DNA from: a virus
Length of the DNA: 35,993 nucleotides
Strand: one strand, 5' to 3'
IMG/VR virus record: IMGVR_UViG_3300025940_000017
Coordinates: 1-35,993 of that record
A program made the translations under genes and the position numbers. Each line of letters starts with the position of its first letter. The stretch's first letter is position 1. The notes below the pieces were generated by a model that saw only the letters and a program-made list of their open reading frames with translations, ran no database searches and had not been told where the DNA came from. Of the stretch, positions 1 to 35,993 are shown one piece after another.

Positions 1-2
1 CC

Positions 3-398
3 GGCATCTGCGTGATTGGTGCCCGCACCCGGAAGTTGTACGGCCCCGACCGCTTCGTGTCGAACCGCCGCATGATCATCTACTTGAAGGAGCGTTTGCG
101 GCTCTCGACCCAGTTCGCTGTGTTCGAGAACAACGACCAGCGGCTGTGGTCGGCACTGCGGAACGTCGCGGTGCGAGTCCTCAACCCGATCTGGGACCAG
201 GGTGGCCTGCGAGGGGCGAACGCCTCAGAGGCGTACTACGTGCGGTGTGATGCCACCATCAACACACCCACCGTCATCCAGTCCGGCGAGGTGCGAATGG
301 AGATCGGGGTTGCTCTTCAGTACCCGGCCGAGTTCGTCATCATCCGGATCAGCCAGTTCGAGGCGGGCACCTCATCGGTGTCCGAGATCGTGTCCTGA
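3..398 (+). CDS. Tail sheath protein, C-terminal part (5' end outside window)
   Basis: The reading frame is open to the left edge, so this is the last ~131 residues of a longer protein; the GTG at 12 is only an internal codon. The sequence has the recognisable C-terminal sheath signature: VIGARTR, then a stretch around FVSNRRMIIYLKERL, a FEPND-like FENNDQRLW, then a Cys-containing VRCDAT segment and the closing PAEFVIIRISQ. In contractile phages this domain holds neighbouring sheath subunits together and contacts the tube. It is followed nine bases later by the tube gene, the normal sheath-tube order. The family call is firm; the N-terminal part cannot be judged here. Confidence 0.93.
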   Translation, partial: GICVIGARTRKLYGPDRFVSNRRMIIYLKERLRLSTQFAVFENNDQRLWSALRNVAVRVLNPIWDQGGLRGANASEAYYVRCDATINTPTVIQSGEVRMEIGVALQYPAEFVIIRISQFEAGTSSVSEIVS

Positions 399-407
399 GG
401 AGGGAAC

Positions 408-1013
408 GTGCCGCGTCTTGTCGCATCCGATCCCCTGCGGAACTTCAAGTTCATCGTCCAGATGGACGGGGCCGTTCTGCCTGGAGGTATCAACACCATC
501 GTGATGGGGTTCACCAACGTCACGGGCATCAACATGAACACCGACATGGTCCCGTACCGTGAGGGTGGATACAACACCGCCTTCCACAAGTTGCCGGGCC
601 AGACCGACTTCGCCCCGCTCACCCTGGTGCAGGGCATCTTCGCTGACCGGCCACAGATGTGGAACATGGCCAAGAAGATGTTCTCCGTCCAGATCGGGCA
701 GGGCACCCTCGGTGTCGACGCCGACTTCCGGTTCGAGACCACGATCCGGGTGCTCAGCCACCCGGTGACCCAACTGTCCACCATCCGTGGTGATGCCGAC
801 AACAACCCGACCAATGCACCGGCCGGGGGACAGTTGGTCTCAGCCACGTGGGACGACACTGCTCGCCTGGCGTTCAAGTTCTTCAACTGCTGGGTCGGCT
901 CGGTGTCGTTCAACGACCTCGACGCCGGAGGCAACCAGCCGCTGGTGAGCCAGATGACGCTGCACCATGAGGGCTTCGACGTCCTCTACGGCGCAGCGGC
1001 TGTTGCTGGCTGA
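408..1013 (+). CDS. Tail tube protein (T4 gp19-like)
   Basis: Predicted 201-residue inner tail tube protein of a contractile tail. It starts at GTG 408, preceded by a strong AGGAGGG ribosome binding site at about 397-403. N-terminal DPLRNFKFIVQMDG and the central GFTNVTGINMNTDMVPYREGG followed by HKLPGQTDFAPLTL are typical of the gp19-like tube family found in phages and contractile injection systems; length fits. Six copies normally stack as rings inside the sheath and form the channel for DNA. Position directly after the sheath gene and before an assembly protein and tape measure supports the call. Confidence 0.93.
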   Translation: MPRLVASDPLRNFKFIVQMDGAVLPGGINTIVMGFTNVTGINMNTDMVPYREGGYNTAFHKLPGQTDFAPLTLVQGIFADRPQMWNMAKKMFSVQIGQGTLGVDADFRFETTIRVLSHPVTQLSTIRGDADNNPTNAPAGGQLVSATWDDTARLAFKFFNCWVGSVSFNDLDAGGNQPLVSQMTLHHEGFDVLYGAAAVAG

Positions 1014-1038
1014 TTTGACAACACGAACGGAGCAAGAG

Positions 1039-1860
1039 ATGAGCGACTGGCACAACCCGCCAGCGACTACGACGGCCGACCTGGAGAAGGCGAAGCAGGC
1101 CATCGCTGGGGAGGCTCCGATCATGGAGCCTCCCCCGGCGGGCGACGTGACCCTGTTCAAGGGGCTGTTCCACGAGGGGCGCTTCCAGCGCGATGCCGAG
1201 GTGAAGGAACTGACCGGCGCCGACGAGGAGGCCATCGCCCGGGCCGTGGCTGGCAACCAGGAGATTGGTTCCTACTACAACGCTGTGCTCGTGCAGGGCG
1301 TGGTCCGGATCGGTGGCGTGTACTTCGCCAAGTACACGCCCGAGGAGTGCCGGATCATGCTCGACTCCCTCCTGCTGGGGGACAAGGAGTTGTTGTTCGT
1401 CAACGTCCTGAAGGTGACCTACGGCGACGAGCGGACCATCGTGGTGACCTGCCCCTCGTGCGGCAAGAACAATGATGTCATATACACCCTGTCCGATGAT
1501 GTGAAGATGCGCTCGTTGGATTCGGACGCCGACGAGTACGTCTTCACCCTGCGTGATGGGACCCGGCTCGACTACCGCTTGTTCACTGGCGCAGACCAAG
1601 CGGAGTCCGTTCGGCGGCGCAACATCACGACCGCCGAGCAGAACACCATCCTTCTGAGCCGGGCCATCACGCAGGTGGGTGGACGCCCACTGCCGGACTC
1701 GTTCTCCTTCGCCCGGGACATGGGCGCGTCGGACCGCCGGAGGCTGCTGGAGGAGATCCAGTCGAAGCAGCCCGGCCCGTACTTCGAGGAGGTGAAGTTG
1801 CCCTGTGCGTCTTGCGGAGAGCCCGCTGTCTTCAAGCCGACCTGGGCCGATCTTCTATAG
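1039..1860 (+). CDS. Baseplate/tail assembly protein with two CxxC pairs (T4-baseplate-chaperone-like)
   Basis: A 273-residue protein from ATG 1039; the frame is open further upstream, but this ATG is the first good start after the tube gene and follows a purine-rich AGCAAGAG. The centre (LFKGLFHEGRF, VKELTGADEEAIARA) resembles the conserved opening of T4 gp26/gp28-type baseplate hub assembly proteins, which also occur in contractile injection systems. Two CxxC pairs, C138/C141 and C256/C259, could form a split zinc ribbon. It lies between tube and tape measure, the slot normally filled by tail assembly chaperones. A small ORF in the +1 frame follows immediately, so a frameshifted longer product is possible. 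The exact role is inferred from motif and position. Confidence 0.65.
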   Translation: MSDWHNPPATTTADLEKAKQAIAGEAPIMEPPPAGDVTLFKGLFHEGRFQRDAEVKELTGADEEAIARAVAGNQEIGSYYNAVLVQGVVRIGGVYFAKYTPEECRIMLDSLLLGDKELLFVNVLKVTYGDERTIVVTCPSCGKNNDVIYTLSDDVKMRSLDSDADEYVFTLRDGTRLDYRLFTGADQAESVRRRNITTAEQNTILLSRAITQVGGRPLPDSFSFARDMGASDRRRLLEEIQSKQPGPYFEEVKLPCASCGEPAVFKPTWADLL

Positions 1861-1867
1861 GCCCAAC

Positions 1868-2017
1868 GTGGGCCTGCTGTACATCCACTTCGACTTCATC
1901 TCCCGGCACTACCCCGGGTGGAACCTGACGGAGATCAAGGGCATGACCGAGCGAGAGCGCCGCCACTGGGTTGACAGCATCAAGTGGCGCAACGAGAGGC
2001 AGATGCTGAATGCCTGA
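1868..2017 (+). CDS. Small DUF6760-like protein, or frameshift extension of the upstream gene
   Basis: A 49-residue ORF read from GTG 1868. The same frame stays open back to at least 1805, overlapping the end of the previous gene. The Trp/Arg-rich sequence (HFDFISRHYPGWNL, then MTERERRHWVDSI) recalls the short DUF6760 proteins found beside baseplate assembly genes in contractile systems. There is only a weak ribosome site (AGG at 1859-1861). The ORF sits in the +1 frame relative to its upstream neighbour, just where many phages express a tail assembly chaperone extension by programmed frameshifting. Its TGA overlaps the ATG of the tape measure. Whether it is made alone or as a fusion cannot be decided from sequence. 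Confidence 0.55.
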   Translation: MGLLYIHFDFISRHYPGWNLTEIKGMTERERRHWVDSIKWRNERQMLNA

Positions 2018-4565
2018 CGAGCCGAACTTCAACGCTGTCTTCTCAGCGCAGCCTTCTCGCGGTCGCATCGCCACGGCGTTGTTCGGTCGGGCTCGGCCGA
2101 TGACTGGCACGGTGTCGGCCTCGATGAAGATCGAGGTGCCCGGTCTGAAGGAGTTCCGCTCCGAGTTGCAGGGCATCCGAGCGCTGCTCCAGGGCATGCG
2201 CACCGACATGGAGCGACTGGGCTACCAGGCCGGTGGCTTCGGTCGTCAGATGCAGAGTGCCGCCACCACCATGCGCTCAGGTGGGGCACAAGGAGCCATC
2301 GGCGGTGGTGGCGGAAGCATGATGGCATATTCACAGCCAAACCCTGGTGGGTCGCCGGGTGGTGGCTGGGGCATGGCCAACCGGGTCATGGCAGGCATGC
2401 CAGGCGGCTTCGGTCCGGGCTGGAACTTCGGAACTTCGATGGCACGGATGGCTGGGCTCGGCGGTGTGGCGATGGGAGGTGTTGCTGCCGGTGCAGCGCT
2501 CATCGGTGGAGCCGCTGTCTTCGGAGCAGATCGGTTCACGGAGACACGGGACATCGGGTTGCAGATCAACCAGACGGCGGGGCGTTTGGCACTGGCCAAC
2601 AGGCAACAGATTACTGGTGTCTATGGAACCATGGCGGGCAATCCCATCCTGGGAACGCCGCAGGAGCGGTATGGTGCTGTCAATACACTGATGAACGTCG
2701 GTTTGGGAGCGGGTCAGCAAGGAGCAATCGCTTCTCAGGACATCAAGAATCTCCAAGTCTTGCTTCCATCAACACCGGCTGATCAGATCGCTCAGGCATA
2801 TGCTGGGTACTTCGGCAACGTCCAAGGACGGAAGTTCGCCCAGATGACGATGGGCTTCACGCCATACACGCGGGGCGGCGTGCAGAAGCCCATCTTCCAG
2901 CAGTTCAATGAAGTCCTGCGGATGATGGAGAAGGGCGCTGGCAAGAAGTTCAGCGTCGAGGATCTGAACCTCCAGCAGCAGCCGGGCTCGCAGTTGACGT
3001 CACAACTAGCCAACATCGGCTGGGGACCTGAGTTGACGACATCATTCTTCGAGTACGCCCGAGGCAAGGCCGCTTGGGACGCCAAGGGGCAGGGAGGTGC
3101 TTTCGAGGCCACCGAGAAGCAGATGGAAACCCTCCGTGGCCCGTCACAGGCGCTGGAGCGAGCAACATCGGTGACAGCGGAAGCACAGATGAACGAGAAG
3201 TTGATCAGCACCATCGATGATGCCTTCCGGCAGCAGGAAGATCTCAACAAGGCGCTCACCAAGGCCATCGAGCACTTCGATCGGACGATGGAGGACGTCA
3301 TCCGTGCAGCCGGGAACCTGCCTGCGGGTGGTGAGAAGGCAGCAGCAACGATCGGTGCGGTTGGTGTAACCGTCAACAAAGGTCTCTATGGGATGTACAC
3401 AGGCACGGATGTCCTGGGGATCGAGAAGACCGAGGAAGAGCATGCACCCGGATGGTTCAAGAACCGGCCCTGGTGGCTCGGCGGGGACAAGAGCAAGGCG
3501 CCCGACTGGGCCAAGTGGCTCACAGGTGACCCTGGTGGTTCCACATCACATCTCACACCGGATCTCCGCAGCCGTGTGGATGCCCTGCTCGGTGCCAATC
3601 CTGGGCTGCGCATCAACTCGGCCTACCGCTCGACGGTTGACCAGGCCAAGTTGTATGCAACAGGGAACCCCAACGCTGCTCGTCCAGGGAAGTCCAAGCA
3701 CGCCCACGGACGAGCGGTGGACATCGGTGGAAGTGATCAGGCCATGGCGTGGATGCAGCAGCATGCAGCCAAGTTCGGGTTGGAGACGGCCTCCCGCTTC
3801 GGTGAGCCGTGGCACATCCAGTTGGCGGGCTCGACCTTCGTCGGTGACGCCCAGGCCGACCGTGAGCGCGAGACCTTCCTGCGCAACGTCTCCTTGCAGT
3901 GGATCATGACGGCGAAGGCGTCGGGCTCGGGCACCGCCACGGGTGCTGGGGGCACTGGCGCCTCCTCAGTGACCCCCAGTGGTGAGACTGGAGCACTGAC
4001 CGTTGAGCAGATGCTTCAGTACGCCTACAACGCCGGGTTCCGTGGTGATGATCTGATCACGGCTGTTTCCATCGCCAACCGGGAGTCGAGTTGGAACACC
4101 GGGGCCAAGAACATGGACGTTGGTACTGGTGACAACTCGTACGGGCTGTGGCAGATCAACATGTTGGGCTCGATGGGTGAGAAGCGGTTGCAGCAGTTCG
4201 GGATTTCCTCGGCTCGGGATCTGCTTGATCCTGCTGTCAACGCAGCGGCGGCGTTCTCGTTGTATCAACAGTCGGGCAACCAGTTCACCCCGTGGGGTGG
4301 CTACAAGGGGATGGCCAACACCTACAACGTCAACCCCGGGGTGTTCGACCAGGCTCGCTCGGCAGCGAAGGCGCTGGGCTACATCGGTGACGTCGGTGTC
4401 GGAGGCATCGTCGGTGGTGCCGGAATCACGTTCCACAACAACTTCCAGATCAATGTCGGAGGTGGCGGTGGCGGTACATCTGCGCCAGGGCTGGAGGACA
4501 GCCTGAAGCGAGCGGCGATGAAGATGGAAGCACAGGTCCGCCGGGCCGTGTCGAGGAGATCCTGA
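2010..4565 (+). CDS. Tape measure protein with M15 peptidase and lysozyme-like domains
   Basis: An 851-residue protein starting at ATG 2010, overlapping the preceding stop. The N-terminal third has a Gly/Met-rich region and a hydrophobic stretch near residues 145-175, as in tape measure proteins. Residues ~510-610 form an M15/VanY-type peptidase: S562-K-H564-A-H-G-R-A-V-D571 matches the SxHxxGxAxD zinc motif, with E599-P-W-H602 as the second part. Residues ~665-800 form a lysozyme-like transglycosylase domain: ANRE692SSWN with the catalytic Glu, then SYGLWQIN. The protein probably sets tail length and opens peptidoglycan during DNA entry. The C-terminus is Gly-rich and then basic. It is followed by adaptor and hub genes with no gap. 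Codons in the first half are less GC-rich than in neighbours. Confidence 0.88.
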   Translation: MPDEPNFNAVFSAQPSRGRIATALFGRARPMTGTVSASMKIEVPGLKEFRSELQGIRALLQGMRTDMERLGYQAGGFGRQMQSAATTMRSGGAQGAIGGGGGSMMAYSQPNPGGSPGGGWGMANRVMAGMPGGFGPGWNFGTSMARMAGLGGVAMGGVAAGAALIGGAAVFGADRFTETRDIGLQINQTAGRLALANRQQITGVYGTMAGNPILGTPQERYGAVNTLMNVGLGAGQQGAIASQDIKNLQVLLPSTPADQIAQAYAGYFGNVQGRKFAQMTMGFTPYTRGGVQKPIFQQFNEVLRMMEKGAGKKFSVEDLNLQQQPGSQLTSQLANIGWGPELTTSFFEYARGKAAWDAKGQGGAFEATEKQMETLRGPSQALERATSVTAEAQMNEKLISTIDDAFRQQEDLNKALTKAIEHFDRTMEDVIRAAGNLPAGGEKAAATIGAVGVTVNKGLYGMYTGTDVLGIEKTEEEHAPGWFKNRPWWLGGDKSKAPDWAKWLTGDPGGSTSHLTPDLRSRVDALLGANPGLRINSAYRSTVDQAKLYATGNPNAARPGKSKHAHGRAVDIGGSDQAMAWMQQHAAKFGLETASRFGEPWHIQLAGSTFVGDAQADRERETFLRNVSLQWIMTAKASGSGTATGAGGTGASSVTPSGETGALTVEQMLQYAYNAGFRGDDLITAVSIANRESSWNTGAKNMDVGTGDNSYGLWQINMLGSMGEKRLQQFGISSARDLLDPAVNAAAAFSLYQQSGNQFTPWGGYKGMANTYNVNPGVFDQARSAAKALGYIGDVGVGGIVGGAGITFHNNFQINVGGGGGGTSAPGLEDSLKRAAMKMEAQVRRAVSRRS

Positions 4566-6313
4566 TGGGCAGCGAGTTCACGCACGGCATCCGCATCCCG
4601 CCCTTCCAGGACTACGGGACGTTCATGGGGAAGTACCCCTATGACGTCATGCCGATGGGTCCCAAGGATGCCTGGGTGCCTGGTGCTACCAACGCCGGGC
4701 GTTTCGCGGAGATCCCGCTGGACCGTTATCTCTACGAGCGATTGGACTGGTCGCAGTTCCTTGCTGATGTCAACAAGTTGGGCCTTGGGTACGGGCCGTA
4801 CCAGTTGTCCAACCCACCGTTCCTCGGCGCTGGACAGATGCTCGGCTCCTCGGAGGGGCCAGCATGGTTGTATGCCGAGCCTGATGCGAGTCCCAACAAC
4901 GTCTATGGACCAGGGCACAAGGCTGGGCTGAACCGGGTCCTGCGTGGTTACATCCGGCGACGTGATACCGCCAACAACCCGGGTGACCCTCGGATGTACG
5001 CCCGGCTCTACTTCATGTTCAACCCTGATCAGATCCAGCGGACCTACATCTCGCAGTTGGACGTGCCCAACGCCGACTTCGTAGATCGCGGGGACTCGGC
5101 AGGGAATCTCAACTACTTCGCCATGTCCTCGGTGGAGTTCTCGTTGTTCTTCGACCGCCAGGTCGAGGTGGCCAAGGACGCCACGCACCCGGGCGTGCTG
5201 GTGGACCTTCAGGTGTTTGATGTGTTGACACGGGAGAAGGGCGCTCCCGGCATGAAGTTTCTGAAGAGGGGGGCCGAAGGACTGGAGTGGGACGACACCT
5301 ACCTGAACATCGACGGGAACACGGGTGCTTCCACCGACACGATCGTGCTGAACATGGACTACCACGTGGCCATCGTGTTCAGCCCCAACCTGCACTTCGA
5401 GGGTGTGATCCGCGGTGCCACGGTGGTCTTCGAGAAGTTCTCCACTCGCATGATTCCCACCCGGATGACGCTCTCGATCAGTCTCACGTTGATGGCGGTG
5501 ACAACGGCTGCCACTCAGAACAACACCAATCCTGGTGGTGGTAGCAGTGGTTTGGGCCTCGGTAGTGGGGGTATCCCTTCCGACACCGACGGAAACATGG
5601 TGGCCGACCCCAATGCTGCTGAGTACAACAGGATCGGACGCTCGACGGCAGCCCAGTTCGGGCGAGACCTTGCTGCGGCACAGGTGGTCTCCTACAACTC
5701 CTCGTTGCGTCTCAACTGGAACGGCAGCCCCGCGTATGCCGACTGCTCGTCGTTCATCTTCTTCTGCTACACGAGACCGCAGCCGAAAGTCCTGACCGGG
5801 ACCACACTCAGGCCGGTGCAGTGGCCCGTCTCGCTCTTCGGCGCTGTGCAAGCACCGGACACTCTGACGTTGACCAAGCACATCTTCGACATGCACATGC
5901 TCCGCTTCCAGGGTGCTGGGCTGGGAGGATCGTGGCCTACGTGGCGCGTGCTCGGTGGAGCGCCGTGGAAGAAGAGTGTTTCCACCATCAAGGAAGATCC
6001 GAGTGCCTTTGAGCGGGCCTGGCTGCAAGTTGCTGCCGGTGACATCATCTGCCGCTCACCGAGTGGTCCCAACGGGCACATCATCATGACAGCCGGGAAC
6101 CCTGTCGGTGATTCGATCCCGATCGTGCACTGCACATCGGGGAACAACGGCACATCAGGTGGTCGAGGGATCCAGGTGACCACCATGACCAAGGACCACA
6201 TCAGGAACGGCTACGAGTACATGGCTCGTCCGCAGCCGAAGGATGAGACGACCAAGGTTGCCGCGAGCGGTCCCACAGGTACCCGAGGCACGGGGGACTG
6301 GTGGGCATCATGA
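4565..6313 (+). CDS. Tail tube adaptor / baseplate protein fused to NlpC/P60-like peptidase
   Basis: A 582-residue protein whose ATG shares a base with the tape measure stop. Residues ~130-320 resemble the tube-initiator/LysM-adaptor family of contractile systems (LYFMFNPDQIQRTYISQ, then long beta-rich segments such as VEFSLFFDRQVEV). A Gly/Ser-rich linker near 330-350 leads to a C-terminal cysteine-peptidase-like domain: YADC394SSF with the candidate nucleophile and GH505IIM with the candidate His, as in NlpC/P60 or CHAP endopeptidases. It would join tube to hub and carry a second wall-cutting enzyme. The next gene encodes a LysM protein, matching the usual adaptor-LysM pairing. The adaptor assignment is moderate; the Cys/His peptidase fold is likely. 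Confidence 0.72.
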   Translation: MGSEFTHGIRIPPFQDYGTFMGKYPYDVMPMGPKDAWVPGATNAGRFAEIPLDRYLYERLDWSQFLADVNKLGLGYGPYQLSNPPFLGAGQMLGSSEGPAWLYAEPDASPNNVYGPGHKAGLNRVLRGYIRRRDTANNPGDPRMYARLYFMFNPDQIQRTYISQLDVPNADFVDRGDSAGNLNYFAMSSVEFSLFFDRQVEVAKDATHPGVLVDLQVFDVLTREKGAPGMKFLKRGAEGLEWDDTYLNIDGNTGASTDTIVLNMDYHVAIVFSPNLHFEGVIRGATVVFEKFSTRMIPTRMTLSISLTLMAVTTAATQNNTNPGGGSSGLGLGSGGIPSDTDGNMVADPNAAEYNRIGRSTAAQFGRDLAAAQVVSYNSSLRLNWNGSPAYADCSSFIFFCYTRPQPKVLTGTTLRPVQWPVSLFGAVQAPDTLTLTKHIFDMHMLRFQGAGLGGSWPTWRVLGGAPWKKSVSTIKEDPSAFERAWLQVAAGDIICRSPSGPNGHIIMTAGNPVGDSIPIVHCTSGNNGTSGGRGIQVTTMTKDHIRNGYEYMARPQPKDETTKVAASGPTGTRGTGDWWAS

Positions 6314-6579
6314 TCCGAGATGGTTCCCGCTACACCGATGCCGAGTTCATTTGGGCACCTGCCCGGGACACCACCAAGTTCGCTGCTTACCTCAACACGA
6401 TCACGGTGTTGACGGCACCATACTTCGTGCACATCGTCCGGGAGGGTGACACGCTGCACACCCTCGCCTCGCTGTACTACCGTGACACCGACAAGTGGTG
6501 GCTGTTGGCAGATGCCAACCCGCAGATCTTCTCGCCGCTGCACATCAGGCCGGGCGATCCGGTGCGGGTGCCGCAATGA
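6310..6579 (+). CDS. LysM-domain baseplate protein
   Basis: An 89-residue protein starting at ATG 6310 in an ATGA overlap with the previous stop; a GTG at 6301 is an alternative. The C-terminal half (FVHIVREGDTLHTLASLYY, DKWWLLADANP, HIRPGDPVRVP) is a clear LysM module. Small LysM proteins (gp53/gpX-like) sit between tube and hub in contractile tails and may contact peptidoglycan or stabilise the hub. The next gene starts in a second ATGA overlap, so translation is coupled through this part of the operon. Confidence 0.85.
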   Translation: MIRDGSRYTDAEFIWAPARDTTKFAAYLNTITVLTAPYFVHIVREGDTLHTLASLYYRDTDKWWLLADANPQIFSPLHIRPGDPVRVPQ

Positions 6580-7706
6580 CGGTCAGCAAGGTCCCCGAGA
6601 CCACCACCGTGCGGATGGCGCAGCACCTGGAGATCAACGGGCTGCTGTACACCGGCTTCATGGATTCTGTTGGCATCGACATGGCCGAGAACCAGCACGA
6701 CAAGGCGATGATCACCGTGCGGCTCCACAAGTCCATGGACTACCGCACCGGCCCTGGCTCCCGGGTTCGCTTCGAGTACGGCCGCAAGCCGTCCAAGGTC
6801 TTCTTCGGCTACATCACTGATGTGTCACCAGCGGTCAACATGCGCCAGGGTCTGTACCAGCAGACCATCTCGGCGCTCGGCACTTCCACGGTGCTGAAGA
6901 GCGGCAGGCCGCGGTTCTTCGATGATGTCAGCGTGCCCGAGGTGGTGCGACAGGTGGCACTCGACAACCGGCTCGGCTTCAACGACGAGACCGATCAGAC
7001 CCGTAGTTCCTACCGCTGGCCAGCGCTGGCCCAGACCGAGGAGTCGGACTGGGAGTTCATCTGCTACCTGGCCAACATGGTTGGTGCCGTCATCATCGCC
7101 CAGGACGGTGTGGTGCGGCTCGTCACACCGGAGTATGCCCAGGACAAGTACATCCCGGTGACCGAGTTCCGCAGCAAGTCCCAGTACGACGACGAGATCC
7201 TGTACGAGTTCAAGCCGCTCAACTTCTCGCCGGACCTGCCGGAGTCGCACGAGCCGGTGGTGGGTCTGCTGTCGGGCAAGGATGTGCTCGTGCGCCAGAC
7301 TCCCTCGACGCCGTCCGGGCTCGGCACTCGCTTCGCCACCGGGCGGGCCTTCTCCTCGATGGAGGAGGCAGCGCTGCTCCAGAAGACATCGCTCAACGAT
7401 CCTCGCTGGGTGGCCGAGGCCGTCGCTGAGGTCGGAGGGCTGCGGTCGCTCGTCCCTGGTGTCACAGCATCGTTCCGGACATCGCAGAAGGTGTTCTCCC
7501 AGAGCCCCTTCGACGGCCCGTGGTACGTGGCGCAGGTGACGCATGAGATCACGATGACGTCATATCGGAGTCACCTCCTGCTGCGCCGCTACCCCTACCA
7601 TCTACTGTCAGCGGTTCGAGCACCGAACTGGTGGTACGGCAAGAAGGGAGCGCCCACGGTGCAAGCCAGTCATGACAACAAGTGGGTCTCCACCTGGAGG
7701 GTGTGA
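6576..7706 (+). CDS. Baseplate hub protein (P2 gpD / T4 gp27-like)
   Basis: A 376-residue protein chosen from ATG 6576, which overlaps the LysM stop as ATGA; the open frame extends upstream but only through coding sequence of another frame. The sequence has features of the phage late control protein D / VgrG hub family: a paired beta-barrel region (MITVRLHKSMDY, GSRVRFEYG, VFFGYITDVSP), the VPEVVRQVALDNRLGF segment, and SDWEFICYLANMVGAVI, which matches the family motif for the second barrel. The hub trimer links tube to the central spike. No spike/OB-fold gene follows directly; a candidate lies at 34099. Confidence 0.85.
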   Translation: MTVSKVPETTTVRMAQHLEINGLLYTGFMDSVGIDMAENQHDKAMITVRLHKSMDYRTGPGSRVRFEYGRKPSKVFFGYITDVSPAVNMRQGLYQQTISALGTSTVLKSGRPRFFDDVSVPEVVRQVALDNRLGFNDETDQTRSSYRWPALAQTEESDWEFICYLANMVGAVIIAQDGVVRLVTPEYAQDKYIPVTEFRSKSQYDDEILYEFKPLNFSPDLPESHEPVVGLLSGKDVLVRQTPSTPSGLGTRFATGRAFSSMEEAALLQKTSLNDPRWVAEAVAEVGGLRSLVPGVTASFRTSQKVFSQSPFDGPWYVAQVTHEITMTSYRSHLLLRRYPYHLLSAVRAPNWWYGKKGAPTVQASHDNKWVSTWRV

Positions 7707-8098
7707 TGCGCGTCCTGTCCTTCCCCTTCCACATCACGCTGTCGGGCACCGTCGCCACGACCACGGACTACTCGCAGGTGGTCCGGGGCCAGGCGATCGA
7801 CGTGCTGATGACGAACTTCCTGGAGCGTGCTCAGCGAGCCCGGTATGGTTCCGACATCAGTAGGACGGTCTTCGACCCACGGGACTCGGTGTCCCAGTCC
7901 GACCTTGCCCAGCAGGTGGCCGACCGGGTGAAGGACTGCGCTCCACGGGTGCTTGTCTCCAGCATCAAGATCTCTCCGGACCCCGATCGCAACAGTTATC
8001 TCATCATCGACGTGCTGTACCGAGCGAACCCGGCTGATGACGCCCAGCGTCTCCGCATCCCCGTCCAGTCCACCCTCTCCCAGGAGTCGCAGGTCTGA
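7706..8098 (+). CDS. Baseplate wedge protein, gp25/GPW family
   Basis: A 130-residue protein from ATG 7706, overlapping the hub stop by one base (TGATG). The N-terminal FPFHITLSGTVATT, the VLMTNFLERAQRARYGSD segment and following FDPRD fit the T4 gp25/P2 gpW family in both order and length. In T4 this protein anchors the inner baseplate wedge to the hub and starts the sheath. It lies directly before the baseplate J gene, its conserved partner. Confidence 0.88.
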   Translation: MRVLSFPFHITLSGTVATTTDYSQVVRGQAIDVLMTNFLERAQRARYGSDISRTVFDPRDSVSQSDLAQQVADRVKDCAPRVLVSSIKISPDPDRNSYLIIDVLYRANPADDAQRLRIPVQSTLSQESQV

Positions 8099-9549
8099 TG
8101 CCGACCGAGATGGATTACACCAACAGGGACTACGAGTCGATCCGCTCGTTCCTGGTGACCGTGGCCCGGGAGCGCATGCCGGAGTGGGTGACCGCTGGCG
8201 AGCCTGCCGACATGGGCACGATGATCATGGAGTTGTTCGCCTACGCCGAGGACATCACCAACTTCTACATCGACCGTGCCGCGGCCGAGCCCTTCCTGAA
8301 GACGGCGGTCCGGCGCCAGAGCGTGCTGGCCATCGCTGACCTGTTCAACTACAAGCCGGTCTCACGGCAGGCGGCGTCAGTGGTGCTGACGTTCACCTTG
8401 GATGCTTCCGCCACCACGTTGACCATCCCGACCGGCACACTGGTGCGCATCCCGAACCGCAACGACGTGGTGTACGAGACCGGCTCCGAACTCGTGCTCG
8501 CCAATCCGGGCACACCCACCGGCACGGTGCTGGCCTATGAGGGCCGCACCCGGACCAACGAGTACCTGGGCGACTCGAACGGGGCGCCGTTGCAGGTCTA
8601 CCCGCTGCTCAACGAGAGCGTCATTGAACGCTCGCTGCACGTCGAGATCGAGGAGGCGGACGGACGGCGCACGGTGTGGACCTACGTCGACTACCTGGCC
8701 GATGTGGCCTTCGATGCTTCCGTCTACACTACGGTGCTGGACGACCTGGGCAACGTGATGGTCCGCTTCGGGGACAGCCTGCACGGGCGCATCCCGCCGA
8801 CCATGGGCCGGATCTTCGTCACCTACCGGACCGGTGCTGGTGCAGCAGGCAACACCCCGGAGTTGACGATCTCCGAGATGGTCACTCCTCTGGCTGGTGT
8901 TTCCGTCATCAACATGACCGCTGCCTCAGGTGGGGCCGACCCCGAGTCGCTGGACCAGATGCGCAACTCGATCCCCCGGGCCACCCGGGTGCTGGATCGG
9001 GCCGTCACGCTGGACGACTACGCCGCCCTGGCCATGCAGGTCCCGACCGTAGCCAAGTCCACGGCCCGTGGTGACTACTACACGAGCATCTTCATCAACA
9101 TCGCCCCGGTCGGCGGTGGTATGCCGGACACGGCGCTGAAGGACTACGTGAAGTCCTACGTCGAGGCCCGCTCGGTGATCGGCGCCTCGGTGTTCGTGCA
9201 GGACCCGACCTACGTCGACCTCGTGCTCGACATCACCGTGCACGTCCGCCACGAGTACCCGCAGTTGACCACTCAGACCCAGGTGCAGGACGCCCTGAAG
9301 GATCTGTTCGCCTTCGAGAACTCGTTCTTCGGGGAGAAGGGCCGGGTGACGCTGGGGAGCATCTATGAGGCCTCTCAGAGCCCGCCAGGTGTTGCCTACG
9401 TCACCGTGAACGCCTTCCACGAGTTGGGTCAGCCCAACCCGAGCCCGTTGGTCGACTTCGTGCCCGACGACGTCGAGATCCCGCGGTTGGATGATGCCAA
9501 CCTCACGATCACGATGGAAGGCGGCTTGCTGCCGGGGACCACGCCGTGA
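8098..9549 (+). CDS. Baseplate J-like wedge protein (gp6-like)
   Basis: A 483-residue protein from ATG 8098 with one-base overlap to the previous stop. The N-terminus (MDYTNRDYESIRSFL, then ADMGTMIMELFAYAEDITNFYIDR) is the diagnostic opening of baseplate J proteins, followed by beta-rich segments and the ATRVLDRAVTLDDYAALA motif near residue 300 shared by J/gp6 proteins. J proteins dimerise and form the ring of the baseplate wedge. It is followed by a tail protein I-like gene, giving the canonical gp25-J-I order. Confidence 0.92.
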   Translation: MPTEMDYTNRDYESIRSFLVTVARERMPEWVTAGEPADMGTMIMELFAYAEDITNFYIDRAAAEPFLKTAVRRQSVLAIADLFNYKPVSRQAASVVLTFTLDASATTLTIPTGTLVRIPNRNDVVYETGSELVLANPGTPTGTVLAYEGRTRTNEYLGDSNGAPLQVYPLLNESVIERSLHVEIEEADGRRTVWTYVDYLADVAFDASVYTTVLDDLGNVMVRFGDSLHGRIPPTMGRIFVTYRTGAGAAGNTPELTISEMVTPLAGVSVINMTAASGGADPESLDQMRNSIPRATRVLDRAVTLDDYAALAMQVPTVAKSTARGDYYTSIFINIAPVGGGMPDTALKDYVKSYVEARSVIGASVFVQDPTYVDLVLDITVHVRHEYPQLTTQTQVQDALKDLFAFENSFFGEKGRVTLGSIYEASQSPPGVAYVTVNAFHELGQPNPSPLVDFVPDDVEIPRLDDANLTITMEGGLLPGTTP

Positions 9550-11027
9550 GCGATGTCGAGTCCTTCCGGCTGCGGCGAGTCGAGGGTGGCTCCCTGCTGC
9601 GCTCGCCGGACATCAACACCCCGCTGCGCTACGGCCCGGTGCCGATCCCCGAGGGTGCATTCAACAGCACCAGCATCCTCACCCGGCCGGTGGGCTACGA
9701 CGCCATGCAGATCTGGGTGCGCATCCCGGCCGGTGTGCCTTGGGACCAGGCGACAGTGGTGCGCTGTGGGTTCACCTACCCGGTGACGCCGCTCGACGGT
9801 GTGACAGTTGCCAAGTTCACCCCGGCACTGATGAACATCGACAGCGATGGTGACGGAACCAACGACACGCTGTCCTACATCGTGCTCGACCGGCCGCTGA
9901 CCGGTGGGAACATCTACTACTACGGGCTGATGATCCGCAACGGCCTGATCGCTGACGACACGCAGTGGTCGGTGGCCACCCATGCCCGGGGCATCTTGCC
10001 CCGGGACTACCAGATGACGCAGTTGCTGTATGGAGCACTGCCCGAGTTCTACCGCTACGTCGACCACGGCAACGCCATCGACGGCGAGCGAGGGCAACTC
10101 CAGCGCTTCCTGAGCATCTTCGGCTACGGACTTGATTACTCCTACACGCTGCTCGACTGTGGCCCGCTGTCGGCCTATGACGCCGACCGGAGCCCGTTCC
10201 TGGGCCTGTACCTGAACATGGTGGGCTTCGATGACGAGCCTGCCATGGGGCCGCGCCGCAACTCGCTGGCCCGGGTGATCAATGACGTCATCTCACTGCG
10301 GGGCAGCATCCTCGGCCTGGAGATCCTGATCGAGGCGTGCACCAACTGGGAGTGCGATGTCGTGGCGGGCACGGACAACTTGTTGCTGACACCAGACGAT
10401 GCCGACTTCGCCAACGGCACAGGGTTCTGGTTCCCGGTGACCGATCTGGTTGCTGATGGCATCAATGCTGTTGACTCGGCCTTCGGCAACGGCAGTGCCT
10501 GGGGGACGACCACGATCGCCCGGGATGCGACGTTTGCACCGCCACCGCCCCATGGCACGGCCACCTTGGACGTCAACTTCAGTGCTGCTGGTGGCATCAT
10601 CTACGGCCTCAACAACGCCTTGTCACCGATGACAAGGCAGATCCCGATCAACCCGGACACCGACTACGTCTTCGGCTTCTACCAGTACGGCGGGGCAGCG
10701 GGGCATGACTTCGACATGGGAGTGGTGTGGTTCGACCAGGACGGGAACATCCTGGACGTTGATGAGGTCACCAACTCGGTGGCCGGAGGCGATGCCAGCC
10801 CGTCCGCCTGGGTGAAGTTCGCCTCGATGTTCCTGAGCCCTGTTGATGCCTACTACGTAGCACCGTACATCTACTGGACGACCACGACCGAGCGGCACGT
10901 CGCGGCGATGATGTTCCAGCAGATCGGCATGGCCGGTTCGGGTGCGCCACCGGTTCCGCCGGACATCACCTTGCTGTTGGGCTCCTCGGCCCACCTGCTC
11001 GACAGCGACCAATCGTACCTGGACTGA
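9546..11027 (+). CDS. Tail protein I-like baseplate protein with carbohydrate-binding-like C-terminus
   Basis: A 493-residue protein read from GTG 9546 in a GTGA overlap. Residues ~155-265 match the P2 tail protein I pattern: LPEFYRYVD, LQRFLSIFGYGLDYSYTLLD, then an Arg-rich helix and ISLRGSILGLEILIEACT. The C-terminal ~230 residues are an added beta-rich region (FANGTGFWF, ATLDVNFSAAGGIIYG, TDYVFGFYQYGG) resembling jelly-roll carbohydrate-binding modules. The protein would connect the wedge to fibres, and its fused C-terminus may help surface binding. It is three bases ahead of the fibre gene. The I-like part is strong, the CBM-like part weaker. Confidence 0.8.
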   Translation: MSDVESFRLRRVEGGSLLRSPDINTPLRYGPVPIPEGAFNSTSILTRPVGYDAMQIWVRIPAGVPWDQATVVRCGFTYPVTPLDGVTVAKFTPALMNIDSDGDGTNDTLSYIVLDRPLTGGNIYYYGLMIRNGLIADDTQWSVATHARGILPRDYQMTQLLYGALPEFYRYVDHGNAIDGERGQLQRFLSIFGYGLDYSYTLLDCGPLSAYDADRSPFLGLYLNMVGFDDEPAMGPRRNSLARVINDVISLRGSILGLEILIEACTNWECDVVAGTDNLLLTPDDADFANGTGFWFPVTDLVADGINAVDSAFGNGSAWGTTTIARDATFAPPPPHGTATLDVNFSAAGGIIYGLNNALSPMTRQIPINPDTDYVFGFYQYGGAAGHDFDMGVVWFDQDGNILDVDEVTNSVAGGDASPSAWVKFASMFLSPVDAYYVAPYIYWTTTTERHVAAMMFQQIGMAGSGAPPVPPDITLLLGSSAHLLDSDQSYLD

Positions 11028-11029
11028 CC

Positions 11030-14000
11030 ATGACCTGGAACAACACCTTCCTCAACGATGTGGGAGCCACACCGCTTCCGGTATCAGGAACGCTGGGCGC
11101 CGTCTTGCTGCATCAGGCACTTGGGCCAGCCGATGGCTCGATCGATGACCTGCTGGACCAGGACGGCATCCAGGAGGTCTATGGTTACGGCTACACACCA
11201 GGTGGTCTCGCACCACCGGCTGACTACGCGGCCACTGTTGACGGTACCACTGGGGTGACCACGATCCGCTCGATCGGCAACTTCGAGTTCGACAACACGA
11301 ACCCGGTGTACGTCGAGGCCGTTGCCTTCTACTACGTGGGCACGGTTGGTGGTGTAACCAACCCGTGGATCTACATCCTGGAAGTCAATGACGTGTGGTA
11401 CCCGGGGACGATCCTGTCGTCACCACGGGAGCCCGATGGTGATGTGGACACACGGCTGTTCTCGTACCTGACGGCGACGCCTGTGGCTGGACCGGCCTGG
11501 TTCGCCACCTTGATCCAGTTCGGCCCGATGGACTGGGCGCCGTCCCGAGTCACCAAGATCTACCTCTACCCGCAGCGGATCAACTGGATCCCCAACCCGA
11601 CCTTCTTCGGCTCGCTGTTCGGCTGGCGTGCCAACGCGGTGATGACCCGTGAGGTTGAAGGCGATCTCTCGTTCCTCCGCACCGACGCCGGAGGCGAGAT
11701 CCAGTCCCTGCTGGTGCCGATCCCCAACGGGATGACCACGGTGGCGCTGAAGGTGCGCTCCCAGGGTGCCACGACCTTCCAGGCCAAGGTGACGATGTAC
11801 GACGAGGACGGCCAGCGCTCGCAGGTCTTGTCCTCGGTCGTCGCACTTCCGGAGTCCCCGGTCGGGCAGGCGTCGTGGATCTCACTGCGGCAGTACATCC
11901 CGGTGGCTGACCGGGCGGCACGCTCGGCGCTGTCATTCTTAGTAGACGGACCCATTGACATTGACGATGTGTTGTGGTCAACAGGGTACGCCGACTTCGA
12001 CTACTTCGACGGCGACTCGCTGCACTCGTTCCCGGACGACTTCCTGTGGCACAGCACCTCGCACGCCTCGTACTCGTTCTTCTACAACAACCGCGGCGTG
12101 GCCCATGAGCGCATGTTCGGGGAGAACGGTCTGATCAAGCAGTGGATCCCCGAGGGCGCCCGGTACGAGGTGATCTATGACCACCTCGACCCCAAGGACA
12201 CCAACCACCCGGTGAAGGACTGGGAGGATCCGATCCTGGCCCCGCCCCCACCGATGTCGCTGGCCGTGGTGCCTGGTTCCATCACCACGGACACTGCCAC
12301 CTGGACGTGGGAGATCCCGCCGGACACCGTGTACGACAGCCTCTGGGTGAGCATCGACGGTGGGACTCCTGTGGAACTGCCACCGGATACCGTCGAGTAC
12401 ACCACCATGACGCTTACCCCTGGTGCTGATCATACCATCGAGGTCTGGGGTGTGGTGGGCATCGGTGAGTCCGACCATGCCACTGACACCATCACCACCC
12501 TGGTGGACCCGGACTCGTACTTCACCGTGGTGATGGCGGACAACCCACTGTCGTACTGGACGTTGGGCGCGAAGACTTATGTGGCACCTGCTGACTACTT
12601 CACCTTGATCCGGACCGAAGGGCTCCCGATCGACTACTGGCCATTGGGTAGCAAGGACCCGGTCACCTATCCCTCATACGCCGCTTCGGTGTTGTCGGAT
12701 ACACCTCTGTCGTACTGGAAGTTGGACGACATGGGTTCGCCGCACACCTTCGTCTATACGGGCGCCATGCAGTACTTCACGGTGCCTGTTGGTGTCACCA
12801 GCCTCACTGTCACCATGACCGGTGGTGCTGGTGGAGCCGGAGCAGAGCCGAGCGCTGGCAACGGTCCTCGTGGTGCCTACATCAAGGCCCTTGTCCCGGT
12901 GACGCCCTTGGAAGTCATCCAGATCCAGGTCGGTGGCTGCGGTGTCGGTCATGGACGCTCCACGCCGTCAGTCGGTTGGCCTGACGGTGGTCTCGGTGGT
13001 CACGATCCCAACCCTGGTGGTACTGGTGGAGCAGGTGGTGCTTCCAGCGACATCCGTCGTACGCCCTACAGCCTCAACGATCGGCTCCTGGTGGCTGCTG
13101 GTGGCGGGTCACCAGGTGCAAGCGGTGGGGGTGGTATCGGCGGTGTCACGGTGGGCCAGGATGGCACTGGCACGGGTGGGATCGGCGGTGGCACGGGCGG
13201 TACCCAGACGGCTGCGGGTACCGGTGGCAACGGTGACGCCGCCTTCGGCCAAGGTGGCTCCGGCTACCAGGCCTCCGGTACCCGCTACGGCGGTGGCGGC
13301 GGTGGCGGCTGGCAAGGCGGCGGCGGCGGCAACGCAGCCGTTGGTGTCGGCAGCAGTGGTGGTGGCGGTGGTTCGTCACGTGTACATGCATCAGCGGTGT
13401 TCCTCGAAGGAACGGATGGCGGTGGACCGGCTGGGTTCGGAGCGACCGTCATCATCGAGTGGACGGTTCCAACCTCTCCGGTGACCTTCGCCTACACGGG
13501 TGGGCCGCAGTACTTTGCGGTGCCAGCGGGTGCAACCACGCTCACGGTCACGGCCAAAGGTGCTGCTGGTGCTGGTTACAAGAATGGCCTTGGTCAGGGA
13601 GCCAAGGGTGGCCTCATCCAATGTACGGTTCCGGTGACAGCAGGGCAGATCTTCCAAGTCAACGTCGGTGGTGCCGGTATAGCGGATGACTCGACCAACT
13701 CAGCGGCTGGGGGTTGGAACGGCGGTGGCAACGGCTCGGTCAAGAGCACTGCTCCTGTAAACACATCAGGCGGTGGCGGCGGGATGTCCGATGTCCGGGC
13801 TGCTCCGTACGCAGTGGCTGACGCGCTCGTGATTGCCGCTGGTGGTGGAGGTATGGGGCAGGGCAGTCCCGGTGGTGTCGGTGGGTATCCCACGGGCGCT
13901 GCCGGTGGTGGCCCTGCTGGGCTGGAAGGTGGAGGTGGCACGCAGTCTGCCGGTGGTGCTGCCGGTGGAGGCGGTGTTCCGGGTGCAGCAGGCACACAGG

Positions 14001-14224
14001 GTGTGGGTGGCTCCTCTGGTGGTTACGCCCTCAGCGGCTACCCCGGTGGTGCTGGCGCTGGCTGGTGGGGCGGTGGGGGTGGAGGAAACGATCTCAGCGG
14101 TGGTGAAGGTGGCGGCGGTGGTGGTTCGTCGTACTTCAAGTCGAGCAGTGGCGTGAGCCTGGTTACACATACAAGTGGTGGTGGGATCCAGGGTCACGGT
14201 GAAGTGTTGATCGCGTGGACCTAG
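11030..14224 (+). CDS. Large tail fibre protein: FnIII-like, LamG-signature repeats, two glycine-rich domains
   Basis: A 1064-residue protein from ATG 11030. Visible parts in order: a beta-rich N-terminal region to ~400; a fibronectin-III-like domain about 405-490 (TDTATWTWEIP, YTTMTLTPGADHTIEVWGV); three short repeats beginning at residues 497, 523 and 550, each of the form Y-x-x-(V/L)...(L/I)-x-Y-W-x-L; then two homologous glycine-rich domains, ~576-815 and ~820-1064. Each glycine-rich domain opens with F-x-Y-T-G and QYF-x-VP, and later has a DIRRTPY or DVRAAPY motif before an AAGGG run. Such domains occur in phage adhesins and probably form the host-contacting tip. It follows the tail protein I gene that should attach it. 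Receptor and sugar specificity are unknown. Confidence 0.82.
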   Translation: MTWNNTFLNDVGATPLPVSGTLGAVLLHQALGPADGSIDDLLDQDGIQEVYGYGYTPGGLAPPADYAATVDGTTGVTTIRSIGNFEFDNTNPVYVEAVAFYYVGTVGGVTNPWIYILEVNDVWYPGTILSSPREPDGDVDTRLFSYLTATPVAGPAWFATLIQFGPMDWAPSRVTKIYLYPQRINWIPNPTFFGSLFGWRANAVMTREVEGDLSFLRTDAGGEIQSLLVPIPNGMTTVALKVRSQGATTFQAKVTMYDEDGQRSQVLSSVVALPESPVGQASWISLRQYIPVADRAARSALSFLVDGPIDIDDVLWSTGYADFDYFDGDSLHSFPDDFLWHSTSHASYSFFYNNRGVAHERMFGENGLIKQWIPEGARYEVIYDHLDPKDTNHPVKDWEDPILAPPPPMSLAVVPGSITTDTATWTWEIPPDTVYDSLWVSIDGGTPVELPPDTVEYTTMTLTPGADHTIEVWGVVGIGESDHATDTITTLVDPDSYFTVVMADNPLSYWTLGAKTYVAPADYFTLIRTEGLPIDYWPLGSKDPVTYPSYAASVLSDTPLSYWKLDDMGSPHTFVYTGAMQYFTVPVGVTSLTVTMTGGAGGAGAEPSAGNGPRGAYIKALVPVTPLEVIQIQVGGCGVGHGRSTPSVGWPDGGLGGHDPNPGGTGGAGGASSDIRRTPYSLNDRLLVAAGGGSPGASGGGGIGGVTVGQDGTGTGGIGGGTGGTQTAAGTGGNGDAAFGQGGSGYQASGTRYGGGGGGGWQGGGGGNAAVGVGSSGGGGGSSRVHASAVFLEGTDGGGPAGFGATVIIEWTVPTSPVTFAYTGGPQYFAVPAGATTLTVTAKGAAGAGYKNGLGQGAKGGLIQCTVPVTAGQIFQVNVGGAGIADDSTNSAAGGWNGGGNGSVKSTAPVNTSGGGGGMSDVRAAPYAVADALVIAAGGGGMGQGSPGGVGGYPTGAAGGGPAGLEGGGGTQSAGGAAGGGGVPGAAGTQGVGGSSGGYALSGYPGGAGAGWWGGGGGGNDLSGGEGGGGGGSSYFKSSSGVSLVTHTSGGGIQGHGEVLIAWT
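11953..11965 (-). repeat. GTCAATGTCAATG core, minus-strand copy
   Basis: The plus strand reads CATTGACATTGAC, the exact reverse complement of the first 13 bases of the repeat at 16791. This copy is inside the fibre gene. Confidence 0.4.
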
Positions 14225-14236
14225 TAGGAGACCTCA

Positions 14237-14875
14237 ATGCCCAATACCTTCACCGACTACGCCGTGGGTGCTCGGCACCTCGCGATCGCCAACACCGTCG
14301 ATTGGACGATCGACTCAGCGGTGCTGCCCAACGGTGACAACGCTGTCCACGGTGACGGCTCGATTGCTGAGACATCCTCCATCTGTGGAGCCATCTACGA
14401 CTTCCACAACACCGAGCACACCGCCGAGTTCTGGATCAAGATGACGGCGGGCACCGCTTCGACCATCGTCTCGTGCGGCATACTCTCCGGGCAGGTCCGT
14501 TGGACGGTCACTGTTGACGCCAGCAGATTCGTGTCGTTCAACCTCTATAACCAGGCCGGGGCCTTCTGGGCGAACCGCACGGCCAGCGCGGCGCTGGCGT
14601 TGAGCACCTGGCAGTATGTCGTGCTCCAGACCCAGGCGGTGGCGGTGGCGGCTCCGAACATCTACATCAACGAGGTCCTGAGCAACGGGGCGTCGACCGC
14701 TCCGACTGGTGTCAAGCCGACACCGGTGGCCACGGACCGGATCTTCCTGGGCACAAGCCCTTCGCTGACACAATCCTGTCCGACGACCACCGAGGTCGCC
14801 CATCTGGCGATCTACGACCGGCTGATCACGGTGCCGGAGCAGCACGACCACAACCTGGCGATGATCGCTGCCTGA
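14237..14875 (+). CDS. LamG/concanavalin A-like tail-associated protein
   Basis: A 212-residue protein from ATG 14237 with AGGAG at 14225-14229 as ribosome site. The sequence has the core of a LamG-like jelly roll: HTAEFWIKM, STIVSCG, WTVTVDASRFVSF, STWQYVVLQTQ, NIYINEVLSNG and the closing EVAHLAIYDRLIT. Such domains bind sugars in many phage tail proteins. The family's usual upstream element PLSYWxLxD is absent from this ORF but occurs in the preceding fibre gene. It is the last gene of the tail operon before a strong terminator, and is probably an accessory receptor-binding or fibre-tip protein. Confidence 0.7.
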   Translation: MPNTFTDYAVGARHLAIANTVDWTIDSAVLPNGDNAVHGDGSIAETSSICGAIYDFHNTEHTAEFWIKMTAGTASTIVSCGILSGQVRWTVTVDASRFVSFNLYNQAGAFWANRTASAALALSTWQYVVLQTQAVAVAAPNIYINEVLSNGASTAPTGVKPTPVATDRIFLGTSPSLTQSCPTTTEVAHLAIYDRLITVPEQHDHNLAMIAA

Positions 14876-14877
14876 CG

Positions 14878-14890
14878 CATTGACACTGAC
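14878..14890 (-). repeat. GTCAGTGTCAATG core, minus-strand copy (one mismatch)
   Basis: The plus strand reads CATTGACACTGAC, one base different from the copy at 11953. It lies between the LamG gene stop and the terminator at 14899. Confidence 0.4.
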
Positions 14891-14898
14891 AACAAAGG

Positions 14899-14929
14899 AA
14901 GGCCCCGGGTCGAGGGACTCCGGGGCCTT
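14899..14929. terminator. Hairpin terminator between convergent genes
   Basis: A perfect 10-bp stem (AAGGCCCCGG / CCGGGGCCTT) with an 11-base loop lies 23 bases after the LamG gene stop. It is followed by TCTCAGTTCTCC. The gene to the right is on the minus strand, so this symmetric hairpin can stop transcription from both sides. Confidence 0.85.
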
Positions 14930-15014
14930 CTCAGTTCTCCCTGCCTCCACCACAGAGGCAACCAACCCAAGGCCGGTGAGGACCACTCTACCGGACTGTG
15001 TTGTATCCGACAAG

Positions 15015-15926
15015 TCAGGCGATGAGAGCCAGAGCGTCGTCAACCGGCAGCGTGCGGGTGTAGATCATGCCGCTGACGTGGACCACCACGAGGGCATACA
15101 CGCCCTCGACGGGCGCTGCCGCCTTGGGTGCCGCCGCCTTGCGGCTGCGAGGGGCCTTGGTGGCGGGCTCGGCACCCACCACGACCTCGCCGTTGGCCAG
15201 GTTGACCAGCGCGGTGACGAGATCCTTCTTGCCGAGGCCGCGGATGTCGATCTTCTGACCCTTGGCGAGGCTCTGGAGTTCGAGGGTCGACATCTTGTTG
15301 AGGTAGGCCTTCGTGAAGACCGGCTCCTCGGCTTCGGCCTCCTCGGCCTCCTCCTCGTCTTCGGCCTCTTCCTCCTCGTCTTCGTCTTCCTCGTCATCCT
15401 CGTCTTCGTCTTCGGACTCCTCGTCCTCGTCCTCTTCTTCGGCTTCTTCTTCGGCTTCCTCCTCGTCGCCGCTTTCGAGTTCGAGTTCGGCCAACTGGTT
15501 GTTCAACAGGAGCACGTTGATCTGGGCATCCATGGCCCGCTCCAGGAACGAGAACAGGTCGGCGTCCTCCTCGACGCTCTCCTCGGCGTTGATCGGCAGC
15601 GCCAGGATGGCGACGTCCTCCTCGGCCTTGGTGAGCATGCCGAGGGCTTTGCGGTAGCCGTCCTTGACGACGTGGACCTTCTGGCCTCCGGCGTAGGGGC
15701 CATCCTCAGCGGTGACGTCTTCGTCGGAGTGGATCACCTCGAACCAGACCCCGTTCTCCGAGGCCCAGTTGATGATGACACCATCGGTCTTGGTGGGCTC
15801 GTCCTTGCCGACGAAGATCAGCCAGAACTCGGCGTCCTTCATCGCAGCCGCTTCACGGAGATCGTTCAGTGAAGCGACAATCTCGGTCTTGTTGCCGGAA
15901 CCATCTCCGGCGATGACGTACAGCAA
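15015..15926 (-). CDS. Highly acidic protein with SAP-like C-terminal motif, function unknown
   Basis: A 303-residue minus-strand protein. The TTG start at 15926 is supported by AGGAG five bases upstream on that strand. Residues 1-~140 look like a compact alpha/beta domain (LYVIAGDGSGNKTEIV, AEFWLIFVGKDEP). Residues ~153-200 are almost entirely Glu/Asp/Ala. Then comes a SAP/Rho-N-like helix pair (LNKMSTLELQSLAKGQ, IRGLGKKDLVTALVNL), an Ala/Pro/Lys linker and a short beta end (YALVVVHVSGMIYTRT). SAP-type motifs often bind DNA; the acidic run could mimic nucleic acid or bind basic proteins. It is probably transcribed with the membrane protein gene to its right, opposite to all neighbours. No family is recognised with confidence. 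Confidence 0.75.
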   Translation of the reverse strand: MLYVIAGDGSGNKTEIVASLNDLREAAAMKDAEFWLIFVGKDEPTKTDGVIINWASENGVWFEVIHSDEDVTAEDGPYAGGQKVHVVKDGYRKALGMLTKAEEDVAILALPINAEESVEEDADLFSFLERAMDAQINVLLLNNQLAELELESGDEEEAEEEAEEEDEDEESEDEDEDDEEDEDEEEEAEDEEEAEEAEAEEPVFTKAYLNKMSTLELQSLAKGQKIDIRGLGKKDLVTALVNLANGEVVVGAEPATKAPRSRKAAAPKAAAPVEGVYALVVVHVSGMIYTRTLPVDDALALIA

Positions 15927-15934
15927 TGTGGCTC

Positions 15935-16192
15935 CTAGCGTCGGGCTTTCTGTAGAACCGAAACCCTAACCCAGTCGGCCGCGGCCTGCAACAGCACGTC
16001 CGCTCGGAACAGAAAGTGTGTGACGGCCGTCACACCCAACGCCCACAGTGGTTCTTTGACGATCAACCAGGCACACAGAGTGCTTGTTGCCACCGACAGC
16101 AGGAAGAAGAACCACGAGGGTGCTGCTGTCACAACATACCGGATCGCCTTGACGATGACGAAGGTGCTTCCGGCAGCGATGAGGACAGTCAC
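15935..16192 (-). CDS. Small membrane protein, holin candidate
   Basis: An 85-residue minus-strand protein from GTG 16192. Three hydrophobic stretches are visible, about residues 2-23, 26-45 and 48-63, followed by a charged tail ending QKARR. Size, membrane segments and basic C-terminus fit phage holins, which make the membrane permeable at lysis, but many small phage membrane proteins look alike. No endolysin gene is next to it; its partner, eight bases downstream, is the acidic SAP-like gene. No clear ribosome site precedes the start, so the N-terminus is uncertain. The call as a membrane protein is safe; holin is a hypothesis. Confidence 0.65.
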   Translation of the reverse strand: MTVLIAAGSTFVIVKAIRYVVTAAPSWFFFLLSVATSTLCAWLIVKEPLWALGVTAVTHFLFRADVLLQAAADWVRVSVLQKARR

Positions 16193-16221
16193 GTGGGTTC
16201 ACTGGTTGTGGTCACGCCACT

Positions 16222-16250
16222 ACGTTATCAGGATTCCGATTGTTTGACGA
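16222..16250 (-). promoter_or_regulatory. Possible minus-strand promoter
   Basis: Read on the minus strand: TCGTCA, 17 bases, TAACGT, about 30 bases before the GTG of the membrane protein gene. The -10 fits TANNNT and the -35 matches four of six consensus bases. Its -35 box overlaps that of the plus-strand promoter next to it. Confidence 0.4.
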
Positions 16251-16272
16251 TAGCGTATGCCGCGTGTACCGT
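16244..16272 (+). promoter_or_regulatory. Sigma70-type promoter for the 16302 gene
   Basis: TTGACG at 16244-16249, a 17-base spacer and TACCGT at 16267-16272 give a good housekeeping-type promoter. The expected start near 16279 leaves a short leader with AGAGGA before ATG 16302. It is the strongest promoter sequence seen in the window. Confidence 0.7.
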
Positions 16273-16301
16273 GTGGCCACTCCACCAACGAGAGGATAAC
16301 T

Positions 16302-16745
16302 ATGGGTAGCAGGCAGATCAGCAAGGGTGTGGTGTACGTCGACGCCACGAAGCCCCTGTCCGTCGCTATAGGAGCCCAGGACAACGCCAAGGCGTCACCG
16401 AAGGATCCGACAGCGTGTGCCATTGCTCAACGACTGCGGCGCGAGCGAGGAATCCTGAGTGTCAGCATCGGGGCCACCATCGCCGTCGTGGTCTTCAGCA
16501 AGAACCCCAACGTGAAGGTCCGGTACGAGATCCCGAGCAACGAGCGGGCGCTCATCCGGACCTTCGATGAGAGCGGGCAGTTCCCTTGTGGGTTCCGGGT
16601 GACGTTGATTCCGCCCACCCAGCGACCACTCGGCTCCCGGAGGGGTTCCAAGATGGGCAGCAACAAGCGCTCCGGAAAGGGCAACAACGCCCTCCATCGC
16701 TCGGATCGTCGGGAGCCCACCCGACACGTCGCCGCCCCGGCTTGA
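16302..16745 (+). CDS. Conserved-looking phage protein, function unknown
   Basis: A 147-residue protein from ATG 16302, nine bases after AGAGGA; the frame is open upstream but earlier starts would lie within the promoter. The core pattern (TACAIAQRLRRERG, VSIGATIAVVVF, then FDESGQFPCGFRVTLIPPTQR) is compact alpha/beta, followed by a basic low-complexity tail (GSRRGSKMGSNKRSGKGNN). I have seen comparable small proteins of unknown role in actinobacterial phages but cannot name a function. It has its own promoter and a strong terminator six bases after the stop, so it forms a monocistronic unit, perhaps an early expressed gene. The basic tail could bind nucleic acid. Confidence 0.75.
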   Translation: MGSRQISKGVVYVDATKPLSVAIGAQDNAKASPKDPTACAIAQRLRRERGILSVSIGATIAVVVFSKNPNVKVRYEIPSNERALIRTFDESGQFPCGFRVTLIPPTQRPLGSRRGSKMGSNKRSGKGNNALHRSDRREPTRHVAAPA

Positions 16746-16750
16746 ACCGC

Positions 16751-16780
16751 AGGAGGCCCCCTTCTCGAAGGGGGCCTCCT
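16751..16780 (+). terminator. Strong rho-independent-type terminator
   Basis: A perfect 13-bp stem (AGGAGGCCCCCTT / AAGGGGGCCTCCT) closed by a CTCG tetraloop, followed by TGCTT. It directly follows the 16302 gene and insulates it from the next gene. Confidence 0.9.
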
Positions 16781-16790
16781 TGCTTCCATT

Positions 16791-16805
16791 GTCAATGTCA
16801 ATGAC
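16791..16805 (+). repeat. GTCAATGTCAATGAC repeat, copy 1
   Basis: This 15-base word lies between a terminator and GTG 16820. It is repeated exactly at 33169-33183, with one mismatch at 25885-25899, and as a 13-base core on the minus strand at 11953-11965 and (one mismatch) 14878-14890. Most copies sit at gene boundaries, so a protein-binding site is possible. Confidence 0.5.
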
Positions 16806-16819
16806 ATCAAGGAGCCTTT

Positions 16820-17290
16820 GTGTCTCGTCGTCGGCCTCAGAGCGTGTACGTCCTCCCGCAGTACGTGAATGGTCGCCCGACTGAGCCACCAGACAAGGTG
16901 GAGACCTTCCAGATCCTGGAGGATGCCGATGGTCGGCTCCCGGCTGACATCCAGGAGCGCTTCGACGCCTACCGCGAGAGGTTGCTGGCTGAGCAGGAGC
17001 GCACCTACGACCAGGCGCAGCGGATCTTGCGGCTGCTGGCTGCCGGGCACTACTGGAACGAGCCTCGGCTGCACACCAAGTTCGGGAGCACACACGTGTC
17101 CTGGACGTCTCGGGAGATGGCCCGGCTGATGACATCAAGCCAGGCCAGGATCCTGGAGACGATGTGCAACGTGAAGGACCATGGTGTCATCAACTACGAC
17201 GTGCACTTCACCAAGTCGGACACATGGGCCGGGATCATGAGCAAGTTGCACGGCGCCGGGGTGATCTGCCGTCTCACGGAGACACGGTAG
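16820..17290 (+). CDS. Hypothetical protein, possible winged-helix DNA-binding fold
   Basis: A 156-residue protein from GTG 16820 with AAGGAG at 16809-16814. It begins with a basic segment, continues through a long helix (ERFDAYRERLLAEQER), and ends in a region resembling a helix-turn-helix or winged helix: SWTSREMARLMTSSQARILETM, then a beta turn and SKLHGAGVICRLTETR, like the recognition helix and wing of small regulators. No family is recognised. It stands alone between two terminators and its 3' end overlaps the convergent minus-strand gene by 17 bases. A regulatory role would fit its position between late and early modules, but that is inference. Confidence 0.65.
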   Translation: MSRRRPQSVYVLPQYVNGRPTEPPDKVETFQILEDADGRLPADIQERFDAYRERLLAEQERTYDQAQRILRLLAAGHYWNEPRLHTKFGSTHVSWTSREMARLMTSSQARILETMCNVKDHGVINYDVHFTKSDTWAGIMSKLHGAGVICRLTETR

Positions 17291-17459
17291 GCGCTCCCTC
17301 CGGCCTCGTGACATGCTGATGGAAGCACATGTTGGCCGTGTCGATGGAGTAGCCCTCGACGGTCAGCGACCACCCGCAGAGGCACACGATGTGGACCGCG
17401 GGCTCTCCGGCGGGATGATGGTCGTGGCGGGTGTGAAGCGTTGCCTGGTGCGGGCTCAT
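17274..17459 (-). CDS. Small Cys/His protein (CGW zinc-finger-like)
   Basis: A 61-residue minus-strand gene. The ATG at 17459 follows GGGAGG with a six-base spacer, an excellent ribosome site on that strand; the longer open frame upstream is not needed. The His-rich start leads to VHIVCLCGWSL and then a segment with Cys and HQH, so C-x-CGW plus H-x-H could hold a zinc ion. Short phage and actinobacterial proteins with this CxCGW...H pattern exist, with no known role. A TAAGGT at 17480-17485 (minus strand) could be its -10. It converges on and overlaps the 3' end of the 16820 gene. Confidence 0.6.
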   Translation of the reverse strand: MSPHQATLHTRHDHHPAGEPAVHIVCLCGWSLTVEGYSIDTANMCFHQHVTRPEGAPTVSP

Positions 17460-17539
17460 GGCGTACCTCCCGCATCGGAACCTTAGGTCTCGCCACCGGC
17501 CAAGGTGGGTGTACAGTCGCCCCTCACAGCACAACGAAG

Positions 17540-17568
17540 GACCCCCCGGCTTGTCAGGCCGGGGGGTC
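17540..17568. terminator. GC-rich hairpin terminator or attenuator
   Basis: A perfect 11-bp stem (GACCCCCCGGC / GCCGGGGGGTC) with a seven-base loop, in the gap before the replication operon. There is no T-run on the plus side; the minus side continues CTTCGTTGT. A possible -10 (TACAGT, 17512-17517) lies upstream on the plus strand, so it could also be an attenuator in the leader of the 17602 gene. Confidence 0.7.
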
Positions 17569-17601
17569 AGCGCCCATCCACTGCGAAGGAAGGCGATCGC
17601 A

Positions 17602-18600
17602 TTGTACAGCGAACCTGAACCAACTGGCAATGGGATCCACAGGGCTCTCTCTGGGCGGTGGGTCGGCTACGCAGGGATAGGTCTGGCCAGGGCTCTTACG
17701 GTCCGGTACCCACTGACCCTCCTCCAAGCCCGGGTGCTCGATCTGCTCTACGGCGCGATCGAGACCTTGCAGTCGCGGCAGATCCAGTTCATGACCTACG
17801 AGGACATCGCTGCCGTCTGCCCGGCCAAACCGGTGGCCGTACGGGATGCCATCCTCGACCTCCGGAAGATGGGTCTGGTTGAGTCAACTCTGTCTGGAAA
17901 GCGGGCTGGAGGACCCCGCTGGGCCATCCCCGAATGGGTCTGGAATGCGGGTGTTGATGGCATCATATCGGGGGTGAGCAACGCGGTCCCCACCGCGCTC
18001 CCAGCGGCGGATCCCCTGTCTACGACAGGGTATGCCTGTGCACCAAAGAAGAAGACTGAACTCCCGCGAAGCGGGCGGGCGGCTGCGCCGCCCGCGGGAA
18101 GAAGTGACAACAAAGACAAGGAGGCCGAGGTGGAACCGTGGGGGAGTGCACCCGGTGAAGTTGAGAAGCCTGCCCAGCCTCGCGGAAGGTGGAAGTTGAG
18201 AGGTGATCCAGACTGGCGTGACAACAACCAGGACCAGTTGCCTCCCCCAGCCCCCAAGAAGGAGTCGCGCAACCCCATCACGCGTCTGTCGAACGAGTTC
18301 GAGAACATCACCGCCAACATCAACCGCCCGGCCGTGTCCAACATCAACGCTCAGCGTGGGTTGCTGAAGTGGATGCTCGATCGCGGCTTCAGCGAGGAGC
18401 AGATCATCGAGTCCTTCCGGAACTTCGCCAAGCAGGGAGGCGTGCCCGGCAACGCCAGTCGGTGGGATGCCTACGCTTCCCGGCGCTCGTCGTACTTGAA
18501 GGGGACCGACGTCCACAGCCCGGAGGGCAAGGCCGAGCGTGCTGATGTGACAGCAGCAAGACGGGCAGCGGCCCAGCGGACCCAGAAGGAGTCGTCGTGA
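17602..18600 (+). CDS. Winged-helix replication initiation-like protein
   Basis: A 332-residue protein read from TTG 17602, eight bases after AAGGAAGG at 17586-17593. The frame is open back to 17458, but that would run through the hairpin at 17540-17568, so the shorter form is preferred. Residues ~30-100 form a winged-helix domain (TLLQARVLDLLYGAI, YEDIAAVCPAKPVAVRDAIL, LRKMGLVEST). A low-complexity charged and Pro-rich linker follows (~150-240), then a small helical domain (LLKWMLDRGFSEEQIIESFRNFA). This resembles DnaD/RepA-like initiators that precede a loader gene. It overlaps the DnaC-like gene by four bases and heads the primosome operon. Origin binding is inferred from context. Confidence 0.65.
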   Translation: MYSEPEPTGNGIHRALSGRWVGYAGIGLARALTVRYPLTLLQARVLDLLYGAIETLQSRQIQFMTYEDIAAVCPAKPVAVRDAILDLRKMGLVESTLSGKRAGGPRWAIPEWVWNAGVDGIISGVSNAVPTALPAADPLSTTGYACAPKKKTELPRSGRAAAPPAGRSDNKDKEAEVEPWGSAPGEVEKPAQPRGRWKLRGDPDWRDNNQDQLPPPAPKKESRNPITRLSNEFENITANINRPAVSNINAQRGLLKWMLDRGFSEEQIIESFRNFAKQGGVPGNASRWDAYASRRSSYLKGTDVHSPEGKAERADVTAARRAAAQRTQKESS

Positions 18601-19160
18601 TCGATCCTGGCCAGTTGTCGATCATCTGCCCGCCGCCGGAGCAGTACGCCACCGCCACCATGAAGCGCTGCCGGGAGGCGGGCATCGATGAGGATGTGAT
18701 CTCGCTCGTCAAGTCGTGGGCATTGCGTTCTCCGGTGTTGAAGCGTCGTCCTCGCCCGGCTGCGGAGCCGTTGCGGATTATCGGGCCGATCGGAAGCCCG
18801 ATGGCGTTGCTGGCGACAGCAGTGTGGCGTTGGTTCATCAGCAAGAGTCGTACGGGGGCGTGGTTCACTTCGCCGGATCTGGAGCAGATCCTGCGCTCCG
18901 TCCAGGCGTACGATCCGGACGAGAACGACGCAGCGATCTATTCGCTGCTGCGGACCTGTTCGGTGGTCTGTGTTGATGACATCTGTCGGTTGGGGTCAGA
19001 GCATGAGGGAAGGCTGTTGGAGGCATTGATGCACACGAGGATGGGGAACGGGCTGCCGACCATCGTCACGGTGGCCGACGAGGTGGCTCGGGTGCCGGAA
19101 GGGTTCGAGCAGTGGCTGAACGCCCATAGCGCAACGGTGATCCTCGATGGAACATGGTGA
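18597..19160 (+). CDS. DnaC/DnaI-like helicase loader with degenerate P-loop
   Basis: A 187-residue protein from GTG 18597 (GTGA overlap) with AGAAGGA upstream. It has the layout of a small AAA+ loader: a P-loop position at residues 63-70 (GPIGSPMA), a Walker B-like VVCVDD at 123-128, and a downstream segment LLEALMHTRMGNGLPTIVT similar to the sensor region of DnaC/DnaI. The lysine and the following Ser/Thr of the Walker A motif are missing, so ATP binding may be lost or altered. It lies directly between the initiator-like gene and the DnaB-like helicase (with one small gene in between), which supports a loader role. Confidence 0.65.
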   Translation: MIDPGQLSIICPPPEQYATATMKRCREAGIDEDVISLVKSWALRSPVLKRRPRPAAEPLRIIGPIGSPMALLATAVWRWFISKSRTGAWFTSPDLEQILRSVQAYDPDENDAAIYSLLRTCSVVCVDDICRLGSEHEGRLLEALMHTRMGNGLPTIVTVADEVARVPEGFEQWLNAHSATVILDGTW

Positions 19161-19560
19161 TCTGACACAGGTCGACAATCCGGCCATCGTGGTCATCCTG
19201 GAAGGTGTTCTGACAACACCCAAGTACAAGGCGCAGGGCGTACTGCGACGGCAGCAACTCCAGTCCCCTGCCGAGTGGGAGTGGTCGACCATCTCGCTGA
19301 AGAACATCTTCCGGTACGCCTACAACAACGTGCCTGTTGATGTCACAACATTCCTGGGTCAGGAGGTGGCGGACTTCGCGGCCAACTGGCTCGACATGTA
19401 CCACGTGGACGTGCGCTCGATCGAGTCTGTGGACTACGAGACGTTCTGCGAGTCGATCAAGTGGCGCCTGCATGACATCCGGATGATCGTGGACTCCGAC
19501 CCGATTCGGATCTTGCGCTACGGCCAGATGGGCTATCAGCCCAAAGAGGGAGAGTTCTGA
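19147..19560 (+). CDS. Hypothetical protein, possibly degenerate HAD-like fold
   Basis: A 137-residue protein from ATG 19147, overlapping the loader gene by 14 bases. The opening PAIVVILEGVLTTPKY resembles the first strand and motif of HAD phosphatases, but the catalytic Asp pair is absent (Leu-Glu in its place). The end MIVDSDPIRILRYGQMGYQ resembles the conserved aspartate region of such proteins in phages. If related, it would be catalytically dead. It lies between loader and helicase and overlaps the ATG of the helicase, so it is co-translated with the primosome. No firm function. Confidence 0.6.
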   Translation: MEHGDLTQVDNPAIVVILEGVLTTPKYKAQGVLRRQQLQSPAEWEWSTISLKNIFRYAYNNVPVDVTTFLGQEVADFAANWLDMYHVDVRSIESVDYETFCESIKWRLHDIRMIVDSDPIRILRYGQMGYQPKEGEF

Positions 19561-20825
19561 TGGACATCGAAGGCGGGCTCATCGCCTCGGTGCTTGTCAA
19601 CGGAACCATGGACATCCCCATGCAGCGGCGGGTGACGGAGCACTTCTTCAACGACGACGAGCACCGCAAGGTGTGGCAGTACATGGTCAAGCACTGGCAG
19701 TCCTACGGGTTGAGCCCGACCGTGGAGGTTGTTGCTGACAACTATCCGGCTTATGAGATCGAGGAGCCGGACGAGCCGGTCGAGTACTTCATCGACTCTC
19801 TGGCCGCACGGCGCAAGATGGTCATGCTTCAGGAGACGATCAGCAAGGCCGTCGAGATGATCAGCATTGATGGCGTAACCAAGATTGACAGCGTGTCGAC
19901 ACTCCTGAACCAGGGCCTGATGTCCTCGATCATCGAGACGTCTCCGGTGCTGACGGTGGACTACCTGGTGGCGTTGAAGGCAGCCGCCGAGGAGTGGAAG
20001 CAGGGCGTGTTCAACAACGGCCTCTCCTACGGCTTTCCGACGCTTGATGAGTACACAAGCGGGCTGATGCCCGAGCAGTATGTGGTGTTCACCGGTCTGG
20101 CCAAGGCCAAGAAGTCGTGGACATTGCTGCACTGCGCCTCCACGGCCCAGTTGCAGGGCGGGCGCGTGGTGTTCGTGACCTTCGAGATGTCCAATGTCGA
20201 GCAGGTCGAGCGTCTGGCCACGCTGTGGGGCAAGGTCCCCTACCGCAGCGTGATGAAGAAGACGTTCACCAACGCCGACTATGCCAACATCAACAAGGGG
20301 ATCGCCGTCCGCAAGGCGCTGCACCCGTTGATGGGTGTACAAGACACCTACGGGCACTCCACGGTGTCGAGCCTCCAGGCCTTGGTTCGATCAACAAATG
20401 CCGATGTGCTGTGCATCGACGGCATCTACCTGATGACTGATGACGTGACCGGCGATCCGGGGTCATCTGGTACGCAACCATTGACCAACATCAGCCGGGC
20501 GCTGAAGCGTCTGGCCAAGACCGAGAAGATCGGTGTTGTCGTAACAACGCAGACGCTGCACTCCAAGACCACCAAGGGCCGGACCAACCTGTTCGGCATG
20601 GGCTACACCTCGGCGTTCTCCCAGGACGCTGACCTGGTGGTAGGCGTCGAGTCCAACCCCGACAACCCCAAGTGGTCTACGATGCGCATCCTTGGAAACC
20701 GGGCTGGACCACAGGGCATCGAGTTCGATGTCTCCTGGGACCTGGATACGGGCCTGGTTGAGGAAGTTGGTTCTGATGATGACGACAACTCGCTGACCTT
20801 TGACGAGGATGAGGACGATGCCTGA
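19560..20825 (+). CDS. DnaB-like replicative helicase
   Basis: A 421-residue protein from ATG 19560 sharing one base with the previous stop; GGGAG lies upstream. The short N-terminal domain (EGGLIASVLVNGTMD, HRKVWQYMVKH) matches the DnaB primase-interaction domain. The RecA-type core starts at ~165 (SYGFPTLDEYTSGL). The P-loop reads G179-LAKAKK-S186: the usual Gly before Lys is replaced by Lys. Walker B is VLCIDG with D287; later motifs include VVVTTQTLHSKT and the DADLVVGVE strand. Hexameric unwinding at the fork is the expected role. The C-terminus is strongly acidic (DDDDNSLTFDEDEDD). It is followed by primase in an overlapping frame. Confidence 0.88.
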   Translation: MDIEGGLIASVLVNGTMDIPMQRRVTEHFFNDDEHRKVWQYMVKHWQSYGLSPTVEVVADNYPAYEIEEPDEPVEYFIDSLAARRKMVMLQETISKAVEMISIDGVTKIDSVSTLLNQGLMSSIIETSPVLTVDYLVALKAAAEEWKQGVFNNGLSYGFPTLDEYTSGLMPEQYVVFTGLAKAKKSWTLLHCASTAQLQGGRVVFVTFEMSNVEQVERLATLWGKVPYRSVMKKTFTNADYANINKGIAVRKALHPLMGVQDTYGHSTVSSLQALVRSTNADVLCIDGIYLMTDDVTGDPGSSGTQPLTNISRALKRLAKTEKIGVVVTTQTLHSKTTKGRTNLFGMGYTSAFSQDADLVVGVESNPDNPKWSTMRILGNRAGPQGIEFDVSWDLDTGLVEEVGSDDDDNSLTFDEDEDDA

Positions 20826-21735
20826 CCTTTCCGATTACCTCATCGACATCGGGTTGGAAGTGCTGAGGGTCGACGGCGACGAGATCAATGCCGTCTGCCC
20901 GGCCCACGTGGAACGCGTCGGGCACCCGGACTCCCATCCCTCCTTCGGCTTCAACATGGCCAAGGGCGTCGGCAACTGCTTCTCGTGCTCGTGGCACCCG
21001 ACGTTCAACGATCTGGTCATCTGGCTCACCGGGACACCACCACCACAAGACCTGGTCGAGCAGACCAAGACGGCGGCGCTGACCAAGGCGGTCCAACGGC
21101 TCACCGAAGAGAAGCGTGAGGCGCTGGTCGACTTCACGATCCACGAGTGGACGCTGAGCAACCGGTTTGTGGACGTGAAGCGGGTGCTGCTGGAGCGGCG
21201 GAACCTGGATCTGGAAGCCGTGAATGTTTACGGAATCAGATTCGATCCGATCAACCGGACGTGGGTGATGCCGATCCGGGACCACAAGGGTCGGCTGATG
21301 GGCTGGCAGCGCAAGGCGGGTGGCATCAAGGCCTACAACGAGCCCAAGGAACTGGAGAAGAGCCAGTACCTGTTCGGCCTGCACGCCATGCGCATGCATG
21401 ACCGGCTGGCGGTGGTCGAGAGCCCGCTGGACGCGGTGCGGCTCTACCAGGCGGGCATCCCTGCCGTCTCCAGCATGGGAGCGTTCATCTCTGACACGCA
21501 GTGCCGTCTGTTGTCACGACACACGGCCGTCACTGTGCTGGCCTTGGACAACGACGACGCTGGGCGAGCCGGTACCAAACAGGCGATTCAGAGGCTACGG
21601 AACACTGGCACGGCGGTGCTGGTGTGGGGCTACGATGGGACCTGGAAGGCCAACGCCTGGAAGGACCCTGGAGATTGCCCCGACGACCGCATCTTGAAGA
21701 GGACGTGGCAGGACACGCTGAGACTTGGCCTCTAG
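20818..21735 (+). CDS. DNA primase with CHC2 zinc finger and Toprim domain
   Basis: A 305-residue protein from ATG 20818, preceded by a GAGGA-rich stretch and overlapping the helicase end by eight bases. A CHC2-type zinc finger is visible: C27-x2-H30 and C54-x2-C57. The Toprim core is VVE201SPLD and the metal-binding D244-N-D-D cluster, preceded by GWQRKAGGIKAYNEP and YLFGLHA, typical of DnaG-like proteins. It makes primers for lagging-strand synthesis and would work with the DnaB-like helicase encoded before it. It is shorter than bacterial DnaG and lacks a visible helicase-binding C-terminal domain. Confidence 0.9.
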   Translation: MPDLSDYLIDIGLEVLRVDGDEINAVCPAHVERVGHPDSHPSFGFNMAKGVGNCFSCSWHPTFNDLVIWLTGTPPPQDLVEQTKTAALTKAVQRLTEEKREALVDFTIHEWTLSNRFVDVKRVLLERRNLDLEAVNVYGIRFDPINRTWVMPIRDHKGRLMGWQRKAGGIKAYNEPKELEKSQYLFGLHAMRMHDRLAVVESPLDAVRLYQAGIPAVSSMGAFISDTQCRLLSRHTAVTVLALDNDDAGRAGTKQAIQRLRNTGTAVLVWGYDGTWKANAWKDPGDCPDDRILKRTWQDTLRLGL

Positions 21736-23288
21736 CGCTGGAGCCTCGGCCCTACCAGGTCGAGGCTCACGACCGGATGATCGAGCGCGGCAACCAGTTG
21801 CTGGCACTCGTGATGGGCGCGGGCAAGACCCTCACCGCGCTGGCGACGATCGAGACGCTGCACCGCATGGGCGAGGTGTCCTGTGGGCTCGTGATCGTGC
21901 CCAACACCCTGAAGTACCAGTGGTACGACGAGATCACCGACAAGACGGGTGCTCCGGTCCAGATCATCGACGGTGATCTGGCCAACAAGCAGTTCCAACT
22001 GAAGCATGCAACAAGGTTCCGTTACAACGTCATCAACCCTGACGTGTTCAGCACCAAGAACGGGACCTCGATGGTGCACTACTTCCTGGACGGCAAGATT
22101 CAGTTCGTGGTCCTTGATGAGGCAACAGTCATCAAGTCCTTCAAGGCCAAGCGCTCCCGCGCCATCAAGGCCTTCGCCCGGGACCTGCCCTACCGCTTCG
22201 CCCTCTCGGGCCAGCCGGTGGAGAACCGGCCCGAGGAACTGTTCTCGATCATGGAGTTTGTTGACCCATCAGTGCTGGGCGACTTCAAGATGTTCGACCG
22301 GACCTTCATCCTCCGGGACAACTACGGGCGTCCCAAGCGGTACCGCAACCTGGACGTGCTGAAGCGGGCCATGGCCCCGGTGATGTACCGCAAGAGCCGC
22401 AAGGACATCGAGCAGTACCTGCCGAAGATCATCACCACCCACGTCACGGTGGACCTGCCAGCGGTGTCGAGGCGGTTGTATGACTTTGTCGTCAGTGACA
22501 CGCTGGCTGTGCTGGAGATGATGTCACCATCAGGAGGCTTCGATCTCGCAGCCCACTACGGTGATGATGACGACACCGAATCGGGCAAGTTCAAGGGCGA
22601 GATCATGTCCCGGGTCCTGGCGATGCGCATGATCTGCGACCACCCGGCCTTGTTGATGACGTCAGCAAGCCAGTTCGATGACCCGGAGTCCTCCAAGGGC
22701 TCCCGCTACGCCTCCTCGCTGAAGGCCGAGGGCTTGATCACCGACGCCCTGCTGGCCGAGGACGCCAAGTTGAAGACGACGGTCGAACTGGTGGACGAGA
22801 TCTTGTCGGAGCACCCGCAGAACCGGGTGGTGGTCTTCTCGTTCTTCAAGCCGATGCTGGCGATGCTCGGTCGGGCCATCCAGAAGCAGAAGCACCGTGT
22901 TGCCTACATCACCGGTGATGTCGACGCCCACGGCCGGGCGCAAGCCCTCGATGCCTTCAAGAAGCAGACCCGTGTGTTGCTGTCATCAGACGCCGGGCAG
23001 TACGGAGTGGACCTGCCGCATGTCAACTACCTGATCTCGTATGACCTGCCGTGGAGTGCGGGGGCATATGCCCAGCGCGTGGCCCGGATCGACCGGATCT
23101 CCTCGGTCTGGCCCCACGTCAACGTGATCAGCGTGCTCACTCAGGGCACCATCGAGGAGCGGCAATACGAGATGCTGGAGCAGAAGCGTCTGGTGGCCGA
23201 GGCCTTCATCGACGGCCGACACCGTGACACCAAGGGCGGCTTTACGCTGAGCCTGGACACGCTTAGGCGGTTCCTCCAGGAGCACTAG
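21705..23288 (+). CDS. SNF2-family DEAD/H-box helicase
   Basis: A 527-residue protein; GTG 21705 is the preferred start because it keeps the RPYQ Q-motif region, though its ribosome site (GAAGAGG) is close. It overlaps the primase by 31 bases. The SF2 motifs are clear: MGAGK41T, VIVPNTLKYQW, LD138EAT (in place of DEAH), LSGQPVENRPEEL, and in the second half VVVFSFFKPML, YITGDVDAHGRA, LLSSDAGQYGVDLP and QRVARIDR. SNF2-like phage helicases act as DNA translocases in replication, repair or recombination. The next base pairs are an intergenic gap with a new promoter, so this is probably the end of the primosome operon. Confidence 0.87.
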   Translation: MAGHAETWPLALEPRPYQVEAHDRMIERGNQLLALVMGAGKTLTALATIETLHRMGEVSCGLVIVPNTLKYQWYDEITDKTGAPVQIIDGDLANKQFQLKHATRFRYNVINPDVFSTKNGTSMVHYFLDGKIQFVVLDEATVIKSFKAKRSRAIKAFARDLPYRFALSGQPVENRPEELFSIMEFVDPSVLGDFKMFDRTFILRDNYGRPKRYRNLDVLKRAMAPVMYRKSRKDIEQYLPKIITTHVTVDLPAVSRRLYDFVVSDTLAVLEMMSPSGGFDLAAHYGDDDDTESGKFKGEIMSRVLAMRMICDHPALLMTSASQFDDPESSKGSRYASSLKAEGLITDALLAEDAKLKTTVELVDEILSEHPQNRVVVFSFFKPMLAMLGRAIQKQKHRVAYITGDVDAHGRAQALDAFKKQTRVLLSSDAGQYGVDLPHVNYLISYDLPWSAGAYAQRVARIDRISSVWPHVNVISVLTQGTIEERQYEMLEQKRLVAEAFIDGRHRDTKGGFTLSLDTLRRFLQEH

Positions 23289-23433
23289 TAAAGAAGCATA
23301 CGGGGTAGGGGTATCTCTAGGGACTACATGACAGGGCTCAGGCAAGTACTGGACAGAGTAAGTCAAGTCCCCTGTAAGGGTCTTCCAGAGGGTGGTTGCG
23401 ATTGGCAATCTGTGTGCTATGGTTCGGTGCCAT
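23289..23433 (+). other. Intergenic region with promoter
   Basis: This 145-base gap holds no convincing ORF or strong hairpin. Its right end carries the promoter for the next gene. The left part is A/G-rich and otherwise unremarkable. Confidence 0.5.
23396..23423 (+). promoter_or_regulatory. Promoter giving a leaderless-type transcript
   Basis: TTGCGA at 23396-23401, a 16-base spacer and TATGGT at 23418-23423. The predicted start near 23430 is only a few bases before ATG 23434, which lacks a ribosome site. Confidence 0.6.
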
Positions 23434-23892
23434 ATGGCAACCAGAGTGAAGAGAAGGTCGGAGCCGAAGCGTGTTGTCATCGACATCCGCAAGGCCACCG
23501 AGGAGTGGTTCAAGACCGACAGCACCGCTAAGGACTTCACCACCGAAGCCGAGAAGCGCAAGGGGGTGCTGAAGGCAGCGCTGGCCGAGCAGGTCGAGGC
23601 CGACAGCGACGGGCACTGTTGGTACTACTTCGATGACGACGAGCCGGTGGGTGGTGTGCTCCGGGGCGTCAAGCGGGAGAAGCGGGTCAGCCGCAGGCTC
23701 AACGCTGAGCGGGCTGAGAGGTTGCTGCGGGAGAAGAAGTTGCTGGAGCGTTGCACCAAGACCGTCGTTGTGCTGGACGAGGACGCCATCCTGGCGGCGG
23801 CGTTCGAGGAGCGTCTGACCAACAAGGAACTGGAGTCCCTGTACGACGTGAGTGAGACCTTCGCGCTCGTCCCGATCAAGGTGGCAAGGTGA
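23434..23892 (+). CDS. Hypothetical charged helical protein
   Basis: A 152-residue protein from ATG 23434. There is no Shine-Dalgarno sequence, and a -10 box ends 10 bases upstream, so translation is probably leaderless. The sequence is basic at the start (MATRVKRRSEPKR), then has a short domain with Cys/Trp/Tyr (GHCWYYFDDDEPVGG), a long charged helix (RLNAERAERLLREKKLLERC) and a conserved-looking end (LYDVSETFALVPIKV). No family is recognised. It is the first gene of a four-gene group leading to the ssDNA-binding protein. Confidence 0.7.
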   Translation: MATRVKRRSEPKRVVIDIRKATEEWFKTDSTAKDFTTEAEKRKGVLKAALAEQVEADSDGHCWYYFDDDEPVGGVLRGVKREKRVSRRLNAERAERLLREKKLLERCTKTVVVLDEDAILAAAFEERLTNKELESLYDVSETFALVPIKVAR

Positions 23893-24224
23893 TGTCAGAT
23901 CAAGAATATCAGCCGGGGCACTACGTAGGAGCGGGGTTGACCAAGCCACCTAAGTCCAAGTCTCGTCCGGTCGACATGCTGGAGTGCAACAGCCTGTTGG
24001 CGGAAGCATGTGCCAAGGCACTTCGGCACTTCAAGGCGCTGGACGAGGCCAACGCAGCGATCCACTGCGCCGAGGTGCGGTACTCACCGATCACCTTCCG
24101 GCTGGCGGAAGCCTTGGACGCCCACGTCGAGGAGTTCTACGGTGGTGACGCGCTCGTCTACAAGGAGCGCAACGTCGTGATGCTGCACGCGGGCAAGTAC
24201 AAGGAAGACCCGGGGCGTGAGTAA
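23892..24224 (+). CDS. Hypothetical protein
   Basis: A 110-residue protein from ATG 23892 in a TGATG overlap with the previous stop; GTG 23889 would add one residue. It has a polar N-terminus and a helical body (NSLLAEACAKALRHFKALDEANAAIH) ending in YKERNVVMLHAGKYKEDPG. No known motif is visible. Its tight coupling to its neighbours supports a real gene within the replication region. Confidence 0.65.
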   Translation: MSDQEYQPGHYVGAGLTKPPKSKSRPVDMLECNSLLAEACAKALRHFKALDEANAAIHCAEVRYSPITFRLAEALDAHVEEFYGGDALVYKERNVVMLHAGKYKEDPGRE

Positions 24225-24657
24225 GGACCCGTTCTCGGTCTTCAACGATCTGAAGGACTTCCCGGGCAAGCGGGAGCCCGTGATGCGCGCCCAGCCCAAG
24301 CCTGTCGTCACAACATGGGATGCCCGCCCGCTGACCTACAAGGTGAACGGGATCCCCACCGAGTTCTTCCGGGTCAGCCACCTGGCTGCTGCCGTCAACA
24401 GATCGGTGCGGACCATCCGGCACTGGGAGAAGCACGGCATCATCCCACCGGCCACCTTCCGGGCACCGCTGCGGGGAGCGCGCTCCCAGGGCAGCAAGCA
24501 GGGTGACCGGCTCTACAGCCGGGCGCAGATCGAGGTGGTCATCAACGCTGCCAAGCGGACCGGCGTGCTGAAGGGCCGGGGCAATGCCCCGGACAAGGAC
24601 TTCACCCGGTTGATCATCACCGGGTGGTTACGGCTACAAGCGGAGGGCGTGAAGTGA
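24217..24657 (+). CDS. MerR-like helix-turn-helix DNA-binding protein
   Basis: A 146-residue protein from GTG 24217, preceded by AAGGAAG at 24201-24207. Residues 52-78 (RVSHLAAAVNRSVRTIRHWEKHG) are a MerR/excisionase-like helix-turn-helix, with IIPPATF after it as the usual wing start and GDRLYSRAQIEVVINAA as the following helix. Such proteins bind DNA as regulators or architectural factors. No integrase is present in the window, so excisionase is not favoured. It overlaps both neighbours by a few bases. Confidence 0.72.
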   Translation: MSKDPFSVFNDLKDFPGKREPVMRAQPKPVVTTWDARPLTYKVNGIPTEFFRVSHLAAAVNRSVRTIRHWEKHGIIPPATFRAPLRGARSQGSKQGDRLYSRAQIEVVINAAKRTGVLKGRGNAPDKDFTRLIITGWLRLQAEGVK

Positions 24658-24836
24658 TCTACCGATTCGAGACGTCGTACGACTGCACGGACAGCAGGGA
24701 CGCCGAGGGGAAGCGGGCAGAGATGGAGCGGGCCTTGCAGGTGGCGTTCCACAAGCCTGGTCTCACGGTGTCGTTGGTGGAGACCCGCAGCAACGGCAAG
24801 AAGAAGGCGCCCAGGCCGTTGCACCAGGATTCCTAG
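24654..24836 (+). CDS. Small hypothetical protein
   Basis: A 60-residue protein from GTG 24654 (GTGA overlap), with GGAGG seven to eight bases upstream. The sequence starts YRFETSYDC and has EMERALQVAFHKPGLTVSLVE, suggesting a small alpha/beta fold, then a basic tail. It has no recognised family. Its last codons overlap the promoter of the SSB gene. Confidence 0.6.
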   Translation: MIYRFETSYDCTDSRDAEGKRAEMERALQVAFHKPGLTVSLVETRSNGKKKAPRPLHQDS

Positions 24837-24848
24837 TCCTGGTACTCT
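24819..24848 (+). promoter_or_regulatory. Promoter for the ssDNA-binding protein gene
   Basis: TTGCAC at 24819-24824, an 18-base spacer and TACTCT at 24843-24848. The expected start near 24855 gives a leader of about 85 bases that contains a tandem repeat. Confidence 0.55.
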
Positions 24849-24900
24849 TCGTTTGCCGCCTGAGTCGGATGACTACCCGAGGAAGGCCGCAGGATCAAAC

Positions 24901-24928
24901 ACCAGACACCAGACACCAGACACCAGAA
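24901..24928 (+). repeat. Four tandem 7-base repeats in the SSB leader
   Basis: ACCAGAC is repeated at 24901, 24908 and 24915, with ACCAGAA at 24922. The array ends 12 bases before ATG 24940, inside the likely mRNA leader. It could be a binding site for the SSB itself or simple slippage. Confidence 0.8.
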
Positions 24929-24939
24929 ACGAGAACCAA

Positions 24940-25764
24940 ATGGCAACAAGGCGCGTTGTGCGCCGTTCGGGTGCTGCCACTGCTGCGCCCACGAAGAAGG
25001 CCTCTGCCGCCAAGGCGGCGCCGTCTAAGTCGGCCTCCCGAGCCCGGGATGATGATGACTACGACGACGTCGATGATGACGAAGAGGAAGAAGTCACGAT
25101 CCGTTCCGGTTGGGGTGCTGCCGAGCAGACGATGGACTCCACGTCCTCGTTCGCCCAGAACTTCAAGATGTCGGCGCAGACGCAGATCGTGCGGTTCACG
25201 CAGGACACGCCCTACGCCTCCTACCGCCGTCACTGGGTCGAGCGTCCGGGCATCGGCACCCGTGCCTTCACCTGCCTGGAGACGGTAGGTCGGGACTGCC
25301 CACTGTGTGATGTCGGTGACAAGCCACAGGCCGTTGCTGCATTCAACATCTTCGTCGTCTCCGACGACGGCACGGTGAGCCACAAGTCGTGGGACACCAC
25401 GCCCACCGTCACTCGGCCGCTGATGACGTTCGCCCGTGACCAGAAGATCGGTCCCCTCAATCGGCCCGGTCTCTACTTTGCCGTCTCCAAGCCGGAGGCC
25501 AAGCGCAAGTTCGACCGGGTGACGCCGCTCATCTCCCCGGTGCGCGAGCGGGACCTGGAAGAGGACTTCGAGGTGACGGTCCCGAAGCCTGCTGCCATCA
25601 ACAAGGCGATGAAGTCCCTCTATACGTCCGACATCATCCCGATCCCCAAGACCAGGGAACTTCAGGATGTCGTGGACGACATGGTGGACGAGGACGAGCG
25701 CCCGTCCGGTTGGGACCAGGACGAGGACGACCGGGGTCACAAGCCACCGCGTCGGCGGAAGTAA
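24940..25764 (+). CDS. Single-stranded DNA-binding protein (phage type)
   Basis: A 274-residue protein from ATG 24940; a TTG frame opens at 24853 but would translate the tandem repeat. The N-terminus is Ala/Lys-rich, histone-like, then strongly acidic (~37-51). The core contains FTQDTPYASYRRHWVERPG, then CLETVGRDCPLCDVGD and AAFNIFVV, matching a zinc-containing ssDNA-binding family common in actinobacterial phages and similar in idea to T4 gp32. The C-terminus has the acidic stretch expected for partner binding (DDMVDEDERPSGWDQDEDD) but ends basic. It would coat ssDNA during replication and recombination. It precedes the DNA polymerase gene. Confidence 0.8.
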   Translation: MATRRVVRRSGAATAAPTKKASAAKAAPSKSASRARDDDDYDDVDDDEEEEVTIRSGWGAAEQTMDSTSSFAQNFKMSAQTQIVRFTQDTPYASYRRHWVERPGIGTRAFTCLETVGRDCPLCDVGDKPQAVAAFNIFVVSDDGTVSHKSWDTTPTVTRPLMTFARDQKIGPLNRPGLYFAVSKPEAKRKFDRVTPLISPVRERDLEEDFEVTVPKPAAINKAMKSLYTSDIIPIPKTRELQDVVDDMVDEDERPSGWDQDEDDRGHKPPRRRK

Positions 25765-25888
25765 ACTGCCCATCGTCGGGCGCCCGGGTACGTCACCTGA
25801 CGGAAGCGGCGATTGCCAGTAGGAGCCGTCCTGCCACAGTGGATCGGGGCAACTGGCACCTCCCAGCACACCACCGAGGATGTTGTCA
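25765..25888 (+). other. Gap before the DNA polymerase gene
   Basis: This 124-base stretch has no ORF. It holds a GGGCGCCC palindrome, CGTCA/TGACG, and a 7-bp pairing of TGCCAGT (25814-25820) with ACTGGCA (25852-25858) over a 31-base loop. These could be a leader structure; no clear promoter is visible. Confidence 0.4.
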
Positions 25889-25899
25889 ATGTCAACGAC
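25885..25899 (+). repeat. GTCAATGTCAACGAC repeat, copy 2 (one mismatch)
   Basis: This overlaps the start codon of the DNA polymerase gene (ATG 25889) and differs from copies 1 and 3 at one base. Confidence 0.4.
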
Positions 25900-27874
25900 C
25901 ATTCGCATGATTCGCACCGTGCCGGACTTGAAGGCGGCTGTTGCCGAGATCAGTGAGCACCCGGCGTACGTCGTTGACGTCGAGACCATCGGCAAGCCGG
26001 ACGGGCTCAACCACCTGACCAACAGTGTCACGTGGGTCGGCCTGTGCACGGACGGCTTCGCCTGCGTCATCCCGTTGGGCCACACCCTCGGCAAGATCCT
26101 GGTGCCGGAGCGCAAGGAGAAGGTGGTTCCGGAGAACCCGAAGTGGCTGCCCAAGTCGAATCGGTACTCCAACGCCAAGACGGCCACCCTCACGATCCCC
26201 GCGGTGCATGCCGATCCTGGCCCGCAGTTGGAACCGGCCCAGGCGTTCAAGGTCATGGAGCCGCTGTTCTTCTCCGACCAGTTGAAGATCGGACACAACG
26301 TCAAGTTCGACGTGATGTCGGTAGCAAAGTACTACCGGGGCCGACTGCCGGTGCGGCCCTACCTCGACACGATGTTGATGCAACACGTCGTGGACGAGAA
26401 CCGGATCAAGTACGACCTGAAGACGACGACGTTGGACTGGCTGCGCATCCCGCTTGCGCAGCGCAAGACGTACTACCCGAACCTCGGCAAGGACCACTAC
26501 CTCCACCCCATCGACAAGGTGGCCCGGTACGTGCTGCGTGATGTCCGCTACACGTGGTTCCTCTACAAGCGGCTCCAACGCCTGGTGGAGCGCGAGGGCC
26601 AGGAGTCGGTGCTGGCCATGGAGATGGCGCTGTACCCCTCGATCATGAGCATGGAGATGGCGGGGACGATGCTCGACCGGGAGGCCATGCACGAGATCCG
26701 GAAGCGGCTGGAGAAGAGCCTTGACGAACTGAAGATGCAGGCCTGGAACATGACGTTGGAACCAGATCCCTTCGATCTCACCAACGTCAACAAGAAGCGT
26801 GAACTGCTCTTCGGACCCAAGCCCCGGGGCCGAGCGCTGAAGCCGCTCGCCCGGACGCCCAAGACCGATCAGGCCGTGCTCGACCAGACCGTGCTGGAGC
26901 ACTACGCCGCCCGAGGTGATGCCTTGGCCAAGGTGTTCCTGGCGTGGAGTGAGCAGCAGAAGGTGCTCTCGACCTACATCGAGGGCATGGAGAAGCGGAT
27001 GCACAAGGGCAAGGTGCACACCTCGTTCACACAGCACGGCACCGTGACGGGACGCCTCTCCAGCCGGACTCCGAACCTCCAGAACATCCCCCGGGAGTCC
27101 GAGATCCGAGCGCTGTTCATCGCCCCCGAGGGCTATCGGCTCGTTGTTGCCGACTACGACCAGATCGAGTTGCGGGTCACGGCGCACTATTCCAAGGATC
27201 CGCTGATGGTGTCGGTCTTCGAGCGGGGGATGGACATTCACGCTTCCACGGCAGCCGCGGTGCTCGGCAAGGATCCTGGTGATGTCACCAAGGAGGAGCG
27301 CCAGATCGGCAAGGGCCTCAACTTCGCCGTGGTCTATGGCGCCGGGCCGCAGAAGGTCGCCACCATGAGCGGGCGATCGATTCGTGAGGCCGAGGAGTTC
27401 CTTGATGAGTACTACAAGCAGTTCTCGGCCATCCGCCCTTGGAAGCACTACGAACTGCGCCGAGCCATGCGTCGTGGCGACCAGCACGACCCGCGCCGCT
27501 ACCCGCCCTACGTGACGACGATGTTCGGGCGCAAGCGTCGGCTGCCCGACCTATACAGCAACGACGGTGGCGAGCGGAGCAAGGCCCAGCGCCAGGCGAT
27601 CAACACCATCGTCCAGGGCTCGGCGGCAGAGATCATGAAGTTGGGGATGATCCGCCTCCACAAGGCGTTTGAGGCCATTCCCGACAAGCCGTTCCAGATG
27701 GTGCTCACCGTGCACGACGAGTTGCTGTCGCTAGCACCAGAGGACCGTGCCGAGGAGTGCCAGGCTCTTGTGATCGAAGCAATGTCTGGTGTTAGATACA
27801 GCGGTAAGTCGGTTCTCGATGTACCATTGATCGTGTCTTGTGGTATAGCGAGCCGCTGGAGTGAAGCGAAATGA
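25889..27874 (+). CDS. polA: Family A DNA polymerase with 3'-5' exonuclease domain
   Basis: A 661-residue polymerase. ATG 25889 is preferred to ATG 25880 because GAGGA (25876-25880) then has an eight-base spacer. The exonuclease domain is intact: D30-V-E32, IGHNVKFDV and the YVLRDVRYTWFLY segment. The polymerase motifs are complete: motif A D422-YDQIELR, motif B R471-QIGK475-GLNFAVVYG, motif C H609-D-E611. No 5'-3' exonuclease domain is present, as usual in phages. It is the replicative polymerase for the helicase-primase encoded upstream. Before it lies a 124-base gap with an imperfect hairpin (25814-25820 with 25852-25858). The last ~100 bases are less GC-rich. Confidence 0.96.
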   Translation: MSTTIRMIRTVPDLKAAVAEISEHPAYVVDVETIGKPDGLNHLTNSVTWVGLCTDGFACVIPLGHTLGKILVPERKEKVVPENPKWLPKSNRYSNAKTATLTIPAVHADPGPQLEPAQAFKVMEPLFFSDQLKIGHNVKFDVMSVAKYYRGRLPVRPYLDTMLMQHVVDENRIKYDLKTTTLDWLRIPLAQRKTYYPNLGKDHYLHPIDKVARYVLRDVRYTWFLYKRLQRLVEREGQESVLAMEMALYPSIMSMEMAGTMLDREAMHEIRKRLEKSLDELKMQAWNMTLEPDPFDLTNVNKKRELLFGPKPRGRALKPLARTPKTDQAVLDQTVLEHYAARGDALAKVFLAWSEQQKVLSTYIEGMEKRMHKGKVHTSFTQHGTVTGRLSSRTPNLQNIPRESEIRALFIAPEGYRLVVADYDQIELRVTAHYSKDPLMVSVFERGMDIHASTAAAVLGKDPGDVTKEERQIGKGLNFAVVYGAGPQKVATMSGRSIREAEEFLDEYYKQFSAIRPWKHYELRRAMRRGDQHDPRRYPPYVTTMFGRKRRLPDLYSNDGGERSKAQRQAINTIVQGSAAEIMKLGMIRLHKAFEAIPDKPFQMVLTVHDELLSLAPEDRAEECQALVIEAMSGVRYSGKSVLDVPLIVSCGIASRWSEAK

Positions 27875-27889
27875 GGAGGGAGGTGCGTG

Positions 27890-28213
27890 ATGATCTCGGT
27901 ACTGGCCATGCGACGGCAGTTCCTGCTGGATCTCGCGCACCCCAGCGCCGACCCGGTGCTGTGCGACCTCCTGGGGCTGCTGCCTGCTTCCGATGACGTC
28001 TCCGAGGCCGAGCGGGTCGCTTCCCTGGAGCGCATCCGCCGGTTGTTGACGGATCCACGTATCGCTGCCGTCATGGGCGGTGCTGCTGACGACATGTCCG
28101 GGATCCTCGACTCGGTTGACACCGAGGACCGGTCGCTGTGGCTGGTCTCCTACGCTCTCGCCGTGCTCAACCTGTTCGAGTCACTAGGAGTGGTCGAGGT
28201 TCACTGTGAGTGA
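27890..28213 (+). CDS. Hypothetical helical protein
   Basis: A 107-residue protein from ATG 27890 with a strong GGGAGG site upstream that overlaps the end of the polymerase gene; GTG 27887 is possible. It is Leu/Ala/Asp-rich and predicted helical (MRRQFLLDLAHPSADPVLCDLLGLL, EAERVASLERIRRLL, LWLVSYALAVLNLFESLG). No known domain is visible. Its placement after the polymerase suggests an accessory role, but this cannot be shown. Confidence 0.68.
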   Translation: MISVLAMRRQFLLDLAHPSADPVLCDLLGLLPASDDVSEAERVASLERIRRLLTDPRIAAVMGGAADDMSGILDSVDTEDRSLWLVSYALAVLNLFESLGVVEVHCE

Positions 28214-28571
28214 CTGGTGGAGTCGACACCTGGGAGGGGGACCCCAGCGGACCCCCTCCCAGGGGCCTGTGCAGACGTCTCCTGCGACGCCAGGCGGGCC
28301 GTACCCGCCTCCCGGGTACCCCAACCCCCCGAATCCGTGGGAGGCCCCTCAGGCGCCCCAGAGCCGGGGCCAGGTGACCATGCACAACCTGGTCGAGATG
28401 ATGGCCCAGTGGCGCGGTGGCGAGGGCCAGCGCAACTCGACGGTCTGCCCCCACTGCGGCTCCGACAAGTTGTACCGGCGCAAGGTCGGCCAGATGGAGG
28501 CCGCGCCGCTGTGCTACTCGTGCGGCTTCAACGGGCTGTGGGACCAAGCCCAGCCCGGCAACTACGTCTGA
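28206..28571 (+). CDS. Proline-rich zinc-ribbon protein
   Basis: A 121-residue protein from GTG 28206, overlapping the previous stop. Residues ~11-55 are Pro/Gly-rich and disordered; the C-terminal part is a zinc ribbon with C81-x2-C84 and C103-x2-C106. A helix (QVTMHNLVEMMAQWRGG) precedes it. A very stable 12-bp hairpin lies in the mRNA 23 bases after the start. Zinc ribbons of this type often bind nucleic acids. The function is unknown. Confidence 0.7.
   Translation: MSDWWSRHLGGGPQRTPSQGPVQTSPATPGGPYPPPGYPNPPNPWEAPQAPQSRGQVTMHNLVEMMAQWRGGEGQRNSTVCPHCGSDKLYRRKVGQMEAAPLCYSCGFNGLWDQAQPGNYV
28229..28263 (+). promoter_or_regulatory. Stable intragenic hairpin near a gene start
   Basis: A perfect 12-bp stem (CCTGGGAGGGGG / CCCCCTCCCAGG) with an 11-base loop, lying 20 bases inside the zinc-ribbon gene. 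It has no T-run after it. It may slow ribosomes or polymerase, or be an RNA-binding site. Confidence 0.55.
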
Positions 28572-28573
28572 CC

Positions 28574-28579
28574 TAGGAT
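28574..28579 (+). promoter_or_regulatory. -10 box (TAGGAT) eight bases before ATG 28588
   Basis: TAGGAT is followed by eight bases and ATG, with no ribosome site and no clear -35. The same arrangement recurs at 29050. Confidence 0.45.
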
Positions 28580-28587
28580 CAACTCCC

Positions 28588-29052
28588 ATGCCCGGAGGAC
28601 TGGACAAGAGCGCTCAGTTCTACGGCAAGGGCATCGAGGCGTTGTTTCCGGAAGGATCGGCACCCAAGACGACGGTTCCGTTCCCCCGGGCTGGCATGCA
28701 CAAGAAGCGGGCTCCCTACGAGGAGCACTTGGTGCATGCAGCAGTGTCCAAGAGTCCGCCCGATCTCCAGGACGTGGATCCTCGGACGTTGCATGCAACA
28801 CAGCCCTGGGTGACCCGCTCCGGTGTCGAGCACTATATGCAGGGTGACTACGAGCGCACCGGTCAGACCTACGCCGACGCGCACCAGGCGGGCAATCGGT
28901 TCCCGGTGATCTACAACCGCCACAACGAGGCGACCGGCACCACCGAGTCGCTGATCCTGTCCGGTCACCACCGGGCGACCAAGGCCCTGCTCCGGGGCGA
29001 GCAACTGAGATCGATCGTGGTGAGTGGCGGATACGGTCCCTGGAAGGACTAG
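28588..29052 (+). CDS. ParB/sulfiredoxin-like domain protein
   Basis: A 154-residue protein from ATG 28588. The upstream frame is open but would run through the preceding gene; the -10-like TAGGAT just before suggests a leaderless start. The C-terminal half (TYADAHQAGNRFPVIYNRH, LILSGHHRATKALLRGEQL) resembles the ParB N-terminal/sulfiredoxin fold: the LSGHHRATKAL segment matches the GHHR-type phosphate- or nucleotide-binding motif. Such domains in phages can be nucleases or CTP-binding DNA clamps. There is no helix-turn-helix, so a segregation role is unlikely. The next gene starts 12 bases later. Confidence 0.68.
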   Translation: MPGGLDKSAQFYGKGIEALFPEGSAPKTTVPFPRAGMHKKRAPYEEHLVHAAVSKSPPDLQDVDPRTLHATQPWVTRSGVEHYMQGDYERTGQTYADAHQAGNRFPVIYNRHNEATGTTESLILSGHHRATKALLRGEQLRSIVVSGGYGPWKD

Positions 29053-29055
29053 GAT
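29050..29055 (+). promoter_or_regulatory. -10 box (TAGGAT) overlapping a stop codon, eight bases before ATG 29064
   Basis: The TAG of this hexamer is the stop of the ParB-like gene. Spacing to the ATG (eight bases) is identical to that at 28574, and no ribosome site is present. Confidence 0.45.
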
Positions 29056-29063
29056 TCCGTTTC

Positions 29064-29300
29064 ATGGCAGGAGCAGTCACCCCCCTTCTCTTCATCGGAG
29101 AGCCCACGCACGTCGAGGCCCGGCAGGTCCGCTCGGCTCAGGAGGGATCCGTGCGGATGGCGAAGGGCGAGACGGTGTGGGTTGGCAACAGTGATGCTGA
29201 ACTGGCCTACCAGATCCTGGTCGACTTCGGGGTTGAGCCCGAGATGGCCGAGCGCCAGGTGATGGCAGCCAAGGACGGCCTCGGAACAGCGTTCCCCTGA
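29064..29300 (+). CDS. Small hypothetical protein
   Basis: A 78-residue protein from ATG 29064 without a ribosome site. It contains a helix pair near the end (DAELAYQILVDFGVEPEMAERQVMAA) that resembles a small UBA-like helical bundle, preceded by a beta-like region (GETVWVG). No family is recognised. It is followed by a 166-base gap with hairpins. Confidence 0.55.
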   Translation: MAGAVTPLLFIGEPTHVEARQVRSAQEGSVRMAKGETVWVGNSDAELAYQILVDFGVEPEMAERQVMAAKDGLGTAFP

Positions 29301-29415
29301 CCTCTTGCGCAGGGTTCGGAACCCTCGGTAGGTTTGCCGCTGTCAACCTATTCCGTACGGCCCGAGCCCAAGTGAAGCGGGGTGGAGGCTAGTTCGATGT
29401 CAGGGTTGACCGAGG

Positions 29416-29438
29416 GGCGGGGGTCCGGGACCCCCGCC
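29416..29438 (+). terminator. GC-rich hairpin terminator before the recA-like gene
   Basis: A 10-bp perfect stem (GGCGGGGGTC / GACCCCCGCC) with a three-base loop, followed by TCTTC. A weaker hairpin (AGGGTT / AACCCT, 29311-29325) follows the previous stop. Together they separate the 29064 gene from the RecA-like gene. Confidence 0.7.
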
Positions 29439-29454
29439 TCTTCAGGTTCCGTAG

Positions 29455-29460
29455 TATGGT
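29455..29460 (+). promoter_or_regulatory. -10 box (TATGGT) for the recA-like gene
   Basis: TATGGT lies six bases before GTG 29467, the same hexamer as the promoter at 23418. The predicted transcript would begin at or just before the start codon. No good -35 is visible because a hairpin occupies that position. Confidence 0.45.
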
Positions 29461-29466
29461 TGTGCG

Positions 29467-30540
29467 GTGACGATCGACTCCTTGATCAAGAAGGTCAACA
29501 AGGCACACGGTGAGGGCACGCTGGTCCGAGGGTCGGACCTGAAGGACTTGGTGATCCCGCGGTGCACGACGGGCTCGCTGGCGCTGGACCTGATGCTCGG
29601 CGGTGGCTGGCCACTCAACTGCTGGAACGAGATCGTGGGTGAGCCGTCCAATGGCAAGAGCCTCATCGCGCTGAAGACCATCGCCGCCAATCAGGCCATC
29701 GATCCCCACTACGAGGTGCTGTGGGTCGCTGCCGAGGACTTCGTACACGAGTGGGCCGAGACGTGCGGTGTGGATCTCGACCGGGTGACTGTTTCCACAA
29801 CAAGGGTGATGGAGGAGGCCTTCACCATCGTCATCGATGCCTTGGACGATCGGGCAGTAGATGCTGTTGTCATTGACAGTCTCTCCGCACTGGTGCCCAG
29901 TGACGAGGACGAGAAGTCGATGGACGAGTGGTTGATCGGGCTCGGTGCTCGGATCACCAACAAGTTCATGCGCAAGTCGGCCTCGGCGCAGCGCCGCCAC
30001 CTCGATCGGGAGGACCGCAACTGCCTCGGCATCGTGATCTCCCAGTGGCGGGAGAAGGTCGGTGTGATGTTCGGGGACAGCCGCACCACGCCCTACGGCC
30101 GGGGCAAGGAGTTCCACTACATCACCCGGGTCGAGGCGCGGCGGGACGAGTGGATCAAGAGCGGCAAGGACGAGCGTGTTGGCATCACCATGAAGGCCCG
30201 GACCATCAAGAACAAGATGGCTCCTCCGCAGCGGGTTGCCACGGTGGACTTCTACTGGCAGGACGTGCCCGGGTTCCCAGCCGGTGAGTACGACCGGGTG
30301 AAGGAGATCATCAACATCGCTGTTGCTTACGACATCATCGAGCAGAGTGGCGGTTGGTACACCTTCGATGACCAGAAGTGGAACGGCAAGGACAAACTTG
30401 TTGCCAGCATCAGAGAGGAGTTGGACCTACAGGAGAAGATCGATATGACGGTTCGTGAAGTCGTCATCAACGGGCGCCCGCTCGGTGAGGTCTTGGAAGC
30501 CACCAGGCCCAAGACCGTGAGGAGGCGCCGGGGACGATGA
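29467..30540 (+). CDS. RecA/UvsX-like recombinase
   Basis: A 357-residue protein from GTG 29467, probably leaderless. RecA-core features are clear: TTGSLALDLMLGGGWP, P-loop G58-EPSNGK64-S65, Walker B VVID137SLSAL, and a later GIVISQWREKVGVMFGDSRTTPYG, which matches the loop and core-closing region of RecA/UvsX. The C-terminal part has GEYDRVKEIINIAVAYDIIEQSGGWYTF, a known conserved block of RecA C-terminal regions, and a basic tail. It should catalyse strand exchange for replication restart and recombination. It overlaps the next gene in an ATGA junction and is followed by nuclease and resolvase genes. Confidence 0.9.
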   Translation: MTIDSLIKKVNKAHGEGTLVRGSDLKDLVIPRCTTGSLALDLMLGGGWPLNCWNEIVGEPSNGKSLIALKTIAANQAIDPHYEVLWVAAEDFVHEWAETCGVDLDRVTVSTTRVMEEAFTIVIDALDDRAVDAVVIDSLSALVPSDEDEKSMDEWLIGLGARITNKFMRKSASAQRRHLDREDRNCLGIVISQWREKVGVMFGDSRTTPYGRGKEFHYITRVEARRDEWIKSGKDERVGITMKARTIKNKMAPPQRVATVDFYWQDVPGFPAGEYDRVKEIINIAVAYDIIEQSGGWYTFDDQKWNGKDKLVASIREELDLQEKIDMTVREVVINGRPLGEVLEATRPKTVRRRRGR

Positions 30541-30785
30541 GCCGTCGAGTCATTCGCTGTCGCCGTCAAGGCTGCAAGCAAGGGCTCGTACTAGTCTGTG
30601 TCTTCTGCTTACGGAAGTTCTGCAAGCACTGTATGTGGAACCATGATGTATGCCTCATGTGTAGGGAGCAACTGCGGGAACATGGCCGGTCAGAGAGACT
30701 CCAAACGCCAGGAGAGACGCCTGGCAGGCGTCCTGGATGGGACGCGCAACGCAGCCAGTGGAGCCTTGCCGTTCCGCAAGGCTGA
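30537..30785 (+). CDS. Cys-rich zinc-finger-like protein overlapping the resolvase gene
   Basis: An 82-residue ORF starting in an ATGA overlap with the recombinase. The first half has eight cysteines: C8, C13, C21-x2-C24, C29-x2-C32 and C39-x2-C42, with H36, giving a RING/B-box-like pattern for two zinc ions. After residue ~50 the sequence becomes low-complexity (Arg/Pro/Gly) and overlaps the resolvase gene by 104 bases in another frame. The N-terminal half looks real; the C-terminal half may be a by-product of the overlap, or the protein may be extended by frameshifting into the resolvase. Confidence 0.6.
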   Translation: MSRRVIRCRRQGCKQGLVLVCVFCLRKFCKHCMWNHDVCLMCREQLREHGRSERLQTPGETPGRRPGWDAQRSQWSLAVPQG

Positions 30786-30975
30786 TATCAGAAGCAAGCA
30801 CTACCTGGTCGAGGCCAAGATCACTGACAAGCGGTCGTACTCGATCAAGTTGAAGGACTGGGAGACCCTTCGGCGCCTGGCGTCGTTGGAAGGTCGGACA
30901 CCGATGTATGCAGTTCAACTTGGCAAGCGACGTCTGATCATTGTGGAGGAAGATGACTTTCCCTTCCCCGAGTAG
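30682..30975 (+). CDS. Holliday-junction-resolvase-like PD-(D/E)XK nuclease
   Basis: A 98-residue protein from ATG 30682. Its sequence follows the small archaeal-type/phage resolvase pattern: RDSKRQERRLAGVLDGTRN with the early Glu, a Gly/Ala-rich ASGALPFRKADIRS with the Asp, YLVEAKIT with the E-x-K pair, and SYSIKLKDWETL. The active site D/E-E-x-K is intact. It would cut branched DNA made by the RecA-like recombinase encoded upstream. The ribosome site is weak; coupling through the overlapping Cys-rich ORF is likely. Confidence 0.75.
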   Translation: MAGQRDSKRQERRLAGVLDGTRNAASGALPFRKADIRSKHYLVEAKITDKRSYSIKLKDWETLRRLASLEGRTPMYAVQLGKRRLIIVEEDDFPFPE

Positions 30976-30978
30976 GCC

Positions 30979-31263
30979 TTGGCGCGGCCGCGCACCGACC
31001 CTCCGCACGGCTTCGGCAGGTACCGGCACAAACGGTACCTGTGCCGCTGTGATATCTGTCGGGCGGGCAACGCCGAGTACATGCGCGAGTACCGCATCCG
31101 GGTCGGCGGCGGGATGGATCCGGCGCGCTTCTGCCCGGTCTGCCACCTCGTCTTCGACCGGCGGGGGCTGGGGAGGCACATGTCCATGCATAGGAAGAGA
31201 GAGGGCGATGCCACCGAAAGGCGTCTTGCTGAAGCCGCTACCCGAGCACGGGACCCACGCTAG
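30979..31263 (+). CDS. Zinc-finger protein, tandem paralogue 1
   Basis: A 94-residue protein read from TTG 30979; no better start keeps the conserved N-terminus, and its ribosome site is weak. Two metal-binding parts are seen: C22-x-C24-x2-C27 followed by NAEYMREYR, a pattern known from short phage and actinobacterial proteins, and a C2H2 finger C52-x2-C55...H67-x3-H71. The next gene has the same architecture with nearly identical spacing. Nucleic-acid binding is likely, target unknown. Its 3' end overlaps the second paralogue by 56 bases in another frame. Confidence 0.65.
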   Translation: MARPRTDPPHGFGRYRHKRYLCRCDICRAGNAEYMREYRIRVGGGMDPARFCPVCHLVFDRRGLGRHMSMHRKREGDATERRLAEAATRARDPR

Positions 31264-31492
31264 GTATATCCACCGGCTCTTCCCCTGTCGCTGTGCTGCA
31301 TGTACCAAGGCCAACACGGAGTACAACCGGGACTACCGGGCTCGGAAGCGGGCGATCAAGAACCCCAACGTGATCTGTGACATCTGTGGCCTCAGGATGG
31401 CGAGCCCTCTGGCCCTCGGCGGGCATAAGTCAGGGCACACCAAGCGGGGCAGCCAGAACGTGAAGCGGATCCGCAGGATGTCCAAGACATGA
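31208..31492 (+). CDS. Zinc-finger protein, tandem paralogue 2
   Basis: A 94-residue protein from ATG 31208, preceded by GAGAGAG. It repeats the layout of its neighbour: C27-x-C29-x2-C32 with NTEYNRDYR, then C57-x2-C60...H73-x3-H77, and a basic tail (TKRGSQNVKRIRRMSK). The distance between the two metal sites (30 residues) is the same in both, so gene duplication is the simplest reading. It overlaps the Cas4-like gene in an ATGA junction. Confidence 0.72.
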   Translation: MPPKGVLLKPLPEHGTHARYIHRLFPCRCAACTKANTEYNRDYRARKRAIKNPNVICDICGLRMASPLALGGHKSGHTKRGSQNVKRIRRMSKT

Positions 31493-32547
31493 CCACGATC
31501 AAGCGCCAGCGCATGACGGCGTCCTCCTTGGACCGGTTCAAGAAGGCTGTAGTCGGAAACGACACCTACGTCCTGGGTGACATCCAGGCCCACGTCATGC
31601 AGCGCCTCTCCGAGAGCGACCTGAACCGTCGTTCGGAGGTGCTGCATCCCAGCGACATGTCGAAGCCGGAATGGTGCTATCGACATGACTACTACCGGAT
31701 CATCGGTGTTGAGCCAACAGACAAGGTGGCCAACCCGTCGTTCTTCATGAAGAACATCTTCGAGGAGGGCCACGAGATCCACCGGAAGTGGCAGCGCTGG
31801 CTGTGGGAGATGGGCTACCTGTGGGGTGTCTTCGAGTGCCGTGACTGTTATCACAGGTGGTGGGATCTCTCACCGCGCAGGTGCATGGCGTGCGGGAAGG
31901 AGCGCCTGCGCTACCAGGAGGTGCCCATGGAGACCCGCCTGGTGGCCGGGCACTCTGATGGTGGTATCATCAAGCCGGGCGCGGTTCCCTCGTTGCTGGA
32001 GGTCAAGAGCGTCAGCCTTGGTACGCTCCGGTTCGAGGCGCCCAGCCTGTACGAGTTGTATCAACAGGGTGTCGGGATCGACAAGATCTGGTGGCAGATC
32101 CAGCGGCCGTTCCCCTCACACCTCCGGCAGGGACTGATCTACCTGTGGTTGGCCAACGAGGGTGCCCTGAGCAACATCTTGCTGGAAGTGCTACCGGAAC
32201 CACCGAAGCAGATCGTGTTCATCTACGAGTGGAAGCCCACGCAGTCGGTGAAGGAGTTCGTCGTCAAGTACACGCCGCGTCCGCTGACCCGGGTGCTGAA
32301 GGGCGTGTCTCTGGTGGGTGAGGCCATCGACCGGGGCAAGCCGCCGCCCCGGCCGGACTGGGCAGAGGACGAGGACAGCCCGGTGTGTCGGAGTTGTCCC
32401 TACCGCTCGGTCTGCTACCATCTTTCCGTACCCTATGACGCCAACAGTCCGGCGCAAGCGCCAACACTCCAGGTCCAGCGGTCCAAGTCGGGTGTACGCA
32501 GGCGTGCCCTTGCCCGACCGCCCTGGGCGAGTTCCGCATCTCCCTGA
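31489..32547 (+). CDS. Cas4/RecB-like PD-(D/E)XK exonuclease with Fe-S cysteines and zinc ribbon
   Basis: A 352-residue protein from ATG 31489 (ATGA). The nuclease core is GHSD157GG, LLE171-V-K173 and RQGLIYLWL. A four-cysteine iron-sulfur set as in Cas4 and AddB is visible: C63 near the N-terminus and C300-x2-C303-x5-C309 near the C-terminus. An inserted zinc ribbon, C117-x2-C120 and C132-x2-C135, lies between C63 and the catalytic Asp. Phage proteins of this type probably resect DNA ends for recombination. There are no cas1/cas2 genes or CRISPR arrays, so a CRISPR role is not suggested. The last ~37 codons overlap the next gene. Confidence 0.87.
   Translation: MTTIKRQRMTASSLDRFKKAVVGNDTYVLGDIQAHVMQRLSESDLNRRSEVLHPSDMSKPEWCYRHDYYRIIGVEPTDKVANPSFFMKNIFEEGHEIHRKWQRWLWEMGYLWGVFECRDCYHRWWDLSPRRCMACGKERLRYQEVPMETRLVAGHSDGGIIKPGAVPSLLEVKSVSLGTLRFEAPSLYELYQQGVGIDKIWWQIQRPFPSHLRQGLIYLWLANEGALSNILLEVLPEPPKQIVFIYEWKPTQSVKEFVVKYTPRPLTRVLKGVSLVGEAIDRGKPPPRPDWAEDEDSPVCRSCPYRSVCYHLSVPYDANSPAQAPTLQVQRSKSGVRRRALARPPWASSASP
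32394..32421 (+). promoter_or_regulatory. Internal promoter within the Cas4-like gene
   Basis: TTGTCC at 32394-32399, a 16-base spacer and TACCAT at 32416-32421. It lies 13 bases before ATG 32435, which has no ribosome site. Confidence 0.4.
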
Positions 32548-32935
32548 GGACATCACCTCGTGTGCCGACGAGGAGTTGATGGAGTTGTTCAGTCAGTTCA
32601 TCGGCTGGCAGAACTATGTCTCGGTCAGCCTGGCCGAGGCCGACGTGGCTGAGAACGATGCCGAGACGGCGGTCAAGTACGCCGAGGCCACCGCTCTGGT
32701 GGAGACGTGGACCGGTGCCAAGGAGGACCGGGTGACCGTGGCTCGCGCCGAGCGGGAGTTGGCTCCTGACGTCCGCAAGGCACGGGATGCATACAACAAG
32801 GCCTACGCTCACCGGAAGCGAGTCTCTGTGCTTGTCGACAACTTCGAGCGCAGTGCTGCGCTCATCAGCCGTGAACTCTCCCGGCGCATCGGACGGGAGC
32901 CCGTCGAGCGTCGTCAACAGAGGTGGAGCCCATGA
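32435..32935 (+). CDS. Helical protein of unknown function, out-of-frame overlap with the nuclease gene
   Basis: A 166-residue protein from ATG 32435, overlapping the Cas4-like gene by 113 bases in another frame. After a basic, Ser/Arg-rich start it becomes a long helical, probably coiled-coil protein: DEELMELFSQFIGWQNYVSV, ENDAETAVKYAEATALVETW, VTVARAERELAPDVRKARDAY, then RSAALISRELSRRIGREPVERR. Similar proteins seem widespread in actinobacterial phages. Position among recombination genes would fit a mediator or adaptor, but that is inference. The next gene begins in an ATGA overlap. Confidence 0.72.
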   Translation: MTPTVRRKRQHSRSSGPSRVYAGVPLPDRPGRVPHLPEDITSCADEELMELFSQFIGWQNYVSVSLAEADVAENDAETAVKYAEATALVETWTGAKEDRVTVARAERELAPDVRKARDAYNKAYAHRKRVSVLVDNFERSAALISRELSRRIGREPVERRQQRWSP

Positions 32936-33186
32936 CCACGTGTGTGCTCTGTGACGAGGAACTGACCGTCTCGGTCTCGATCCTCCAGCCGATTCATCGG
33001 GAGTGCGCCATGCGTGCTGGGCTGGGTGGGATCGGGCACCACATCGACCATGAGTACTTCTGTAAGCAGAAGGGCGACCCGGATGCTGGGCTCCCGTACC
33101 GGCTGTCGGCGCTGCTGGTTGCTACTTACGTCAGGTACGTCGGTCCCGAGAAGGCGGCGCAGTCAGCGGTCAATGTCAATGACTAA
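32932..33186 (+). CDS. Small Cys/His protein, possible zinc binder
   Basis: An 84-residue protein from ATG 32932 (ATGA overlap) with AGGTGG just before it. C4-x2-C7 and H22-x2-C25 form a possible zinc site, followed by GGIGHHIDHEYFC and GDPDAGLPYRLSALLV. This pattern recurs in actinobacterial phage proteins of unknown role. It overlaps the next nuclease gene. Confidence 0.65.
   Translation: MTTCVLCDEELTVSVSILQPIHRECAMRAGLGGIGHHIDHEYFCKQKGDPDAGLPYRLSALLVATYVRYVGPEKAAQSAVNVND
33169..33183 (+). repeat. GTCAATGTCAATGAC repeat, copy 3
   Basis: Exact 15-base match to 16791-16805. It overlaps the start codon region of the nuclease gene at 33179. Confidence 0.5.
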
Positions 33187-33568
33187 CCGGCCCAAGCAGA
33201 CGGGGACTGCCCACGAGACGGCCATCGTCAACTGGTTCCGTGAGCAGGGCTGGGAAGAGGCCGACCGGCTCACCATGAAGGGAGCGGCTGACCGCGGTGA
33301 CGTGGGCCTGGGTTTCCATGTGCCGGTGGTGATCGAGGCCAAGGGCGTGAAGCGCTCCACCCAGCGGGTCGACATGTCGGGGTTCATGCGGGAGTTGGAA
33401 TCGGAAATCGACAATGCCAAAGCCGAGACAGGTGTTGTCATCATCAAGAAGAGCGGTACTACCGATGTCGGCAAGTACTATGCTCTGCTCCCTGTGTGGC
33501 GCTACGAGCAGTTGATCGCAGCGCTGTACCCAAAGCGTCGGGTGATCCGGCGCAGGAGGATGACGTGA
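33179..33568 (+). CDS. PD-(D/E)XK endonuclease, resolvase-like
   Basis: A 129-residue protein from ATG 33179 (ATG 33173 adds two residues). The fold is recognisable from TGTAHETAIVNWFREQG with the early Glu, then GAADRGDVGL with the Asp, VVIEAKGVKR with E-x-K, and the helix MRELESEIDNAKAETGVVI. This matches Holliday-junction-resolvase and VSR-like nucleases. It is the third nuclease of this superfamily within 2.9 kb. Division of labour with the enzyme at 30682 is unclear. It ends in a very basic tail (KRRVIRRRRM). Confidence 0.75.
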   Translation: MTNRPKQTGTAHETAIVNWFREQGWEEADRLTMKGAADRGDVGLGFHVPVVIEAKGVKRSTQRVDMSGFMRELESEIDNAKAETGVVIIKKSGTTDVGKYYALLPVWRYEQLIAALYPKRRVIRRRRMT

Positions 33569-33569
33569 G

Positions 33570-33734
33570 ATGCCAGCGGTGAAGTTGAAGGACATGGAGT
33601 GCCCGCGGTGCCAGAAGCAGTACGAGCGTCTCCCGCTTCGAGACGGTGACTTCCCCGGTCATCGCTGCCCTGATGGTGTCATCACCACGCTGGTTGTGAC
33701 GGACACACCACCTCTGCTGAGGTCAGTGGGCTAG
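33570..33734 (+). CDS. Tiny zinc-finger-like protein
   Basis: A 54-residue ORF: ATG 33570 to TAG 33732-33734. AGGAGG at 33554-33559 is a good ribosome site about 10 bases upstream. C11-x2-C14 and H31-x-C33 suggest a zinc site (MECPRCQKQYE, FPGHRCPDG). It begins one base after the nuclease stop, so it is probably co-translated. Function unknown. Confidence 0.6.
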   Translation: MPAVKLKDMECPRCQKQYERLPLRDGDFPGHRCPDGVITTLVVTDTPPLLRSVG

Positions 33735-33766
33735 TCTCCGTCCCGTCGTTCGCACAGGAGACGGGG

Positions 33767-34096
33767 ATGGTTCACGCTGCCGGAGCAACTCATGTGGTGG
33801 ATCCGAGAACCATGACCTTCTTCAACGAGGAAGAGTCACTGCTGAAGGTCGCTGCGGCCAGCCCGCCCCAGGCCATCGCCACGGCTCTCGTGCGTTCCAT
33901 CCAGGAAGGGAAGCAGCCGGTGATGCGCGCCATCGGGCACGGCGCTGTCGGGCAGGCCGTGAAAGCCCAGATCCTGGCTCGTGGTCTCGCAGCGCCCATC
34001 GGTCTCGATCTGCTGTTCATGCCAGCATTCGACAGTGTGACCAATGAGCAGGGCGAGGAGTTGTCGGCCATCATCTGGCGCACGTTCTGGCGGTAG
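33767..34096 (+). CDS. spoVS: SpoVS-like protein (Alba-like fold)
   Basis: A 109-residue protein from ATG 33767 with AGGAG six bases upstream. From residue ~24 it matches the stage V sporulation protein S family across its full length: LLKVAAASPPQAIATALV, MRAIGHGAVGQAVKAQILARG, then PIGLDLLFMPAF and EELSAIIWRTF. SpoVS has an Alba-like nucleic-acid-binding fold and, in Bacillus, affects sporulation and septation. A phage copy may bind DNA or RNA or alter host division or sporulation. It has an added ~23-residue N-terminus. It sits between the recombination genes and a second virion gene, three bases before the latter's ATG. Confidence 0.88.
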   Translation: MVHAAGATHVVDPRTMTFFNEEESLLKVAAASPPQAIATALVRSIQEGKQPVMRAIGHGAVGQAVKAQILARGLAAPIGLDLLFMPAFDSVTNEQGEELSAIIWRTFWR

Positions 34097-34098
34097 TG

Positions 34099-35993
34099 AT
34101 GCGCACCTATGACGGCATGTACAAGGCGCTCTGCCTCAGTGTGGAGCCCACCAGGGGCATGATCAAGGCCCAGGTGCCCCAGGTCTTCAGTGATGTTGTC
34201 ATCATCATTCGCAACTCGGCGGGCTCCATGCCGTTCGCCGGAGCCCGCGGCTGGGTCGGCTTCGAGAACGGTCAGGCCGAGCGGCCGGTGTGGGTCGGTA
34301 CCGACACGCTGGTTGGCGAGTCGGACCCCAGTGGCAGCGGGGGAGGCGGTGGTGACGGCAGCGGTGGCTGGGAGATCGTGGAGACGTCCTCGCTGCTGCC
34401 GTCCTCTCCAGCCATCGGTGCTAGGTACTTTGTCAACGACATCAACAACGTCTTGGAGTGGTCGGGCTCGGCCTGGACGAACCTGGCTGACACCGGCCTT
34501 GGCATCGTGGAGGCGAACACTCTGCCTGCTGCGCTGCCGCCGGGCACGCTCTTCTTCGACATGGACGAGGTCGTCCCGGACCCCACGCCCGGCCCTCCGG
34601 GAGCACCAGGTGCACCTGGAGCCACAGGAGCCACGGGTCCGCCCGGTCCTCCTGGCATCCCTGGTGCAGGTGTTCTCTACGGCACCTGGAGTTGGCTTTC
34701 GGCAGCGTCCACCCCACCGTTGAGCACGAACAGAGTTGCGCTCAACACGGATGCTCCCAGTGCAGCAACGGCTGTGTACATCCACAAGAACGATGAGGCG
34801 ACCACGGACTTCACTGCTGTGATCAACACGCTTGTCATCAATGACGAGGTGTTCATTCAGCAGTTTGATGACTACAACAACAGAGTCACCTACAAGGTGA
34901 CTGCTGTGCCGACACTCGCCTCGAACACCTTCACCATCCCGGTGGCACTGGTCGCCGGATCGATCAGCGGTGTGGAGCCGAACAATGGCAAGGACGTCCT
35001 CGTCGCCTTCCGTCGTGCAGCCTCTGGTGGCGGTGGAGGCGGTGGCATCCTCGGCTTCCATCAGCAGACGAGTGACTACACCGTCGCCCTGGCTGATGTT
35101 GACTACGTGGTCCAGATGAATGTTGCTGTCAGCAATGTGGCCACGATCCCGCCCGTGGCTTCGGTCGCTTGGGTGGCCAATCAGCAGATCCACTTCCACA
35201 ACATGGGAGTTGGGCAGACGCGCATCGCAGGAGGTGCTGGCGTTACCGTCCTGGCCACACCGGGCAAGCGGCTGCGGGCACAGAACAGCATGGCCACGGC
35301 GATCTGCACGGCTACTCCTAACACCTGGATCCTCACCGGTGATCTGACAGCAGATGCTCCGGTCGCAACGGTGGCTCCCACGATCACGCTCGGGATCACC
35401 ACGTGGCTCTACCCGCCGCTCACGGCCTCGACGGGTACCTGGCCCGGTGCTCCGACGTTCACCTACCAGTGGCAGGAGCGGGCGTCCGGTACGTCAGGAG
35501 CCTGGTCCAACTCAACTGGTTCCGGCTACAACACAGCCACTTACCTGGGCACGGCGGGCAGCAAGGCCTACCGCTGCCAGGTGACGGCCACCGATTCCAG
35601 CGGTTCGGGAGTTGCCTACAGCGAGATCACCGAGGTGCTTGGAGCCGGGCTCAGCCAGTCCCTGAGCGCTCTGTCGACGCTGGCCCACTGGACGCTCTGC
35701 GGTGCCGAGGGAGGACGGGCAGGCACCGATCTGGTCACCGTCCCTGGCAAGGGTGAGAAGCGGACCTTCGACTGGGCGCACACCCTGGCCGAGACCTGTA
35801 CCCTCAACGTGGGCACCGCTGGCTCACAGGGTGTTGCCGGAACCAACGGTGGTGGTGCCGCAGGCACGACCGGGACTCCTACCTCGGACCCGGGTGGCGG
35901 TGGCGGTGCCTGTGATCTGCGTCTCGGAGGCACAGCGCTCGCCAATCGCAAGGGCACCGCAGGCGGCGGTGGCGGTGCTGGCATGAACAACGG
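34099..35993 (+). CDS. Spike/fibre protein: gp5-like OB-fold, collagen-like repeats, glycine-rich region (3' end outside window)
   Basis: An open frame from ATG 34099 to the right edge without stop, at least 631 residues. Residues 1-~70 (YDGMYKALCLSVEP, MIKAQVPQVFSDV, ARGWVGFENGQAERPVWVG) match the OB-fold of gp5/gpV-type baseplate spikes. A Gly/Ser linker follows, then a YFVND...LEWSGSAWT segment, a short collagen-like GxxGxxG run near residues 170-195, beta-rich repeats, an Ig-like region (FTYQWQER, YRCQVTATDSSGSG) and a glycine-rich end resembling the domains of the 11030 fibre (KRTFDWAHTLAETCTLNVG, then GGGGG runs). It is probably a spike or fibre at the tail tip, though over 20 kb from the other baseplate genes. 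The SpoVS stop is three bases upstream. Confidence 0.75.
   Translation, partial: MRTYDGMYKALCLSVEPTRGMIKAQVPQVFSDVVIIIRNSAGSMPFAGARGWVGFENGQAERPVWVGTDTLVGESDPSGSGGGGGDGSGGWEIVETSSLLPSSPAIGARYFVNDINNVLEWSGSAWTNLADTGLGIVEANTLPAALPPGTLFFDMDEVVPDPTPGPPGAPGAPGATGATGPPGPPGIPGAGVLYGTWSWLSAASTPPLSTNRVALNTDAPSAATAVYIHKNDEATTDFTAVINTLVINDEVFIQQFDDYNNRVTYKVTAVPTLASNTFTIPVALVAGSISGVEPNNGKDVLVAFRRAASGGGGGGGILGFHQQTSDYTVALADVDYVVQMNVAVSNVATIPPVASVAWVANQQIHFHNMGVGQTRIAGGAGVTVLATPGKRLRAQNSMATAICTATPNTWILTGDLTADAPVATVAPTITLGITTWLYPPLTASTGTWPGAPTFTYQWQERASGTSGAWSNSTGSGYNTATYLGTAGSKAYRCQVTATDSSGSGVAYSEITEVLGAGLSQSLSALSTLAHWTLCGAEGGRAGTDLVTVPGKGEKRTFDWAHTLAETCTLNVGTAGSQGVAGTNGGGAAGTTGTPTSDPGGGGGACDLRLGGTALANRKGTAGGGGGAGMNN

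Follow-up and report, generated by a model that had tools for sequence, protein, structure and literature searches.

A SpoVS-family gene is a core gene of a large environmental phage lineage and follows a leader hairpin with co-evolving arms

We found that spoVS is a core gene of a large environmental phage lineage and not sporadic sporulation cargo, and that across this lineage it follows an RNA hairpin whose arms co-evolve. The gene was studied in a virus record from IMG/VR, whose entire 35,993 bases we call the window. With a probability of roughly 55%, we favor the reading that this core phage gene encodes a protein of SpoVS/Alba fold, likely to bind nucleic acid, that handles the phage genome or mRNA around the passage from recombination to virion assembly. 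The protein would bind DNA or RNA, acting on transcripts or on the products of recombination. Its role probably lies in the phage's own cycle and not in host spore formation, because the gene is standard in the lineage, lies beside recombination genes, and sits behind a hairpin that masks the start. Several points count against our reading: shared ancestry by itself could account for the conserved gene order, the protein has no marked basic character, and the hairpin is not significant in the window alone and is missing in L003.

The ORF lies at 33767-34096 on the plus strand and encodes 109 amino acids from an ATG, with the Shine-Dalgarno sequence AGGAG (33756-33760) six bases ahead; gene calls came from a simple in-house ORF scorer and not from a standard gene finder. 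The initial annotation had described a full match to the SpoVS family, and profile searches confirmed it. Pfam PF04232 matches at 66.9 bits against a cut-off of 24 (E 1.4e-18), with residues 25-102 aligned to profile positions 2-78 of 83. The ORF also matches phrog_35646, labeled 'sporulation protein' (E 1e-13), and phmmer against the PDB retrieves Thermus thermophilus SpoVS (2eh1, E 2.8e-9). PADLOC gave no defence match for the window SpoVS; the exonuclease alone gave weak Cas4 matches. An identical protein is encoded by a second contig, L002, and one that is 69% identical by L003, both among similar neighbors. The N-terminal addition of about 23 residues that had been called unusual is indeed present and common to the window and L003 proteins. 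L003 has no ATG, GTG, or TTG within the last ~20 codons ahead of the SpoVS domain; in the window, an in-frame ATG at 33812 would give a shorter tail but has, by eye, a weaker Shine-Dalgarno sequence. Most other phage relatives carry a shorter acidic tail. The window protein is not notably basic, its acidic and basic residues being about equal in number by eye.

The fold that had been proposed, SpoVS with its Alba-like architecture, was borne out by structure prediction, the result that could have spoken against it. AlphaFold2 modeling of the single chain with 43 aligned sequences gave a mean pLDDT of 83.8 and the order b1-a1-b2-a2-b3-b4. The domain spans residues 23-109, and the stretch 1-22 is mostly disordered in the model (pLDDT below 50 at residues 1-12 and 14-22). 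Compared with the PDB, the model matches the SpoVS entries 2ek0, 2eh1, and 9a7h at Z 15.4-16.2 and Alba entries at Z ~10-11, with 10-21% identity in those rows. The predicted structure therefore supports assignment of the window protein to the SpoVS fold and to the b1-a1-b2-a2-b3-b4 fold of the Alba superfamily. The Alba link rests on fold, because a sequence-profile search of the PDB returned no Alba match and SpoVS 2eh1 as its sole significant entry. The accessible part of PMC11621453 describes SpoVS as an Alba superfamily member and Alba as binding both DNA and RNA.

How constant is spoVS in this lineage? We sampled it through two neighbors of the gene, the upstream exonuclease and a downstream family, fam1, taking the nearest 80 loci for each. 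SpoVS was present in all 50 exonuclease-fetched loci with at least 6.5 kb downstream and in all 77 fam1-fetched loci with at least 6.5 kb upstream. All 127 loci with sufficient flank thus carry it (33 of 160 were too short and were dropped). They form a related and partly redundant sample, because each marker was a neighbor of SpoVS and each scan yields its nearest 80 loci. At 90% identity, the 68 and 78 SpoVS proteins sampled reduce to 30 and 36 types, and some of these contigs overlap our first locus set, in which 89 loci form 32 clusters by DNA similarity, 29 of them on the phage-only side of the tree. IMG/VR holds at least 555 stretches that encode relatives, among 600 pattern matches listed. 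SpoVS matches occur in 10 of 50,697 public phage records, comprising six Streptomyces phages, two Lysinibacillus phages, one Stenotrophomonas phage, and one gut scaffold.

The tree places the window in a phage-only group. It contains 108 rows after removal of near-duplicates, 48 phage and 60 bacterial, and has few alignment columns and long branches. One side holds 45 phage rows including the window (SH-aLRT 90); the other holds all 60 bacterial rows and three phage rows (L005, L006, and L009). Among the three is Lysinibacillus phage LysYB1, whose SpoVS pairs with that of a Lysinibacillus. L009 (MT836246.1), a 'Bacteriophage sp.' record, may be bacterial, as its SpoVS groups with Bacillota; by eye, the gene ahead of it resembles YmdB. 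The initial annotation had looked to phylogeny for a bacterial donor, and none was nearby: no bacterial row falls near the window SpoVS among rows drawn from the best 80 of 571 matches, nearly all Bacillota. The safe reading of this comparison is that the window gene was not acquired recently from any of the bacteria sampled. An actinobacterial host for the window phage is plausible, because 6 of the 10 public matches are Streptomyces phages and many relatives carry WhiB, an actinobacterial protein.

A predicted RNA hairpin at 33738-33770 on the plus strand covers most of the Shine-Dalgarno sequence and the start codon. Compared with shuffles, the window hairpin is not significant on its own (z -0.65); the signal is family-wide. 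We defined leaders as the 58 bases ending with the start codon, with one leader per cluster in the first set and same-locus leaders with an upstream gap of at least 30 as its controls. Mean fold z in this set was -1.29 (n=29) compared with -0.40 in 103 controls (p 2e-4), and the weaker result for Shine-Dalgarno pairing had p 0.008, based on 27 of 29 leaders because in two no Shine-Dalgarno sequence was recognised. The difference recurred in a held-out set of 44 new leaders unlike the first, with a mean fold z of -1.95 compared with -0.29 in 189 controls (p 1.8e-8). Here the Shine-Dalgarno sequence was paired at 0.81 (n=43) compared with 0.60 in controls (p 1.7e-7). These comparisons carry a small bias, as the spoVS start was the one with the best Shine-Dalgarno sequence and the control start the first ATG that has one. 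Bacterial spoVS leaders gave no hairpin signal (z -0.21, n=39; Shine-Dalgarno pairing 0.47, n=26), with rough starts, since 13 of the 39 lack a Shine-Dalgarno sequence by the rule used.

The two arms of the hairpin co-evolve across the phage lineage, because pairing with a leader's own 3' half exceeds that with a swapped half by 4.03 kcal/mol (n=70), compared with only 0.07 to 0.84 kcal/mol in control leaders over five draws. Controls from the same loci, usable in 70 of 73, were added because an uncontrolled first run could reflect base composition. Consensus folding on MAFFT alignments had given no pairs, because the stem sequences differ too much, and the arm swap was used instead. The window hairpin does better than 71 of 72 arm swaps, a comparison in which its high G+C favors it, and the L003 leader has no hairpin (z +0.8). 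At the level of the lineage, these leaders carry an RNA structure that masks the ribosome-binding site.

We considered whether this hairpin could be an mRNA-end stabiliser or a by-product of a transcription-unit border, unrelated to what SpoVS does. This is a serious contender, which we place somewhat below even odds. The feature is not unique to spoVS, as whiB leaders are structured too (mean z -2.13, n=15), an observation that we treat as a lead because its signal falls partly within the end of the coding region ahead. Moreover, no loop sequence is conserved across all leader groups by eye. However, stability alone needs no masking of the Shine-Dalgarno sequence, which exceeds that in controls, and the hairpin lacks terminator character. 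A terminator was rejected as its identity, since a T-run follows the stem in 1 of 73 leaders. Sites resembling terminators precede spoVS in 15 of 73 cases, little more often than they occur in control stretches (32 of 210). A scan of window positions 33300-34300 matched no sigma-70 promoter or terminator, and terminator scans gave two terminator-like matches in L004 and none in L212. Across the window and six loci, 132,156 bases in all, no known RNA family scored at its gathering threshold. Of 53 spoVS genes, 17 have a promoter-like CATA[AC]T 25-65 bases ahead of them, compared with 9 of 986 other genes; the promoter scan of 33300-34300 gave no such match for the window.

Under the reading we favor, in which SpoVS handles phage nucleic acid, the protein, encoded where the recombination and virion modules meet, would be made under translational control, with the hairpin delaying or limiting its synthesis. 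In the simplest version, SpoVS would repress its own mRNA once abundant. Autogenous control through structures at ribosome sites is familiar from nucleic-acid-binding phage proteins such as T4 gp32 and RegA and MS2 coat. A more specific proposal is that SpoVS is an RNA-binding switch in actinophages. It would bind the hairpin over its own ribosome-binding site, and perhaps the one on whiB mRNA, and the resulting small post-transcriptional circuit would set when recombination gives way to virion assembly. We regard this as tentative and rather unlikely as a whole; no hairpin sequence common to whiB and spoVS leaders was seen by eye. If true, it would provide the first natural ligand for the SpoVS family. 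The hairpin is in any case a cheap and concrete handle on the family's molecular role, as SpoVS either binds its own leader or does not.

Recombination genes lie beside spoVS. Upstream in the window, all on the plus strand, lie a RecA/UvsX-like recombinase (29467-30540, profile matches), an Hjc-like Holliday junction resolvase (30598-30975; phrog_2002, E 3.9e-15, with Pfam Hjc below cut-off), and a Cas4/RecB-like exonuclease (31489-32547, profile matches to PDDEXK_1). These are followed by a resolvase-slot nuclease (33179-33568) that matches phrog_244, 'RusA-like Holliday junction resolvase' (E 2.6e-19), and belongs to the same family as an L045 gene matching Pfam PDDEXK_15. A 54-residue ORF (33570-33734) with two CxxC-like pairs, zinc-ribbon-like by eye, matches phrog_14974 (E 0.004), to which no function is assigned there. 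Environmental members keep, with little change, the order RecA/UvsX, Hjc-like, often WhiB, Cas4-like exonuclease, resolvase, small genes, SpoVS, and virion-type genes. In 15 of 32 clusters (for example L031, 2615-2944, and L019, 3281-3601), WhiB (PF02467) is encoded between the Hjc-like gene and the exonuclease gene, and in the window small Cys-rich ORFs (30979-31492) occupy this position by eye.

On the other side, a baseplate/tail-type protein (34096-35991, plus strand) overlaps the SpoVS stop by one base and runs off the window. It had been called a spike gene, which is a plausible label because of a borderline baseplate-injector OB-domain match (24.5 bits, cut-off 23.8). Its family, fam20, follows SpoVS in 6 of 32 clusters, and the protein has collagen-like Gly-X-Y repeats and a glycine-rich stretch. 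Other genes also recur downstream of SpoVS. In 27 of 32 clusters there is fam1 (for example L055, 8851-9390, and L002, 14731-15225), a small protein with the conserved core YPDGYLGT...RGVHKG and no Pfam or PHROG match. Calcineurin-like phosphoesterase genes (fam14 and fam16) come two to four genes beyond SpoVS in 12 of 32 clusters (for example L055, 7805-8827, and L083, 6998-8224). In Bacillus, spoVS adjoins the phosphodiesterase gene ymdB, and PDB 9a7h models YunD with SpoVS. An Hsp20/alpha-crystallin gene (fam19) lies two genes after SpoVS in 4 of 32 clusters (for example L055, 6807-7307). Elsewhere in the window, 24217-24657 gives a MerR-like helix-turn-helix match (MerR_1, 25.6 bits, cut-off 21.6), and no integrase family was found among the subset of window proteins scanned.

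The resolvase slot swaps between unrelated families while SpoVS stays. In all 29 first-set clusters on the phage-only side, a Holliday-junction-resolvase-type nuclease is encoded one to six genes ahead of SpoVS (20 RuvC-like, 6 PD-(D/E)XK, and 3 RusA). One is upstream in all 127 flanked loci as well, 126 by HMM, the nearest being RuvC-like in 70, PD-(D/E)XK in 44, endonuclease VII in 11, RusA in 1, and another Holliday junction resolvase family in L173. Eleven loci that apparently lacked a resolvase proved to carry endonuclease VII or another resolvase. This pattern agrees with a connection to the closing stage of recombination, but much of it is explained by shared ancestry of the block. Could SpoVS then be a Holliday junction accessory that binds branched or duplex DNA and helps the neighboring resolvase complete recombination before packaging? 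Its Alba-type fold and the presence of a resolvase, of several unrelated families, in every locus would suit such a role. Nevertheless, we consider it unlikely: between spoVS and the resolvase lies the masking hairpin, joined in some members of the lineage by a promoter-like motif, the resolvase is not always a direct neighbor, and the host-like phage copies L005, L006, and L009 have no resolvase neighbor.

That phage SpoVS is instead a host-takeover or sporulation auxiliary gene altering host division or spore formation is quite improbable: it is homologous to a sporulation protein, the Streptomyces hosts of the isolates sporulate, and many relatives carry WhiB, but the sporadic presence and close bacterial donor expected of such a gene were seen neither in the sampled loci (127 of 127 carry it) nor in the tree, whose bacterial rows are nearly all Bacillota, and spoVS lies within a recombination block. 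The earlier suggestion that it alters host development or division is therefore not supported. Its companion suggestion, a possible role in organising phage DNA, agrees better with our results, and the leader hairpin is as much a pointer to RNA. Viral spoVS is treated as a sporulation-related auxiliary gene in the accessible parts of PMC6172770 and PMC8940887, a view repeated in that of PMC9765229, and is absent from the gene listing in the accessible part of PMC10294663. Viral spoVS has served as evidence that environmental viruses steer host sporulation; should it prove to be a core phage gene linked with recombination and virion genes, this reading needs revision. Phage spoVS itself is already known; its core status, resolvase linkage, and leader hairpin were not found in the open-licence PMC papers searched by title and abstract start.

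How does the phage protein compare with known systems? Bacterial SpoVS (PF04232; 2eh1/2ek0) has the same full-length domain and fold (Z 15-16), and G57, G59, Q63, K66, and R72 are among the core residues in common. The phage protein differs in its longer N-tail and the sequence of its C-terminal strand, and phage copies differ in their phage-only tree group, their gene neighbors, and a leader hairpin that bacterial copies lack. The archaeal Alba proteins, which bind DNA and RNA, are alike in fold (Z ~10-11) and differ in sequence (10-21% identity in those rows); the phage protein may bind nucleic acid as well. Finally, the viral spoVS 'auxiliary metabolic genes' of PMC6172770 and PMC8940887, as described in the accessible text, and phrog_35646 represent the same protein family in environmental phages. 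Those papers present viral spoVS as sporulation cargo, whereas in our sample the gene is core and part of a recombination/virion block; their viruses may or may not belong to this lineage.
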